Of a stretch of DNA of 64,000 bases, positions 1 through 64,000 are shown piece by piece; within the stretch, counting starts at the first letter, position 1, and every line of letters starts with the position of its first letter. Below the pieces are notes generated by a model. That model searched no databases. It was not told the DNA's origin and was given only the letters and a program-made list of their open reading frames with translations. The stretch is from Microbacterium sp. (lineage in GTDB: Bacteria; Actinomycetota; Actinomycetes; Actinomycetales; Microbacteriaceae), in the NCBI GenBank assembly GCA_019510305.1, contig JAEKKN010000037.1, positions 17,731-81,730 of the forward strand, read 5' to 3'. Made by a program: the position numbers and the translations under genes.

Positions 1-76
1 TCAGATCGAGTCGAAGACGATGGCGAAGCTGCGCCACCCGAGCCGGTCGCAGTCGCTGCGGGACTACCTCGAATGA
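1..76 (+). CDS. rpoD: RNA polymerase principal sigma factor, C-terminal end (partial)
   Basis: Only the last 24 complete codons and the TGA (74-76) are in the window. They read QIESKTMAKLRHPSRSQ and then SLRDYLE, which is the conserved end of region 4.2 of the primary sigma-70 factor of actinobacteria (SigA/HrdB/RpoD). This is the helix-turn-helix part that contacts the -35 element. The stop overlaps the next start codon as ATGA (73-76), so translation of the following ligase gene may be coupled to the sigma factor. Group-1 rather than group-2 assignment rests on the tail and on the neighbouring DUF7455 and parE genes, which commonly sit near sigA in actinobacteria. Confidence 0.88.
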   Translation, partial: QIESKTMAKLRHPSRSQSLRDYLE

Positions 77-1392
77 TGTCGGGCGCACCTCAGGCGCGCT
101 CGGCAGGTATCCGCTACGTCTTCCCCGTCCTCGCGGGGAAGCTCGCGCGGTTCGCCACGCGGCTGCGCGGCGGTGGATCGGCGTTCCCCGGCTATCTGAC
201 CAACCGGCTGGCGCCCACACTGCTCCCGACGCTCGCCGGACAGTTCCGATACGGCGTGGTCTTCGTGCTGGGCTCGAACGGGAAGACCACGACGACCCAC
301 ATGATCAGCGAGGTGCTGCGCGCACACGGGCTGAAGGTGTTCACGAACCCCACGGGCGCGAATCTGCCTCAGGGCGTGACAAGCGCTCTCCTCGCCGACG
401 CCACCCTGACGGGCCGCATCAAGGCCGACGTCGCGGTGCTCGAGATCGACGAGGGCTACGCGGCTGATCTCGCCGACCGGCTCTCACCCGCGGTGATCCT
501 GTCGTTGAACGTGCAGGTCGACCAGCTCTACCGCTTCTACGAGACCGAACGCGTCGCAGACATGATGCTCGAGGCCTCCCAGCGCGCGTCGGCACACGTC
601 GTCGTGAATCGCGACGACCCGTATCTGAGCAAGATCGATGCGAGCGCCATGCGCGGAGAGGTATCGTTCTTCGGCGTATCGAGCGAACTCGTCGCCGCAT
701 CCGCCCACGGCCTCGCCAACGCGGCGGATACGCGCAGCGGCAACGCGGGGATCCTCGACCACGAGGCGTACGCCGAGGTGATCAGCGCCGAGGGGCGCAA
801 GGTGGTCGTGCGTGTGGACGGCACGGATGCGCCGATCACGCTGCCCGCCCGAGGTCTGCACTATGCGGCTGACGCTGCGGCGGCATTGACAGTGGCCTCG
901 CGGGTTCTCGGCGCCGACTTTGCTGTCGACAAGGCGGCGAACGGTTTCGCGAAGATGGCTCCGGCATACGGACGCGGTGAGGTCATCCCGCTGCGCCGCG
1001 ACCCCGCCGGCGAGCAGGTCGAGTTCGTGATGTTCAAGAATGCGCCGAGTCTGCAGATGAATCTCGACGCTCTCGAAACCGCGCCCGAGCGCGCTCTGAT
1101 CGCGATCGACGAGGGCACTCCCGACGTCTCCTGGCTCTACGACGTCGACTTCGACGTGCTGAAGCGCATCGACGTCGTGACCGGCGAGAAGGCGTACCAG
1201 CTCGCCCTCAGCCTCGAGCATGCCGGTGTCGAGATCGGCGTCGTCGAGCCCGACATGGAGAAGGCCGTCGCGCTCATGCGCGCCCTGACGCCCTCGCCGT
1301 CAGGCACCCAGACCTGGTTCGTCAACTACGAGCTGATGATGATCGGGCGACGGCTGCTCGGTCACGGAGATCAGGAGATCGCCCGCCGATGA
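73..1392 (+). CDS. murT: MurT-like Mur ligase (DUF1727 C-terminal domain), divergent, no zinc-ribbon cysteines
   Basis: 439 aa. A Mur-ligase central domain with the ATP loop GSNGKTTTT at residues 67-75 and an acidic motif EIDEG near 124-128 is followed by the DUF1727 domain from about 315. The motif DVSWLYD (351-357) is kept; it holds the Asp that completes the GatD catalytic triad in the known MurT-GatD enzyme. MurT-GatD normally amidates the alpha-carboxyl of D-iso-Glu in lipid II. This copy has no cysteine at all, so the four-Cys zinc ribbon of characterised MurT proteins is absent, and the usual KNPAG motif reads KNAPS (322-326). It overlaps gatD (ATGA, 1389-1392). I infer that ATP activation of a carboxyl is retained but that the second substrate may not be ammonia. 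Family assignment is firm; substrate is open. Confidence 0.88.
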   Translation: MMSGAPQARSAGIRYVFPVLAGKLARFATRLRGGGSAFPGYLTNRLAPTLLPTLAGQFRYGVVFVLGSNGKTTTTHMISEVLRAHGLKVFTNPTGANLPQGVTSALLADATLTGRIKADVAVLEIDEGYAADLADRLSPAVILSLNVQVDQLYRFYETERVADMMLEASQRASAHVVVNRDDPYLSKIDASAMRGEVSFFGVSSELVAASAHGLANAADTRSGNAGILDHEAYAEVISAEGRKVVVRVDGTDAPITLPARGLHYAADAAAALTVASRVLGADFAVDKAANGFAKMAPAYGRGEVIPLRRDPAGEQVEFVMFKNAPSLQMNLDALETAPERALIAIDEGTPDVSWLYDVDFDVLKRIDVVTGEKAYQLALSLEHAGVEIGVVEPDMEKAVALMRALTPSPSGTQTWFVNYELMMIGRRLLGHGDQEIARR

Positions 1393-2171
1393 CCGACACC
1401 GTGCGTATCGTCCAGTTCTATCCCGTCGAGCTCGGCATCACCGGAGACCGCGGCAACGTCCGCGCTCTGCAGGTGCGTCTCGAGCGAGCCGGGGTCCCCG
1501 TCGATGTGGTGCATGTGGGTATCGGCGACCCGCTTCCCGCTGACGCGGACATCCTCGTGTTCGGGAACGGCCCGCTCTCGGCCATGCGCCTGGTCGCAGA
1601 CGATCTGCGGGCGCGCTCGGCGGAGCTCGAAGCCTTCGTCGCCGCCGGCGGTTCGCTGTTCTCGATCGGCGCTTCTGCAGAACTGCTCAGTGAAGGCGTC
1701 GACCTGCTCGACGGCGAGAAGCTCGAAGGCCTCGGCCTCTTCCCGTTCCGAGTCGCACGCACTCGCGAGCGCAACGTCGGCTACATCATCGCCGACACCG
1801 TCGACGGCCGGGTCATCGGTTTCGAGGACCACGCGTCGCGGTGGATGCTCGGAGCGGATGCCGTGCCGTACGGCGCCGTCGTGGCGGGCAAGGGAAGCTT
1901 CGCCCGCGCCGGAGGCGTCGGTGATGAAGACGGTAGCGGCGCAGGCGAGATCGTCCGGCGCGGAGAGGCCTACGCGTCGAACGTGCAGGGTCCGGCGCTG
2001 CCGTTGAATCCGCAGTGGGCGGACGCGATCCTCTCGGCAGTGACCTCGCGTCGCGGTATCGAGTGGTCGGCTGGCGAAGCTCACGCTCATCTGAACGAGT
2101 ACGCTGACGGCGCTCGTGCGGCGATCGAGCACCTCATCCACAGCAAGGACTTCCGTACGATCGGACTCTGA
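1389..2171 (+). CDS. gatD: GatD-like CobB/CobQ-type glutamine amidotransferase homologue lacking catalytic Cys and His
   Basis: 260 aa, the usual GatD length. The class-I amidotransferase fold is recognisable: FGNGP (58-62) near the oxyanion region and the tail motif GPALPLNP (201-208). The nucleophile elbow, normally ICGGYQ, reads IGASAE, so residue 94 is Gly where characterised GatD has Cys94. The catalytic-His motif, normally YLHGP, reads NVQGP, so His is replaced by Gln200. There is no Cys anywhere in the protein. Glutamine hydrolysis by the normal mechanism is therefore not possible. The gene overlaps murT at its start and shares one base with the next gene (TGATG, 2169-2173), so it is kept in a tight operon. 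It may act as a structural partner of the MurT-like protein or may bind a different amine donor. Confidence 0.85.
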   Translation: MTDTVRIVQFYPVELGITGDRGNVRALQVRLERAGVPVDVVHVGIGDPLPADADILVFGNGPLSAMRLVADDLRARSAELEAFVAAGGSLFSIGASAELLSEGVDLLDGEKLEGLGLFPFRVARTRERNVGYIIADTVDGRVIGFEDHASRWMLGADAVPYGAVVAGKGSFARAGGVGDEDGSGAGEIVRRGEAYASNVQGPALPLNPQWADAILSAVTSRRGIEWSAGEAHAHLNEYADGARAAIEHLIHSKDFRTIGL

Positions 2172-2869
2172 TGCTCTCCAGCAGTGCGCTTCCTCGCGCG
2201 GTGATCTCCCGGTCGGCGCTCACCGCGTCGGCCGCCGCGGCCGTCGCGGCCGGAGGCCGCATCGCGGATCTCCGGCGTGACGCGTGGGGGCACGGCGTCC
2301 TCACGGTCGGGCAGGCCGCGCGTGTCGCCGGCATCGCGCACGTGCTGGTCGATTCGCAGAGCGAGGCCGAGGCGCTCGCTCTCGAGGGGATCGATGCAGT
2401 CGTCGACGAAGAGCCCGACATCGATTCGACGCTGCTGTACGGACTGCCCGATGCCGACGGCGTGCTCGCCAGCCGCCCGATCCTGCGTCTCGCCGGGCGC
2501 GTGCTGTCCACGAAGCGGCTGAAGCCCGGCGATGCCGTGTCGTACGGGTACACGCACCGTGCGTCCGAGCACACGGTCGTCGCACTGGTCACCGGCGGCT
2601 ATGCGCAGGGGATCGTGCGGGCGCTCGGGAACAACGCGCACGTCGAGGTCGACGGCGTGGAGCGGCCCATCATCGGCCGTGTCGCCATGGACGTGTGCGT
2701 CGTCGACCTGCAGGGGCACGAGGCGGCCGTCGGCAGCGAGGTCACCTATTTCGGGGGCGTCGGACCGGCCGCTCCAGCGCTGGCGCGTTGGAGCGCGGTC
2801 ACCGGCCTCACCGTCGCCGAGCTCGTGGCAGTGACCGGTTCGCACGCACAGAGGGAGTGGGAAGCATGA
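2171..2869 (+). CDS. alanine racemase-like protein A: catalytic-Tyr domain with a shortened barrel and no PLP lysine
   Basis: 232 aa against about 360-380 for Alr. Residues 12-75 resemble the start of the Alr barrel, but the PLP-lysine motif (normally VKANAYGHG) reads LRRDAWGHG (34-42), with Arg35 at the Lys39 position. About 150 barrel residues are then missing, including the KxDTG, HxxNS and RxG segments. From about residue 102 the Alr C-terminal beta-domain is intact: AVSYG (122-126) with the catalytic-base Tyr125 (Tyr265 in the Bacillus enzyme), GGYAQG (142-147) and GRVAMD (169-174). On its own it cannot form a Schiff base, but it can donate the Tyr that acts in the neighbouring subunit. 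It overlaps the next gene as ATGA (2866-2869). Confidence 0.82.
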   Translation: MLSSSALPRAVISRSALTASAAAAVAAGGRIADLRRDAWGHGVLTVGQAARVAGIAHVLVDSQSEAEALALEGIDAVVDEEPDIDSTLLYGLPDADGVLASRPILRLAGRVLSTKRLKPGDAVSYGYTHRASEHTVVALVTGGYAQGIVRALGNNAHVEVDGVERPIIGRVAMDVCVVDLQGHEAAVGSEVTYFGGVGPAAPALARWSAVTGLTVAELVAVTGSHAQREWEA

Positions 2870-3903
2870 GCCGGCCCGAGCTCCACCTGAGCAGCGAGCA
2901 GTTCATCGCGAACATCGAGGCCGTGCGCACCCGCATCTCACCGTCGGTCCTCATGCTGGTCATGAAGGACGATGCGTACGGGCACGGCATCACATGGGCC
3001 GTGGAGACCGCGCAGCGCGCCGGCGTCGACTGGTTCGGCAGCTACGACGTGGCAGGCGGAGTGGAGATCAGGCGCATCCTCCAGCGACCTGCGGACGTCT
3101 TCGCCTGGGCCACGTCGACGGATTCCGAGATCGACGAGGCGCTCATGCAGCGGATCGATCTCGGCGTCGGCACCGCGGAGTACCTCTCGCGGGTCATCAG
3201 CCGGGCGACGGTTCTCGGCATCCGGGCGCGCGTGCATCTGAAGATCGACACCGGTCTGCACCGCAACGGAGTGCTGTTCGAAGACTGGCCGGCGACCATC
3301 GACGCGGTCCGCGAGGCTGAAGAGGCTGGCGCGCTCGAACTCGTGGGCGTGTGGAGCCATCTCGCCGAGGCGAGCGACGCCGAGGACGACGATGCCCGGC
3401 AGGTGTTCCTCCGCGCGATCACGACCACGGCGGAATCAGGGCCGACGCCGCAATGGCAGCATCTGACGGCGTCCGCAGCCTCGTGGTGGCGCCCCGAACT
3501 CCGGGGGACCCTCTCGCGCATCGGCGCTTTCTGCTACGGCATCCGCTCGGCTGACGGTCCCGAGCTCGAGGGTGTTCTTCCGGTGGCCGAACTGACGGCG
3601 ACCGTGATCGACGTGGTCGACGAGGGCGCGGTGATCTCGATCGGGTCCTTCGACGGTCTGCCGTCCACGCTGGCGGGGATGCCCGTGGGTACTGAGCGGG
3701 GCACGCGGATCGTCGCGTCGATCGACCTCACGACATCGCTCGTGGAAGGCGGGGGACTGGAGGTCGGCGACCGCGTCTGGATCTTCGGCACGGGAACGCA
3801 CGGCGAGGCGACTGCCACGACGCTCGCGGAGCGGATCGACACGGTCGGCGAAGAGATCCTCACCCGACTCACGGCGCGTGTACGGCTAGTGGCCTCGGAC
3901 TGA
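2866..3903 (+). CDS. alanine racemase-like protein B: PLP-lysine barrel, catalytic Tyr replaced
   Basis: 345 aa. The N-terminal alanine-racemase barrel is complete: VMKDDAYGHG (32-41) with the PLP lysine Lys34, KIDTGLHRNG (126-135) with the usually carbamylated Lys126, HLTASAA (199-205) and RIGAF (218-222) with the Arg that faces the PLP ring nitrogen. The C-terminal beta-domain is degenerate: the VSYG motif reads ISIG (257-260), so Ile259 replaces the catalytic Tyr, and no GYADG-like motif follows. It should bind PLP but lacks the second acid/base residue in trans. Protein A, encoded immediately upstream, has that Tyr and lacks the lysine. The pair fits an obligate heterodimer with one complete site. 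The substrate is unknown; with MurT/GatD as neighbours, a peptidoglycan amino acid is the best guess. Confidence 0.85.
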   Translation: MSRPELHLSSEQFIANIEAVRTRISPSVLMLVMKDDAYGHGITWAVETAQRAGVDWFGSYDVAGGVEIRRILQRPADVFAWATSTDSEIDEALMQRIDLGVGTAEYLSRVISRATVLGIRARVHLKIDTGLHRNGVLFEDWPATIDAVREAEEAGALELVGVWSHLAEASDAEDDDARQVFLRAITTTAESGPTPQWQHLTASAASWWRPELRGTLSRIGAFCYGIRSADGPELEGVLPVAELTATVIDVVDEGAVISIGSFDGLPSTLAGMPVGTERGTRIVASIDLTTSLVEGGGLEVGDRVWIFGTGTHGEATATTLAERIDTVGEEILTRLTARVRLVASD

Positions 3904-3910
3904 GCGGACG

Positions 3911-3932
3911 GTTCAGGAGCCGGCTCCTGAAC
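3911..3932. terminator. perfect 22-bp palindrome, probable bidirectional terminator
   Basis: The arms gttcaggagc and gctcctgaac flank a central cg, giving a fully self-complementary sequence 8 bp after the stop of racemase-like gene B. It lies between that gene and the convergent DUF7455 gene. There is no T-tract, which is common in high-GC actinobacteria. Confidence 0.6.
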
Positions 3933-3944
3933 CTGACGACGAAC

Positions 3945-4160
3945 TCAGGCCTCGATGAGGCGGGCAGTCTCGTCGTGCCAGCTGGTGGCGATGCTGCGGA
4001 GCTTCTCTTCGTACTTGCGGCCGTGGTGGGCGCAGAAGAGCATCTCGGTGCCATTGACCTCGGCGGCGATGTACGCCTGTGCGCCGCACGAGTCGCAGCG
4101 GTCCATGGCGGTCAGCCGGAACTCTACGGCGGAGGCCTCACGTTCGGTCGTTGCATTCAT
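3945..4160 (-). CDS. DUF7455 family small zinc-ribbon protein
   Basis: 71 aa. It has CDSCGAQAY (residues 22-30) and LFCAHHGRKYEE (41-52), which is the signature of the DUF7455 family: a CxxC pair and a C/H pair that probably bind one zinc. Genes of this family lie beside the principal sigma factor and parE in many actinobacteria, as here. The function is unknown; size and cysteines suggest a protein- or nucleic-acid-binding zinc ribbon. The gene is monocistronic and diverges from parE. Confidence 0.85.
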   Translation of the reverse strand: MNATTEREASAVEFRLTAMDRCDSCGAQAYIAAEVNGTEMLFCAHHGRKYEEKLRSIATSWHDETARLIEA

Positions 4161-4328
4161 CTCGGTGCCTCCTTGAGTGTCGGGTTCGCTGTCGGGACTT
4201 GATCAATACAACCACGCGGAGCCTGGGTGCATGCCCGGATCACGGCGTGTTTCGCTCAGCGCGTACGTCCGGGGCCCCAGGTGGCTCCGTCAGGGGAGTG
4301 TCTGCGGCTCACAGCGGGGTCCGACGAA

Positions 4329-4334
4329 TAGACT
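4329..4334 (+). promoter_or_regulatory. -10 element TAGACT of parE, leaderless start
   Basis: TAGACT ends 8 bp before the GTG start of parE, so the expected transcription start falls at or within 2 nt of the start codon. A GGAG at 4336-4339 is probably too close to the 5' end to be used if the mRNA is leaderless. Confidence 0.5.
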
Positions 4335-4342
4335 CGGAGATT

Positions 4343-6427
<2,085 letters not shown>

Positions 6428-6509
6428 CCTCCCGGCGATCCGCGGAGCTGCGGGCGCCCGGCCTGCGTGTTCGCAGGAGCCGCGCCGCGCCTCCTGCGAG
6501 GATGGGGCG

Positions 6510-7421
6510 ATGATCGCGATCGTCTCGGCGCCGTCGAACCTGGGCCTACGCCCTCTGCAGCGGGGCGCAGTTCCCGGCACGGCCAAGGCGCCGGAAGCGC
6601 TGCGGGAGGCCGGGCTGCACGCCTCCCTCGCCCGACGTGCGTTCGATGCCGGAGTCGTGCTTCCTGGGCGCTATCTGGATGACGAGAGACGTCCAGCGGG
6701 CACGGTGCGCAATCAACCGGCGCTGATCGATCATGCCCGTCGTCTGGCGCGCCGGCTCGTCACCCTTCGTCGCGAGGGCCATGCGCCTCTCGTGCTCGGC
6801 GGTGACTGCAGCCTGGTGATCGCCGCCGGTCTTGCCTCGAAGGTCAGCGGTGGCGGAGGCCTCGTGCACGTCGATGGGCACACCGACTTCCGCCACCCTG
6901 GCAACAGCGATTCCTACGGCGCGCTGGCCGGGGAGGACCTCGCCGCGGCGATCGGACGTCATCTTCCCGGGATCGCCGACATCGACGGGCTTGGTCCGTA
7001 CTTCGATGCCGCGGCCGCGGCCCATGTCGGATGCCGTCGTGAGGATGAGGAGATCGCCGAAGTCACCGACGCCATCGCCCTGACGATCCCTGCTGATCAG
7101 GTCATCCTCTACGGCGCAGCACGCGCCGCATCGCGAATCCTGTCGGCGACGGGACTCGACTACGGGTTCTGGCTGCAGATCGACGTCGACGTGCTCGATC
7201 CTGCGCACATGTCGGCGGTCGACAGCCCTGACCCCGGCGGACTGTCGCCCGATGAGCTGGTCGATCTCCTGCGCGTGCTCGCTCCCCGGGCCTGGGGAGC
7301 CTCTGTGACGGTGTTCGACCCCGACCTCGACCCCGACGGCGTCCACGCGCGAACCGTGGCCGCCATCGTGTCCGAGGGACTCTTGCACCTCGGCGAGGAG
7401 GCCGCTGCTCCGACCGTGTGA
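6510..7421 (+). CDS. arginase/agmatinase-family protein with a Cys in the first metal-ligand motif
   Basis: 303 aa, ureohydrolase fold. Metal motifs: GGDCS (97-101), DGHTDF (122-127) and QIDVDVLDP (near 218-226), plus the downstream VDSPDPGGLSPDE segment typical of the family. The first motif is normally GGDHS, whose His is a manganese ligand; here it is Cys100. The other Asp/His ligands are kept. The substrate (arginine, agmatine, formimino-glutamate, guanidino acids) cannot be told from sequence. It sits alone between the convergent parE and parC genes, 82 bp after parE, with no amino-acid catabolism genes nearby. Confidence 0.8.
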   Translation: MIAIVSAPSNLGLRPLQRGAVPGTAKAPEALREAGLHASLARRAFDAGVVLPGRYLDDERRPAGTVRNQPALIDHARRLARRLVTLRREGHAPLVLGGDCSLVIAAGLASKVSGGGGLVHVDGHTDFRHPGNSDSYGALAGEDLAAAIGRHLPGIADIDGLGPYFDAAAAAHVGCRREDEEIAEVTDAIALTIPADQVILYGAARAASRILSATGLDYGFWLQIDVDVLDPAHMSAVDSPDPGGLSPDELVDLLRVLAPRAWGASVTVFDPDLDPDGVHARTVAAIVSEGLLHLGEEAAAPTV

Positions 7422-7448
7422 CGGCCGGCGCCCGTGAGGACGACGGGA

Positions 7449-9896
7449 TCAGACGATCGTGCGGCCGATCGATCCGATCACGCCGTCGATGGGCTGGCCC
7501 GAAGCGTCTCGGCGGGCACCCGGCTCGGGCAGCTTGCGCACGGCGCCGGTCGGGTCGACGGCGAGAGCCGGAGAAGGTCCGACCCACGCGACCGTCAGGC
7601 GGTCCTCGCCCTTCAAGAACGCGTGCGCCCTGACGCCACCCGTGGCACGTCCCTTCGCGGGGTACTCGGCGAAGGCGGAGACCTTGGCCCGGCCGGGGTC
7701 GGTGCCGGGGAGGATGCTCTCTCCGCCCGAGACCGTGGCGACGACGGCATCCGCGTCAGGGGTCACGACGCCGAAGAACAGCACCGACGCACCCGCGCCA
7801 AGCTTGATGCCGGCCATGCCGGCGGCCGGAGCTCCCTGCGGGCGCACGGCGGATGCCGTGAACCGCAGCAGCTGCGCATCGGTCGTGACGAACACGAGTT
7901 CGGCTTCGTCGGGTGCCTCGGCGGAGCCGACGACTGTGTCGCCGGCCTTCATGCCGATGACCTCGATCTCCGGGCGTACCGGCAGCGTCGAAGGGACGAT
8001 GCGCTTGACCGTGCCCTGGGCCGTGCCGATCGCGACCGGCGTCTCGCTGTCGAATCGCACGAAGCCGACGATCCGCTCGCCTCGCGCGGTGATGCCGAGA
8101 TAGTCGCGCAGCGGCGTGCCGGCGGCGAGCTGCACAGAGCTGGAGGGCACCGACGGCAGGTCGACGGGGGAGAAGCGCACCACGCGCCCGGCGCTGGTCA
8201 ACGCGCCGAGCTCGGCGCGCACAGTCGTCTCGACGGTCGTGAGGATCGCATCGTGCTTGCTGCGGCGGGCGGGTGCCGAGAGCTCCTGGCCCTCGGCGAG
8301 GTCGACCCGCACCGCTCGACCGGTGGTCGACAGCACGAGAACGGTCGGTGCGTCGGCGATCTGCAGGTCGGGTGCGCCCTTCGCCGCGCGCGGCTTCGGC
8401 GGAGCGGCGTTCATGAGCAGCGTGCGCCGCGGGGTGCCGTATGCGTCGGCCGCGGCGTCGAGCTCGCTCGCGACCGCCGCACGCAGCCGTGCCGGGCTGC
8501 CGAGAAGTTCTTTCAACGCGGCGATGTCGGCGAGCAGGGCGTCGCGTTCGGCCTCGAGCTCGATGCGGGAGAACTTGGTCAGACGGCGCAGGCGCAGTTC
8601 GAGGATGTACTCGGCCTGCAGTTCGCTGAGATCGAACACCGACCGGAGTCGGGCGCGGGCCTGTTCGGAGTCATCCGAGGAGCGGATGACCTGGATGACC
8701 TCGTCGATGTCGAGGATCGCGATGAGCAGACCCTCGACGAGGTGCAGGCGCTCCTCGCGGCGGGCGAGCCGGTACCGGCTGCGGCGTGTGATGACCTCGA
8801 GACGGTGCATCACGTAGACGCTGAGCATCTCCTTGAGACCGAGCGTGCGCGGCTGCCCGTCGACGAGGGCGACGTTGTTGATGCTGAAGGAGTCCTCCAG
8901 CGGGGTCAGCCGGTACAGCTGCTCGAGCACGGCGTTCGGATCGAAGCCCGTCTTGATGCCGATGGAGACGCGCAGGCCGTGGTTGCGGTCCGTGAGGTCG
9001 GTCACATCGCTGATGCCCTGCAGCTTCTTGGACTGCACGGCGTCGCGGATCTTCTCGATCAGACGCTCGGGTCCGACCATGTAGGGAAGCTCGGACACGA
9101 TGATGCCTGTGCGACGCGGTCCGATCTGCTCGACCGACACCTTGCCGCGGACCTTGAGCGCGCCGCGGCCGGTGGTGTACGCGTCCTTCACGCCGTCGAG
9201 GCCCATCAGGATGCCGCCGGAGGGGAAGTCGGGACCGGGCACGAACTCCATGAGCTCTTCGGTCGTGGCGTCCGGGTTCTCGAGCAGATGCGTGGCTGCG
9301 GCGACGACCTCGATGAGGTTGTGCGGTGCCATGTTTGTCGCCATGCCCACCGCGATGCCGCTGGCGCCGTTGACGAGCAGGTTGGGGAAGGCCGCGGGGA
9401 GGACGGCGGGCTGCTGGAACTGACCGTCGTAGTTGGGGATGAAGTCGACGACGTCCTCGTCGAGGTTCTCGGTGAGCGCCATGGCGGGCGACGCCAGCCG
9501 AGCTTCGGTGTAACGGGCGGCAGCGGGGCCGTCGTCGAGCGATCCGAAGTTGCCGTGACCGTCGACCAGCGGAACGCGCAGCGCCCAGTCCTGCGCGAGT
9601 CGTACCAGGGCGTCGTAGATCGCCGAATCGCCGTGCGGGTGCAGCTTTCCCATCACCTCGCCGACGACGCGGGCGCTCTTCACATGACCACGATCGGGGC
9701 GCAGGCCCATCTCGGCCATCTGATACAGGATGCGGCGCTGCACAGGCTTGAGACCGTCGCGCGCGTCGGGCAGGGCGCGCGAGTAGATCACCGAGTAGGC
9801 GTACTCGAGGAACGAGCCCTGCATCTCGCTCTCGAGGTCGATGTCCTGGATTCGCTCCGGGGCGAGCTCGGGCGGCGGGGTTTTCGGCATGGCCAT
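7449..9896 (-). CDS. parC: DNA topoisomerase IV subunit A
   Basis: 815 aa. The winged-helix/tower domain has [10 protein letters not shown] (quinolone region, with the susceptible-type Ser and Asp kept) and [10 protein letters not shown], whose Tyr is the DNA-linking nucleophile. The C-terminal beta-pinwheel contains repeated strands of the type [13 protein letters not shown] and [20 protein letters not shown]. It forms an A2B2 enzyme with ParE and cuts and reseals both DNA strands. It is convergent with the arginase-like gene and divergent from the broken phosphodiesterase. Assignment to ParC rather than GyrA follows from its proximity to parE; gyrA lies near dnaA in actinobacteria. Confidence 0.94.
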
Positions 9897-9952
9897 CCTG
9901 GAAATGTTGCAGAGGCTGAAGGGCGCGGGGAGCCTGTGACAGACTGGCTCGG

Positions 9953-10932
9953 ATGTCCCTCATGCTACCGTCCGAGTCGCCCACGGCCCGGAGCATCGTC
10001 GGGGTGGCGGGCGACCTGTTCGCCGCTCTCCGCGGCGAATCCGCGACGCTGCCGCGGGCGGAGTCCGTCGTGCTCGTCCTGATCGACGGCCTCGGGGCGA
10101 TCAGCCTGCGCGCGCATGCGGGTCACGCCCGGGCGCTGACGGCAGGCATGGCGAAGAAGGACGTCGCCTCCTCGGTGTTCCCGTCGACCACGGCCGCGGC
10201 TCTGACGAGCATCCTGACCGGTGTGTGGCCGGGCGAGCACGGACTCGTCGGTTACAGCGTGCTGGACCGCTCTCGAGGCGTCCTCGTCAACCAGCTCTCC
10301 GGATGGGAGAGCTCCGGCGTCGATCCCGCGTCCTGGCAGGTCGCGCCCACGGTTTTCGAGCAGGCGGCAGCCGACGGACGCCCCGTGTTCGCGGTGGGCG
10401 TCGCCGCCTATGCAAGGCCGGCCACAGACACGGAATCGCGTCCCGCCAGTGGGTGTCGGCACTGGAGGACGTCGACGCCGCCCTGACGCGCCGTGTTCCT
10501 CCCGGCGTCGGGGTGATCGTCACCTCCGACCACGGGATGGTCGACGTACCGGGGCACAAGCAGGTGGTGCTCGAGTCCGAGCATCTCGTCAGCGTGAGCA
10601 GCATCGGCGGCGAGCCGCGCATGCTGCACGTGTATCTCGACCCCGACGTCGATGCCGCCGAGATACTCTCGCGCTGGCGACGAGATCTCGACGGCGCCGC
10701 CGACGTGGGAGGCCGTGCCGAGACGATCGCGTCGGGTCTGTTCGGCCCGACGGTGACGGAAGCTGCGGCGTCACGGATCGGCGACCTGCTGGTCGTCGCG
10801 CGGGGTAACGGAGCGGTGTACGACGGCACGGCGGCTGATCAGCGCAGCCGCGGCATGGTCGGCCAGCACGGTGGTCTCACACCGGAGGAACGACAGGTGC
10901 CGTTGCTGCGATTCGGGGCGTTCGCCCGCTGA
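9953..10932 (+). pseudogene. alkaline phosphatase-superfamily phosphodiesterase, broken by an internal deletion/frameshift
   Basis: The N-terminal part (frame from 9953) has VLVLIDGLGAISL and FPSTTAAALTSILTG, the metal-binding Asp and nucleophile Thr of nucleotide pyrophosphatase-type enzymes. The frame runs to AAYA at about 10413 and then departs into unrelated codons, stopping at 10486. Just there another frame resumes the family sequence: KAGHRHGIASRQWVSALE, TSDHGMVDV and GQHGGLTPEE, to the TGA at 10932. The segment between, normally 40-60 residues holding the PExD metal motif, is missing. The best explanation is a deletion with its junction at about 10413/10414 that also shifted the frame. 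A sequencing error would change the frame but not remove the segment. A -10-like CAGACT lies 7 nt before ATG 9953. Confidence 0.8.
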
Positions 10933-10985
10933 GCCGCCGTCGCTCGGTCTGTCGCCGAGGTGCGGCAGTCACTCGAACGCGACGG

Positions 10986-12020
10986 TCACTCGTCGGTGCG
11001 CGCCCCGAAGACGATCTCGTCCCACGACGGCATCGCGTTGCGACGACGACGGCGACCGTTGTCCGGTGCAGGCTCGGGAGCGGGCGGAGGCTGCTCCTCG
11101 TCGTCCTGATCGTTCTCCAGCGCGTCGAACAGGGCGATCGGGCTGGAGTCTTCCGCCTCGACGTCGTCATCGAGATCGATGATGGGGGAACTCTCGCGCT
11201 GGCCACGCCGGCGTCGCAGGGCCTCGAGCAGGTCGGCGGTTTCAGGGCTGGTCGTCTGAGACTCAGGAGCGCGTTTGATGGCGGCATCCTGCACAGCCGA
11301 TGCCGATCTCTCCGGCAACGAGGGATCCTCGATCTCGGCTTCGGGTGTCGGCACCAGACGCGGACCGAAGGCGCCGGAATCGAAACGGCTGTCGTCCTTG
11401 TACGGGGATGCTGTGCGCTCGGCCTCAACCGCGCGCAGCCGAGGGATGAGACCTTCGGGCAGCGACCCCTGCCTCGAGAGCTGGGTGGCGTCGGCGTTCA
11501 GCGGCGCGAGTGCGCTACGGCGGGGATCGAAGCTCCATCGTGCGTCATGTTCGACCTCGTTCGCGGTGAACTCGAGCTTGATGATCCATCCGCTTTCGTC
11601 CTTCCAGCTCGCCCAGCGCTCCGCCGTCGCCTCGAGATCGGCGAGCTTGGCTCGGATCGCCGTCCCGAAGGTGGGCTGTGCGTCGGGTTCGACCTCGCTG
11701 CCGATGAGAACAGGGACGGCGAGGGCCTGTCCGATGATGTGCTCGCGCTCGGCGAGGACCGGACCCTCGAAGCGGATGACGTCGTCGACGCCGATGCCGA
11801 GGAGTTCGGCGACCTCGGGAGCCGTGAGTCCGGCGCGGATCTGCGCCTGGATGTCGCGCGGGCTGGCCGCGAGTTTCTGCACGACCGGCTCGCCCTGGCG
11901 TGTCGCGCGACGGATCTCGCGGTGCAGCACGTCGTCGATGGGCAGCGCGAAACGCGCGCCGGATTCGGTCGCGAGTACGAGGACTCCTGCTTCAGTGCCG
12001 ACGATGGTGACGTTTTCCAT
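10986..12020 (-). CDS. sepH: SepH-like septation protein (DUF3071)
   Basis: 344 aa starting MENVTIVGTEAGVLVL. The conserved N-terminal domain (about 1-170) contains a helix-turn-helix (LTAPEVAELLGIGVDDVIRFE) and the DUF3071 fold. The C-terminal 170 residues are Asp/Glu/Pro/Arg rich and low in complexity, ending RRRRRNAMPSWDEIVFG, the short conserved C-terminal motif of the family. In Streptomyces and mycobacteria SepH binds FtsZ and promotes early division. A longer reading frame continues upstream to a TTG at 12155, but conservation begins at ATG 12020, which has a GAGGGG ribosome-binding site. Confidence 0.92.
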   Translation of the reverse strand: MENVTIVGTEAGVLVLATESGARFALPIDDVLHREIRRATRQGEPVVQKLAASPRDIQAQIRAGLTAPEVAELLGIGVDDVIRFEGPVLAEREHIIGQALAVPVLIGSEVEPDAQPTFGTAIRAKLADLEATAERWASWKDESGWIIKLEFTANEVEHDARWSFDPRRSALAPLNADATQLSRQGSLPEGLIPRLRAVEAERTASPYKDDSRFDSGAFGPRLVPTPEAEIEDPSLPERSASAVQDAAIKRAPESQTTSPETADLLEALRRRRGQRESSPIIDLDDDVEAEDSSPIALFDALENDQDDEEQPPPAPEPAPDNGRRRRRNAMPSWDEIVFGARTDE

Positions 12021-12221
12021 GCGAATGCCCCTCAGGAATGGGTGTTCGCCCATGGTGTCACGCCGGTTCCACAGCAGGCGGGAATACCCTGGGCGTGCCG
12101 TCAGTTTGCTCAGTCGCACGAGGCGACATTTGCGAAATCTCTCGCGGTCGTGCAAACTATGGCCGCCGAACCCTGCGGCACAACTCCCACCACTCGCACC
12201 ATGAAAGTGGAGAACTACCCC

Positions 12222-12515
12222 ATGGCAACCGATTACGACGCTCCCCGAAAGAGTGAAGACGACTCCGAGTCGATCGAAGCCCTCAAGGAGCGTGTGCCGG
12301 ACAAGCTGTCAGGCTCGTCCGGCGATGAGGACTCGGACAACCCGTCCAGCTTCGACCTTCCCGGTGCCGATCTGTCCGATCTCGAGCTCGATGTCGTCGT
12401 GCTGCCCGCGCAGGATGACGAGTTCACCTGCATGAGCTGCTTCCTGGTGAAGCACCGCTCTCAGCTCGACCACGAGGGCTCGTCCGGCCCGATCTGCAAG
12501 GAGTGCGCTGCCTGA
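12222..12515 (+). CDS. DUF4193 zinc-ribbon protein
   Basis: 97 aa. The N-terminal half is acidic and probably disordered. The C-terminal half has FTCMSC (Cys70, Cys73) and ICKEC (Cys92, Cys95), four ligands for one zinc ion. This family is nearly universal in actinobacteria and lies next to sepH, DUF3093 and dut, as here. The function is unknown. ATG 12222 is preceded by GGAG at a good distance; an in-frame ATG at 12201 would add MKVENYP and seems less likely. Confidence 0.88.
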   Translation: MATDYDAPRKSEDDSESIEALKERVPDKLSGSSGDEDSDNPSSFDLPGADLSDLELDVVVLPAQDDEFTCMSCFLVKHRSQLDHEGSSGPICKECAA

Positions 12516-12537
12516 CCGCAGCGTCGATACACGCGTC

Positions 12538-12569
12538 ACGCGCCCAGGACCTCACGGTTCCGGGCGCGT
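12538..12569 (+). terminator. hairpin after the DUF4193 gene
   Basis: acgcgccc (12538-12545) pairs with gggcgcgt (12562-12569) around a 16-nt loop that can itself pair (gacc/ggtt). It lies 23 bp after the DUF4193 stop, between it and the convergent DUF3093 gene. No T-run. Confidence 0.45.
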
Positions 12570-12607
12570 CGTCGTATCCGGGCGCACTCCGAGGGCGAGG
12601 CGCGCGG

Positions 12608-13090
12608 TCAGGAGTCGGCGGACGCCGACTCGCGTGCCGCCCGAACAGCCGCGGCGAGGCGGTCGGGTGTGCGAGACGAAATGGTCCACGACTCGACGGG
12701 ATCGTCTTCGTCGGTGTTCGGCACGACGATCAGTCCGTCGATCCCGCCGCGGATCAGGTGCCAGCCCCGCGCGGGCAGTCGCGGACCGCGCGCCTGCCGC
12801 GCCTCGTCTCCCGTGAGCACCTCGGGTTCGCCGAGGAATCTCGCGTCGATGTGGGCGCGTCCGGCGCGCAGCACGGAGCCGTCCACCGCCACCACGGGGG
12901 TGAGCCAGACGAACATCGCCACGAGGGCTGCGGAGACCGCGCCCCCTGCGACCAGGGCGATCGTTGAGCCGACTGGCGCGAATACGAGCGACACCATGGG
13001 GCCGGCGAGTGCGACGGTCACCAGAAGCCGGAGGCTCGGCGACAGCCGTTCGCGATACTGCGGACGTGTCTCAGCGGTGCGGTTCTGCAT
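12608..13090 (-). CDS. DUF3093 family membrane protein
   Basis: 160 aa. Two hydrophobic segments, about residues 20-42 and 44-65, are followed by a soluble domain with LTPVVAVDGSVLRAGRAHI and ARGWHLIRGGIDGLIVVP, the DUF3093 pattern. Role unknown; it is a standard member of the sepH-DUF4193-DUF3093-dut block. It diverges from dut with 12 bp between the start codons used here; an in-frame ATG at 13099 would add three residues. Confidence 0.86.
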   Translation of the reverse strand: MQNRTAETRPQYRERLSPSLRLLVTVALAGPMVSLVFAPVGSTIALVAGGAVSAALVAMFVWLTPVVAVDGSVLRAGRAHIDARFLGEPEVLTGDEARQARGPRLPARGWHLIRGGIDGLIVVPNTDEDDPVESWTISSRTPDRLAAAVRAARESASADS

Positions 13091-13096
13091 TAGCCT
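13091..13096 (+). promoter_or_regulatory. -10 element TAGCCT of dut, leaderless start
   Basis: TAGCCT is followed by exactly 6 nt and then GTG 13103, so the predicted transcription start is the first base of the start codon. The same 6-nt spacing recurs at other genes in the window. Confidence 0.55.
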
Positions 13097-13102
13097 CATG
13101 GG

Positions 13103-13570
13103 GTGACTGAATCGGTTGACGTCCCCATTATCGCCCCTGTGCTCGATGGACTCGCTGTCGTGCCCGGTTACGCGCACCCCGGCGATGCAGGCGCCGACCT
13201 CGTCGCAGCCGTCGCCGTGCACCTCGAGCCGGGGGAGCGCGCGCTGGTCGAGACCGGAGTCCGCATCGCTCTGCCTGAGGGCTTCGCGGCCTTCGTGGTG
13301 CCGCGCAGCGGCCTGGCCGCCAAGCACGGCATCTCGATCGTGAACTCGCCCGGGACCGTCGACGCGGGGTATCGCGGAGAGATCAAAGTGAGTCTGATCA
13401 ACACCGATACCCGCAGCGCGTACGATGTCGCCGTCGGCGATCGCATCGCCCAGCTGATCATCATGCCGGTCACCCGAGCGACGTTCATCCCCGTCGAGGA
13501 GCTCCCCGAGAGCACCCGCGGCGAGGGCGGATTCGGGTCCACCGGATATCAGGCAGCACCCCACCAGTAA
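13103..13570 (+). CDS. dut: deoxyuridine 5'-triphosphate nucleotidohydrolase
   Basis: 155 aa, trimeric dUTPase. All five motifs are present: GDAGADL, PRSGLAAKHG, GTVDAGYRGEI (catalytic Asp and uracil-specific loop), DRIAQLII and the flexible C-terminal RGEGGFGSTG. It hydrolyses dUTP to dUMP and pyrophosphate, keeping uracil out of DNA and feeding dTMP synthesis. GTG start, probably leaderless. The following DUF3710 and DUF3159 genes are so close (18 bp gap, then a 4-bp overlap) that they form one operon. Confidence 0.97.
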   Translation: MTESVDVPIIAPVLDGLAVVPGYAHPGDAGADLVAAVAVHLEPGERALVETGVRIALPEGFAAFVVPRSGLAAKHGISIVNSPGTVDAGYRGEIKVSLINTDTRSAYDVAVGDRIAQLIIMPVTRATFIPVEELPESTRGEGGFGSTGYQAAPHQ

Positions 13571-13588
13571 CGAAGCAGGACAAGGCTG

Positions 13589-14176
13589 ATGACTGACAAC
13601 AACGCCACACCCTCGAAGTCGGCACCGCACAACCGTGCGACAGAAGGGCCGTTGGACGACTCCGAGGCGAACCCGGTCCGCCCGTACATCGATCTCGGCG
13701 GCATCAAGATCCTGCCGCGCGAGGGTCTCAACCTGCGCCTCGAGGTCGAGGAGCAGACCAAGCGCATCGTCGCCGTCGGACTCGACTACGCCGACTCCTC
13801 GCTGCAGGTGCAGCCGTTCGCGGCGCCGCGCTCCGGCGGCCTGTGGGACGAGACGCGCGTGCAGCTGCGCGACCAGGTCAAAGCTCAGGGCGGCCGCGTC
13901 GAGGAGCGCGAGGGGCCACTGGGCAAAGAGCTGCTGGCCGAGGTGCCCGCCGCGGCCAGTGAAGGATCCGAACTGCGGCTCGCCCGCTTCGTCGGCGTCG
14001 ATGGGCCGCGGTGGTTCCTGCGCGGCGTGATCGGCGGCGCCGCAGCATCCGATCTCGAAGCGGCGGCCAAGGTCGAGGACCTGTTCCGGTCGATCGTCGT
14101 CGTCCGCGGCGGCGCCCCGATGCCGCCCCGTGATCTGATCCCTCTGAAGATGCCGGCGACGCCGGGCTCAGCGTGA
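13589..14176 (+). CDS. DUF3710 family protein
   Basis: 195 aa, soluble. A charged N-terminus (about 1-35) precedes the conserved VRPYIDLGGIKILPREGLNLRLEV and the later LRLARFVGVDGPRWFLRGVIGG and DLFRSIVVVRGGAPMPPRDLIPL. These patterns match DUF3710, an actinobacterial family found directly after dut. No enzymatic motif is visible. It overlaps the next gene by 4 bp (14173-14176). Confidence 0.88.
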   Translation: MTDNNATPSKSAPHNRATEGPLDDSEANPVRPYIDLGGIKILPREGLNLRLEVEEQTKRIVAVGLDYADSSLQVQPFAAPRSGGLWDETRVQLRDQVKAQGGRVEEREGPLGKELLAEVPAAASEGSELRLARFVGVDGPRWFLRGVIGGAAASDLEAAAKVEDLFRSIVVVRGGAPMPPRDLIPLKMPATPGSA

Positions 14177-14904
14177 GCACCCCTGATCCCGACGCCGAGC
14201 GCGAACCGTCCGCTTCTGAGATCTTCGGAGCGGCCCTCGGCGGCGCTGCTCGCAAGGCGGGCATCGACCCCGACGCCGACGTCTCGACGGGCCAGATGGT
14301 CTGGGGCGTCATCGGCGGCTGGCGGGGGATCGTGGAGTCGGTGCTGCCGCTGCTCGCTTTCATCGTCACGTACACCGTCAGCAGCAACCTGGTTCTGGCC
14401 CTGATCCTGTCCGTGGGTTCCGCGGCGATTTTCACGATCGTCCGCCTGCTGATGAAATCGCCGCCGGTCGCAGCGCTCTCCGGCCTGGTCGCCGCGGTCA
14501 TCGCCGCGGGACTGCCCCTGTTCACCGGCCGTGCCGCCGATCAGTTCGTCATCGGGTTCATCACCAACATCGCCTACGGCACCGCATTCCTCGTGTCGGC
14601 CGCCGTGCGCTGGCCGCTGATCGGCGTCGTCGTCGGATTCCTGATGGGCGAGGGCGTCTCCTGGCGTGCGGATCCGCGCAAGCGCAGGACCTTCTTCTGG
14701 CTCTCGGTGGCGTGGGCCCTGCTGTTCCTCGCTCGCCTCGGCGTGCAGCTGCCCTTCTACTTCTCCGGTGACGTGGCGACTCTCGGCACCGTGAAGATCA
14801 TCATGGGCATCCCGTTCTTCGCGGTGCTCCTCGCGACCACCTGGGTCGTCGCCCGGCGGCTCTATCCGCGCGAGTCGGATGCCGGAGCTGCGTCTGGCTC
14901 GTGA
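14173..14904 (+). CDS. DUF3159 family membrane protein
   Basis: 243 aa with about six hydrophobic segments between residues 45 and 235 (for example SVLPLLAFIVTYTVSSNLVL and FITNIAYGTAFLVSAAV), so an integral membrane protein. The order dut-DUF3710-DUF3159 is conserved in actinobacteria. The function is unknown; a transport role is only a guess. GTG start inside the end of the DUF3710 gene. Confidence 0.85.
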   Translation: MSTPDPDAEREPSASEIFGAALGGAARKAGIDPDADVSTGQMVWGVIGGWRGIVESVLPLLAFIVTYTVSSNLVLALILSVGSAAIFTIVRLLMKSPPVAALSGLVAAVIAAGLPLFTGRAADQFVIGFITNIAYGTAFLVSAAVRWPLIGVVVGFLMGEGVSWRADPRKRRTFFWLSVAWALLFLARLGVQLPFYFSGDVATLGTVKIIMGIPFFAVLLATTWVVARRLYPRESDAGAASGS

Positions 14905-14907
14905 TAG

Positions 14908-14931
14908 ATTTATCTTGATATCAAGATAAAT
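14908..14931. promoter_or_regulatory. perfect 24-bp AT-rich palindrome upstream of acnA, probable operator
   Basis: The left arm atttatcttgat is followed immediately by its exact reverse complement. The site is strikingly AT-rich (20 of 24) in a high-GC region and lies 126 bp before the acnA start and 3 bp after the DUF3159 stop. Perfect palindromes of this size with a TCTTGA half-site resemble MarR-family operators. In Streptomyces the PecS/MarR-type regulator TamR acts on the aconitase promoter, so a homologue is a reasonable but untested candidate. Confidence 0.65.
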
Positions 14932-15057
14932 TGCAGGCTTCCGCCCACGGCGCTGCGGGAGCAGACTGGTTAGGTCTGCCTTGCTAGCCGACCGGGCTCG
15001 CTGGCGAGCAAGATGGAGGCGCCTGTCGCTCCCATCCGAATAGAAGGAGACGGATTC

Positions 15058-17892
<2,835 letters not shown>

Positions 17893-17908
17893 TCAGCGTC
17901 GCACCTCA

Positions 17909-17943
17909 GCGCCCCATCCGGCTCCGGCCGGGTGGGGCGCTTT
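17909..17943 (+). terminator. rho-independent terminator of acnA
   Basis: gcgcccca (17909-17916) pairs with tggggcgc (17933-17940), with further ccgg/ccgg pairing in the loop, followed by TTT. It lies 16 bp after the stop codon. Confidence 0.8.
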
Positions 17944-18070
17944 CCATCGGCCCGGACCGGTCGTCCGGACGACCGCGCTCACGGAGGATTCCCGGGGCGG
18001 CGCGATAGGATCGCAGAGGCGCCCGAACCGGAACTCGGATGCCGCGCACGGAGCCTGTGAGGAGGCGCAG

Positions 18071-20011
18071 ATGCCCATTCTTCCGAGCATCTCAGGTCCC
18101 CGAGATCTGGACGGACTGTCCACAGACCAGCTGACCGAGCTCGCCGGAGAGATCCGCGAGTTCCTCGTCGAGAACGTCTCCCGCACGGGCGGACACCTCG
18201 GTCCCAACCTCGGCGTGGTGGAGCTGACGATCGCCCTGCACCGCGTGTTCTCGTCGCCGGACGATCCGTTCATCTTCGACACCGGCCACCAGTCGTACGT
18301 GCACAAGCTCCTCACCGGTCGTCAGGACTTCTCAGCTCTGCGAGTGCGTGGCGGCCTCGCCGGGTACCCGCAGCGCAGCGAAAGTCCTCATGACGTCGTG
18401 GAGTCCTCGCACGCGTCGAGTTCGCTGAGCTGGGCCGACGGCATCAGCCGCGCTCTCACCGCGACAGGGCGCGCAGATCGGCACGTCGTCGCGGTGGTCG
18501 GCGACGGCGCCCTCACCGGCGGCATGACGTGGGAGGCGCTCAACAACATCTCCGACGACAACGACCGCAATCTGGTGATCGTCGTGAACGACAACGGCCG
18601 CTCCTACGCCCCGACGATCGGCGGCATGTCGCGGTACCTGAACAGAGTGCGCACGGCCGCGGCCTACAAGGACCTGCACCGCAAGTCCGACCGCCTGTTC
18701 CGTGCGTTCGGCCCCGTCGGACGCGCCGTGTTCCGCGGCGTCCGTGGCGGCACGCACGGGTTCCTCTCGCGCTTCACGAACAACGAGGCGCTGTACTCGA
18801 ATCTCGACATCAAGTACCTCGGCCCGGTCGACGGTCACGACCTTCCTGCTCTTCTGGAGACGCTCGAGCTCGCGAAGTCCTACGGCGCCCCAGTGATCGT
18901 GCACGCCATCACGGAGAAGGGCCGCGGCTATCAGCCCGCACGCGACGACGAGGCTGATCAGTTCCATGCCGTCAACCGCATCGACCCCATCACGGGCGAA
19001 CCGCTCTCCAGCAGCGGTCGCGGCTGGACCGACGTGTTCTCCGAGGCGCTCGTCGCCGTGGGAGAGCGCGACCCGAAGGTGATCGCGATGACCGCGGCGA
19101 TGTTGCGTCCCACCGGTCTCGCACCGTTCGCGGAACGATTCCCCGATCGCGTGTACGACGTGGGCATCGCCGAGCAGCATGCCGTCGCATCTGCGGCCGG
19201 TCTCGCCTTCGGCGGCCTGCATCCGGTCGTCGCGCTGTATGCGACCTTCATGAACCGCGCGTTCGACCAGGTCCTCATGGACGTCGCCCTGCATCGCGCG
19301 GGTGTCACCTTCGTCCTCGATCGAGCCGGCGTGACGGGCCCCGACGGCCCGAGTCATCACGGCATGTGGGACCTGGCGATGCTGCAGATCGTGCCGCACA
19401 TCCGCATCGCGGCTCCGCGCGACGGTGCGCGCCTCGCCGAGGCTCTCGACGAGGCCGTGCTGATCGACGACGCGCCCACCGTCATCCGCTTCCCGAAGGG
19501 CGAGGTGGCTGCCGAACTCCCCGCGATCGAGCGCCTGGACGACGGGGTCGACGTGCTCGCCCGCGGCGAGTCTGAAGACGTGCTCATCATCGGCATCGGA
19601 CCGTTCGCCGCGCTCGCGATGGAGGTCGCCGCGAGACTGCGAGCCCAGGGGATCGGCGCAACGGTGATCGACCCTCGCTGGGCGATCCCCGTTCAGCCGT
19701 CCGTCGTCGAGCTCGCCGCTCATCATCGGCTCGTCATCACACTCGAGGACGGCATCCGCGTCGGGGGCATCGGCACGCGTGTGCGCCAGGTGCTCCGCGA
19801 GGCGGGGATCGACACTGCCGTCGACGAGCTCGGTCTTCCTGACGAGTTCATCGACCATGCGTCGCGAGACCAGGTGCTGACGGATGCCGGACTCACCGCT
19901 TCGAAGATCGCGCAGGACGTGGTCGCGCAGGTCCTCGGCACCCGAATCCCGGTCGCGCGCAACGCGGGAGAGACGGGCGCGATCGATCTGCCGCTGCACG
20001 AGCGGCGCTGA
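18071..20011 (+). CDS. dxs: 1-deoxy-D-xylulose-5-phosphate synthase
   Basis: 646 aa. Thiamine-diphosphate site: TGGHLGPNLGVVELT (catalytic His region), GDGALTGGMTWEALNN (Mg-TPP loop) and DVGIAEQHAVASAAG (the Glu that activates TPP). Condenses pyruvate and glyceraldehyde 3-phosphate in the first step of the MEP isoprenoid pathway. The start ATG 18071 has a strong AGGAGG 8 nt upstream. A TAGGAT at 18006-18011 could be the -10, giving a leader of about 53 nt. Frames continuing upstream to 17831 cover only the acnA end and terminator. Confidence 0.96.
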   Translation: MPILPSISGPRDLDGLSTDQLTELAGEIREFLVENVSRTGGHLGPNLGVVELTIALHRVFSSPDDPFIFDTGHQSYVHKLLTGRQDFSALRVRGGLAGYPQRSESPHDVVESSHASSSLSWADGISRALTATGRADRHVVAVVGDGALTGGMTWEALNNISDDNDRNLVIVVNDNGRSYAPTIGGMSRYLNRVRTAAAYKDLHRKSDRLFRAFGPVGRAVFRGVRGGTHGFLSRFTNNEALYSNLDIKYLGPVDGHDLPALLETLELAKSYGAPVIVHAITEKGRGYQPARDDEADQFHAVNRIDPITGEPLSSSGRGWTDVFSEALVAVGERDPKVIAMTAAMLRPTGLAPFAERFPDRVYDVGIAEQHAVASAAGLAFGGLHPVVALYATFMNRAFDQVLMDVALHRAGVTFVLDRAGVTGPDGPSHHGMWDLAMLQIVPHIRIAAPRDGARLAEALDEAVLIDDAPTVIRFPKGEVAAELPAIERLDDGVDVLARGESEDVLIIGIGPFAALAMEVAARLRAQGIGATVIDPRWAIPVQPSVVELAAHHRLVITLEDGIRVGGIGTRVRQVLREAGIDTAVDELGLPDEFIDHASRDQVLTDAGLTASKIAQDVVAQVLGTRIPVARNAGETGAIDLPLHERR

Positions 20012-20019
20012 GCCGATCC

Positions 20020-20715
20020 TCAGTTGAGCGCGTGCAGGGCCGCGACAGCCTGAGCGCCTCGGTCGGCGTCGCGCAGCGCGGTCGAGAGCAGATATCCGTC
20101 GGTCAGAGCGTCACCCGTGACCATCACGCGCACGAGTTCCACGCCGCACGCGCGACGCACCTCATCGGCGCTGGCCGCGATCACCCGCGTGTTGATCTCG
20201 TCGTTGTGCGGCAGCTCTGGGCCGTCCATCCCGCGGATCACGTCTCGCAGGGCGGCCCCGACGATGTTCGAGGCGCGTTCCTTGACGTTCACGACGTCGA
20301 GCTCGAATACGCGCAGATCTCGACCTGTCGGGATCGGCCGCCATTCGAACGAGGCGTGCACGCGGTGCTGATGTCCGCTCGCACCGCTCATCTCACGCGC
20401 GGGCAGGTCGGTCGCCCGGCAGCGCACGTCGATCAGGCGATACCAGTAGAACAGCGGGAAGGCTCCGTGCGATCCCGGGTCGAGCACGACGACTTCGCCG
20501 ACCGCGCCTCCCCGGTTGGTTGGCCGTCGCTGCGGGCGGTTGCGGATGATCGGCTTGCCGTTGCGCGTGCGGATCGCAGCCCAGCCCTCATCGACGGTGA
20601 CGATGAAGAGCTTCAGCATCGCGGGAACGACCAGCAGGATCGTCAGCACCGCCGTCCCGGTCTTCAGCAGACTCGACAGACCTTTGCCGCCCAGCATCGC
20701 GAAGATCATCTCCAT
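20020..20715 (-). CDS. SPFH (band 7) domain membrane protein
   Basis: 231 aa. One N-terminal membrane segment (about 15-35, TAVLTILLVVPAMLKLFIV) precedes VDEGWAAIRTRNGK, the start of a stomatin/prohibitin-like SPFH domain, and ends near residue 225. Such proteins organise membrane microdomains or protease complexes; a precise role cannot be assigned, and no NfeD or FtsH partner is adjacent. The start ATG 20715 (MEMIFAML) is chosen because the open frame upstream to 20781 is not hydrophobic or conserved. It converges with dxs, with 8 bp between stops. Confidence 0.75.
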   Translation of the reverse strand: MEMIFAMLGGKGLSSLLKTGTAVLTILLVVPAMLKLFIVTVDEGWAAIRTRNGKPIIRNRPQRRPTNRGGAVGEVVVLDPGSHGAFPLFYWYRLIDVRCRATDLPAREMSGASGHQHRVHASFEWRPIPTGRDLRVFELDVVNVKERASNIVGAALRDVIRGMDGPELPHNDEINTRVIAASADEVRRACGVELVRVMVTGDALTDGYLLSTALRDADRGAQAVAALHALN

Positions 20716-20852
20716 GACACCACTGTGCCGCCTCGGCGACCCTCCGAGTGCCGTGAAGACGACGCATCCGCCGCTGTTCATGCGCTGTTCCCTCTGCGTT
20801 CCCCGGAACGCCGCAAGGCGGATACGCCGCGGCTCGGAACCGCATCGCGGCC

Positions 20853-22304
20853 TCAGTCGAGCTCTGCGAGCGTCTGCGTCACGATCGTCTCGACGGCTGC
20901 GTACGCGCGCTCGCGATCGAGATCGACGAGGCCGACGCGGGATCGCCGGTCCAGCACATCGTCGGCCGTCATCGCGCCCTCTTCTCGCACGGCGTACGCG
21001 ACTTCCTCCGCGCAGAGATCGATGCCCTCGGCGATCGGCTCGGTCGGCGCCTGCACCGCGCGATCGACGAGTCGCAGCGACGAGGTGCGGCTCGGCGGCG
21101 CGGAGAGACTGCGCAGCTGCAGAGCGAGATCCACGGCGTCTTCGGCCATCCGCCGGTACGTGGTCAGCTTGCCGCCGAGCACGGTCACGAATCCCGAAGC
21201 GGATGCGGTGACGAGATGTCTGCGTGAGATGTCTGCCGTGGCGTCCGTGCCGCTGTCGACCAGGGGTCGGAGCCCTGCGAACGACCCGCGCACCTGGTCC
21301 CGCGTGATGGGGGTTGTGAGGACTCGGTTGAGGTTCGCGAGCAGGAAGTCGATCTCGGATTCCGTCGGCTCCGCCACGCGGGGGACGGGACCGGGAGCGT
21401 CCTCGTCGGTCAGGCCGACGATCACTCGTCCGTGCTGCTGCGGCAGCGCGAAGACGTAGCGACTGATCGATCCCTCATGAGGGATGGTGAGCGCGACCTG
21501 CGGGGAACCCAGATCACGGGCGTCGAGCACGATGTGCGTACCGCGGCTGGGGCGGATGTCGATGCCGTGGTCGAGGCCCCCGGCCCACACGCCCGTCGCA
21601 TTCACGACGACGCGGGCACGGATCTCCGCCCGCTCGCCTGTCACTGCATCCTCCGCCGTGGCCCCGTCGTCGCGCAGCGCGAGGGCGCGCACACGGGTGA
21701 GCACCCGTGCACCGAGGCTCGCCGCCGTGCGTGCGACGGTGACGACGAGTCGCGCGTCGTCGACGAGCTGTCCGTCGAACGAGAGCATGCCGCCACGCAA
21801 CCCACGTGGGTCGAGAGCGGGCGCGAGTCGTCGTGCCGTCATGGTCGACACCGGCTTCGGAGCAGGCAGAACCGTTCGCGGTGTGCCGGCGCGGATTCGC
21901 AGGAGATCGCCGAGAGCCATGCCGACCGCACCGGCCGTGCGCTGGCGCAACGTGACGGCGGGGCTGAAAGGCAGCAGCTGTCCGAGCGGACGGATCAGGT
22001 GGGGCGCGATCGTCATCATGAGCAGGTGCCTCTCGAGCGCACTCTCCCTGGCGGTGGCGACATCGCCCGTGGCGAGGTAGCGCAGCCCGCCGTGCACGAG
22101 CTTCGAGCTGAACCGGCTCGTGCCGAAAGCGAGATCCTCCGCTTCTATCAGGGTGACGCTGAGCCCCCGGGCGGCGGCGTCGAGCGCGACGCCGACTCCG
22201 GTGATCCCACCGCCGACGACGAGCACATCAGCGGTGTCCTCCGCGGCGCGGGCGAGTTCCGCCTTCCGTCGCGCGACGTTGAGCGCGGATGACGAGACGG
22301 TCAT
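20853..22304 (-). CDS. glpD: glycerol-3-phosphate dehydrogenase (FAD-dependent)
   Basis: 483 aa, slightly short for the family. VLVVGGGITGVGVALDAAARG is the FAD Rossmann motif; FGTSRFSSKLVHGGLRYL is the GlpD signature, and VLGGKLTTYRRMAE is the conserved C-terminal FAD-contact motif. It oxidises glycerol 3-phosphate to dihydroxyacetone phosphate at the membrane and passes electrons to quinone. It overlaps the TetR gene (ATGA, 22301-22304), so the two are co-transcribed. The order TetR-glpD divergent from an AGPS-like flavoprotein and a lipid kinase matches the Rv2249c-Rv2252 region of M. tuberculosis as I recall it. Confidence 0.93.
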   Translation of the reverse strand: MTVSSSALNVARRKAELARAAEDTADVLVVGGGITGVGVALDAAARGLSVTLIEAEDLAFGTSRFSSKLVHGGLRYLATGDVATARESALERHLLMMTIAPHLIRPLGQLLPFSPAVTLRQRTAGAVGMALGDLLRIRAGTPRTVLPAPKPVSTMTARRLAPALDPRGLRGGMLSFDGQLVDDARLVVTVARTAASLGARVLTRVRALALRDDGATAEDAVTGERAEIRARVVVNATGVWAGGLDHGIDIRPSRGTHIVLDARDLGSPQVALTIPHEGSISRYVFALPQQHGRVIVGLTDEDAPGPVPRVAEPTESEIDFLLANLNRVLTTPITRDQVRGSFAGLRPLVDSGTDATADISRRHLVTASASGFVTVLGGKLTTYRRMAEDAVDLALQLRSLSAPPSRTSSLRLVDRAVQAPTEPIAEGIDLCAEEVAYAVREEGAMTADDVLDRRSRVGLVDLDRERAYAAVETIVTQTLAELD

Positions 22305-22879
22305 GGCCGGAGCAGGCCGTCGAGAGCGCATCGGAGCTCCCGCTCCCAGGCCGTCTCGGAGATCAGATCCGCGACGGTGCCGTGCGAGAGCACAGCCGAC
22401 TGGGCGATCAGCAGAAGCATCACGGCCATCTCCTCTGGCGCCCCGGCTCTCACCGATCCGCCGGACTGCGCGGCGCTGATCGCCGCGGCGAGCCAGCCCA
22501 GGATCATGCGCTGACTGGATCCGACTCGGTGCAGCGTGTATCGCGTGAACGCCTCGGGCTCGTCATCGAGAAGGCGTGCGTAGAGGGAGTCGGAGCGGAA
22601 CATCGCGATGAACCGCATGACGTCGTCGACGAGTGCGGATCTCGAGGGGACCGGAGCCGGGAAGGAGCTCAGGATTCCGGCGACACGCCGCAGGAGCGCC
22701 GCCCTGACGACGTCGTCGGAGTCGTTCCAGTTCCGGTAGATCGTCGGACGGCTGAGGTCCGCACGCCGCGCGAGCTCGGCGACGGTCAGGCCGTGCACGC
22801 CGCGTCGCTCGATGAGCTGGTCGGCGGCATCGAGGATCCGGGACTGCGTCGCATCCCATTGAGGTTGACGTTCTTCCAT
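22301..22879 (-). CDS. TetR family transcriptional regulator
   Basis: 192 aa. The N-terminal helix-turn-helix is typical: ILDAADQLIERRGVHGLTVAELARRADLSRPTIYRNW, residues about 15-50. The C-terminal ligand domain is divergent. It is the first gene of the tetR-glpD unit and diverges from the AGPS-like flavoprotein gene. A near-palindrome covers the 20 bp after its start codon, so it probably represses both directions. The inducer is unknown; acyl-CoA or a glycerolipid intermediate would fit the neighbours. Confidence 0.9.
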   Translation of the reverse strand: MEERQPQWDATQSRILDAADQLIERRGVHGLTVAELARRADLSRPTIYRNWNDSDDVVRAALLRRVAGILSSFPAPVPSRSALVDDVMRFIAMFRSDSLYARLLDDEPEAFTRYTLHRVGSSQRMILGWLAAAISAAQSGGSVRAGAPEEMAVMLLLIAQSAVLSHGTVADLISETAWERELRCALDGLLRP

Positions 22880-22880
22880 G

Positions 22881-22901
22881 ATGTGTCACACTGTAACGCA
22901 T
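22881..22901. promoter_or_regulatory. probable TetR operator between tetR-glpD and the flavoprotein operon
   Basis: The arms atgtgtcaca and tgtaacgcat flank a central c; 8 of 10 positions are complementary. It begins 2 bp beyond the tetR start codon on the divergent side, the usual place for an autoregulatory TetR site with a TGTNACA-type half-site. Confidence 0.55.
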
Positions 22902-22938
22902 GGGCCACGATGCGGGCAGGGTCGATGACGACTCGGCG

Positions 22939-24522
22939 ATGAGATGGAACGGCTGGGGCGACCCGGCGAAGGCGAGAGATCTGCCGCTTGCTGTCCGGAG
23001 TCTTCTGCCGCTGCTGCTGGGGCGCACACGAAGGCCAGAGCACGCCGTCGAGATCGAGGATGTGCGCCTGCCGCCGTCTGCGCTGCGCGACGATGATCTG
23101 GACGCATTCCGCCGAGCCGTCGGCCGAGAGCACGTCGACGTCTCGGTGGAGGCCCGCGTCCGGCACGCGGGCGGTCGGTCGACACCTGATCTGCTGCGTC
23201 GTCGGATCGCGACACAGGATGCGCCGGATGCGGTCGTCCGCCCAGCGGACCACGATGAGGTGACGGTGTGCCTCGAGATCGCCGGTCGGGCCGGTATCGC
23301 CGTGATCCCCTTCGGCGGTGGCACGAGCGTCGTCGGCGCACTCACCCCGGAGCGTGGCTCCCACCGTGCTGTAGTGAGCCTCGATCTGCGCCGCCTCACC
23401 GGTCTGATCCGACTGGACGAGGTCAGCGGCGAGGCCGTGCTCGCTGCGGGCACGTCTGGACCCGAAGCCGAATCGGCATTGGCGGCGCACGGCCTCGAAC
23501 TCGGCCACTTTCCGCAGAGCTTCCGTTACGCGACGATCGGTGGATTCGCCGCCGCGCGTTCGTCGGGGCAGAACTCCGCCGGCAACGGTCGCTTCGACGC
23601 GATGGTCACCGGCATCCGCGTCGCAACTCCGACTGGCGAGGTCGAGCTCGGTCGAGCACCCGGCTCGGCCGCCGGGCCCGACCTGATCCGCGTCTTCCTC
23701 GGATCGGAGGGTATCTTCGGCGTGATCACAGAGGTGCGGGTACGCGTGCACCCGATTCCTCACGACCGTGTTCTCGAATCCTGGTCGTACCCCGACTTCG
23801 CCAGCGGCGTCGAGGGGCTCCGCCGGATCGCGCAGCAGGGCGCGGGACCCACTGTCATCCGTCTGTCCGATGAAGCCGAGACGGCGGTGAGCCTCGCCCA
23901 GGTCGGCCGGATAGGCAAAGCGCTCGCGAAGGGAGCCGGAATCGTCACGGTGTACGAGGGCGACGGGATTCCCGAGCGGCGTGCCCGCACCCGAGCACTG
24001 CTCGAAGCGGCGGGCGGCGTCTCCGCAGGGGAAGGGGCCTCGGAGGGGTGGCTGAAGGGCCGCTTCGAGGGGCCGTATCTGCGCGACGCGCTGCTCGACG
24101 CCGGCGTCTTCTGTGAGACGCTCGAGACCGCCACGACCTGGTCGAACCTGCACGCGCTGCGCGCGGCCGTCGAGAAGGCGCTGAAGGGCGGATTCGCGGA
24201 TGCGGGAGCCAGGTCGTACACCATGTGCCATGTCTCGCACATCTATCCCACCGGAGCCTCTCTGTACTTCACGGTGCTGGCCGGGGTGCGCTCCGACATG
24301 CTGGCCACGTGGGAGCCGATCAAGGCCCGGGTCAACGACACGATCATCGCCGGCGGCGGTACGATCAGTCATCATCACGCCGTCGGACGGGATCACGCCC
24401 CCTGGCTGGAGAGGGAGATCGGAGAGACCGGCATCCGCATCCTCGCCGCGATCAAACGGGAGCTCGATCCGCAGTGCATCATGAATCCGGGCGCCGTGAT
24501 CGCCGTCGAGCGGACGAGCTGA
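22939..24522 (+). CDS. FAD-binding oxidase resembling alkyldihydroxyacetonephosphate synthase
   Basis: 527 aa from ATG 22939 (MRWNGWGDP, where family conservation begins); an in-frame ATG at 22900 would add 13 residues and lies inside the operator. Vanillyl-alcohol-oxidase-type FAD domain: IPFGGGTSVVGAL, GHFPQSFRYATIGGFAAARSSGQ and FLGSEGIFGVITE. The C-terminal cap has CETLETATTW, YTMCHVSHIYPTG and the AGPS signature SHHHAVGRDHAPWL. AGPS exchanges the acyl chain of acyl-DHAP for a fatty alcohol in ether-lipid synthesis. Bacterial homologues may instead oxidise other substrates. Neighbours (G3P dehydrogenase, lipid kinase) support a glycerolipid role. Confidence 0.85.
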   Translation: MRWNGWGDPAKARDLPLAVRSLLPLLLGRTRRPEHAVEIEDVRLPPSALRDDDLDAFRRAVGREHVDVSVEARVRHAGGRSTPDLLRRRIATQDAPDAVVRPADHDEVTVCLEIAGRAGIAVIPFGGGTSVVGALTPERGSHRAVVSLDLRRLTGLIRLDEVSGEAVLAAGTSGPEAESALAAHGLELGHFPQSFRYATIGGFAAARSSGQNSAGNGRFDAMVTGIRVATPTGEVELGRAPGSAAGPDLIRVFLGSEGIFGVITEVRVRVHPIPHDRVLESWSYPDFASGVEGLRRIAQQGAGPTVIRLSDEAETAVSLAQVGRIGKALAKGAGIVTVYEGDGIPERRARTRALLEAAGGVSAGEGASEGWLKGRFEGPYLRDALLDAGVFCETLETATTWSNLHALRAAVEKALKGGFADAGARSYTMCHVSHIYPTGASLYFTVLAGVRSDMLATWEPIKARVNDTIIAGGGTISHHHAVGRDHAPWLEREIGETGIRILAAIKRELDPQCIMNPGAVIAVERTS

Positions 24523-25428
24523 GTGACCGAGCACATCGCGGTGCTCGCGAATCCCTTCGCAGGCAAGGGACGCGGTCGCAGGGCGTCGGCCATCGCTGTC
24601 GCGCACCTGCGGGCGCGCGGAGCCGAGGTGCGGGTGTACGCGGGGGCCTCGGCAGCCGATACGGCCCGACTCGCCGCCACGGCGATCGACGAGAGTCCGC
24701 GCACGCTGGTCGTGGTCGGCGGTGACGGCACTCTTGCCGGAGTGCTCGAGGTGGTTTGTGCGGCTACGGTCCCTGTCGTCCTGGTGCCGGCAGGTACGGG
24801 CAACGATCTGGCTAGAGCACTGCGGCTGCCGCGCGAAGACGCCGCGGCCGCGGCCGAACTCGCCCTCACCGGGGAGCGCAGGGCCATCGACGTCGGCGAG
24901 GTGCGCACGACGTCAGGTGCCCGGAAGTTCCTCACGATCGCGGCCCTCGGATTCGACGCGAAGGTCAGCGACCGCACCAACCGGCTGCGCTGGCCGCACG
25001 GCGCGCCGCGCTACTACCTCGCACTCCTGATCGAGCTCGCCCGCCTGCGTCCCATGCTGTTCACACTGTCGATCGACGCGGAGCCGCCGAGGATCGCTCC
25101 CGGCACGCTGATCGCGGTCGGCAGCACGTCTAGCTACGGCGGCGGAATGCCGGTGTGCGCGGGCGCCCTCCCTGATGACGGTCTGCTCGACGTCGTCCAT
25201 GTTGCACCGCTCGGGCGGATGCGTCTGCTGCGTCTTTTCCCTCTGATGCTCCGAGGAAGGCATCTCGCACGTCCGGAGGTGCTCCATCGACGGGCACGGA
25301 CGGTGACGGTGTCGGCGCCGGGCCTCGTCGTGTACGCCGACGGCGAGCGGACGGGCGAATACGAGTGCACGATCTCGCTGCTGCCCGCCGCAATCACCCT
25401 GATGGTCCCGAAGGAGAGCCATGACTGA
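24523..25428 (+). CDS. diacylglycerol/lipid kinase family protein
   Basis: 301 aa. DagK catalytic domain: AVLANPFAGKGRGRR at the N-terminus, VVGGDGTLAGVLEVV for ATP and VPAGTGNDLARALRLP as the family signature; the C-terminal domain has VYADGERTGE. It phosphorylates a lipid hydroxyl such as diacylglycerol. The GTG start directly follows the flavoprotein stop codon and its end overlaps the GMC gene by 8 bp, so it sits in the middle of a three-gene operon. The substrate may be a glycerolipid made or changed by its neighbours. Confidence 0.9.
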   Translation: MTEHIAVLANPFAGKGRGRRASAIAVAHLRARGAEVRVYAGASAADTARLAATAIDESPRTLVVVGGDGTLAGVLEVVCAATVPVVLVPAGTGNDLARALRLPREDAAAAAELALTGERRAIDVGEVRTTSGARKFLTIAALGFDAKVSDRTNRLRWPHGAPRYYLALLIELARLRPMLFTLSIDAEPPRIAPGTLIAVGSTSSYGGGMPVCAGALPDDGLLDVVHVAPLGRMRLLRLFPLMLRGRHLARPEVLHRRARTVTVSAPGLVVYADGERTGEYECTISLLPAAITLMVPKESHD

Positions 25429-27055
25429 GTTCGACGAGGACGTCGTCATCGTGGGGTCCGGATTCGGCGGCTCGGTCGCCGCCCTCCGACTCGCAGAGAA
25501 GGGCTATCGGGTGCGGGTGTACGAGGCCGGCCGGCGCTTCGAGGACGAGGACTTCGCGAAGACAAGCTGGAACGTGCGTCGCTACCTCTGGGCGCCGGCC
25601 GTCGGATGCTATGGAGTGCAGCGCATCCACCGGCTGCCGCACGTGATGATCCTCGCCGGGGCCGGCGTCGGCGGTGGATCCCTCAACTACGCGAACACGC
25701 TCTACCAGCCGGGCTCGGCGTTCTTCCAGGACCCGCAGTGGCAGCGCATCGCCGATTGGGAAGCCGAGCTCGCACCGCACTATTCGACCGCGAAGCGGAT
25801 GCTCGGCGTCGTCGAGCACTACCCGCACACGGGTCCCGTCGAACGCATCATGAAAGGCGCGGCAGAGGATCTCGGAGTCGGATCGACGTTCCGCCACGCG
25901 CCGGTCGGGGTGTGGTTCGGCAAGCCGGGGGAGCGCACCCCCGATCCGTTCTTCGGCGGTGAGGGGCCGGAGCGCACCGGCTGCACGCTGTGCGGCAACT
26001 GCATGGTCGGATGCCGGATCGGCGCCAAGAACACCCTGATGAAGAACTATCTCGCCCTCGCCGAGCGACGGGGAGTCGTCATCGAGCCGCTGCGGAGCGT
26101 GACGGAGGTGCGTGAGCTGCCCGGCGGTGGCTTCGCCGTGACGACGCAGCGCAGCGGCGCGTGGATCCGGCGCTCCTCGCGCACGGTGAGAGCCCGTCAG
26201 GTCGTGCTCGCGGCGGGGACGTGGGGAACACAGCAGCTGCTGCACCGGATGAAGGCATCCGGCGCGCTGCCCCGGATCTCGGACGCGGTCGGACGCCTGA
26301 CGCGCACCAACTCCGAGGCCCTCGACGGCGCGATCGCCACCAAAGTCCCGGAGTCGCTGCAGCTGGCGCGGGGCGTGGCGATCACGACGTCGTTCCACGT
26401 GGACGAGCGGACGCACGTCGAGAATGTGCGGTACGGACCCGGCTCGAACCTCATGGGGGCGCTCGCGACCGCACTCGTGCCCGGCGATCGTGGACTCGCG
26501 GGGCGTCTGGGGAGCCTGGTCACCCAGGTGTTCACGGCGCCCGTGCGGCAGTTCCGTCTCGGGAACCTGCGCCGCTGGAGCGAACGCGGCATCATCGCGC
26601 TCGTGATGCAGACCGCCGATAACTCCCTCACGCTCTCACTGCGGCGAAAGTTCGGCCGCCTCGTCATGACGAGCGCTCAAGGACACGGCGAGCCGAATCC
26701 CAGCCACCTGCCGCAGGCGCACGTCGCGGCGGCGGCGATCGCCGCGCGGGTCCAGCAGGACGGGGGCGAGCCGGCCGAAGCGCGCGGGTCGTGGCCCGAG
26801 GTGTTCGGCATTCCGCTGACCGCGCACTTCCTCGGTGGCGCCGTGATCTCCGCCGGGCCCGACGCGGGCGTCATCGACCCGTACCATCGGGTCTGGGGCC
26901 ACCCGGGCCTCCACATCGTCGACGGCTCCGCCGTGCCGGCCAACCCCGGGGTGAACCCGTCGCTCACGATCACCGCGCTCGCGGAGAGGGCGCTGTCGCA
27001 CTGGCCCCGCGCCGGCGAGCCCGACCTGCGCCCCGCGCAGGATCCCGGGAGCTGA
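25421..27055 (+). CDS. GMC oxidoreductase (cholesterol-oxidase-like)
   Basis: 544 aa. N-terminal FAD motif VIVGSGFGGSVAALRLAEKG, then GAGVGGGSLNYANTLY; the C-terminus has HFLGGAVISAGPDAGVID and HIVDGSAVPANPGVNPSLTITALAER, the GMC signature. An unusual four-Cys stretch, CTLCGNCMVGC, lies near residue 190 and could bind a metal or iron-sulfur centre; it is typical of this ChoD-like subfamily. It oxidises an alcohol, substrate unknown. The start lies inside the lipid kinase gene, so the product probably works on the same lipid pathway. Confidence 0.85.
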   Translation: MTEFDEDVVIVGSGFGGSVAALRLAEKGYRVRVYEAGRRFEDEDFAKTSWNVRRYLWAPAVGCYGVQRIHRLPHVMILAGAGVGGGSLNYANTLYQPGSAFFQDPQWQRIADWEAELAPHYSTAKRMLGVVEHYPHTGPVERIMKGAAEDLGVGSTFRHAPVGVWFGKPGERTPDPFFGGEGPERTGCTLCGNCMVGCRIGAKNTLMKNYLALAERRGVVIEPLRSVTEVRELPGGGFAVTTQRSGAWIRRSSRTVRARQVVLAAGTWGTQQLLHRMKASGALPRISDAVGRLTRTNSEALDGAIATKVPESLQLARGVAITTSFHVDERTHVENVRYGPGSNLMGALATALVPGDRGLAGRLGSLVTQVFTAPVRQFRLGNLRRWSERGIIALVMQTADNSLTLSLRRKFGRLVMTSAQGHGEPNPSHLPQAHVAAAAIAARVQQDGGEPAEARGSWPEVFGIPLTAHFLGGAVISAGPDAGVIDPYHRVWGHPGLHIVDGSAVPANPGVNPSLTITALAERALSHWPRAGEPDLRPAQDPGS

Positions 27056-27110
27056 GCGTAGAGCGTCCGCGATGAGGACGGAGGGTGGCGAGCGCTGCCG
27101 ACCACACGAC

Positions 27111-27142
27111 GAAGGGGCCGCATAGATCGATGCGGCCCCTTC
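27111..27142. terminator. strong bidirectional terminator between GMC gene and fadB
   Basis: gaaggggccgcat and atgcggccccttc form a perfect 13-bp stem around a 6-nt loop, midway between two convergent operons. No long T-run on either side. Confidence 0.8.
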
Positions 27143-27150
27143 GTGTGCTG

Positions 27151-29295
27151 TCAGCGGCTTTCGGTGCCGCGGATCTGCGGGGTGTGGAACGAGCCGCCGA
27201 AGGCGCGCTCCGAGGCGCCTTCGCGGTCGAGGTAGGGCGATGCGCCACCGTCGATGAACGGCCATCCCGCGCCGAGGATCAGGCACAGATCGATGTCCTC
27301 GACCTCGGGCACCACGCCCTCGTCGAGCATCAGCTTGATCTCTGTGGCGAGTCCGTCCTGCACGCGCTGCAGGATCGTCGCCGCCGTCGCCGGCGTCTTG
27401 CCCACGGCCGGCTTGACGACCTTCTCGGCCTGCTTGGTCCAGCCGGTCACGCGGCCGCCCTTGTCCTTCTCGACGACCGCATCCAGAGCCGCGAGCTCGT
27501 GGAAGTTCTCGTTCGCGTAGAAGCGGTCGGGGAACGCCTTCACCATCGTGTCCTGCACGTGGGCCGCGACCTTCCAGCCGACCAGATCGATCAGCTGGAA
27601 CGGACCCATGGGCAGTCCGAGCGGGCCGAAGGCCTTCTCGACATCGGCCACCGGCGTGCCCTCGTAGACGGCACGCGCGGCTTCGCCCATGACCTTCGCG
27701 AGCAGACGGTTCACGACGAAGCCGGGGGCGTCGGCGGTGAGCACGGCGTTCTTCCCCAAGCCCTTCGCAACCACGAACGCGGTCGACAGCGCGGCATCGG
27801 CGGTCGACGGGGTCTTCACGATCTCGATCAGCGGCATCACCGCGACCGGGTTGAAGAAGTGGAAGCCGACGAGGCGCTCGGGGTGAGCCAGCTGCGATCC
27901 GATCTCCTCGACCGAGAGCGACGAGGTGTTCGTCGCGAGGATAGCGTCCTCGGCGATGATCTTCTCGATCTCGCCGAACACCTGCTGCTTGACGCCGACC
28001 TCTTCGAACACGGCCTCGATCACGAAGTCGCAGTCCGAATAGAGGCTCTTGTCGGTCGTGCCGGTGACCAGTCCGCGCAGCTTGTTCGCCGAGTCGGCAT
28101 CCAGCCGGCCCTTGGCTTCGAGCTTGCCGATCTCCTCGTGGATGTACGCGACGCCCTTGTCGACGCGTGCCTGGTCGAGATCGGTGATGAGCACGGGCAC
28201 CTGCAGCTTGCGCACGAACAGCAGCGCGAACTGGCTGGCCATCAGACCGGCGCCGATGATGCCGACCTTGGTGACCTTCTTCGCGAGCGCCTTGTCGGGG
28301 GCGCCGACCGGACGCTTCGCGCGCTTCTGCACGAGGTCGAACGCGTACATCGACGCGGCGAACTGATCGCCGGTCACGAGCTCGGCGAGCGCCTCGTCTT
28401 CACGGGCGAAGCCCTCGGCCTTGGTCCCGCTCTTCGCCTTGTCGAGAAGCTCCAGGGCGGCATACGGCGACTTCGGCACGGTGCCGATCTTCGACTCGAG
28501 CATGCCGCGCGCCATCTTGATCGCGATCGGCCACTTGGTGAGGCGCTCGATCTTGCCCGGCTCGTTCTTGCGCTCGACCTTCTTGCCGCCGAGGACCGCA
28601 TCGGCCCAGGCGAGCGAATTCTCGAGGTAGTTCGCGGCGGGGAAGATGGCGTCGACGACGCCGAGATCGAACGCCTGCTGCGGCTTCAGCATCCGGTTCT
28701 GCTTGAGCGGGTTCGAGATGACGACCTCGAGCGCGTTCTCGATGCCGATCAGGTTCGGCAGCAGATACGCGCCGCCCCAGCCAGGGATGATGCCGAGGAA
28801 GACCTCGGGGAGGGCGATGGCTGCTGCGGAGGCGTCGACCGTGCGGTAGGTCGAGTTCAGCGCGATCTCGAGGCCTCCGCCGAGCGCGAGGCCGTTGACG
28901 AACGCGAACGACGGCACACCCAGCTCGGACAGCTTGCCCAGAACCTTGTGGCCGAGCTGCGCGATCAGGCGGGCGTTGTCTCGCGAGCCCACCTTGCTGA
29001 TGTCGGACAGGTCGGCACCGGCGGCGAGGATGTACTGCTTGCCGGTGATGCCGACCGCCTGGATCTCTCCTGCAGCGGCACGGCCCTTGAGGCCGTCCAA
29101 GGTCTCGCCGAGCTCAGTGAGCGTGGCAGGGCCCAGGGTGTTCGGGCGGGTGTGATCGCGCCCGTTGTCGAGCGTGATGAGGGCGAGCACCTTGCCGGAG
29201 GCGAGCCGGATGTCGCGCACGGGGGAGTGCGTGATCACCTCGCCCTCGGTGAGCGCCTGGATGGGGGAGAAGTCGATCTCGTCGTAGTTCGTCAT
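27151..29295 (-). CDS. fadB: fatty-acid oxidation complex alpha subunit (enoyl-CoA hydratase / 3-hydroxyacyl-CoA dehydrogenase)
   Basis: 714 aa. The N-terminal crotonase domain has YILAAGADLSDI and NGLALGGGLEIALNS (oxyanion hole); the NAD-binding domain starts VGIIGAGLMASQFALLFVRK, with TNTSSLSVEEIG and GFHFFNPVAVMPLIEIV, and the C-terminal domain has DAPGFVVNRLLA and GLPMGPFQLIDLVG. It hydrates enoyl-CoA and oxidises 3-hydroxyacyl-CoA in beta-oxidation, with the thiolase encoded 5 bp upstream in the same operon. The open frame continues upstream through the thiolase gene, but ATG 29295 (MTNYDEIDFS) is the conserved start. Confidence 0.95.
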   Translation of the reverse strand: MTNYDEIDFSPIQALTEGEVITHSPVRDIRLASGKVLALITLDNGRDHTRPNTLGPATLTELGETLDGLKGRAAAGEIQAVGITGKQYILAAGADLSDISKVGSRDNARLIAQLGHKVLGKLSELGVPSFAFVNGLALGGGLEIALNSTYRTVDASAAAIALPEVFLGIIPGWGGAYLLPNLIGIENALEVVISNPLKQNRMLKPQQAFDLGVVDAIFPAANYLENSLAWADAVLGGKKVERKNEPGKIERLTKWPIAIKMARGMLESKIGTVPKSPYAALELLDKAKSGTKAEGFAREDEALAELVTGDQFAASMYAFDLVQKRAKRPVGAPDKALAKKVTKVGIIGAGLMASQFALLFVRKLQVPVLITDLDQARVDKGVAYIHEEIGKLEAKGRLDADSANKLRGLVTGTTDKSLYSDCDFVIEAVFEEVGVKQQVFGEIEKIIAEDAILATNTSSLSVEEIGSQLAHPERLVGFHFFNPVAVMPLIEIVKTPSTADAALSTAFVVAKGLGKNAVLTADAPGFVVNRLLAKVMGEAARAVYEGTPVADVEKAFGPLGLPMGPFQLIDLVGWKVAAHVQDTMVKAFPDRFYANENFHELAALDAVVEKDKGGRVTGWTKQAEKVVKPAVGKTPATAATILQRVQDGLATEIKLMLDEGVVPEVEDIDLCLILGAGWPFIDGGASPYLDREGASERAFGGSFHTPQIRGTESR

Positions 29296-29300
29296 CTCGA

Positions 29301-30506
29301 CTACTTCCTCTTCTTGCCGTCGTAGTGCGGGTTCTCCCAGATGACCGATCCGCCCTGGCCGAGGCCGACGCACATCGCGGTCAGGCCGTAGCGGACGTCG
29401 GGTCGCTCGGCGAACTGCGCCGCGAGCTGGATCATCAGACGCACGCCGGATGCCGCGAGCGGGTGGCCGAGCGCGATCGCGCCGCCCCACTGGTTGACCC
29501 GGGGGTCGTCGTCGGCGATGCCGAAGTGGTCGAGCAGAGAGATCACCTGGATGGCGAACGCCTCGTTGAGCTCGAACAGGCCGATGTCGGAGATCTGCAG
29601 ACCGGCCTTCTTCAGAGCCTTCTCCGTCGACGGGATCGGGCCGATGCCCATGATCTCCGGCTGCACGCCGGCGAACGCGAACGAGACCATGCGCATCTTC
29701 GGGGCGAGGCCGAACTCCTTCACGGCTCCGCCGCCGGCGAGCAGCGACATCGTCGCGCCGTCGGTGAGCGGCGAGGAAGTGCCGGCCGTGACACGGCCGT
29801 GCGGACGGAACGGCGTCTTGAGGGCCGCGAGGTCCTCCATGGTGGTCTGGGGGCGCCGGCCCTCGTCTTCGGAGGCCAGGCCCCACGCGCCCTCGGCGTC
29901 CTTGATGGCCACCGGCACCAGATCGGGCTGGATCTTGCCGGCGTCGTAAGCGGCCTGCACCTTGTGCTGGCTGAGCATGCCGAAGCGGTCGGAACGCTCC
30001 TTGGTGAGGTGGGGGAAGCGATCGAAGATGCGCTCGGCGGTGACGCCCATGTTCAGCGCACCGGGGTCGACCATGCGCTCCGCGACGAACCGCGGGTTCG
30101 GGTCGGCGTTGCCGCCGATCGGGTGGTGGCCCATGTGCTCGACGCCGCCGGCGAGGGCGAAGTCGTACATGCCGACGCCGATCGACGCCCCCATCGTGGT
30201 GACACTCGTCATCGCACCGGCGCACATGCGCTCGACGGCGAGACCAGGCACGGTCTGCGGGAGACCCGCGAGGATCGCCACCGAGCGTCCGAGGGTGAGG
30301 CCCTGATCTCCGGTCTGCGAGGTCGCGGCGATCGCGACGTCGTCGATCCGATCGGCCGGGACGGCCGAGTTGCGTTCCATCAGGCCGATGGTCGCCTTAA
30401 CGGCGAGGTCATCTGCGCGGGTGTTCCAGTACATGCCTTTTTCGCCGGCGCGCCCGAAGGGGGTGCGCACTCCATCGACGAAGAAGACGTCCGAGATCTC
30501 GGCCAC
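29301..30506 (-). CDS. fadA: acetyl-CoA C-acyltransferase (3-ketoacyl-CoA thiolase)
   Basis: 401 aa. Nucleophile Cys in VERMCAGAMTS, NEAFA, GGAIALGHPLAASG with the active His, and a second catalytic Cys in AMCVGLGQG. It cleaves 3-ketoacyl-CoA to acetyl-CoA and a shortened acyl-CoA, completing the cycle with the fadB product downstream. The GTG start at 30506 is set by a GGAGG at a normal distance and by the -10 box at 30535-30540; the frame is open to 30608 without conservation. Confidence 0.95.
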   Translation of the reverse strand: MAEISDVFFVDGVRTPFGRAGEKGMYWNTRADDLAVKATIGLMERNSAVPADRIDDVAIAATSQTGDQGLTLGRSVAILAGLPQTVPGLAVERMCAGAMTSVTTMGASIGVGMYDFALAGGVEHMGHHPIGGNADPNPRFVAERMVDPGALNMGVTAERIFDRFPHLTKERSDRFGMLSQHKVQAAYDAGKIQPDLVPVAIKDAEGAWGLASEDEGRRPQTTMEDLAALKTPFRPHGRVTAGTSSPLTDGATMSLLAGGGAVKEFGLAPKMRMVSFAFAGVQPEIMGIGPIPSTEKALKKAGLQISDIGLFELNEAFAIQVISLLDHFGIADDDPRVNQWGGAIALGHPLAASGVRLMIQLAAQFAERPDVRYGLTAMCVGLGQGGSVIWENPHYDGKKRK

Positions 30507-30534
30507 TCTGCCTCCAAGTTTGTGCGGTGCCCTC

Positions 30535-30540
30535 AGTCTA
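30535..30540 (-). promoter_or_regulatory. -10 element TAGACT of the thiolase-fadB operon
   Basis: On the minus strand TAGACT is followed about 28 nt later by the GTG of the thiolase, leaving a short leader that carries GGAGG. This is a conventional leadered promoter, unlike several leaderless ones in the window. Confidence 0.5.
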
Positions 30541-30579
30541 GGAAGGGCGCGGAGGCGGGAAGAATCGGTTGGATCGAAC

Positions 30580-31773
30580 CTACGAAGCGGGTGGTGCGGG
30601 CTCGTCAACCGATTGCGTCGCCTCTACAAAGGCGTCGGCGATCTTCTGTGCAGTCTGTGCAATCTGCCAGGGGCGCGCGCCCAGTGCAGCGAGAGCTGCG
30701 CCGAGCTCGTCGGCAGTCGTGCCGGGCAGATCCCAGGCGATGCGCCGCAAGAACTCGGGGGTCAGCAGGTTCTCAGTCGGCATCCCCAGTTCCTCGGCTG
30801 TCGCCTCGACGACGGGACGGGCCGCCTTCAGCCGAGCATCCGCCTCCGGATTGCGGTCCGACCACGCGCGCGGCGGGGGGAGCGTGTCGCTCGGCACGCG
30901 CTCGCGGGGAAGCTCCTCCGTTGCGCGTCCGTCGACGATCGCCTGCCACCAGCGGTCGATCTGCGTACGACTGGCTCGTCCCTGGAACTCCTTGATCCCG
31001 GCGAGGGCCGACTTGCTCTGCGGGTTGCCGAGAACGGCAGCGACGAGCGAACGATCGGGCACCAGGCGGCCGGGGGAGACGTCCTGCTCTTGCGCGAAGG
31101 CCTCGCGGGCGCGCCACAGTTCGCGCGCGACGGCCAGGTTTCGCGAACCGCGAACCTGGTGAAGTCCGCTGAGACGCCGCCAGGGGTCCTCGCGAGGAGG
31201 CTTCGGCGGGCGGCTCAGCGTCGCGGCGAACTCCTCGGCGGCGAACCCGGTCTTGCCCTGCTCCTCGAGCTCCGAGGTGAGGACTTCCTGCACGTCGATC
31301 AGGTGCAGGACGTCGAGCGCCGCGTACTCGAGCCAGGCTGCAGGCAGCGGCCTGGTGGACCAGTCCGCTGCGGAGTGCTCCTTCTTCAGCACGATGCCCA
31401 GCGTGTCCTCGACCACGGCGCCGAGTCCCACGCGCTCGTGTCCGAGCAGGCGGGAGGCGAGTTCGGTGTCGAAGATGGTCGCGGGCTCCAGGCCGAGCTC
31501 ACGCAGGGAGGGAAGATCCTGGCTCGCGGCATGGAACACCCACTCGGCATCGCCGATCGCCGTCTGCAGAGGAGCGAAATCCCCGATCGGGGGCGGATCG
31601 AAGAGGAAGACGCCGGCGCCCCGGCGGAAGACCTGCACGAGGTAGGCGCGCTGCGAGTAGCGGAACCCGGATGCTCGTTCGACGTCGACCGCGACGGGTC
31701 CCGTCCCGTCTGCGAGTGCGGCGCAGGCCGCGAGGAACTCCTCGGCATCCGAGATCACGGAGTATTCAGTCAC
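30580..31773 (-). CDS. rnd: ribonuclease D-like 3'-5' exonuclease with HRDC domain
   Basis: 397 aa. DEDD exonuclease motifs: VAVDVERASGFRYSQ (Exo I, Asp-x-Glu), FHAASQDLPSL (Exo II) and LEYAALDVLHLIDV (Exo III, Tyr and Asp). An HRDC-type domain follows at about 215-290. Trims the 3' ends of tRNA and other RNAs. The GTG start overlaps the end of the DUF3000 gene by 8 bp. The pair DUF3000-rnd is conserved in actinobacteria, including mycobacteria. Confidence 0.92.
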   Translation of the reverse strand: MTEYSVISDAEEFLAACAALADGTGPVAVDVERASGFRYSQRAYLVQVFRRGAGVFLFDPPPIGDFAPLQTAIGDAEWVFHAASQDLPSLRELGLEPATIFDTELASRLLGHERVGLGAVVEDTLGIVLKKEHSAADWSTRPLPAAWLEYAALDVLHLIDVQEVLTSELEEQGKTGFAAEEFAATLSRPPKPPREDPWRRLSGLHQVRGSRNLAVARELWRAREAFAQEQDVSPGRLVPDRSLVAAVLGNPQSKSALAGIKEFQGRASRTQIDRWWQAIVDGRATEELPRERVPSDTLPPPRAWSDRNPEADARLKAARPVVEATAEELGMPTENLLTPEFLRRIAWDLPGTTADELGAALAALGARPWQIAQTAQKIADAFVEATQSVDEPAPPAS

Positions 31774-32347
31774 GTGCAGCCTTTCGCGCGCCGATCACGG
31801 CGATGCCCTCGGAACCGGGCGGAAGACCCGCCAGCATTCCGACCAGTTCGGCCCACGCTTCGACGTGCGGTCGGAAGGGGCCCTCTGGTGTCCAGGACGC
31901 CCGCAATTCTATCTGGGCGCCGTCGCCTTCCACGGCGAGGCCGCCGAATCCCTTCGAGAGGGTCTTGGTCGAGGTGCCTGACGCCGAGTGGTAGACGGCG
32001 CCCCGGGAGTCGAGCGCGTCGACGAGCCACGACCATGCGACATCGGCGAGAAGCGGGTCGGTGCCGATCTCGGTCTCGAGCGGCGCCTGCGCGAACAGCA
32101 CGATCCGCCAGGGGCCGTCCCAGGCCGCCGGGCCGTCGGGATCGTGCAGCAGCACGAACCGTCCCGTGCCGTACACGGACTCGCCGTCGTCGTCCGGACG
32201 AACGTCCGCCGCAAGGGCGATCGCGAACGGCGCCAGCCCCTGGGGGGTCGGGATCTCGCGGACGGTGATGTCGGCGCGGAAGGCGGTATCGCGAAGCTCC
32301 GCTACGGCGGCGTCGAATTCGCTCCCGGCATCGGGGTGTCCTGTCAC
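31766..32347 (-). CDS. DUF3000 family protein
   Basis: 193 aa, soluble. Conserved blocks: IREIPTPQGLAPFAIALAADV-like sequence at 29-50, GRFVLLHDPDGPAAWDGPWRIV at about 62-83 and ASWTPEGPFRPHVEAWAELVG near the C-terminus match DUF3000. No catalytic motif is visible. Co-transcribed with rnd by overlap, so a role in RNA processing is possible but unproven. GTG start. Confidence 0.88.
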   Translation of the reverse strand: MTGHPDAGSEFDAAVAELRDTAFRADITVREIPTPQGLAPFAIALAADVRPDDDGESVYGTGRFVLLHDPDGPAAWDGPWRIVLFAQAPLETEIGTDPLLADVAWSWLVDALDSRGAVYHSASGTSTKTLSKGFGGLAVEGDGAQIELRASWTPEGPFRPHVEAWAELVGMLAGLPPGSEGIAVIGARKAARD

Positions 32348-32372
32348 GGCAACAGGCTAGAGTCAGGAAGCG

Positions 32373-33530
32373 ATGAAGAGTCTCAGGCACGCCGTTGCGC
32401 TCCTTGTCCCCGCGCTGCTGGCCTTCGGGGCGGCCGTCGCCGCTCTGCTCGTGTTCGGCACGGCTCGCAGGGTGGTGAGCGTTGGCAAGCGCGTGCCCGA
32501 TGTGGTGATCCGCTCGGTCGACACCGGCGCTCAGACGATCGAGTTGCAGCGCACCCTCGACACGGAGCTTCCCGGACGCTACGGGCTGTTCACAACGGGG
32601 ACCTACGGCTACGTGAAGCTGGGCGCGGTGCTGAGCGCCGACGCGACGACAGTGCGGCGCAAGCTCCTCACGCAGATAGAGCCCGGCGCAGAGGTCGACC
32701 GCGGGGCGTTGTTCAGCGGCTGGTACTACTCGACTCCGAGTGAGCTGCATGTGCCGTGGGAGAACGTGCTGATCGGCTCGCCGGCCGGGCCGTGCCCCGC
32801 GTGGTACTTTCCCGGCGCTTCCACGACGTGGGTGATCCAGGTGCACGGACGGGGCACGATGCGCGCCGAGTGCTTGAGAGCCGTTCCCGTGCTCCACGCC
32901 GCCGGGCTTCCCAATCTCGTGGTGTCGTACCGCAACGACGGCGAGGCTCCGCGCAGCAGAGCGGGCGCCTACGCCCTGGGGTCGGCCGAGTGGCGCGACA
33001 TCGATGCCGCGATCTCCTACGCGCTGCGTCACGGGGCGGAGAACATCATCCTGATGGGATGGTCGATGGGCGGTGCGATCTCGCTGCAGACCGCGGTCAG
33101 CTCCGCGAACCGCGACCGGATCGTCGGCCTCATCCTGGAGTCGCCGGTCGTCGACTGGCGCACGGTCCTGCGTTTCCAGGCGCGGGAGTCCGGTCTGCGC
33201 GCGCCGCTGCCTGCTCTCGCCATGGGGGCGCTCGAAGTCCCGCTGATGGCGAGGCTGAGCGGCGCGGACGACGCGATCTCCTTCGATCGGCTCGACATGG
33301 TGGCACGCGCGGAGGAGCTCTCCGCGCCGATGCTCATCCTGCACAGCGACGACGACGGCTTCGTGCCGTCCGACGCCTCACACGCCCTCCAGCAGGCGCG
33401 CCCCGACCTCGTCACGATGCCGCACTTCACCGTCGCGCGGCACACCAAGATCTGGAACTACGACCAGAACGGGTGGACCGCCGCGATCGACGGCTGGCTC
33501 GCCGAGCAGGGATTCAGCGCTTCTGCGTGA
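32373..33530 (+). CDS. membrane-anchored alpha/beta hydrolase
   Basis: 385 aa. One N-terminal membrane segment (about 6-31) is followed by a region of unknown fold and a hydrolase domain from about 140. VIQVHGRG carries the oxyanion region, LMGWSMGGAISL the nucleophile Ser, and LILHSDDDGFVP and ARHTKIWNYD the Asp and His candidates. It looks like an exported or periplasm-facing esterase of the YqkD/BEM46 type; the substrate is unknown. It overlaps the convergent sufE by 17 bp. Confidence 0.82.
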   Translation: MKSLRHAVALLVPALLAFGAAVAALLVFGTARRVVSVGKRVPDVVIRSVDTGAQTIELQRTLDTELPGRYGLFTTGTYGYVKLGAVLSADATTVRRKLLTQIEPGAEVDRGALFSGWYYSTPSELHVPWENVLIGSPAGPCPAWYFPGASTTWVIQVHGRGTMRAECLRAVPVLHAAGLPNLVVSYRNDGEAPRSRAGAYALGSAEWRDIDAAISYALRHGAENIILMGWSMGGAISLQTAVSSANRDRIVGLILESPVVDWRTVLRFQARESGLRAPLPALAMGALEVPLMARLSGADDAISFDRLDMVARAEELSAPMLILHSDDDGFVPSDASHALQQARPDLVTMPHFTVARHTKIWNYDQNGWTAAIDGWLAEQGFSASA

Positions 33531-33945
33531 CCTGGTTCTTGGCGCGCATCAGCATCCCGGTCATCCCGCCGATGCGCAGGGGAGATACGGCCTTGGTCAA
33601 ACCGATCGTCTGCGGGTAGTCGGAGGGGATCGCGAGGACCTCGTCGGGTGTGAGGCCCGTGATGCCCTGCACGAGGATGCTGGCGAAGCCGCGCGTCGTG
33701 GGCGCCTCAGCCGGCGCCGTCGCGTGCATCGTGACGATGCCGTTCTCGATCTCCAGGTGGATGTAGACCGGCGACTGGCATTCGGCCACGCGCTCGTACA
33801 TCTCCGGGTGCGCCGCGACCTCGTCGGAGACAGGAGGCAGCTCGTCGGCGAACTCCAGCAGGAGCAGCAGACGATCGGCCTCCGGGGTCTCCAGGAAGGT
33901 GTCGCGGATCTCGGCGAGAGAATCGGGAACGTGCGAGGTGCTCAT
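33514..33945 (-). CDS. sufE: SufE-type sulfur acceptor protein
   Basis: 143 aa. The active Cys is in ERVAECQSPVYIHLE (Cys56 from ATG 33945), matching the SufE sulfur-acceptor Cys. RGFASILVQGITGLTPDEVLAI is the family's second signature. SufE takes persulfide sulfur from a desulfurase or, in actinobacteria where it is paired with SseA, possibly from the rhodanese. It lies 19 bp after sseA in the same operon, which supports that partnership. Confidence 0.9.
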   Translation of the reverse strand: MSTSHVPDSLAEIRDTFLETPEADRLLLLLEFADELPPVSDEVAAHPEMYERVAECQSPVYIHLEIENGIVTMHATAPAEAPTTRGFASILVQGITGLTPDEVLAIPSDYPQTIGLTKAVSPLRIGGMTGMLMRAKNQVTQKR

Positions 33946-33964
33946 CCCTGTCATTCTCACACGG

Positions 33965-34858
33965 TCAGAGCGAACCGGGCTCCGTGCCCGTGACGATCGG
34001 CACCCGCACGGCGCTGCCCCATTCGGTCCACGAACCGTCGTAGTTGCGGACGTTCTGGAAGCCCAGCAGGTGCTTCAGCACGAACCACGTGTGGCTCGAA
34101 CGTTCGCCGATGCGGCAGTACGCGACGACCTGATCGCCGTCTGCGAGGCCGGCGCCTTCGCGGTAGATCGCCTCGAGTTCGGTACGCGGCTTGAATCCGC
34201 CGTCCTCTGCGACGGCCTTGCCCCACGGCACCGACTGCGCCGTCGGAATGTGGCCGGCGCGCAGCGCGCCCTCTTCGGGGTATGCGGGGGCCGTCGTGCG
34301 CTCACCGCTGTACTCCTCGGGAGAACGGACGTCGATGAGCGGATTGCCCAGGTGTGCGAGCACGTCGTCCTTATACGCGCGGATGACGGAATCGTCGCGT
34401 TCGACGACGGGATACTCCGTCGGGGGGCGATTCGTGGTCTCTCGGGTGATCTCGCGGCCCTCCGCGATCCAGCGATCGCGACCGCCATCGAGCAGACGCA
34501 CGTCCTCGTGGCCGAACAGCGAGAACACCCACAGCGCGTACGCCGCCCACCAGTTGTTCTTGTCGCCGTAGATCACGACGGTGTCGTCGCGTGAGATGCC
34601 CTTCCTGCCGAGGAGCGCAGCGAACCCCTCGCCATCGACGTAATCCCGCACGACGGGGTCGTTGAGCTCGGTGTGCCAGTCGACCTTCACGGCGCCGGGG
34701 ATGTGGCCGGTCTCGTAGAGAAGCACGTCTTCATCGGACTCCACCACGACGAGGCCAGGCGCGTCGAGGTGGGCGGCGAGCCAGTCGGTGGTGACGAGCC
34801 GACCGGGTTCGGCGTACTCGGCGAACTTGGCGGAAGACGAATCGAACTCGATGGCCAC
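33965..34858 (-). CDS. sseA: thiosulfate/3-mercaptopyruvate sulfurtransferase (two rhodanese domains)
   Basis: 297 aa from GTG 34858. An inactive N-terminal rhodanese domain (about 20-140, [17 protein letters not shown]) precedes the catalytic domain with [15 protein letters not shown], active Cys248. It transfers sulfur from thiosulfate or mercaptopyruvate to a thiol acceptor, perhaps SufE from the next gene. The start is supported by GAGGAGA just upstream. It diverges from zapE. Confidence 0.93.
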
Positions 34859-34991
34859 AGGGATCTCCTCAGACGGTGAGCGCGCGTGATGACGCAGGCG
34901 ATGACGGCGTAGTGTTGAGCCGTCCCTTCGACGATAGATCCCCGCTGCACCCCCGGCACCGGATTCGTAAGACTTCGACACAGGAAATCCG

Positions 34992-36032
34992 ATGACTGAC
35001 ACCGCGAGCAGCCCCCGCGTCGTGCACCTGACCGAGCGCCAGCCGACCGTCACGGGTCCCGAGATGCTGGCGAGCCTCGTGCCTCCGCCCCAGTTCGACG
35101 GCGCCACCTTCGACAGCTACCGCGCGGACGCCGCTCACCCCTCGCAGGAGGAGGCGAAGGAGACCCTGATCCGCTTCGCCGGTCGCGGTGCGCCGGTCAA
35201 GCGCGGGGGGCTCTTCAGCAGGGCGAAGAAGGAGCCCGACGTCAAGCCCGGGGTGTACCTCGACGGAGGGTTCGGCGTCGGCAAGACGCATCTGCTCGCG
35301 TCGATCTATCACGCCATGCCTGCCCGGAGGAAGTACTTCGGCTCGTTCATCGAGTACACCGCGCTCGTGGGCGCGCTCGGGTACAAGAACACGGTCGATC
35401 TGCTCAAGGGGGCGGACCTGCTCTGCATCGACGAGTTCGAGCTCGACGATCCTGGCGACACGATGGTGATGACCCGTCTGCTCGGCGAGCTCGTGCCCAC
35501 CGGCACCAAGCTCGCTGCGACGTCGAATACGCCCCCGAACGCGCTCGGCGAGGGGCGTTTCGCCGCCCAGGACTTCCTCCGCGAGATCCACGCCATGTCC
35601 GACAGCTTCCAGACGCTGCGCATCGACGGCGTCGACTTCCGTCAGCGGGCGCTCGACGGACACGCGGTGGTGTCGTCCGCGGAGGAGTACGCGCGCACGA
35701 TCGACGCGGTCGCGGCTCAGGGCACGGCATCCGACGATTCCTTCTCCGCGGTGATCGCGCATCTCGCCCGCGTGCACCCCTCGCGCTACCTCCGAGTCAT
35801 CTCGGGCATCGAACTGGTCGGGCTGCGCGATGTGAGCGTGCTGACCGACCAATCGGAGGCGCTGCGCTTCGTCGCCTTCGTCGACCGCGTGTACGACGCG
35901 CAGATCCCGATCGTCGCCACCGGAGTCAGCCTCGATCAGGTCTTCGCCGAGGAGATGCTCGGGGGCGGATACCGCAAGAAATACCTGCGCGCGATCTCGC
36001 GTCTGAACGCGCTCACGCACGCAGAACGCTGA
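34992..36032 (+). CDS. zapE: cell division protein ZapE (AFG1-like ATPase)
   Basis: 346 aa P-loop ATPase. Walker A is [11 protein letters not shown] and Walker [35 protein letters not shown] and a sensor/arginine region follow. In E. coli ZapE associates with the divisome and FtsZ at late division; the AFG1 family in mitochondria is linked to complex turnover. The gene has its own promoter region and a short AGGAAA ribosome-binding site before ATG 34992. Confidence 0.92.
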
Positions 36033-36045
36033 ATGTGCGGCCCGT

Positions 36046-36092
36046 GTAACGCGATGTTCACATGGCAGGGCCCGCTGTAACCTCGACGCAAC
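36046..36092 (+). promoter_or_regulatory. two GlnR-like boxes upstream of amtB
   Basis: gtaac-n6-ttcac (36046-36061) and gtaac-n6-gcaac (36077-36092) lie 31 bp apart, about three helical turns, 72-118 bp before the ammonium transporter. Each resembles the actinobacterial GlnR half-site pair GTnAC-n6-GAAAC. GlnR would activate amtB under nitrogen limitation. Confidence 0.5.
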
Positions 36093-36163
36093 AAACTTCA
36101 CGCTTTCCGGAAATCGGGCATCGCCACACTGAAGCTCACAGTTCCCGAATGTGAGGTTTACAC

Positions 36164-37399
36164 ATGGATGCACCCGGCAACATCTCCTGGGCGATCACAG
36201 CCACAGCCCTTGTGCTGCTGATGACCCCGGGCGTCGCCTTCTTCTACGGAGGGCTCGTCAAGGCCAAGAGCGTCATCAGCATGATGATGATGAGCTTCGG
36301 CTCGATCGGCCTTGTCGCGGTCCTCTGGATCCTCTTCGGCTTCTCGATGAGCGCGGTGGAGAGCCCCACCCAGTTCGCCGGCAATCCGTTCGCCGACTTC
36401 GGCCTGTCGAGTCTCGCGGCTGGTGACGGTTCGAACGTCGCGCTGCTCGGAGTGGCGTACGGTGCGACCTTCGCGATCATCACCGTCGCCCTGATCTCCG
36501 GCGCGATCGCCGATCGTGCGAAGTTCGGATCCTGGCTGATCTTCGCCGGCGTGTTCGCCACGGTCGGCTACTTCCCGGTCGCTGCCTGGGTCTGGGGAGG
36601 CGGCTGGATCATGAACCTCGGTCCGGCGCTGTTCGGTGAGGACGCCGGCATCAGCGTCATCGACTATGCCGGTGGCACCGCCGTGCACATCAACGCCGGC
36701 GCTGCGGCGCTCGCTCTCGCGATCGTCCTCGGCAAGCGCATCGGTTTCCAGAAGGGCATCCTGAAGCCGCACAACGTGCCGCTCACGCTTCTCGGCGCGG
36801 CCCTGCTGTGGTTCGGCTGGTTCGGCTTCAACGCCGGCGCCGAGTGGCTCGCGGAGGACATGGGCGGCGTCGGACTGATCGGCCTGAACACGCTGGGCGC
36901 CACCGCCGCGGCCATCCTCGGCTGGATCCTCGTCGAGCGCATCAAGGACGGCAAGGCCACCTCGGTCGGCGCGGCTTCTGGTGCGGTCGCGGGTCTCGTC
37001 GCGATCACCCCGGCGTGCGCCAACCTGACGCCCGGTTGGTCCCTGCTGCTCGGTGCACTCGCCGGCATCATCTGCGCTCTCGCGGTCGAGCTGAAGTTCC
37101 GCCTCGGGTTCGACGACTCGCTGGACGTCGTCGGCATCCACCTCGTCGGTGGCCTCTTCGGAACGCTGTACCTGGGCCTGTTCGCGACCGGCACCGGCCT
37201 GTTCGTCGGCGGTGACTTCCGTCAGTTGGCCGTGCAGGCGATCGCCGCGATCGGCGTCCTGGTCTACTCCTTCGTCGTAGCCTTCGTCATCGGCTTCGCG
37301 ATCGAGAAGACGATCGGGTTCCGCATCACGAACGAAGACGAGATCGCCGGCGTCGACCAGGTCGTGCACGGCGAAGAGGGATACGCCCTCGTCGAGTGA
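36164..37399 (+). CDS. amtB: ammonium transporter
   Basis: 411 aa with 11 expected membrane helices. Conserved pieces: GVAFFYGGLVKAKSVISMMMMSFGSI, DYAGGTAVHINAGAAALALAI (first pore His), GAALLWFGWFGFNAG, and VVGIHLVGGLFGTLYLG (second pore His). It conducts ammonium across the membrane. No glnK follows, although amtB-glnK pairing is common; the next gene is a PemK-type protein after a terminator. Probably under GlnR control (boxes at 36046-36092). Confidence 0.96.
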   Translation: MDAPGNISWAITATALVLLMTPGVAFFYGGLVKAKSVISMMMMSFGSIGLVAVLWILFGFSMSAVESPTQFAGNPFADFGLSSLAAGDGSNVALLGVAYGATFAIITVALISGAIADRAKFGSWLIFAGVFATVGYFPVAAWVWGGGWIMNLGPALFGEDAGISVIDYAGGTAVHINAGAAALALAIVLGKRIGFQKGILKPHNVPLTLLGAALLWFGWFGFNAGAEWLAEDMGGVGLIGLNTLGATAAAILGWILVERIKDGKATSVGAASGAVAGLVAITPACANLTPGWSLLLGALAGIICALAVELKFRLGFDDSLDVVGIHLVGGLFGTLYLGLFATGTGLFVGGDFRQLAVQAIAAIGVLVYSFVVAFVIGFAIEKTIGFRITNEDEIAGVDQVVHGEEGYALVE

Positions 37400-37409
37400 C
37401 CTGACCGCA

Positions 37410-37444
37410 AGCGCCCCGGACACCGCGAGGGTCCGGGGCGCTTC
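37410..37444 (+). terminator. rho-independent terminator of amtB
   Basis: agcgccccggac and gtccggggcgct form a perfect 12-bp stem around a 9-nt loop, 10 bp after the amtB stop, followed by TCTG. Confidence 0.8.
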
Positions 37445-37457
37445 TGCGTGCGGCGGC

Positions 37458-37463
37458 TAGGGT
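37458..37463 (+). promoter_or_regulatory. -10 element TAGGGT of the PemK-type gene, leaderless start
   Basis: TAGGGT is followed by exactly 6 nt and GTG 37470. It shows that the PemK-type gene has its own promoter separate from amtB. Confidence 0.5.
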
Positions 37464-37469
37464 GAGCGA

Positions 37470-38039
37470 GTGGCTAAATCGAACGGCATCGTGTCGGCAC
37501 TCCTCGACATCCTGCTCGCCGTCGTCCGACCAGGGCGTACGCAGGAATCGAATCCCCATCCGCCGCGGGCGCATCTGCGGAAGGAGACGACGACGGATGC
37601 CGTCGTCGATCCCGGCCGCGCCGCGGGAACCGCGACCATGAGCATCGATCCCGACGGCATCCGCGATCTCCGGCTCGCCTACGCGCCCGATCGCGATGGC
37701 GCGCCCGATGCCGGCGAGGTCATCTGGACCTGGGTGCCCTACGAGGAGAACGACGGCCGAGGCAAGGATCGCCCGGTTCTGGTGATCGGGCGTCAGTCCG
37801 CAGAACGTGTCTACGCGGTGCGGATGACCAGCAGGGCGCACGACGGCGACAGAGACTTCCTCTCGATCGGCAGTGGCGCCTGGGACTCGCAGGGACGCGA
37901 ATCGTGGGTCGACATCGAACAGCTCTACAGCGTGCACGAGCAAGGACTGCGCCGTGAGGCAGCCGTTCTCGATCGGCCGCGCTACGGCCGCGTCGCCCAG
38001 GCGCTCAGCCGACGATACGGCTGGTCAGCCGCGGGCTGA
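37470..38039 (+). CDS. PemK/MazF-like protein without an adjacent antitoxin
   Basis: 189 aa. A 60-residue low-conservation N-terminus precedes a PemK-like fold from about 80: GEVIWTWVPYEENDGRGKDRPVLVIGRQ and AVRMTSRAHDGDRDFLSIG. Members with this long N-terminus occur singly in actinobacteria. MazF/PemK toxins cleave mRNA, but the usual small antitoxin gene is not present on either side, so a toxin role is uncertain. The 3' end overlaps the convergent DUF1611 gene by 35 bp. Confidence 0.75.
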   Translation: MAKSNGIVSALLDILLAVVRPGRTQESNPHPPRAHLRKETTTDAVVDPGRAAGTATMSIDPDGIRDLRLAYAPDRDGAPDAGEVIWTWVPYEENDGRGKDRPVLVIGRQSAERVYAVRMTSRAHDGDRDFLSIGSGAWDSQGRESWVDIEQLYSVHEQGLRREAAVLDRPRYGRVAQALSRRYGWSAAG

Positions 38040-39141
38040 GAGACGGGAAGGCCTGCAGCACCATCTCGACGAGCTGACTCTTCGGACGCGTGAGCGGGTC
38101 GGTCGCGGGCACCCCGAGGTCGAGTTCGATCTCGTCGATCGCAGCCGAGAGCTGTTCGTCCGTGAGGTTCTCGTGGTTGACGGTGATGCCGATCACGCGC
38201 GTATCGGCGAATGCTTCGATGAGAGCGACTTCGCTCGCGACAGAGGGCATCGGCATCATCGGGAAGTCGCCGAGGACCCGGCGGCCCGGCGCATGCTGGA
38301 CGATCACGGCTTCGGGACGGCTGCCCCGGAGTATGTGCGCGGACGTCAGGTAGGCAGGATGGCTGAGCGCGCCCTGCCCCTCCACGACGATCACGTCGGG
38401 GTCTTCGCCCTCGAACGCCGCTACGACCTGGTGCTCGACCTCGCCCGAGCAGAACTGCGGAACGAGGGCGTCGAGCGCTACGCCGTAGCGCCCGCCCTGA
38501 ATGATCGTCGTCTGTCCCGTGCCGACGAGCACGGCGCGGATGCCGTGGTCGTTGAGCGCCTGGACGAGAAGGGTCGCGGTCGTGCGCTTGCCGATGGCGC
38601 CATCGGTGCCGAGCACGGCGATCCGTGGGCAGACGACGTCGAAGATCCGGCCTGTGAACAGGTGCAGATCCTTCGTGTCCTTCGGCCGGCGCACATCGGT
38701 GATCGTGACGCCCGCGGCCAGGCTCGCGGCGACGAACTCGACGTCGTCGCCGAGGAACTCGTGCAGGCCGTTGATGATGTGCATGCCCCGGGCGATGCCG
38801 TCGAGGAGCACCACGCGCTGTTCCGCGGAGAGAAGCCCGTCGGCGGGTGCGACGCCGCAGATCAGGTAGTCGGGCACGCGACCGGCGTGGACGACGGCCT
38901 GGGCCAGGTTCGCGAGGATCGGGATGCCGTTGGGCGATCCGTCGAGGAATTCACCCGCGTCCTGGAATGCGCAGGTGCTGTCGATGACGCTGAGGATCTC
39001 GTACTTCTCGGAATGCCTGACCAGGCCGTTGGCGGTCTTTCCGTCCTGCTCACCGAACTGGCCCTCGCAGTAGACGACGGCGGTGGAGCCGGCCGGAAGG
39101 ATGGACGGCTCGAGAGAGCCGAGGGGAGTGTGAACGGGCAT
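38005..39141 (-). CDS. DUF1611 family protein (DgcN-like)
   Basis: 378 aa. A P-loop-like motif LGTDGAIGKRTTA lies near residue 175 and VVEGQGALSHPAY further on; both are marks of DUF1611. A member of this family, DgcN, has been described as an N-acetyltransferase acting on D-glutamate in D-glutamate breakdown, usually beside the enolase-type DgcA. No dgcA is present here, so the substrate is uncertain. The coding sequence is somewhat longer than the family's usual 330-350 aa. Confidence 0.78.
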   Translation of the reverse strand: MPVHTPLGSLEPSILPAGSTAVVYCEGQFGEQDGKTANGLVRHSEKYEILSVIDSTCAFQDAGEFLDGSPNGIPILANLAQAVVHAGRVPDYLICGVAPADGLLSAEQRVVLLDGIARGMHIINGLHEFLGDDVEFVAASLAAGVTITDVRRPKDTKDLHLFTGRIFDVVCPRIAVLGTDGAIGKRTTATLLVQALNDHGIRAVLVGTGQTTIIQGGRYGVALDALVPQFCSGEVEHQVVAAFEGEDPDVIVVEGQGALSHPAYLTSAHILRGSRPEAVIVQHAPGRRVLGDFPMMPMPSVASEVALIEAFADTRVIGITVNHENLTDEQLSAAIDEIELDLGVPATDPLTRPKSQLVEMVLQAFPSLSPRLTSRIVG

Positions 39142-39262
39142 GGTGTGCTCCTAGGATCACCCAGAGGAGGCGACGGAGAACGAAATGGCCGATGCGGGCC
39201 CGTTGGTCGACAAGAAGTCTTCCCTGACGTCGGCAAGATACCGACGCGCTCACCGTAGCAGT

Positions 39263-39283
39263 CGCGGCTGGGACCCAGCCGCG
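39263..39283. repeat. 10-bp inverted repeat between the DUF1611 and Pr6Pr genes
   Basis: cgcggctggg and cccagccgcg flank a single a. It lies about 120 bp before the DUF1611 start and 20 bp after the Pr6Pr stop on the same strand, so it may terminate the Pr6Pr transcript. The remaining gap (39142-39262) shows no gene. Confidence 0.5.
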
Positions 39284-39302
39284 AGGGTCCGAGGCGTCAG
39301 CC

Positions 39303-39920
39303 TCAGCGCCTCGCCGGGAGGCGGCTGAGGGTCCAGGTGAGAACTGCAGCGAGCAGAAGGGCGACGAGCAGTGCGAGGACCGTCATGGACAGCTGCGCGG
39401 GCCCTCGATCCGGCAACAGGAATCCGTAGGGAACCCAGCCGTCGGTCGCGCCGCGCAGCAGTGTCACGGTCAGCCACAGCAGCGGATAGGGGAGCACGAG
39501 CCAGATCCACCGCCAGGGGAGGGGCGGCCTGTCGGCGATGAGGGCCCAGTCGAGCACCAGCAGGACCGGGAGAACGAGGTGGAGGGTGGCGCTGACCCAC
39601 ACGGGCGCGGAACCCGTTCCAGGGACCACGAGGTTGTAGATGGCGGCCACGATGATCATGCAGGCCACTGCGATGCCACGGGCCGCGTGCATCGCGGTAG
39701 GTGTCTCTCGGTTGCCGAGGGCCTGAGCGCCTGTGGTGATCAGGAGGACGCCCGTCAGCAGACTCGTGAGATTCGTGAAGTAGCCGAAGTAGTCGAGGGG
39801 ACTCGCGCCCTGCGCGGGAATCCCGATCGTGTAGGTGTAGAGCAGGATGCCGATCACCGCGGTACCGAGCGCGACCCGTGCGATCGCGATCGATCTCGAG
39901 GTCGTGGGCCGATGAGTCAC
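39303..39920 (-). CDS. Pr6Pr family integral membrane protein
   Basis: 205 aa with six hydrophobic segments. YFGYFTNLTSLLTGVLLITTG and IYNLVVPG, the latter with the short loop before WVSATLHLVLPVLLVLDWAL, are typical of Pr6Pr proteins, relatives of the FAR-17a/AIG1 family. The function is unknown; related eukaryotic proteins hydrolyse fatty-acid esters. The GTG at 39920 is preferred because TAGGGT ends 7 nt before it on the minus strand; GTG 39929 would overlap that -10. Confidence 0.8.
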   Translation of the reverse strand: MTHRPTTSRSIAIARVALGTAVIGILLYTYTIGIPAQGASPLDYFGYFTNLTSLLTGVLLITTGAQALGNRETPTAMHAARGIAVACMIIVAAIYNLVVPGTGSAPVWVSATLHLVLPVLLVLDWALIADRPPLPWRWIWLVLPYPLLWLTVTLLRGATDGWVPYGFLLPDRGPAQLSMTVLALLVALLLAAVLTWTLSRLPARR

Positions 39921-39973
39921 GGGTTTCACCCTACGACCTCGCGTTCATTCCCGACTATGCACTCGCTCGGCGG

Positions 39974-40423
39974 TCAACCGCGCAGAGCGTCGCTGAGCCA
40001 CCTCGCGTAGAGAAGCCAGGGGTCACCCTGCGCGCGGAGGCCGACTATGTGGGCTCGCAGATCGTCTGCGAGCGTGAACCATTCGCCTCCTTCACGCAGG
40101 GCGGCGAACTCGCGGTGGCGCTGCTGTTCGATGCCGCGTCCGCCGCGTTCGAAGGCGAGCAGCTCGTCATGGCGGATGCTGGCCAGGCGCTGCCGTGGGC
40201 GACGACTCGTCCCGATCTTCACGCGGCGGTCGTAGCGCAGGTAGTACACGACCTCGATGACTGGCCGCGGGAGTTCGAAGTCAGGGGCGTCGCCGTACCG
40301 CCAGCCGCAGGCCGAGCACACCCAGGCATCCTCGACGCGGGTGCCGTGCGGCTGGCCGCAGAGGTTGCACGGTCCGGGAAGACGCTCGTTCACCAGGTTC
40401 ACGCTATGCAGGGCCTCCGACAC
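39974..40423 (-). CDS. GIY-YIG-like (Mug113/T5orf172 type) small protein with zinc ribbon
   Basis: 149 aa. The N-terminal CNLCGQPHG and VCSACGWRYG (four Cys) form a zinc ribbon. The C-terminal VVYYLRYDRRVKIGTSRRPRQRLASI and EQQRHREFAALREGGEWF are the GIY-YIG-like core, in which YYLR replaces the literal GIY; the Tyr, Arg and Glu pattern is kept. Such proteins may be nucleases or phage-derived DNA-binding proteins. GTG 40423 is used here; GTG 40393 has a -10-like TAGCGT 7 nt before it and is a good alternative start (139 aa). Confidence 0.7.
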   Translation of the reverse strand: MSEALHSVNLVNERLPGPCNLCGQPHGTRVEDAWVCSACGWRYGDAPDFELPRPVIEVVYYLRYDRRVKIGTSRRPRQRLASIRHDELLAFERGGRGIEQQRHREFAALREGGEWFTLADDLRAHIVGLRAQGDPWLLYARWLSDALRG

Positions 40424-40473
40424 CCACGCGAGCCGACGGTGGAGAAGGCGTCGTCGCAGGGTGCGGTCGGCGG

Positions 40474-40839
40474 TTACCCGATCTCCCGCAGCTCCGACGT
40501 CCGGTCGCCGCCTGCGTCGCCGGTGTTGACCGTGCCCTGGGGCTCGAACAGGACCGCCTCGACGTCTCCGTCTGCCTTGGGGCAGTGCTCGACGCCGCGC
40601 GGCACGACGAACACGTCGTGCGGATTCAGCACGACATCCCGGTCGCGAAGCTGAATCGTCAGCCGCCCGCTCATCACCATGAACAGTTCATCGGTGTCCG
40701 GGTGGGTGTGCCAGACGAACTCGCCCCGCAGCTTCACCACCTTGACGTCGTAGTCGTTGATGCTGACGAGCCGGTGAGGCTGCCAGGGGTCAGAGATCGT
40801 CGAGAGGGCTTCGTCCACGTTGCGAACGTCGTCTGTCAT
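40474..40839 (-). CDS. cupin domain protein
   Basis: 121 aa, single cupin barrel. Metal ligands: HTHPDTDELFMVMSG (His, His, Glu) and VEHCPKA (His). Likely a small metal-binding isomerase, dioxygenase or sensor; the substrate is unknown. The mRNA appears leaderless: on the minus strand TAGACT is followed by 6 nt and the ATG at 40839. Confidence 0.82.
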   Translation of the reverse strand: MTDDVRNVDEALSTISDPWQPHRLVSINDYDVKVVKLRGEFVWHTHPDTDELFMVMSGRLTIQLRDRDVVLNPHDVFVVPRGVEHCPKADGDVEAVLFEPQGTVNTGDAGGDRTSELREIG

Positions 40840-40845
40840 GGCCGA

Positions 40846-40851
40846 AGTCTA
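40846..40851 (-). promoter_or_regulatory. -10 element TAGACT of the cupin gene, leaderless start
   Basis: On the minus strand TAGACT ends 6 nt before the ATG at 40839, the same spacing as at dut, ruvC and ruvA. Confidence 0.5.
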
Positions 40852-40909
40852 ACCAGGGGAGGTTCTGCGGACCGCGCTGCGATCGGAGCCGAGGGCTCGC
40901 GGTTCCGCC

Positions 40910-40915
40910 TAATCT
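40910..40915 (+). promoter_or_regulatory. -10 element TAATCT before a 30-codon reading frame
   Basis: TAATCT, close to the consensus TATAAT, ends 6 nt before ATG 40922. This is the same leaderless geometry seen at annotated genes and supports translation of the small frame. Confidence 0.5.
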
Positions 40916-40921
40916 GAAGGC

Positions 40922-41014
40922 ATGGCTTTTGTCGACCGAAGCGCTCGGCTGTCTGCGGGGGAGATCACTGCGCTGCCCCGCCCGGCTCTCAAAGCAACGC
41001 CCGGGAGCGAGTGA
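40922..41014 (+). CDS. putative 30-aa leader peptide upstream of alpha/beta hydrolase
   Basis: The frame starts MAFVDRSARLSAG and ends at TGA 41012-41014, three bases before the GTG of the hydrolase. It has a well-placed -10 box, and its stop is close enough for translational coupling to the hydrolase. I do not recognise the sequence. It may be a real leader peptide or the remnant of a gene's N-terminus. Without it the hydrolase would have a leader of about 100 nt and no clear ribosome-binding site. Confidence 0.45.
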   Translation: MAFVDRSARLSAGEITALPRPALKATPGSE

Positions 41015-41017
41015 ACA

Positions 41018-41845
41018 GTGTTCGAGTCGTTGACGCGAGAGTTCCGGTGGCGTGGCCGGACGGTCCGGTGGGTTCGTGCCGGGTCTGGGCCAGCCGTCGT
41101 CTTTCTTCACGGAACGCCCTGGTCGTCACAGCTGTGGGCGCCGATCGCTGCCACTCTCGCGGGTCAGTTCACGGTCTACCTCTGGGACATGCCGGGTTAC
41201 GGCGCCTCCTCCAAGGACGCTTCTCATCCGGTCGACCTCGGTGTGCAGGGCGAACTGTTCGCCGATCTGCTCGAGCACTGGGGCCTCGAACGTCCGCATG
41301 TGGTCGCACATGACTTCGGAGGGGCGGTGGCTCTGCGTGCGCGGCTGCGTCATGGAGCGGAGTATCAGTCGCTGTGCCTCGTCGACGTGGTCGCGCTCTC
41401 GCCATGGGGATCTCCGTTCTTCAGGCTGGTCAAAGAGAACGTCGCCGTGTTCGAGCAGCTGCCTCCGGACGTGCATCGTGGTGCGCTCGAGGCCTACATC
41501 GGCGGTGCGAGTCATCGCGGGTTGCGCCCCGACGATCTGAGCGTGCTCGCCGAACCATGGCTCGACGCGACCGGTCAGGCAGCTTTCTACCGGCAGATCG
41601 CCGAAGCCGACGAGCGCTTCACCGAGGATGTCGAGCCGCACTACGGCGACGTCGGAGAACCGGTGCACATCATCTGGGGTACGGAGGATTCCTGGATCCC
41701 GAGCGACCGGGCGCTGCGTCTCGGCGAACTGATCCCCCACGCGTCGGTCGTGCTGATCGAGGAAGCGGGACACCTCATTCAACTCGATGCGCCGGCGGCA
41801 CTCGCCGCAGAGCTCGGCAGGTGGTTGAGCCGGGTCGACCGATGA
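41018..41845 (+). CDS. alpha/beta hydrolase with Asp at the nucleophile position
   Basis: 275 aa. HGTPWSS (31-37) is the oxyanion region, WDMPGYGAS (56-64) a typical second motif, VVAHDFGGAVAL (95-106) the nucleophile elbow with Asp99 in place of Ser, and EEAGHLIQLDAP supplies the His. An Asp nucleophile is the mark of haloalkane/haloacetate dehalogenases and epoxide hydrolases. A dehalogenase-like or epoxide-hydrolase-like reaction is likelier than simple ester cleavage. Starts at GTG after a possible leader peptide. Confidence 0.82.
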   Translation: MFESLTREFRWRGRTVRWVRAGSGPAVVFLHGTPWSSQLWAPIAATLAGQFTVYLWDMPGYGASSKDASHPVDLGVQGELFADLLEHWGLERPHVVAHDFGGAVALRARLRHGAEYQSLCLVDVVALSPWGSPFFRLVKENVAVFEQLPPDVHRGALEAYIGGASHRGLRPDDLSVLAEPWLDATGQAAFYRQIAEADERFTEDVEPHYGDVGEPVHIIWGTEDSWIPSDRALRLGELIPHASVVLIEEAGHLIQLDAPAALAAELGRWLSRVDR

Positions 41846-41920
41846 AGACTGTGCCGGGCTAGGCGCACACGCCGCTGTCGCGTCTGCCTGCCTGTCTCAT
41901 CCCACCGAGCCCGGTCCGCC

Positions 41921-43357
41921 TCAATTCTCCTGCGGACGTAGGAAGATCCAGATGGCGGCGGCTGCGGCGAGACAGATCCCGCCGTTCACCCAGATCGCTG
42001 TGGTGACTCCGGAGAGCACCGCGTCCGACGACGCGGCGTCGCTGCGCAGGACCACGACGGCCAACACGGCGCTCATGACGGGTGTGCCGAGTACGATTCC
42101 CACCTGCTGGCTCATGGTGGCCAGTCCTGTGCCCAGGCCTTGGTCCCGAGCTCGGAGTCCCGACGTGGCGGTGACCATGAATCCGACGATCACGACGAGG
42201 TTCGCCACGCCGCCGATGAAGGTGACGCCGAGCAGCAGCCAGGCGGATGCCGCGGCATCCGACAACAGCGCGAGCGGCATCGTCGCGAAGCCCTGGACGA
42301 CGAAGCCGCCCACGATCGCCGCCTTGCTGCCGAAACGCGCGATGATCCGGGGGCCGACGAGACCGCCGATCACCGTCCCGATGCCCAGAGCCGTGAACGA
42401 GAGCCCCGCAGCGAGTGGGGTGTACCCGAGCACCTTCTGCAGATAGATCGTGAGCAGGAAGACGAGCGAGGTCTCTGTCGCGAAGGCGAGGACCCCGGCC
42501 ACGTTGCCCCATGCGACGTTCGGTCGGACGACGATCGGCAGCGGCACCAGGGGGAAGGGCGATCTGCGTTCGATGAGCACGAACGAGCCGAGAAGGAGGA
42601 CGGCGAGGGCCAGGGAGATGAGGGTGATCGATCCCGTCCACGAAGACTCCGCCGCGGAAGTGAGCCCGAACACCAGGGCGAGCAGCCCGAGAGTCACGGT
42701 GATCGCGCCCGGGATGTCGAGCGCGGTCCGCCTGGTCCTGCGGCTCTCCTGCAAGACCACGGGAGCGACGACCAGCACCGCGACGGCGATGGGCACGTTG
42801 ATGAGGAACGCCCAGCGCCAGGAGAGGAGGTCGGTGAGGAATCCTCCGAGAATCGCCCCTGTGGTGAAACCGGCGGCCATGAGGGAACCGTTCAGTCCCA
42901 GGGCCCTGTCTCGGGTCCGCCCCTCGGCGAAGGTTCCCAGGAGCAGGGACAGCGCTGCCGGAATGACGATCGCCGTGGCGAATCCTTGAGCGACCCTGGC
43001 GGCGAGCAGGAGCTCGGCGGTCGTGGCGAGACCACCGAGGAGAGATCCGGCGCCGAGGAGGACCATTCCGATCAGGAACATCCGACGGCGGCCCGCCAGA
43101 TCAGCGATGCGACCCATGAGCAGGGTGAAACCGGCCGCGCAGAGCGCGAACGAGGTGGCGATCCACTGCAGATTCTCGATGGTGAACCCGAGGTCGGCAC
43201 CGATGGCGGGCAGGGCGACGTTGAGCACGGAGAAGTCGACCGCGAGCGTGAAACTCGCTGTGAGCAGCACGACGAGCGCGATCCGCTGCTTGCCCGTCAT
43301 CCCGGGCGGGTGCTCCGGGGAATCGACGTCCGCGGTGAGGGAGTTGTTCGTGGTCAT
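41921..43357 (-). CDS. MFS multidrug exporter, DHA2 (EmrB/QacA) type
   Basis: 478 aa, about 14 membrane helices. The first helix region ASFTLAVDFSVLNVALPAIGADLG, the loop GRIADLAGRRRMFLIG (motif A) and the motif-C region LNGSLMAAGFTTGAILGGFL fit DHA2 drug:proton antiporters. The start ATG 43357 (MTTNNSL) is chosen over an open frame to 43402. It diverges from an HTH regulator that probably controls it, 126 bp between start codons. Confidence 0.9.
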   Translation of the reverse strand: MTTNNSLTADVDSPEHPPGMTGKQRIALVVLLTASFTLAVDFSVLNVALPAIGADLGFTIENLQWIATSFALCAAGFTLLMGRIADLAGRRRMFLIGMVLLGAGSLLGGLATTAELLLAARVAQGFATAIVIPAALSLLLGTFAEGRTRDRALGLNGSLMAAGFTTGAILGGFLTDLLSWRWAFLINVPIAVAVLVVAPVVLQESRRTRRTALDIPGAITVTLGLLALVFGLTSAAESSWTGSITLISLALAVLLLGSFVLIERRSPFPLVPLPIVVRPNVAWGNVAGVLAFATETSLVFLLTIYLQKVLGYTPLAAGLSFTALGIGTVIGGLVGPRIIARFGSKAAIVGGFVVQGFATMPLALLSDAAASAWLLLGVTFIGGVANLVVIVGFMVTATSGLRARDQGLGTGLATMSQQVGIVLGTPVMSAVLAVVVLRSDAASSDAVLSGVTTAIWVNGGICLAAAAAIWIFLRPQEN

Positions 43358-43471
43358 GACGTGCCTTCCTGAAGTGGGACCTGTTCGACAGGATCTCGGC
43401 ACTGGAGACTGTCAACCACGCCCGCTCGTGCCTAGCACTGGCAGCGACAGGCACCGTGTTCGAGGAGAGCA

Positions 43472-43477
43472 GATAAT
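43472..43477 (+). promoter_or_regulatory. -10 element GATAAT of the HTH regulator gene, leaderless start
   Basis: GATAAT is followed by 6 nt and ATG 43484. The spacing decides in favour of ATG 43484 over the adjacent in-frame GTG 43481. Confidence 0.5.
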
Positions 43478-43483
43478 GAGGTG

Positions 43484-44410
43484 ATGACACACGTAAGCGA
43501 GCTCGGCGAGTTCCTCCGATTGCGCCGTGCGGCTCTGCAGCCGGAAGATGTCGGTGTCGTGGGTTACGGCGTCCGACGTGTGCCAGGGTTGAGGCGCGAG
43601 GAGATCGCGATGCTCGCGGGCGTGAGCACCACGTACTACACACGCCTCGAGCAGGGGCAGAGCGTCAACGCCTCGGAGTCGGTCATCCAGTCCATCGCCC
43701 GAGCGCTGAACCTCACGGCGGACGAGCGCATCCACCTGTTCGACCTGGCTCGGGCGCGGTCGGCTCCGCGGCGCAGGCCTCCGACGAAGCCCGATCGCGC
43801 ACGCCGCGGCACGCTGAGACTGATCCACTCCCTGCCGAACACGCCCGCGGTGATCATCGGCAGACGCAGTGAAGTGCTCGGATGGAACGCCCTCGGACAT
43901 CGGCTTGTCGCGGGACATCTCGACGTCGACAGCCCGGCGCATCCCGAGACTCGCCCTAACACCACTCGCATGATGTTCCTGGACGACCACACGCGCGAGC
44001 TCTACGGGCGCTGGGACGAGGAGGCCGAACGGGCCGTCTCGTCGTTGCGCGTCCTGGCCGCGAAAGACCCCGACGACATCGAGATGACCGCGCTCGTCGG
44101 TGAGCTGTGCCTGAAGAGTCCGGAGTTCGGTCGGCTCTGGGCAAGGCATCCCGTCACCGCCTGCGTGTCGGGCGCCAAGTACTTTCAACATCCGGATGTG
44201 GGGGATTTCGAACTCGCGTTCGAGGTGCTGAGCCCGCCCGATGAACCGATGCATCGCGTGCTGCTGTTCACGCCCGAACCCGGATCGGCGGCCGAGAGGG
44301 CAGTGCAGCTCTTGGCTCGAGAAGTCGAGCTCGCGGAGGACGCCGAGCAGTGGCCGCGGGGAGAGCGGGCCTCGGATCGGACCGCTGAGTCACTCGACCG
44401 CATGCCTTGA
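43484..44410 (+). CDS. HTH transcriptional regulator with MmyB-like ligand domain
   Basis: 308 aa. An Xre-type helix-turn-helix (about 5-85: LGEFLRLRRAAL, GLRREEIAMLAGVSTTYYTRLEQG) is followed by an MmyB-like sensor domain from about 105 (LPNTPAVIIGRRSEVLGWNAL and GELCLKSPEFGRLWARHPV). This architecture is common in actinobacteria, typically next to an oxidoreductase or exporter that it regulates; here the divergent DHA2 exporter is the likely target. Confidence 0.88.
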   Translation: MTHVSELGEFLRLRRAALQPEDVGVVGYGVRRVPGLRREEIAMLAGVSTTYYTRLEQGQSVNASESVIQSIARALNLTADERIHLFDLARARSAPRRRPPTKPDRARRGTLRLIHSLPNTPAVIIGRRSEVLGWNALGHRLVAGHLDVDSPAHPETRPNTTRMMFLDDHTRELYGRWDEEAERAVSSLRVLAAKDPDDIEMTALVGELCLKSPEFGRLWARHPVTACVSGAKYFQHPDVGDFELAFEVLSPPDEPMHRVLLFTPEPGSAAERAVQLLAREVELAEDAEQWPRGERASDRTAESLDRMP

Positions 44411-44462
44411 GAACCCGAGATGTCGGTGCAGATCCCGAGGAACTCGCAGCGTGGATGCAGGA

Positions 44463-44487
44463 ACGCCCCCGGAAGGACTGGGGGCGT
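44463..44487 (-). terminator. terminator of the minus-strand tRNA-Val(CAC)
   Basis: acgccccc and gggggcgt pair around a 9-nt loop, directly after the tRNA 3' CCA on the minus strand, followed by TTCC. Confidence 0.6.
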
Positions 44488-44489
44488 GA

Positions 44490-44565
44490 TGGTGGGCGAT
44501 ACCGGACTCGAACCGATGACCTCTTCCGTGTGAAGGAAGCGCGCTACCAACTGCGCCAATCGCCC
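44490..44565 (-). tRNA. tRNA-Val (anticodon CAC)
   Basis: Read on the minus strand, the acceptor stem GGGCGAT pairs with ATCGCCC, the anticodon stem-loop CTTCC-TTCACAC-GGAAG gives CAC, and the T-loop is TTCGAGT. The CCA end is encoded (44490-44492). It reads GUG, the commonest high-GC Val codon. It points away from the other three tRNAs. Confidence 0.95.
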
Positions 44566-44655
44566 ATACCTTGCGGGTACGTCAACCGATACTACCCGAC
44601 GCTCAGAGGCTCAGATGACCAGAAACCGAGACACGCGCGAGATTCGGTTCTGGTT

Positions 44656-44683
44656 TTGACAACGGCCGAACGTCGGCTAATGT
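44656..44683 (+). promoter_or_regulatory. sigma-70 type promoter of the tRNA-Gly-Cys-Val cluster
   Basis: TTGACA (44656-44661), 16-nt spacer, TAATGT (44678-44683), 35 bp before tRNA-Gly. It is the best -35/-10 pair seen in the window, as expected for stable RNA. Confidence 0.65.
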
Positions 44684-44718
44684 TTATCAAGTGCTCGGGG
44701 CGATAACCCGGGAACAAC

Positions 44719-44791
44719 GCGGATGTAGCGCAGTTGGTAGCGCACAACCTTGCCAAGGTTGGGGTCGCGAGTTCGAGTCTCGTCATCCGCT
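44719..44791 (+). tRNA. tRNA-Gly (anticodon GCC)
   Basis: Acceptor stem GCGGATG/CATCCGC with discriminator T; anticodon stem-loop CAACC-TTGCCAA-GGTTG gives GCC; T-arm GCGAG-TTCGAGT-CTCGT. CCA is not encoded. Confidence 0.96.
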
Positions 44792-44844
44792 CAAGTGCAG
44801 GGGCTCTCTTCGGAGGGCCTTCAGCACGTGGGGTCAATCCACAC

Positions 44845-44915
44845 GGTGGCGTGGCCGAGCGGCTAGGCACCGGCCTGCAAAGCCGTTTACACGGGTTCGA
44901 ATCCCGTCGCCACCT
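44845..44915 (+). tRNA. tRNA-Cys (anticodon GCA)
   Basis: Acceptor stem GGTGGCG/CGCCACC with discriminator T; anticodon loop CTGCAAA gives GCA; T-loop TTCGAAT. CCA is not encoded. Confidence 0.96.
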
Positions 44916-44940
44916 CGCATAAACTGAATAGCCCACTTGG

Positions 44941-45012
44941 GCGCGATTGGCGCAGCGGTAGCGCGCTTCCCTGACACGGAAGAGGTCACTGGTTCGATCC
45001 CAGTATCGCGCA
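44941..45012 (+). tRNA. tRNA-Val (anticodon GAC)
   Basis: Acceptor stem GCGCGAT/ATCGCGC with discriminator A; anticodon stem-loop CTTCC-CTGACAC-GGAAG gives GAC. It closely resembles the inverted tRNA-Val(CAC) about 400 bp away, so the two probably arose by duplication. CCA is not encoded. Confidence 0.96.
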
Positions 45013-45017
45013 CAGAG

Positions 45018-45045
45018 AAAACCCCCGGTTCTCCCGGGGGTTTTT
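45018..45045 (+). terminator. rho-independent terminator of the tRNA cluster
   Basis: aaaacccccgg and ccgggggtttt form an 11-bp stem around ttctc, ending in a run of five T. It directly follows tRNA-Val(GAC). Confidence 0.9.
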
Positions 45046-45171
45046 GCGTTTCACAACGGTGCCGACCGGTGCGGGCAAGCGGCGTTTGGGTCAGCTCTGA
45101 CGGGCGCGGAGGACCGCCTGATCGCATGAGGGGCGGCATTCGGCGATCAGGCGGTTCCGACAGCCCGAGAC

Positions 45172-46140
45172 TCAGCTTGCGTCCGGCATCCGCGCTGATT
45201 CCCATTTACGGAGCTCTTCCGCGATGCGCGGTGACTGCGTGTGGTGCAGATAGTGACCGCCGACGAGAGGGACCACGGTGCCGTCGGCCACGGCTGCGGC
45301 CTGACGATCGTGCAACGCCAGCCAGTCCGGGCTCGCCTCGTCGTCTTCGCGGACGAAGAGCAGCAGCGGCAGATCTTCGGGGAACTCCGTGCCAAGCGCG
45401 CGGGAGAAGTTGATGCGGATGCGCGCCATCTCGTTCAGGTAAGTGGGTGCGAGGGAGTTCCGATTCGCGAGGAGCGCCATCTGGACCTGTGACTCGTGAG
45501 AGAACACGGACTCGTCGTACTCGGCTCTTGCGAAAGCGGCGGCGAGGCGCACCAGGCCCAGATTCTTCGCGGCGCCGAGAAGTCCGGTCGGGAACTGCGT
45601 ATCCATGTGGGGCTGGCCGGGCACGCTCGAATCGATCCCGACGAATGCGGAGACCTCGTCGGGGAAGCGCTCAGCGAACTCGATCGCATACAGCCCGGCG
45701 ATGGAATGTCCCATCAGCGTATAGCGCTCGATGTCGAGTTGTGCGAGCGCGGCATGCACCTCGGTGACGATGTTCTCGGTCGTGCGCTCCCGATCGGTGC
45801 CGTCGCTGAGCCCGTAGCCGAAGGGCTCGACGACGATGACCCGATGATCCTCGCTGAGTTCGGCGACGAGCGGAGCGAAGTCGAGGGCGGGTGAGGCAGT
45901 CCCGAATCCGGGCAGGAGCACGACGTCCTGCGGCCCATCCCCGGTGATGACGACGTTCATCTCCTGGCCGTTCACCGAGATCAGCTGTCCGTAACCGTCG
46001 ATCCGCTCCTTCTCGATCCCGGTCGCCACGACATTCACGATCGTGGTGGTCGTGAGACCCACAGCGACCACGGCCATGACAACAGCCACGGCGACGAGCG
46101 CCTTCTTCTTCGCAGATTTCTTCATTTCAGACTTCTTCAT
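45172..46140 (-). CDS. membrane-anchored alpha/beta hydrolase
   Basis: 322 aa. A Lys-rich N-terminus (MKKSEMKKSAKKK) and one membrane segment at about 15-37 suggest a signal anchor. The hydrolase domain has LLPGFGTAS (oxyanion), VEPFGYGLSDG, LMGHSIAGLYAI (nucleophile Ser) and PLVGGHYLHHT (His). The substrate is unknown; this proline-iminopeptidase-like group includes many esterases. It diverges from the sensor kinase at 46307. The frame continues upstream past 46140 but only in the kinase gene's shadow. Confidence 0.82.
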   Translation of the reverse strand: MKKSEMKKSAKKKALVAVAVVMAVVAVGLTTTTIVNVVATGIEKERIDGYGQLISVNGQEMNVVITGDGPQDVVLLPGFGTASPALDFAPLVAELSEDHRVIVVEPFGYGLSDGTDRERTTENIVTEVHAALAQLDIERYTLMGHSIAGLYAIEFAERFPDEVSAFVGIDSSVPGQPHMDTQFPTGLLGAAKNLGLVRLAAAFARAEYDESVFSHESQVQMALLANRNSLAPTYLNEMARIRINFSRALGTEFPEDLPLLLFVREDDEASPDWLALHDRQAAAVADGTVVPLVGGHYLHHTQSPRIAEELRKWESARMPDAS

Positions 46141-46306
46141 CTCAGACCTGTCCCGGCACACGAACTGCGCACCGTCGTTCCAGCGTGCGCTGGCTGCGGG
46201 GATGTCGCATCGCCCTCCGGTGGACATCGGTGTACCGCGTTCGCGGTACGGGAAAGTCATCCTGCAGGTGGAATCGCCGTGCTGTCGACCGGGGAATACT
46301 GGAGGG

Positions 46307-47455
46307 ATGCCGCCTCGCCTCCGCTCCGGACCCGTCGGGCGCGTGACCGATCTGATCACGGTCGGGGTCATCGTCTTGTTCGTCGTGCTGCCGTACCCGG
46401 AAGCGGTGTTCCGCACCGCCGCTCCGCTGTTGCCGGTCGCCCTGCTTCCGGCCATCGCGATACTCTTCCGGCACGGCTGGCCCCTGACCGTCCTCGCGCT
46501 GAGCCTGACATGCGCCATCATCCTCTCGTTCACGGGCCAGGTATCGCCGAGTTCGCTCATCGCCGTGGCCGTCAGCGCCTTCGCGGTCGCCGATCTGCGC
46601 GGCCGGATAGCGGGCGTCATCGCGGTGTCGACCGCGGCGGGTGCGGTCTTCCTCTCCAGCGCCGCTCCGCTGGGCGGTGACTTCTTCGATGCGCGCACCC
46701 TCCAGTTCGTCTTCGTCATCGCCCTGGCGGGCGCGCTGGGCGATGCGACCCGTTCCCGACGCGAGTTCGCGCAGGCGATGACGGAGCGCGCGGAGCGTGC
46801 CGAACGCGGACGTGACGACGAGGCTCGGCGCCGTGTGGCCGAGGAGCGTGTGCGCATCGCACGCGATCTGCACGACGTGGTGGCTCATCAGATTTCTGTG
46901 ATCAGCTTGAGCGCCGGGGTGGCGAGCTCGGCTCTCGACGCTCGACCGGAGCGCGCCCGAGAGGCGCTGGCGACGATTCGGAGTGCTTCGCGCACCGTGC
47001 TCGCCGACATCGGCGGACTGATGGCTCTCCTGCGGTCGGATGACCGCGGCGATGCCAGCGATCTGCATCCGCAGACGGGTCTCGCGGGAACAGCCGATCT
47101 GATCGCGCAGTTCGCTGATGCCGGGATGCCTGTAGAACTGCACGACGAGTCCGGCGGAGCGCTCGTCTCACCTGCGAGCGACCACGTCGCCTATCTCGCA
47201 CTGCGAGAGGGCTTGACGAACGCCCACAAGCACGGCGACGGCGCAGCGGTCGTCGTGCGGTTGAAACGTCAAGACGGCGCACTCCACCTCGAGATCCGCA
47301 ATGGTCTGGGACACCGTGGCGCCTCCACCGCAGGCGGGCATGGACTGCTGGGTCTCAGGGAGCGGGTGGCCGCCGTGCGGGGCGATGTGCGCGCGGAGCG
47401 CGCGGATGACGGGTTCCTGCTCACGGTGCGACTTCCCGTGGCAGGGGCGGCATGA
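46307..47455 (+). CDS. two-component sensor histidine kinase (NarL/LuxR-partner type)
   Basis: 382 aa. Four or five membrane segments in residues 12-150, then HisKA_3 with RIARDLHDVVAHQISVIS (phospho-His189) and an HATPase domain with LREGLTNAHKHG (N box) and GHGLLGLRERVAAVRG (G box). There is no large extracellular loop, so the signal is probably membrane-borne (DesK-like arrangement). ATG 46307 sits 6 nt after AATACT, a likely -10. Its last four bases overlap the response regulator start. Confidence 0.92.
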   Translation: MPPRLRSGPVGRVTDLITVGVIVLFVVLPYPEAVFRTAAPLLPVALLPAIAILFRHGWPLTVLALSLTCAIILSFTGQVSPSSLIAVAVSAFAVADLRGRIAGVIAVSTAAGAVFLSSAAPLGGDFFDARTLQFVFVIALAGALGDATRSRREFAQAMTERAERAERGRDDEARRRVAEERVRIARDLHDVVAHQISVISLSAGVASSALDARPERAREALATIRSASRTVLADIGGLMALLRSDDRGDASDLHPQTGLAGTADLIAQFADAGMPVELHDESGGALVSPASDHVAYLALREGLTNAHKHGDGAAVVVRLKRQDGALHLEIRNGLGHRGASTAGGHGLLGLRERVAAVRGDVRAERADDGFLLTVRLPVAGAA

Positions 47456-48129
47456 TCTCCGTTGTCGTCGCCGACGACCAGCCGCTCATCAGGCAGGCCG
47501 TCCGCGACATTCTCGGCGACAGCGGCATCCGGGTCGTCGGCGAGGCCGCAACCGGCAGGGAAGCGGTCCGCGCGGTCGAGCGCGATGCTCCGGATGTCGT
47601 GCTGATGGACATCCGGATGCCGGATCTCGACGGCATCGCCGCCACGGCGGAGATCTGCGCGAGCCACGACGGGGCGCACACTCGGGTGCTGATCCTCACG
47701 ACCTTCGAAGAGGACGAGTACGTCGTGGCGGCGCTCCGTGCGGGGGCGAGCGGCTTCGTCGGGAAAGGCGCCGAACCGGAGGACATCGTGCGTGCGGTCC
47801 GCACCATCCATCGGGGTGAGGCGCTGCTTTCATCCACGGCCACGCGCGCCCTCATCGAGCGATCGCTGCACAGGAGCGACGTACCTCCGGCGACGTGGGG
47901 AAAGGAGCGCCTTGCGGCCCTCACCGTGCGCGAGCGCGAGGTTCTCCTGCTCGTCGCCGGGGGACGGACGAATCAGGAGATCGCCGATGTGCTGACGATC
48001 TCGCCTCACACCGCGAAGACCCATGTGAACCGGATCATGACGAAGAGCGATGCTCGTGATCGAGCCCAGCTCGTCATCCTCGCCTACGAGTCCGGTCTCC
48101 TCACGCCTGGCGACGGATCAGCTGCCTGA
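47452..48129 (+). CDS. LuxR/NarL-family response regulator
   Basis: 225 aa. Receiver domain with VVVADDQPLIRQ and phospho-acceptor Asp53 in LMDIRMPDLDG; the C-terminal LuxR helix-turn-helix reads LTVREREVLLLVAGGRTNQEIADVLTISPHTAKTHVNRIM. It overlaps the kinase gene (ATGA) and is its cognate partner. The target is unknown; the divergent hydrolase and the convergent surface protein are candidates by position only. Confidence 0.94.
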   Translation: MISVVVADDQPLIRQAVRDILGDSGIRVVGEAATGREAVRAVERDAPDVVLMDIRMPDLDGIAATAEICASHDGAHTRVLILTTFEEDEYVVAALRAGASGFVGKGAEPEDIVRAVRTIHRGEALLSSTATRALIERSLHRSDVPPATWGKERLAALTVREREVLLLVAGGRTNQEIADVLTISPHTAKTHVNRIMTKSDARDRAQLVILAYESGLLTPGDGSAA

Positions 48130-48192
48130 TACCCGTGCAGGGGACGTCACGACCGATTCGAGGAGGTCATGCGCGGCTGACCACCGCACTGT

Positions 48193-49854
48193 TCACCGCT
48201 TCGACCGCATGCGCGCGCCGAGGAGCACGGCTCCGACTCCGACGAAGAGCAGGACTCCCGCGGTGCCGATCGCAGCGGTCGGGACGTCCGCACCCGTGGT
48301 CGCGAGAGCTCCTCTCACGACCGTGCCCGGGGGAGTCGCGGTGACGGTGGTCATCGGTCGCGGGGCTATGGCGATCTCGGCGTCCGCGATCTCCGCTTCG
48401 ACCGTGATCTCCGCGTTTCTGGGTACGGTGCCCAGCACGGTCCCGTGCCAGGTGATCGACCCGCGGTGCGGCCCGGTGGACGTCGCGCCGTAGACGTAGG
48501 TGAAGGTCACCGTGGCGCCGGGCAAGACCGCGCCCTTCCACTCCACCCCGCTCGGGATCGTCGTGGCCGATCCGGCGTCGGCCGCAGCGTGTGACAGCTC
48601 CACATCAGCATGCGAGGTAGAGAGCACATCGGCGGCGCGTACGTCGAGTACCGCGTTGCCGGTGTTGGTCACGGTGACGGTCACGAGCCCACTCGCCTCG
48701 CCATCTGTCGCCAGGTCTGGCGTGATGGTTCGGCTCGCAGAGAGAGCCGGGATGAGCCTGGTCGCCGACACGGCGCCGCCGGAACTGGCGAAGAAGGCGA
48801 GAGTCGACGGGCCCCCGACGCCGTCGCCGCCGTTCTCGTGCCCAGAGAGGGGACCGGTCACGATCCGGGTTCCCGCGCCGAAGACCTCGCGTGCAGGGGT
48901 CGGGAGAGCAGGGCTCGACGCCTCGAAGAACGCAGCTCCTGTGGAGACGAGGTCGTAGGCCTGCTCCACGACGATGTACCCATCCGGCGGATCCGGGACA
49001 GTGATGCCGAACACCCGTCCGCCGTCGTGGGACTCCTGCTCATCCAGGGTGTACTCGACGCCGGGTCGCCATGCGGCGGACTGATCGGTGAATCCGGCGA
49101 GCGACGACGGAAGCTCCTCGACGCCGAAGATCCGAGTGGCGCCCGTGACCGGTTCAAGGGTGCCGTTCCAGGTGTCGACGCCGCCCACACCGATCCATTG
49201 ACCGCCGTCGGCGTGGAAGTCGGGTACAGCAGGCACGACGGAGCGCGCGAGGAAACGCAGAGAACCGGACGGGCTCGGCGACCACGTGCCGACAGTCCCC
49301 GAGGAGTTCCAGGGGATGGCCGAATACGAGGCGCTGAGCGGGAACGAGACGCCGGACGACGTCGCTTCGGCGTCGACCAGCGTCTTCCCCGGTCCGACCG
49401 AATCGGCGCTCACGAAGACGCCGAGAGTCGCCCGGAGATCGACGAAGGAAGCGGCGGCGGTCGAGTACGTGATCGTGATCCCGTGGCCGTCGGGCGAGAC
49501 GGCGTACGTCGCGAGCTCCACACCGTCGTCATCGTGCAGTGCTCCCGCTGCGGCCGCTGCGGTGAGATTCGGGGACAGATCGAGGTGCACGGTCCCGCCG
49601 GGCACCGGGGCGGGCTCGGTCAGTTCGACGCGCAGCGCCCACGTCGGATAGGCGGTCGACGGCCACGATGCCTCCCCGGGGAAATACGGCTCGAGAGACA
49701 CCTCAGTGATCGGCGATCCCGTCACTGCGGAAAGCGCAGATGGCTCAGACGCGGATGCCGTCTGCACGAGCGTCGTGAACGGTGCGCAAGCGAGAAGGAG
49801 GACTCCGCTCATCGCGATCGCGAGGCGGGGAAGCGTGAAGCGCATACGAGCCAT
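48193..49854 (-). CDS. secreted surface protein with sortase E-type LATTG sorting signal
   Basis: 553 aa. Signal peptide at about 1-36 (basic MARMRFTLPR, hydrophobic core, ASA cleavage region). The middle is rich in Ser, Thr, Gly and Val; near 385-490 there is a DUF11-like beta-sandwich (LVTVTVTNTGNAVLDV, VLPGATVTFTYVYGA). The C-terminus is LATTG (517-521), a hydrophobic stretch and RMRSKR, a sorting signal of the LAxTG type used by actinobacterial class E sortases. It should be covalently anchored to the cell wall. No sortase gene is in the window. The ligand or function is unknown. Confidence 0.8.
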   Translation of the reverse strand: MARMRFTLPRLAIAMSGVLLLACAPFTTLVQTASASEPSALSAVTGSPITEVSLEPYFPGEASWPSTAYPTWALRVELTEPAPVPGGTVHLDLSPNLTAAAAAGALHDDDGVELATYAVSPDGHGITITYSTAAASFVDLRATLGVFVSADSVGPGKTLVDAEATSSGVSFPLSASYSAIPWNSSGTVGTWSPSPSGSLRFLARSVVPAVPDFHADGGQWIGVGGVDTWNGTLEPVTGATRIFGVEELPSSLAGFTDQSAAWRPGVEYTLDEQESHDGGRVFGITVPDPPDGYIVVEQAYDLVSTGAAFFEASSPALPTPAREVFGAGTRIVTGPLSGHENGGDGVGGPSTLAFFASSGGAVSATRLIPALSASRTITPDLATDGEASGLVTVTVTNTGNAVLDVRAADVLSTSHADVELSHAAADAGSATTIPSGVEWKGAVLPGATVTFTYVYGATSTGPHRGSITWHGTVLGTVPRNAEITVEAEIADAEIAIAPRPMTTVTATPPGTVVRGALATTGADVPTAAIGTAGVLLFVGVGAVLLGARMRSKR

Positions 49855-49977
49855 TCCGTGGTGAACGTGCGGGGCGGGTGCACCCGCATTCACCGTATCG
49901 ACTTCGAGCGGCCTACTCGCCACGGTTGACCCCGCGGGGCATCGGCGGAGGTCGGGGTCACCTGGAACACTGATCGC

Positions 49978-50328
49978 ATGACCGTTCTGCGAATCAGCAT
50001 CCTCTTCCTCCTCGCTGCCGTCGCGGAGATCGGTGGTGCATGGCTGGTCTGGCAGGCCGTGAAGGAGAACCGGGGGTGGCTGTTCGCGGTCCTCGGGGTG
50101 ATGGCACTGGGAGCCTACGGATTCATCGCCGCCCTGCAGCCCGACGCCCACTTCGGTCGTGTGCTCGCCTCGTACGGCGGGATCTTCATCGCGGGATCGC
50201 TCGCATGGGGGATCATCGTCGACGGTTTCAAACCCACGACGTGGGACTGGGTGGGGTCGGCCGTCGCTCTCGTCGGAGCCGCGATCGTCATCTTCGCACC
50301 GGCGTCCCAGGCAGATGCCGCGGCCTGA
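49978..50328 (+). CDS. ynfA: YnfA (UPF0060) small membrane protein
   Basis: 116 aa, four membrane helices. [44 protein letters not shown] and [23 protein letters not shown] are the conserved YnfA blocks. YnfA belongs with the small multidrug-resistance-like proteins, and some members export cationic drugs. The gene stands alone, in a divergent arrangement with the surface protein gene. Confidence 0.93.
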
Positions 50329-50409
50329 AACGACGCTGTCAACCCCCTCGCGCACACGCCGCCGCCACTCCAGCCTGGACGACACGACCGTGCTGCAGAG
50401 GAGGCGGAC

Positions 50410-50592
50410 ATGTCAGACCCCCGTGCGATTCCCGACGACGAGCGTCCGATGGTCCCCGAGGACCTCGTGCCTCGGCAGGAGAGCGACGATCCCGTCGACG
50501 CAGAGCGTGCGGATGCGACGTCCGGTGGCGCCGACAGCGACGACGGTGAGCATGGCGGCGACGACACGATCGACGTCGAGGACCTGCCGTAG
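50410..50592 (+). CDS. small acidic hypothetical protein
   Basis: 60 aa, with a strong ribosome-binding site (agaggaggcg) before ATG 50410. It is Asp/Glu rich, has no Cys or hydrophobic segment, and is probably disordered. The sequence resembles no domain I know. It lies 20 bp before the FUSC gene and may be in its operon. Confidence 0.55.
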   Translation: MSDPRAIPDDERPMVPEDLVPRQESDDPVDAERADATSGGADSDDGEHGGDDTIDVEDLP

Positions 50593-50612
50593 CGGCCCGT
50601 CACCCGAGTCCG

Positions 50613-51671
50613 ATGCGTGAAGCGCTTCGCGGCGAGCGGCTGATCCTCGCCGCCAAGGCCGCGGGTGCGGCATCCCTCGCCTGGCTCCTCGCGCCGTACG
50701 TGCCTTACGCCGACGCCGAGTACTCGTACTACGCACCGCTCGGGGTGCTGGTGAGCATGTACCCGACGGTGGCCGGTTCCGCGCGTGCGGGTGCCCAGTC
50801 GCTGGCCGGACTCGGCATCGGCATCGCTCTGGGCCTCGGGACCCTCGGCCTCGTCTTCGTCGGGTTGCCGGCGGTGATCGCCGTCGCCCTCGTCATCGGA
50901 GCCGGGATCGTCATCAGCGGCATCCGCGCGCTGGGCGCCGGAGGCGACTGGGTGGCGATCGCGGCGCTGTTCGTGCTGCTTCTCGGCGGGCCGCACGCCG
51001 AGGAGTTCTCACTGTCCTATCTGCTCACCATGGCCTTCGGCGTGCTCGTCGGCGTGCTGACGAACGTCCTGGTCGTCCCGCCGCTGTACCTCCGCCGCGC
51101 GTCGGAACGGCTGACGGCGCTCCGCGATGCCGTCTGTGCGGATCTGCGCGACGTCGCGGACGCGCTCGATCGGGGAACGATCGATCCCGGATGGCTCTCC
51201 GACGCGGGCTCGAGGCTCGGCGGCATGCTGAACGACGTGTCGGATGAGGTCCTGCTCGCGGAGGAGAGCAGCAGGGCGAACCCGAGAAGCCGTCGGCGTG
51301 CTGACGAGCGTCGGTTGAACGAGCGACGCATGGCCGCGCTCGAACGTTCGACGAGAGCGGCCACCGAGCTCGCCGACTTGCTGGCGCGCGGCTCGGCCGA
51401 GCATCTCTTCGCCGATGAGCAGACCCGCAGCGAACTCGCCTCGGCCGTCAGGGCCAGCGCCGACCTGGCGGAGTCGCCTGCCGCGGATCCTCGAGCTCAG
51501 GAACGGCTCAGGTCAGCGGTGGGGAAGCTGGACGACGCACTCGCCCAATTGGGGCGCCGCAGTGCGCAGACGGATGAGGCGCCGCACGCCCACGCGTACG
51601 CCTACGCCGCAGCCCTCTGCGTGCGCCGCATCGTCGACGCCTCACGCGACTTCATCGCGGCGACGGCGTGA
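50613..51671 (+). CDS. FUSC/aromatic-acid-exporter-like membrane protein
   Basis: 352 aa. Six hydrophobic segments fall in residues 10-160 (YYAPLGVLVSMYPTVAGSARAG, GLGIGIALGLGTLGLVFVGL), followed by a long charged, helical cytoplasmic domain (about 165-345) with coiled-coil character. This matches FUSC-family proteins related to YccS and aromatic-acid exporters. The substrate is unknown. Confidence 0.82.
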   Translation: MREALRGERLILAAKAAGAASLAWLLAPYVPYADAEYSYYAPLGVLVSMYPTVAGSARAGAQSLAGLGIGIALGLGTLGLVFVGLPAVIAVALVIGAGIVISGIRALGAGGDWVAIAALFVLLLGGPHAEEFSLSYLLTMAFGVLVGVLTNVLVVPPLYLRRASERLTALRDAVCADLRDVADALDRGTIDPGWLSDAGSRLGGMLNDVSDEVLLAEESSRANPRSRRRADERRLNERRMAALERSTRAATELADLLARGSAEHLFADEQTRSELASAVRASADLAESPAADPRAQERLRSAVGKLDDALAQLGRRSAQTDEAPHAHAYAYAAALCVRRIVDASRDFIAATA

Positions 51672-51703
51672 ACGTGCCGGAGTGGACGTGCCGGCGTCGT
51701 GGC

Positions 51704-51733
51704 GCGCGTGAGGCCGGTGCGCGTGAGGCCGGT
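51704..51733 (+). repeat. 15-bp tandem direct repeat upstream of thrS
   Basis: gcgcgtgaggccggt occurs twice in tandem (51704-51718, 51719-51733), followed by a diverged partial third unit (gctcgtcaggc). It lies in the 109-bp gap between the FUSC gene and thrS, just upstream of the thrS -10 candidate. Confidence 0.8.
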
Positions 51734-51747
51734 GCTCGTCAGGCGAG

Positions 51748-51753
51748 TAACCT
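51748..51753 (+). promoter_or_regulatory. -10 candidate TAACCT of thrS
   Basis: TAACCT predicts a transcription start near 51760 and a leader of about 20 nt carrying GGAG (51771-51774) before GTG 51781. No T-box or other long regulatory leader fits in this gap. Confidence 0.4.
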
Positions 51754-51780
51754 GGTGAGGACCCCGAGATGGAGTGCTCA

Positions 51781-53772
51781 GTGCCTGAAAATGCCCAGCC
51801 GAAAGACGGCTTCGCCCTGTTCTCTGACCGATCCGTCGTCGCGATGCGCGTCAACGGCGTCCTCAAGGACCTCGCCGCCACCGTGACCGATGCCGACGAG
51901 GTGGAGCCGGTCACGATCGACAGCCCCGAGGGGCTCGGCATCCTGCGCCACTCCACTGCGCACGTGCTCGCGCAGGCGGTGCAGCGGATCAACCCGCAGG
52001 CGAACCTCGGAATCGGCCCGCCCATCACCGACGGCTTCTACTACGACTTCGGCGTCGAGCAGCCGTTCACGCCCGAGGATCTCAAGGCGATCACCAAGGA
52101 GATGCAGCGGATCGTCCGCGAGGGACAGCGCTTCGTGCGCCGTGTCGTGACCGACGACGAAGCACGCGCCGAGCTCGTGGACGAGCCGTTCAAGCTCGAG
52201 CTCATCGGACTCAAGGGCGCGAACGCGGATGCCGCAGAGGGCGCCTCGGTCGAGGTCGGTGAGGGCGAGCTCACGATCTATGAAAACACCACGCGCGACG
52301 GCGAGGTCGTCTGGAAGGATCTCTGCCGCGGCCCGCACCTGCCGAACACGCGCATGATCGGCAACGGCTGGGACCTCACCCGCATTGCCGCGGCGTACTG
52401 GCGCGGCAGTGAGAAGAACCCGCAGCTGCAGCGCATCTACGGCACGGCGTGGCCGTCCAAGGACGAGCTGCGCGCATACCAGGAGCGCATCGCGGAGGCG
52501 GAGCGCCGCGACCACCGCAAGCTCGGCGCCGAGATGGACTTGTTCTCCTTCCCCGACGAGATCGGCTCCGGTCTCGCGGTGTTCCACCCCAAGGGCGGCA
52601 TCATCCGCTACGAGATCGAGGAGAATCTGCGCAAGCACCTGCTGCGCAACGGATACGACCTGGTGAACTCCCCGCACATCACGAAGAAGGACCTCTTCAT
52701 GACGTCGGGACACCTGCAGACCTACGCCGACGGCATGTTCCCGCCGATGCACCTCGACGAGATCGTCGACGACGAGGGGAACGTCACCCGTCAGGGCCAG
52801 GACTACTACCTGAAGCCCATGAACTGCCCGTTCCACAACCTGATCTTCCGGTCGCGAGGTCGTTCCTACCGCGAGCTGCCCCTGCGTCTCGCGGAATTCG
52901 GCACCGTCTACCGCTACGAGAAGAGCGGCACGCTCTCGGGCCTGACCCGCGTGCGCGGACTGACGCAGGATGACGCGCACATCTACGTGGCTCAGGATCA
53001 GGTGAAGGAGGAACTCACCACCAACCTGAACCTCGTCCTGGATCTCCTCCGCGACTACGGTCTCAACGACTTCTACCTCGAACTGTCGACGAACGAGGAG
53101 GGCAACCCGAAGTTCCTCGGCGAGCCCGAGCAGTGGACGACAGCGATCGAGACGCTGCGCGAGGTCGCGGTCGAATCCGGGCTCGAACTCGTCGCCGACC
53201 CGGGCGGAGCGGCCTTCTACGGTCCGAAGATCTCGGTGCAGGCGCGCGATGCGATCGGACGCACCTGGCAGATGTCGACGATCCAGTTGGACTTCAACCA
53301 GCCGGATCGCTTCGAGCTGGAGTACACGGGTCCCGACGGGCAGAAGCATCGTCCGGTGATGATCCACCGCGCGCTGCTCGGCTCCGTCGAGCGCTTCTTC
53401 GCGATCCTGCTCGAGCACTACGCGGGCGACTTCCCGCTGTGGCTGGCTCCGAGCCAGGTCGTCGGCGTGCCGGTGGCAGAGCAGTACGGCGAGTACCTCG
53501 ACGATGTGATCGGCCAGCTCCGCGCGGCAGGTGTGCGCGCAGACGTCGATCACTCGGACGACCGCATGCAGAAGAAGATCCGCAACCACACCACGGCGAA
53601 GGTCCCTGTGATCCTCATCGTCGGTGAGCAGGATCGTGCGGCAGGCACGGTGTCGTTCCGCTTCCGTGACGGAACGCAGGAGAACGGCGTGCCGGTGGCG
53701 AATGCCGTGCGCCGGATCGCCGCGGCGATCGCCTCGCACGCGCTGGTGCTGAAAGCAGGGGACCTGGCGTGA
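51781..53772 (+). CDS. thrS: threonyl-tRNA synthetase
   Basis: 663 aa from GTG 51781. TGS domain at about 10-65, editing domain with [12 protein letters not shown] (HxxxH zinc-like editing site), class II core with [31 protein letters not shown] (zinc Cys and motif 2 region) and the anticodon-binding domain from about 555 ([16 protein letters not shown]). It charges tRNA-Thr. An in-frame ATG at 51769 would add four residues but would put GGAG inside the gene. The stop overlaps the HIT gene start, an arrangement conserved in actinobacteria. Confidence 0.96.
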
Positions 53773-54323
53773 CCTCAGGTCATGAGGAGTTGGAGGACGC
53801 CGGCCGTCTGGTCGGCGTCCCCGACGAGTTCCAGCGGCTGTGGACCCCGCACCGGATGGCGTACATCCAGGCGGGGCCCGAGCCGCTGCGCGAGGAGTGC
53901 CCGTTCTGCGAGGCGCCGAAGTTCCCCGACGCCGAGCGGCTGATCGTCGCGCGAGGCGAGACCGCGTACGTGCTGTTGAACCTGTTCCCGTACAACTCGG
54001 GACACATGCTCGTGTGCCCCTATCGGCACATCGCGACCTACGATCAGGCGACGGCCGAGGAGGTCGCCGAGATCGGCACCCTCACGCAGACCGCCATGCG
54101 CGTGCTCAGAGAGGTCTCGCGCTGCGACGGCTTCAACCTCGGGATGAACCAGGGTGCGGTCGCCGGCGCCGGCGTCGATGCCCACCTGCACCAGCATGTG
54201 GTGCCTCGATGGACGTCGGACGCCAACTTCTTCCCGATCATCGCGAAGACCAAGGCGCTGCCGCAGCTGCTCGGCGAGGTACGCGAGGCCGTCGCGCACG
54301 CGTGGCCGATCACCGGTCGTTGA
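53769..54323 (+). CDS. HIT domain protein (probable diadenosine tetraphosphate phosphorylase)
   Basis: 184 aa. CPFCEAPK with a CxxC pair, [46 protein letters not shown] with the HIT catalytic triad. Its mycobacterial orthologue, next to thrS, is an Ap4A phosphorylase, and the thrS-HIT pairing is kept here. Class I tRNA synthetases and ThrS can make Ap4A, which fits the coupling. GTG start overlapping the thrS stop (GTGA). Confidence 0.92.
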
Positions 54324-54364
54324 GCGAGCGCCAGTCTGGTCGCTTCGCTCCTCGCTCAACGACC
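54315..54364. repeat. 14-bp inverted repeat, REP-like palindromic element and probable terminator
   Basis: ggtcgttgagcgag (54315-54328) and ctcgctcaacgacc (54351-54364) are exact reverse complements around a 22-nt loop. The left arm includes the stop codon of the HIT gene. The sequence matches a palindromic unit that I recall as dispersed in many Microbacteriaceae genomes; here it ends two convergent genes. Confidence 0.65.
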
Positions 54365-54369
54365 AGCGT

Positions 54370-55221
54370 TCAGCGCACCTGGCGCGCCTCGAACTGCAGG
54401 CGCGGATTCGCGTAGAACTCCTGAGCCTCGATGAGCTGCAGCTCCCGCTCGCCCGACTCGAGGGTCAGGGAGAGCAGGTCGAACACGCTGGACGCGGTGC
54501 GCTCGAGGGCGGTCTTGGCGCTTCCCGTCTCGACATAGTGAGCGGTGAACAGTGCCGCCGTGACATCGCCCGATCCATTCGCCTTCATCGGCAGCCGCGG
54601 GGTCTGCACGATCCAGGCCCCGGCGTCGTCTGCGACGAGCATCTCGATCGTGCCCTCCTCGCGGTCGGGGCGCTCGACGCTGGTCACGAGCACCGTCTTC
54701 GGCCCCATCGCCATCGCGAGGTCGACCGACGCGAGCGTCGACTCGAGCGTGTCGGGCTCCGTCTCGGTGAGGAATCCCAGCTCGAACTGGTTCGGCGTGA
54801 TGATGTCGGCGACCGGCACGACCTTGTCGCGGAGCAGGACCGGGATCGCGGGGGCGACGAAGCATCCGCTCTTCGCGTTGCCCATCACCGGATCGCAGGC
54901 GTAGACCGCCTCCGGGTTGGCGGCCTTCACCCGGGCGACCGCGTCGACGATCACCTCACCGATTCCCTCGCCGCCCTGGTAGCCACTGAGGATCGCGTCG
55001 ATCTGACCGAACACACCGCGCTCCTCGATGCCCGTGATGACCTCGGCGACGTCGGACGGATCGATCAGCGGTCCGCGCCAGGCGCCGTAGCCGGTGTGGT
55101 TCGAGAAGTTGACCGTGTACACGGGCAGCACCTCGACGCCGATACGCTGCAGCGGGAAGACGGCGGCCGAGTTGCCGACGTGGCCGTATGCGACGGCCGA
55201 CTGGATGGAGAGGACCTTCAT
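54370..55221 (-). CDS. pdxY: pyridoxal kinase
   Basis: 283 aa. Ribokinase-like fold. SIQSAVAYGHVGNSAAVFPLQRIG is the PdxY/PdxK N-terminus, GYQGG binds substrate, DPVMGN and TPNQFELGFL are conserved, and NGSGDVTAALF carries the catalytic Asp and anion hole. It phosphorylates pyridoxal (and related vitamers) to PLP. It is the first gene on the minus strand downstream of pdxR and lies in a locus that also has de novo PLP synthesis genes. Confidence 0.94.
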   Translation of the reverse strand: MKVLSIQSAVAYGHVGNSAAVFPLQRIGVEVLPVYTVNFSNHTGYGAWRGPLIDPSDVAEVITGIEERGVFGQIDAILSGYQGGEGIGEVIVDAVARVKAANPEAVYACDPVMGNAKSGCFVAPAIPVLLRDKVVPVADIITPNQFELGFLTETEPDTLESTLASVDLAMAMGPKTVLVTSVERPDREEGTIEMLVADDAGAWIVQTPRLPMKANGSGDVTAALFTAHYVETGSAKTALERTASSVFDLLSLTLESGERELQLIEAQEFYANPRLQFEARQVR

Positions 55222-55270
55222 TCCTCGATCCCTTCGTGAGGGCGCGGGCAGATGTCCGCGCGGGGTGTGA

Positions 55271-56575
55271 TCATCGCAGTGCCGCGACGAGGTCTGCGAC
55301 GAGCATGTCCGCGTCGTCGTCCGAGAGGTCGTGCACGGTCAGGCGCAGGTGCCGAGACGGCTCGTTGCGGTCGCCGAGCGCGAACTCGTCACCGGTGCGC
55401 GCGAGCCATCCGCGGCGCATCAGGCGCTCGGTGACGACGCGGGCGGGGAGTGGGAGCGGGATCCACAGGCTCAGCCCGTCGGATGCCGGCGCGTCGATGC
55501 CGTGCGCGCGGAGCCGGGCGGAGAACGCCTCGTTGCGCGCGGCGTAGTGGGCAGCGGCGGCGGAGACCTCGGCGGTGACCCGAGCATCCGTGAGCTGTGC
55601 GAGGGCGAGCCGCTGCAGCAGGTGGCTGACCCACGTCGTGCCGGGGCTGAGCCGCATGGCGAGCCGGTCGGCGGTCTCCGGGTCGGTCGCCGCGATCGCG
55701 AGGCACATGTCGGGTCCGAGGAACTTCGACACCGAGCGCACCAGTGCGAACCGCCGGTGCGCCGGCCCGATCAGCGACTCGTACGGGCGCTGCGACAGCA
55801 TCGAGAAATGGTCGTCCTCGATGATCAGCACGTAGGGATGGTCGGCGAGCACGGCTCTCAGCGCCGCGGCTCGGGCCGCCGTCATGCTCGCACCGGTCGG
55901 GTTCTGGGCACGTGGCGTGCAGATCACGGCGCGGACGCCGGCATCCAGCGCTGCGCGGAGCCCTTCGACCGTCATCCCCTCCTCGTCGACGGGGACGGGG
56001 ACAGCCCGATAGCCGCCGAGGCGGACGGTGTGGATGCTGGCCAGGAAGCAGGGGTCTTCGAGGGCCACCGCGTCGTCGCGCATGAGGGCCTGAGCCAGGA
56101 GGCGCTCGACCGCATCCACGGCCCCGCTGGTGACCGTGATGCGGAAGTCGGCCCCGAGATCGGCAGCGATCCATTCGCGCGCCCAGGCGTCGAGCGACTC
56201 GTCGATCACGGGTTCGCCGTACAGGACGGGGCGACCGGTCACGGTGGCGAGCGCGGGAGTCGGGTCGGGGATGAGACGGGGGTCGGGGTTGCCCGTCGCG
56301 ACGTCGCGCAAGACGGTGTCCGCCGCGTAGCCCTCTTGCGCCACGGAGTGGTGGCCGGCGATGACGGTGCCTGCACGGCCACGGGAGACGACGAGTCCGG
56401 CCTGGGCGAGCTGCCGGTAGGCGGCGACCGCGGTGTTGCGGTTGACGCCGAGGGTCGCCGCGAGTTCGCGCACAGGAGGGAGCACGGTTCCCGGGGGGAG
56501 GGCGCCGCGGTCGCGCAGGCCGCGCACGCTGTCGGCGATCTCCGCCGCGGTGGTGCCTGTGATGTCGTCGCTCAT
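55271..56575 (-). CDS. pdxR: MocR/GntR-type regulator with aminotransferase domain, probable PdxR
   Basis: 434 aa. An N-terminal winged helix of GntR type (LPPGTVLPPVRELAATLGVNRNTAVAAYRQL, about 25-56) is joined to a class I aminotransferase-like domain with TSGAVDAVERLL, CTPRAQNPTG and VRSVSKFLGPD (PLP Lys). It diverges from pdxS, and in corynebacteria and mycobacteria a protein of this type, PdxR, activates pdxST and responds to PLP. Start ATG 56575 follows conservation; the frame is open to 56626. Confidence 0.9.
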   Translation of the reverse strand: MSDDITGTTAAEIADSVRGLRDRGALPPGTVLPPVRELAATLGVNRNTAVAAYRQLAQAGLVVSRGRAGTVIAGHHSVAQEGYAADTVLRDVATGNPDPRLIPDPTPALATVTGRPVLYGEPVIDESLDAWAREWIAADLGADFRITVTSGAVDAVERLLAQALMRDDAVALEDPCFLASIHTVRLGGYRAVPVPVDEEGMTVEGLRAALDAGVRAVICTPRAQNPTGASMTAARAAALRAVLADHPYVLIIEDDHFSMLSQRPYESLIGPAHRRFALVRSVSKFLGPDMCLAIAATDPETADRLAMRLSPGTTWVSHLLQRLALAQLTDARVTAEVSAAAAHYAARNEAFSARLRAHGIDAPASDGLSLWIPLPLPARVVTERLMRRGWLARTGDEFALGDRNEPSRHLRLTVHDLSDDDADMLVADLVAALR

Positions 56576-56613
56576 GTGCCCTCGTGTCGATTCTAGGTTG
56601 TTCCGGACGGTGC

Positions 56614-56619
56614 TACTGT
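56614..56619 (+). promoter_or_regulatory. -10 candidate TACTGT of pdxST
   Basis: TACTGT lies 46 bp before ATG 56666, leaving a leader of about 40 nt. The 90-bp gap between pdxR and pdxS also holds two similar short motifs, taggttg and tggattggttg, that may be direct-repeat half-sites for PdxR, as MocR-type regulators bind direct repeats. Confidence 0.35.
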
Positions 56620-56665
56620 TTGGCATAGATCAAAATCTGGATTGGTTGCACCCGAGGAGCTCCCC

Positions 56666-57548
<883 letters not shown>

Positions 57549-57559
<11 letters not shown>

Positions 57560-58145
57560 GTCCGCGAAGGTCGGCGTCCTCGCGCTGCAGGGCGACGTGC
57601 GTGAGCACGCCGCCCTGCTCGTGGGGTTGGGTGCCGATGTCGTGCTCGTCCGACGCCCAGAGGAGCTCGCGGCCGTCGACGGCCTCGTGATCCCGGGCGG
57701 TGAGTCGAGCGTGATCGACAAGCTGTCCCGCATCTTCGGGATGCAGGAACCCATCCGGGCGGCGATCGCCGACGGAATGCCGGTCTTCGGCACCTGCGCC
57801 GGGCTCATCATGCTCGCCGACACCGTCACGGACGCGATCGATGGGCAGGAGTCGTTCGGCGGGCTCGACGTCGTCGTGCGCCGCAACGCGTTCGGCAGAC
57901 AGGCGGAGTCGTTCGAAGCCGAGCTCGACGTACCGGAGCTCGGGGGAGCGCCGGTCAAGGCCGCCTTCATCCGCGGACCCGTCGTCGAAAGCGTGGGGCC
58001 TGCGGCATCCGTCCTCGCAGCCCTGCCCGACGGCCGCGTGGTGGCCGTCGAGCAGGAGAATCTGCTCGGTCTGAGCTTCCATCCCGAGATCACGGGAGAG
58101 ACGCGCTTCCACCAGCGTTTCCTCGACCGCCTCGCACCGCGCTAG
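57549..58145 (+). CDS. pdxT: pyridoxal 5'-phosphate synthase glutaminase subunit PdxT
   Basis: 198 aa from GTG 57549, overlapping the end of pdx[21 protein letters not shown], catalytic Cys in [10 protein letters not shown] and the His-Glu pair in SFHPEIT complete the glutaminase triad. It passes ammonia to PdxS. Unlike the GatD-like protein at 1389-2171, all catalytic residues are present, a useful internal contrast. A TTG at 57540 would add three residues. Confidence 0.96.
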
Positions 58146-58179
58146 GACGGCTCGGGCGTCCCGAGAAGCACCGGGATGA

Positions 58180-59016
58180 CTATCGAATCCGTCGGAGCGT
58201 GAACGGCTCGCCGGGCGCGAGTACTCGGATGCGGTCGGGATTGACGACGACACCCGACAGCGTCTCGGGATCGGCGTTGAACGGGGCGAAATCCGCGGAG
58301 TCGACGCTGCCCCAATGATGCAGGAGCAGATCGGCGTCGGGGTAGGCGTTCGCCATCTTCACGGCGCCCTCGAAACCGAAATGCCAGTCGCTGTCCGAGA
58401 AGTCGAACAGCAGTGCGTCCGGCGACGGCATGGCCAGATGGTGCTCGGGGATCAGGCGGGAGTCGCCCGGCGCCCAGATCACGCCGTCAGGTGTCGTGAT
58501 CCAGAACCCACAGGAGTCCTCATCGTGGAACACGCGCTGCCCGGGTTCAGGGTGCGCGTTCTGCCACGCGTGATCAGCGGGCGTCACCTTGACGCGCACC
58601 TCGCCGACGGCGAACTCGTCGCCGATGTCATGGCCCTCCGCACGCATACCGGATCCGCGCATCTGCTCGGCGACATATCGCGTCGAGTGGAAGCGCCCGG
58701 TGACTGCGCTCAGGGCCGTGCACGTCGGGACGCTGAAGTGATCGTTGTCCGCATGTGTGACCAGGACCGCATCGAGTCGAGGCACGTCGGCTGCTCGAAG
58801 CGGGAAGTCGATGAGGACCGGCATGTCGAACCCCTCGAGCAGCGGATCGACGGCGAGCAGGGTTCCCCGCGCGTTGATGAGGAAACCAGCCATTCCCAGC
58901 CAGTGCAGCACAGTGCGATCGAGGGCATCGAATGCGGAAGCGGGTATCGGATCGGTGTCCGGAGCCATCGCCTGTCCGCGGGGACTGCGCTTGATCCGTG
59001 CATGAGGGTTCGTCAT
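58180..59016 (-). CDS. MBL-fold metallo-hydrolase, UlaG-like
   Basis: 278 aa. HWLGMAGFLINARGTLLAVDPLLEGF begins the fold; LVTHADNDHFSVP is the metal motif, normally HxHxDH, here HADNDH with Asp as the second ligand; GQRVFHDEDSCGFWI, WAPGDSRLIPEH and LLHHWGSVD supply later ligands. Lactonase or phosphodiesterase activity is possible; the substrate is unknown. Start ATG 59016 has AGGAGG upstream; the open frame to 59163 is not conserved. Confidence 0.82.
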   Translation of the reverse strand: MTNPHARIKRSPRGQAMAPDTDPIPASAFDALDRTVLHWLGMAGFLINARGTLLAVDPLLEGFDMPVLIDFPLRAADVPRLDAVLVTHADNDHFSVPTCTALSAVTGRFHSTRYVAEQMRGSGMRAEGHDIGDEFAVGEVRVKVTPADHAWQNAHPEPGQRVFHDEDSCGFWITTPDGVIWAPGDSRLIPEHHLAMPSPDALLFDFSDSDWHFGFEGAVKMANAYPDADLLLHHWGSVDSADFAPFNADPETLSGVVVNPDRIRVLAPGEPFTLRRIR

Positions 59017-59168
59017 CGTTCCTCCTGAGCGGTGCATCCATGTACCTACGGGAGATGGTAGTCGCGGAGGTCGCGTCGTCGGCGTTCCACACCACGAGGA
59101 CCATGCGGCGCCTGGTTCCGACGTCACGGTCTGCGAGGCGAGCGTCGCAGACTTCGTGCTCATCTTCT

Positions 59169-59174
59169 AGACTG
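59169..59174 (+). promoter_or_regulatory. -10 element TAGACT of yebC
   Basis: TAGACT predicts a start near 59181 and a leader of about 43 nt with GGAG before ATG 59224. The gap 59017-59168 holds no other gene. Confidence 0.45.
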
Positions 59175-59223
59175 GACGATGCCCTTGGCCGAGCGCCGGG
59201 GCGGATACGACGAGCGGAGACTT

Positions 59224-59982
59224 ATGTCCGGGCATTCCAAATGGGCCACGACCAAGCACAAGAAGGCGATCATCGACTCGCGTCGTGCCAAGTCGTGGGC
59301 GAAGCTCATCAAGAACATCGAGGTCGCGGCCAAGCTCGGCGGTCCTGATCTGGCGGGAAACCCGACGCTCTTCGACGCGGTGCAGAAGGCGAAGAAGACG
59401 TCCGTCCCGAAGGACAACATCGACCGTGCCGTCAAGCGCGGTGCGGGCATCGGCGGCGAAGCCGTCGAGTACACGTCGATCATGTACGAAGGCTACGGCC
59501 CCAACGGCGTCGCCCTCATGATCGAGTGTCTGACCGACAACAAGAATCGCGCGGCCGCCGAGGTGCGCACGGCCCTCAGCCGCAACGGCGGCACGCTCGC
59601 CGACCCCGGCAGCGTGGCCTACAACTTCAGCCGCAAGGGCGTCATCGTCGTCGGCTCCGAGGGCACGACGGAAGACGACGTCATGATGGCCGCCCTCGAG
59701 GCGGGGGCCGAGGAGATCGAGCCGCACGCCGAGGGCTTCGAGATCGTCACCGAACCGACCGACCTGGTCACGGTCCGCACCGCGCTCCAGGACGCAGGCA
59801 TCGACTACGAGTCGGCCGACGTCGAGTTCGTCCCGAACCTCAAGGTGGAGATCGACGCCGACACCGCGCGCAAGATCTTCCGCCTGATCGACGCTCTCGA
59901 AGACAGCGAGGACGTGCAGAACGTCTTCAGCAACTTCGACCTGACTGCAGAGGTGCAGGCGGAGCTCGAGAACGACGAGTGA
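59224..59982 (+). CDS. yebC: YebC/PmpR family regulator (TACO1-like)
   Basis: 252 aa. [23 protein letters not shown] is the strict N-terminal signature; [28 protein letters not shown] and [22 protein letters not shown] follow. The family is annotated as transcriptional regulators, and members also act on ribosome stalling at proline stretches. It precedes ruvCAB, as in many bacteria. An ATG at 59179 would add 15 residues that are not conserved. Confidence 0.95.
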
Positions 59983-60022
59983 CTCTGCTGCGTGCCTGCG
60001 GCCCAGTGCCGATGACCGCGCA

Positions 60023-60028
60023 TAGCCT
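60023..60028 (+). promoter_or_regulatory. -10 element TAGCCT of ruvC, leaderless start
   Basis: TAGCCT, 6 nt, then GTG 60035: the start of transcription should coincide with the start codon. Confidence 0.55.
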
Positions 60029-60034
60029 GGGGGA

Positions 60035-60619
60035 GTGACCTCCTCCTCGCTACGCGTCCTCGGCATCGACCCCGGGCTCACGCGCTGCGGCGTGGGAGTC
60101 GTCGACGTCGATCGATCCCGCCGCGGCACGCTCGTGCACGTCGGTGTGATACGCACCCCCGTGGATGCGCCGATCGGCGAGCGGCTCGCGCTGGTCGCCG
60201 CCGGCATCCGCGAGGTCCTCGAGATCCACGAGCCGGATGCCGTCGCGGTGGAGCGCGTGTTCGCGCAGCAGAACAGCCACACCGTGATGGGGACGGCTCA
60301 GGCCAGCGGGGTCGCCCTGCTGCTCGCCGCCGAGGCGGGGCTCCCCGCAGCCACGCACACGCCGAGCGAGGTAAAGGCGGCCGTCACGGGCTACGGCGCC
60401 GCGGACAAGAAGCAGGTGCAGGCGATGATCGCCCGCATCCTGCGCCTCGACGCGCCCCCTCAGCCCGCCGACGCGGCAGATGCCCTCGCGATCGCTCTGT
60501 GCCATGCCTGGCGACGAGGCGCGGCCGGACCTCCGGGGCAGGACGCGCTCACGCCGGCGCAGAAGGCCTGGGCCGACGCGGAGCGTGTCGCTCGAACGTA
60601 TGTACGATCCCGCGCCTAA
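60035..60619 (+). CDS. ruvC: crossover junction endodeoxyribonuclease RuvC
   Basis: 194 aa. Catalytic acidic residues: Asp12 in [12 protein letters not shown], Glu73 in [11 protein letters not shown], and the Asp pair in [17 protein letters not shown]. It cuts Holliday junctions symmetrically with RuvAB. The stop codon (TAA 60617-60619) is part of the -10 box of ruvA. Confidence 0.96.
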
Positions 60620-60622
60620 GCT
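60617..60622 (+). promoter_or_regulatory. -10 element TAAGCT of ruvA, overlapping the ruvC stop codon
   Basis: TAAGCT ends 6 nt before ATG 60629 and would give a second, leaderless transcript for ruvAB. Its first three bases are the ruvC stop codon. Confidence 0.45.
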
Positions 60623-60628
60623 GGACCC

Positions 60629-61234
60629 ATGATCTCCTCCCTGCACGGCACCGTGCTGCACACGACGTCGGATCAGGTCGTCATCGAGGTCGGTGGCGTC
60701 GGCTTCTCCGTCGCCGTGCCCGCCGACGTCGCGCACACCGCGTCGATCGGCGAGCGGATGCTGTTGCACACAAGCCTCATCGTGCGTGAAGACGCGCTCT
60801 CGCTGTACGGGTTCGCCGACCGCGACGAGCTCGAGATCTTCGGGCTGCTGATCAGCGTCACGGGGGTCGGCCCGAAGTCCGCTCTCGGCGTGCTCTCGCA
60901 CCTCACGGTGGATCAGATCGCCGAGGCGGTCACCGCCGAGGACGACGCTCCCTTCCGGCGGGTCTCCGGCATCGGGCCGAAGACTGCCAAGCTCATCGTC
61001 CTGCAGCTCGCAGGCAAGGTGCAGGCTACGGCGCCTGCGGCGAAGACCACCGGGGCATCCCGCGGCGACGTGGTCGACCAGGTCGCCGCCGCGCTCGTCG
61101 GCCTCGGCTGGTCCGAGAAGGTCGCGGTCGAGGCGGCCACGCAGACCGCCACCGACGCCTCCGAAGCCGAGCGCGCCTCCGTGTCCTCGCTCCTTCGTCG
61201 CGCTCTCGCGACACTGGGACCGGCACGTGTCTGA
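60629..61234 (+). CDS. ruvA: Holliday junction branch migration protein RuvA
   Basis: 201 aa. OB-fold N-terminus ([26 protein letters not shown]), paired helix-hairpin-helix motifs ([20 protein letters not shown] and [16 protein letters not shown]) and a mobile C-terminal domain that contacts RuvB. It clamps the junction as a tetramer. It overlaps ruvB by 8 bp. Confidence 0.96.
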
Positions 61235-62252
61235 GGCCCGCGACGCCATGGAACCGGTCGACGAGGCCGAACTCGCGATCGAGGGGGCGCTCCGACCGGG
61301 CAGTCTCGACGAGTTCGTCGGACAGATGAAGGTCCGAGGGCAGCTCCAGCTGCTGCTCGACGCCGCGGCGATTCAAGGCCGCTCCGCCGACCACATCCTG
61401 CTGGCGGGCCCCCCGGGTCTCGGCAAGACCACTCTCGCCATGATCGTCGCGCACGAGAGCGGGCGTCCGCTGCGCATGTCGAGCGGGCCGGCGATCCAGC
61501 ACGCCGGCGACCTCGCCGCTCTGCTGTCTAGCCTGACTCCGGGCGAAGTGCTGTTCATCGACGAGATACACCGCATGGCGCGGTCCGCCGAGGAGATGCT
61601 GTACCTCGCCATGGAAGACTTCCGCATCGACATCATGGTCGGGAAGGGGGCTGGCGCCACGAGCATCCCGCTCGAGCTGGCTCCGTTCACCCTCGTCGGC
61701 GCGACGACGCGCTCGGGCCTTCTGCCGAACCCGCTGCGCGATCGCTTCGGCTTCACCGGGCACCTCGAGTTCTACGACGAGGGCGAGCTCGAGCAGGTGA
61801 TCGCGAGATCCGCGCTCGTGCTGGGCGTCGATCTGCCGTCCGATTCCCTCAGCGAGATCGCCCGTCGCTCACGAGGCACACCCCGCATCGCGAATCGGCT
61901 GCTGCGCCGTGTGCGCGACTACGCGCTCGTGCACGGCGGGGGAGCGGCATCCCTCTCGGGCGTGCGAGCCGCCCTCGAGCTCTACGACGTCGACCCGATC
62001 GGTCTCGATCGTCTGGACCGCGCCGTGCTCGACGCCCTGGTCCGGCGGTTCCGAGGCGGCCCTGTCGGCCTCAGCACTCTCGCCGTCGCGGTGGGCGAAG
62101 AGGCCGAGACGGTCGAGAGCGTGGTGGAGCCCTATCTGGTGCGCATCGGCTTCCTCGGTAGAACGCCCCGCGGCCGGGTCGCGATGCCCGAGGCCTTCGC
62201 GCACCTCGGACTCGCGCACCAGGCCGAGGGCGGACTCTTCGATAACCTATAA
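61227..62252 (+). CDS. ruvB: Holliday junction branch migration helicase RuvB
   Basis: 341 aa AAA+ motor. Walker [10 protein letters not shown] (61-69), Walker [10 protein letters not shown], sensor 1 [10 protein letters not shown] and arginine-finger region PLRDRFGF; the winged-helix C-terminus has [20 protein letters not shown]. It drives branch migration with RuvA. The GTG start lies inside the ruvA end. Confidence 0.97.
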
Positions 62253-62326
62253 TCGCTGGAGACTTCCGTCTCATCCCCCGAAGTGCAGGCCGCTGTTGGC
62301 GTGTGCGCGAATGAAAGGCATCCGTC

Positions 62327-62734
62327 ATGGATCCCACACTCCTCATGCTGCCGGTCCTCGGCGTCCTGATCGTCTTCATGTTCGTCAACAGCCGCAAGCG
62401 GCAGAAGCAGATGAAGGCCGACCAGGAGGAGAAGGCGACCAAGACGGTTCCCGGCGCCAAGGTACTGCTGCAGGGCGGCCTCTACGGCACGATCGTCGCG
62501 TACGACCCCGAGAACCTCGATGAGCCGGCGCTCGTCGAGATCGCACCGGGCACCATCATCGAGGTGCACAGCCAGGCGATCCTCCGGGTCGTGGAGCCGA
62601 CGGTCGCGGACGACGCGGATGCCGCAGACGAGCCGGATGCTGTGGACGACTCCGCAGCCGACGAGCAGGCCCCGTCGATCGAGACCGCCGATGAGACGCG
62701 TGCGCGTCTCGAGCGCGACGCGGACGACAAGTAA
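62327..62734 (+). CDS. yajC: preprotein translocase subunit YajC
   Basis: 135 aa. One N-terminal membrane helix (LLMLPVLGVLIVFMFVNSRKRQKQ) and a small beta domain with VPGAKVLLQGGLYGTIVAYD. The C-terminal 40 residues are very acidic and disordered, longer than in E. coli YajC. It works with SecD and SecF at the Sec translocon; secD follows 57 bp downstream. Confidence 0.93.
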   Translation: MDPTLLMLPVLGVLIVFMFVNSRKRQKQMKADQEEKATKTVPGAKVLLQGGLYGTIVAYDPENLDEPALVEIAPGTIIEVHSQAILRVVEPTVADDADAADEPDAVDDSAADEQAPSIETADETRARLERDADDK

Positions 62735-62749
62735 TCTTCTTCAGGATCT

Positions 62750-62768
62750 GCGCGCCGCAGCGGCGCGC
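62750..62768 (+). terminator. GC-rich hairpin between yajC and secD
   Basis: gcgcgccgc and gcggcgcgc flank one a. No T-run follows, so it may attenuate or process the yajC-secD mRNA rather than end it. Confidence 0.35.
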
Positions 62769-62791
62769 CGGCATGTCAGAAAGCTGAGCAC

Positions 62792-64000
62792 GTGGCTTCT
62801 TCCTCACCTGTCCGTCACGCCTGGAGGGTCCTTCTCGGGCTTCTTCTGGTGACGGGCGTCCTCTTCGGCATCAACGCGCTCGGCGTGTACGTGTTCCAGA
62901 AGAGCTCTTGGACTCCAGAACTCGCCCTCGACCTGCAGGGCGGAACGCAGATCGTCCTGCAGGCGCAGACCGAAGACGGCGCCGCTCCTTCGCAGGAGCA
63001 GATGGATCAGGCAGCGGCGATCATCCGCCAGCGCGTCGACGCCTCGGGTGTCAGCGAGGCCGACATCACCACCGAGGGCGGACAGAACATCGTCGTCCAG
63101 ATCCCCGGTGTGGCCGATGAGGCCACCCGCAACCGGATCAAGTCGAGTGCGCAGCTCGAGTTCCGCGCCGTGCTCGCCACGACGGCCGCCGCGACCGCGT
63201 TCACGGGCGAGGACGGCAAAACCACGCCATACCCGACCCCCGACGACTCGCTCAACGCGACACCTACCGCCACGCCGACCGACGCGAGCGACACCGCGTG
63301 GATCACCGACAAGCTGCAGGCCGAGTTCCTCGCCTACGACTGCGCGAACCCCTCCACCGACGCAGCCCGCGCTCCCAAGGACCAGCCGCTCATCGCGTGC
63401 GACCCGAGCGGCGCCGCGAAGTACCTGCTCGGACCGGCAGAGCTCGACGGCACTGCGATCACCGACGCGACGGCGGGCCGCGACCCGAAGTCGGGTGCAT
63501 GGCTCGTGCAGTTGACCATGACCGCCGATGGCGCCGACGCGTTCGGCAAGGTCAGCACGCGCCTGTACCAGAACAAGCTCGCCAGCCTCTCGCCGCGCGA
63601 TCAGTTCGCGTTCGTGCTCGACGGCAGCGTGATTAGCGCTCCGCAGATGAACGGACAGATCCTCGACGGGCGTCCCAGCATCTCGGGAAGCTTCACCCAG
63701 GAGTCGTCGAAGACGCTCGCCGACCAGCTCAAGTTCGGCGCGCTGCCCTTGAGCTTCGAAGTGCAGAGCTCCGGCACGGTGTCGGCCACGCTCGGCACGC
63801 AGCAGCTGCAGATCGGCCTCATCGCCGGTCTCATCGGCCTCGTGCTCGTCGCGATCTACTCGCTGATCGTCTATCGAGCCCTCGGTGCCGTGATCGTCGC
63901 ATCGATCGCGGTGATGGGTGTGCTGACGTACATCATCATCTGCATCCTCGCCTGGCGCATGGGCTTCCGCCTGTCGCTGGCCGGTGTGGCAGGTCTGATC
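62792..64000 (+). CDS. secD: protein translocase subunit SecD (partial, 3' end beyond the window)
   Basis: The first 403 codons are present, starting at GTG 62792. The first membrane helix is near residues 13-35; LALDLQGGTQIVLQAQ and IIRQRVDASGVSEADITTEG begin the large extracytoplasmic domain. FVLDGSVISAPQMNGQI and the helices from IGLIAGLIGLVLVAIYSLIVYRALG onward are the conserved SecD core. An insert rich in Thr, Pro and Ala (near 146-170) is typical of actinobacterial SecD. It uses the proton motive force to finish protein export. Confidence 0.95.
   Translation, partial: MASSSPVRHAWRVLLGLLLVTGVLFGINALGVYVFQKSSWTPELALDLQGGTQIVLQAQTEDGAAPSQEQMDQAAAIIRQRVDASGVSEADITTEGGQNIVVQIPGVADEATRNRIKSSAQLEFRAVLATTAAATAFTGEDGKTTPYPTPDDSLNATPTATPTDASDTAWITDKLQAEFLAYDCANPSTDAARAPKDQPLIACDPSGAAKYLLGPAELDGTAITDATAGRDPKSGAWLVQLTMTADGADAFGKVSTRLYQNKLASLSPRDQFAFVLDGSVISAPQMNGQILDGRPSISGSFTQESSKTLADQLKFGALPLSFEVQSSGTVSATLGTQQLQIGLIAGLIGLVLVAIYSLIVYRALGAVIVASIAVMGVLTYIIICILAWRMGFRLSLAGVAGLI

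Follow-up and report, generated by a model that had tools for sequence, protein, structure and literature searches.

Which enzymes attach the cross-bridge of group B peptidoglycan to D-glutamate? This wall type has long been used in taxonomy, the Microbacteriaceae are known for it, and its bridges need the alpha-carboxyl of D-Glu. Our searches of open-licence literature yielded no paper that names the attaching enzymes. Here, we analyze a locus of Microbacterium sp. that provides concrete candidate genes for this step. The window, i.e. the whole stretch of DNA analyzed, comprises 64,000 nt (assembly GCA_019510305.1, JAEKKN010000037.1:17,731-81,730, forward strand). Our main reading, to which we assign a probability of about 0.7 from sequence comparisons, is that the slot between rpoD and parE encodes a ligase, often together with a racemase, that links D-Glu, at its alpha-carboxyl, to an amino acid of the bridge.

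A four-gene set between rpoD and parE

Four genes of the same strand overlap in series at positions 73-3903, as the preliminary description had stated. They are murT-like, gatD-like, racA and racB, with overlaps of 4, 1 and 4 bases, and they are located between rpoD and parE. The start of the murT-like gene (ATG) overlaps the end of rpoD (stop codon) by four bases; rpoD encodes the primary sigma factor and of which the window holds the 3' end (1..76; the remainder lies upstream). The downstream border of the slot is a parE/gyrB-type gene (4079..6427, start codon provisional). All these genes are on the forward strand.

The first gene of the set (73..1392) encodes a MurT-like ligase of 439 aa (P0001) with Mur_ligase_M and MurT_C domains, the single MurT_C match in the window's own genome. 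As described before, its ATP site is intact, with the P-loop from 271 and the K-N pair from 1036, while valine (517-519) occupies the position of the gate residue Arg135 of amidating MurT. The second gene (1389..2171) encodes a GatD-like protein of 260 aa (P0002) with a GATase_3 domain. It retains His148 (1830-1832) and Asp20 (1446-1448) of the catalytic triad, and Gly94 (1668-1670) replaces the catalytic cysteine, in line with the earlier description of a GatD unable to release ammonia. P0003 and P0004 carry alanine-racemase domains. RacA (2171..2869, 232 aa) consists of the C-domain with Tyr144 (2600-2602); its barrel is mostly absent and Arg35 (2273-2275) stands at the position of the PLP lysine. 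RacB (2866..3903, 345 aa) has the barrel with the PLP residue Lys34 (2965-2967), and Ser261 (3646-3648) at the position of the C-domain tyrosine.

Coupled loss of the GatD cysteine and the MurT gate arginine

The loss of the GatD cysteine is real and not a chance event, because the same state recurs in 69 of the 81 Microbacteriaceae loci read (the window's own and 80 others, out of 89 places with eight left out). The MurT gate arginine is lost as well in 68 of these 69 rows, and it is present in all Cys-bearing rows of two alignments (36/36 and 20/20). In nine other families of the order, which we take to have group A walls, both residues are retained in 45 of 45 loci read, and no cysteine loss was found among them (45 of 46 places with E below 1e-50; one was left out). 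The degenerate residues that would have spoken against a role in group B synthesis were not found in these loci of presumed group A species. A four-cysteine zinc ribbon is missing in the MurT-like ligase of the window too. We dropped this as a marker since most Cys-bearing Micrococcales rows also lack the four cysteines, including 10 of 12 Cys-bearing rows of the family and most rows from outside it.

Could the altered pair still amidate D-Glu, using free ammonia after the loss of the GatD cysteine? The intact ATP site of the MurT-like ligase would allow this. In a Staphylococcus aureus study (PMC3266927), GatD C94G has lost its glutamine-dependent activity and keeps ammonia-dependent activity at pH 8.5, and MurT still requires GatD. 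However, the gate arginine disappears together with the cysteine, racemase genes are linked to the pair in 21 of 81 family loci and in most of the named Microbacterium loci among the matches listed, and unrelated amide ligases replace the MurT-like enzyme in the same slot. Amidation would also consume a carboxyl that group B bridges require. We consider continued amidation very unlikely.

A racemase pair with complementary losses

The catalytic residues of RacA and RacB have decayed in a complementary manner. The PLP lysine is present in exactly one partner in all 74 pairs read (74 of 76 loci; two loci with racB only were left out). The partner without lysine carries the tyrosine in 67/74 pairs, the lysine-bearing partner in 12/74, and 58/74 pairs split lysine and tyrosine as the window does (RacA R35/Y144, RacB K34/S261). 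Phenylalanine replaces the RacA tyrosine in seven of the 74 pairs, and four pairs have no tyrosine at all. These counts are not independent, as some of the rows share a genome or stem from close relatives (e.g. L036 and L237). The alanine racemase (Alr) fold is supported for RacA by a structure model that matches Alr chains with most of the barrel missing, and for RacB by sequence. Together, the two proteins look like one composite enzyme, probably a heterodimer. The preliminary description had proposed a racemase pair supplying a D-amino acid; the linkage to the ligase genes and the wall of Agreia (see below) are in line with such a supply, whereas two separate racemases are not what the residues suggest.

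The RacAB pair occupies the slot in the 21 family loci mentioned above, all of them in clade D (21 of 44 rows). Among clade-D genomes without RacAB in the slot, 11 of 17 tested have tandem full-length racemase genes and three have no extra racemase. Clade-C loci with a MurT-like gene have no racemase pair in the slot, and nine of ten clade-C genomes tested contain a single racemase gene. The clade-C pattern would fit a MurT-like ligase that attaches either glycine or an L-amino acid to D-Glu, with RacAB serving a later or different step, and glycine does come first in B1 walls. This alternative appears doubtful to us, given the racemases of clade D, in the slot or in tandem, and the ATP-grasp ligase Y, which was found in none of 29 genomes of the MurT-like type.

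Alternative ligases in the same slot

In 66 of 67 rows of the Cys-less clades C and D, rpoD adjoins murT/gatD. Most genomes without the set have an F420-ligase-like (CofE-like) amide ligase, termed X, in the rpoD-parE slot instead. It is usually accompanied by one or two ATP-grasp enzymes and often lies beside a RacAB pair. X-like genes outside the family can share one reading frame with an asparagine-synthetase-like part, as seen by eye.

In 198 Microbacterium genomes, compared by hand using the complete lists of genomes with a match, the two ligases exclude each other: 38 have MurT, 159 the CofE-like ligase, none has both and one has neither. Hence 159 of the 160 MurT-negative genomes have the CofE-like ligase, located in the rpoD-parE slot in every locus read. 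The ATP-grasp ligase Y was present in six of six CofE-type genomes, and RacAB in 38 of 48 further CofE-type loci read. RacB is common to both ligase types, which change at least 15 times on the RacB tree (a quick tree with 35 of 89 forks starred). A tree of rpoD, with locus L394 left out, also gives 15 changes, a figure that is indicative only because its forks are mostly weak (10 of 86 starred).

Across the family the ligases are widespread, and murT/gatD occurs even in a 0.93-Mb genome. A Cys-bearing MurT-GatD is all that ten of 120 family genomes possess, and the slot was empty in both of those examined; six genomes lack both ligases. Among the 98 MurT-positive genomes, ten match partially (E 1e-21 to 1e-52; two of these were read).

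The slot might also make an amide unrelated to peptidoglycan, such as a cofactor tail, a capsule component or a small peptide. CofE itself adds glutamate to F420, and the asparagine-synthetase-like part of X-like genes outside the family would agree with a product of this kind. We regard it as highly improbable, since the murT-like gene overlaps rpoD, the genes are spread broadly in the family, including the 0.93-Mb genome mentioned above, and the known substrates of MurT are lipid I and lipid II (PMC3266927).

Slot content and wall chemistry

Agreia has the full set in six named loci (scan with two peptide patterns, best 80 of 103 matches). Its wall is reported to contain L-DAB joined to D-Orn (PMC5945732). 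Lacisediminihabitans profunda also has the set with RacAB, and its wall is described as B1-alpha with DAB, which does not neatly match a bridge with a D-amino acid. The proposed link between slot and wall type draws on a small number of named species, and one of them is a poor fit. A rule by which Microbacterium with the set has ornithine and without it lysine in the wall was dropped: the set is missing from 160 of 198 genomes, yet RacAB occurs in 38 of the 48 CofE-type loci.

Discussion

The earlier proposal that the four-gene set builds the group B branch was right in outline and is partly supported. In its favor are the loss of cysteine and gate arginine, seen among the loci read in the Microbacteriaceae only, the linked racemases and the D-Orn reported for Agreia (PMC5945732). 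The set is, however, not the group B set as such, because it is absent in 160 of 198 Microbacterium genomes of a family known for group B walls; it is one of several alternatives.

In the mechanism that we propose, the slot ligase would act on a muropeptide precursor and couple its D-Glu, through the alpha-carboxyl, with the first amino acid of the bridge; group B is defined by this bond. The MurT-like ligase would activate this carboxyl with ATP as MurT does, and the acceptor would be the amine of an amino acid and not ammonia. The GatD-like protein would have lost its glutaminase chemistry and been kept as a structural partner. RacA and RacB would form one heterodimeric PLP enzyme, with the lysine from the RacB barrel and the tyrosine from the RacA C-domain, and may supply a D-diamino acid, in the window most likely D-Orn. 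Elsewhere, this task might fall to a CofE-like enzyme, usually together with one or two ATP-grasp ligases, whether RacAB is present or not. In its full form the model describes one fixed slot for group B bridge synthesis, overlapping the rpoD end in the window. Unrelated ligases would be interchangeable there (a MurT-GatD that has switched from ammonia to amino acids, or a CofE-like enzyme usually with ATP-grasp partners), several with an obligate RacA-RacB heterodimer whose single composite active site came about as duplicated alanine racemases decayed in complementary ways. We give this full form an even chance. Slot content may then predict which species have D- or L-bridges. The model also suggests a route from amidotransferase to peptide ligase by silencing of the glutaminase partner, and RacAB, if the model is true, would be an example from nature in which two copies have decayed until they share one active site.

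Among the closest known systems is the lipid II isoglutaminyl synthase MurT-GatD of S. aureus and Streptococcus pneumoniae, which shares the Mur-ligase domains, the ATP site, the GatD partner and the gene adjacency. With phmmer, the window pair matches MurT and GatD chains of known structure, and MurT chains are the best matches of the AlphaFold model of the MurT-like ligase. In contrast to MurT-GatD, the window pair lacks the GatD cysteine and the MurT gate arginine and has racemases attached, and its NCBIfam scores are far below the cut-offs (MurT-like 113.5 and 101.5, cut-off 800; GatD-like 62.7, cut-off 400, and 62.3, cut-off 450). RacA and RacB share Pfam domains with Alr, and the RacA model matches Alr chains. 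Alr, however, is a homodimer in which lysine and tyrosine come from opposite subunits, whereas RacAB has them on two different proteins and RacA has lost most of its barrel. A ligase and a racemase for a D-amino-acid cross-bridge are also found in Enterococcus faecium and Lactococcus, where an ATP-grasp D-aspartate ligase works with aspartate racemase. That ligase acts on the side chain of the lysine at position 3 and not on D-Glu. Finally, the slot ligase X matches F420_ligase (PF01996), the family of the F420-0:glutamate ligase CofE, above the Pfam cut-off, but it scores 28.4 against a CofE cut-off of 180.65 and has different neighbors.

Results

In its own genome (G000) the window occupies positions 17731-81730 of contig C25. 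The preliminary description of murT-, gatD- and two racemase-like genes overlapping in series is borne out by coordinates and Pfam domains. Directly preceded by rpoD on the same + strand are the murT-like gene (73-1392; Mur_ligase_M and MurT_C), the gatD-like gene (1389-2171; GATase_3), racA (2171-2869; Ala_racemase_C) and racB (2866-3903; Ala_racemase_N and Ala_racemase_C). Overlaps measure 4 bases between the rpoD stop and the murT start, 4 between murT and gatD, 1 between gatD and racA, and 4 between racA and racB. MurT_C has a single match in the whole genome. At residue level the GatD is also degenerate and the MurT keeps its ATP site, as had been described: the nucleophile of GatD is replaced by Gly94 whereas His148 and Asp20 are retained, and MurT retains the P-loop and the K-N pair.

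The catalytic Cys was followed in 120 Microbacteriaceae genomes, with a GatD match in 86; at the 81 loci read the column holds G (52), A (12), C (12), S (2), T, N and H (1 each). The MurT tree comprises Cys-bearing clades A (2) and B (10), Cys-less clades C (23) and D (44), the latter including the window MurT, and two long outliers. Fetched stretches contain rpoD in 66 of 67 clade C and D rows (the exception, L107, is a short stretch) and parE in 64 of 67; neither was seen in those of the 12 clade A and B rows. Elsewhere in the same order, 46 places outside the family had E < 1e-50; the 45 that were read come from nine other families, and the Cys is kept in 45/45. MurT Arg135, described for the complex of S. 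pneumoniae as closing the gate that leads to GatD (PMC6085368), was mapped by motif. It is R in 36/36 Cys-bearing rows and 20/20 further ones; among 69 Cys-less family rows, R occurs in 1 and K in 1. In L106 (2987-5304; G029) the genes flanked by rpoD and parE are MurT-like and GatD-like but very divergent, and His replaces the Cys.

The slot, that is the place between rpoD and parE, can hold an alternative ligase. In genomes without Cys-less MurT, we read the stretch upstream of parE at twenty loci. A conserved CofE-like gene, X, is present in 17 (PF01996 in 3/3 tested), accompanied by an ATP-grasp gene, Y, in 14 of the 17 (PF14397 in 2/2 tested) and by racA and racB in 12. The other three (L330-L332; G016, G019, G014) show no recognised gene in the slot; G014 and G016 carry a Cys-bearing MurT-GatD elsewhere. 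With profile A1, MurT matched 98 of the 120 family genomes, ten only partially, and 38 of 198 Microbacterium genomes; X matched 159 of the same 198. Comparing the two match tables by hand gave 38 Microbacterium genomes with MurT only, 159 with X only, none with both and one with neither. In the family sample X occurs in 17/120, together with MurT only in G053; six genomes have neither ligase and ten only a Cys-bearing MurT-GatD. In G053 (L104, 4411-7209) X-like, four-Cys MurT-like and Cys-less GatD-like genes adjoin, the latter two being odd, and neither rpoD nor parE was seen within the stretch. A search for Y in 35 genomes found it in 6/6 X-type genomes, once away from the slot, and in 0/29 with the Cys-less pair (MurT*-GatD*). 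Class-wide, X matched 11/296 genomes, five in the family (E < 1e-120) and six outside (E 1e-40 to 1e-69). No convincing solved relative of X or Y was found by sequence. By eye, the X-like ligase of L408 and L409 (G632, G130) shares one open frame with an asparagine-synthetase-like part, and X-like genes adjoin a MurJ-type flippase-like gene in L410 and L413 (family f38).

The racemase pair stands at the slot in 21/81 family loci, all clade D, and in 38 of 48 further Microbacterium X loci; of the ten without it, three have two Y genes and one ends before parE. Exactly one partner, named RacB, has the PLP Lys in 74/74 complete pairs. Tyr occurs in RacA in 67/74 and in RacB in 12/74: 58 pairs combine Lys in RacB with Tyr in RacA only, and the others have Tyr in both partners (9), RacB only (3) or neither (4). 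RacA keeps the C-domain motifs and lacks most of the barrel; its predicted model (pLDDT 94.6) matches alanine racemase chains. Alanine racemase is a homodimer in which Tyr is donated across the interface. We infer that RacA and RacB would pair as a heterodimer in which a single site is live.

Seventeen clade-D genomes that lack the slot pair were tested. Eleven carry a tandem of full-length racemase genes; the other six have RacAB elsewhere (1), two unlinked genes (2) or one gene (3). Ten tandem pairs were fetched, with Lys in 20/20 copies and Tyr in 19/20. A single racemase gene is present in 9/10 clade-C genomes and in each of five X-type genomes without the pair. Tandem genes occur in 6/6 named Curtobacterium genomes tested; walls with D-Orn are known from Curtobacterium. 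Agreia G737 and G738 have a second RacA/RacB-like match pair on a contig other than that of the strongest RacA match. In M. halotolerans (L219, 8171-13232) long minus-strand genes, DnaE2- and ImuB-like by eye, follow gatD, and a RacA match lies just beyond them, provided that L219 is on contig C2 of G728.

Discussion

The preliminary description proposed that the four-gene set joins an amino acid to the D-Glu alpha-carboxyl of group B peptidoglycan. Unrelated amide ligases share the slot and exclude one another, the racemases are retained and the ammonia chemistry is lost; a bridge-forming ligase fits these findings better than an amidase does. In S. aureus, GatD C94G, exactly the change found in the window, puts an end to amidation from glutamine and leaves amidation from ammonia intact, and even the reaction with ammonia requires GatD as a partner (PMC3266927); a Cys-less GatD beside an intact ligase site is therefore mechanistically sensible. 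On the RacB tree MurT*-type loci are interspersed with X-type ones and the ligase type changes at least 15 times, so the racemase seems to have persisted through exchanges of the ligase. Retention of the MurT*-GatD* slot and racemase pair in a 0.93-Mb reduced genome (L095, G015; contig of 927,303 bp) hints at a set that is not easily lost.

As a bridge-forming enzyme, the clade D ligase would transfer a D-diamino acid, and the clade C ligase, like those of X loci without RacAB, would transfer Gly or an L-amino acid. Agreia walls are reported to have L-DAB connected to D-Orn (PMC5945732), and all four genes are present in 6/6 Agreia loci among the matches listed. Microbacterium walls contain D-Orn, L-Lys or DAB, depending on species (PMC10757982), which at genus level fits a RacAB that is common and not universal. 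Lacisediminihabitans profunda counts against the reading: it has the full set and a wall reported as B1-alpha with DAB (PMC7033078). In other genera Gly and D-Ser are bound to the D-Glu alpha-carboxylate, and the available portion of the review describing this names no enzyme for it (PMC11555704).

The nearest PDB entry to the predicted MurT* model (pLDDT 82.6) is MurT, followed by other Mur-type peptide ligases. The window pair has the ATP site of MurT-GatD, but its GatD has no catalytic Cys.
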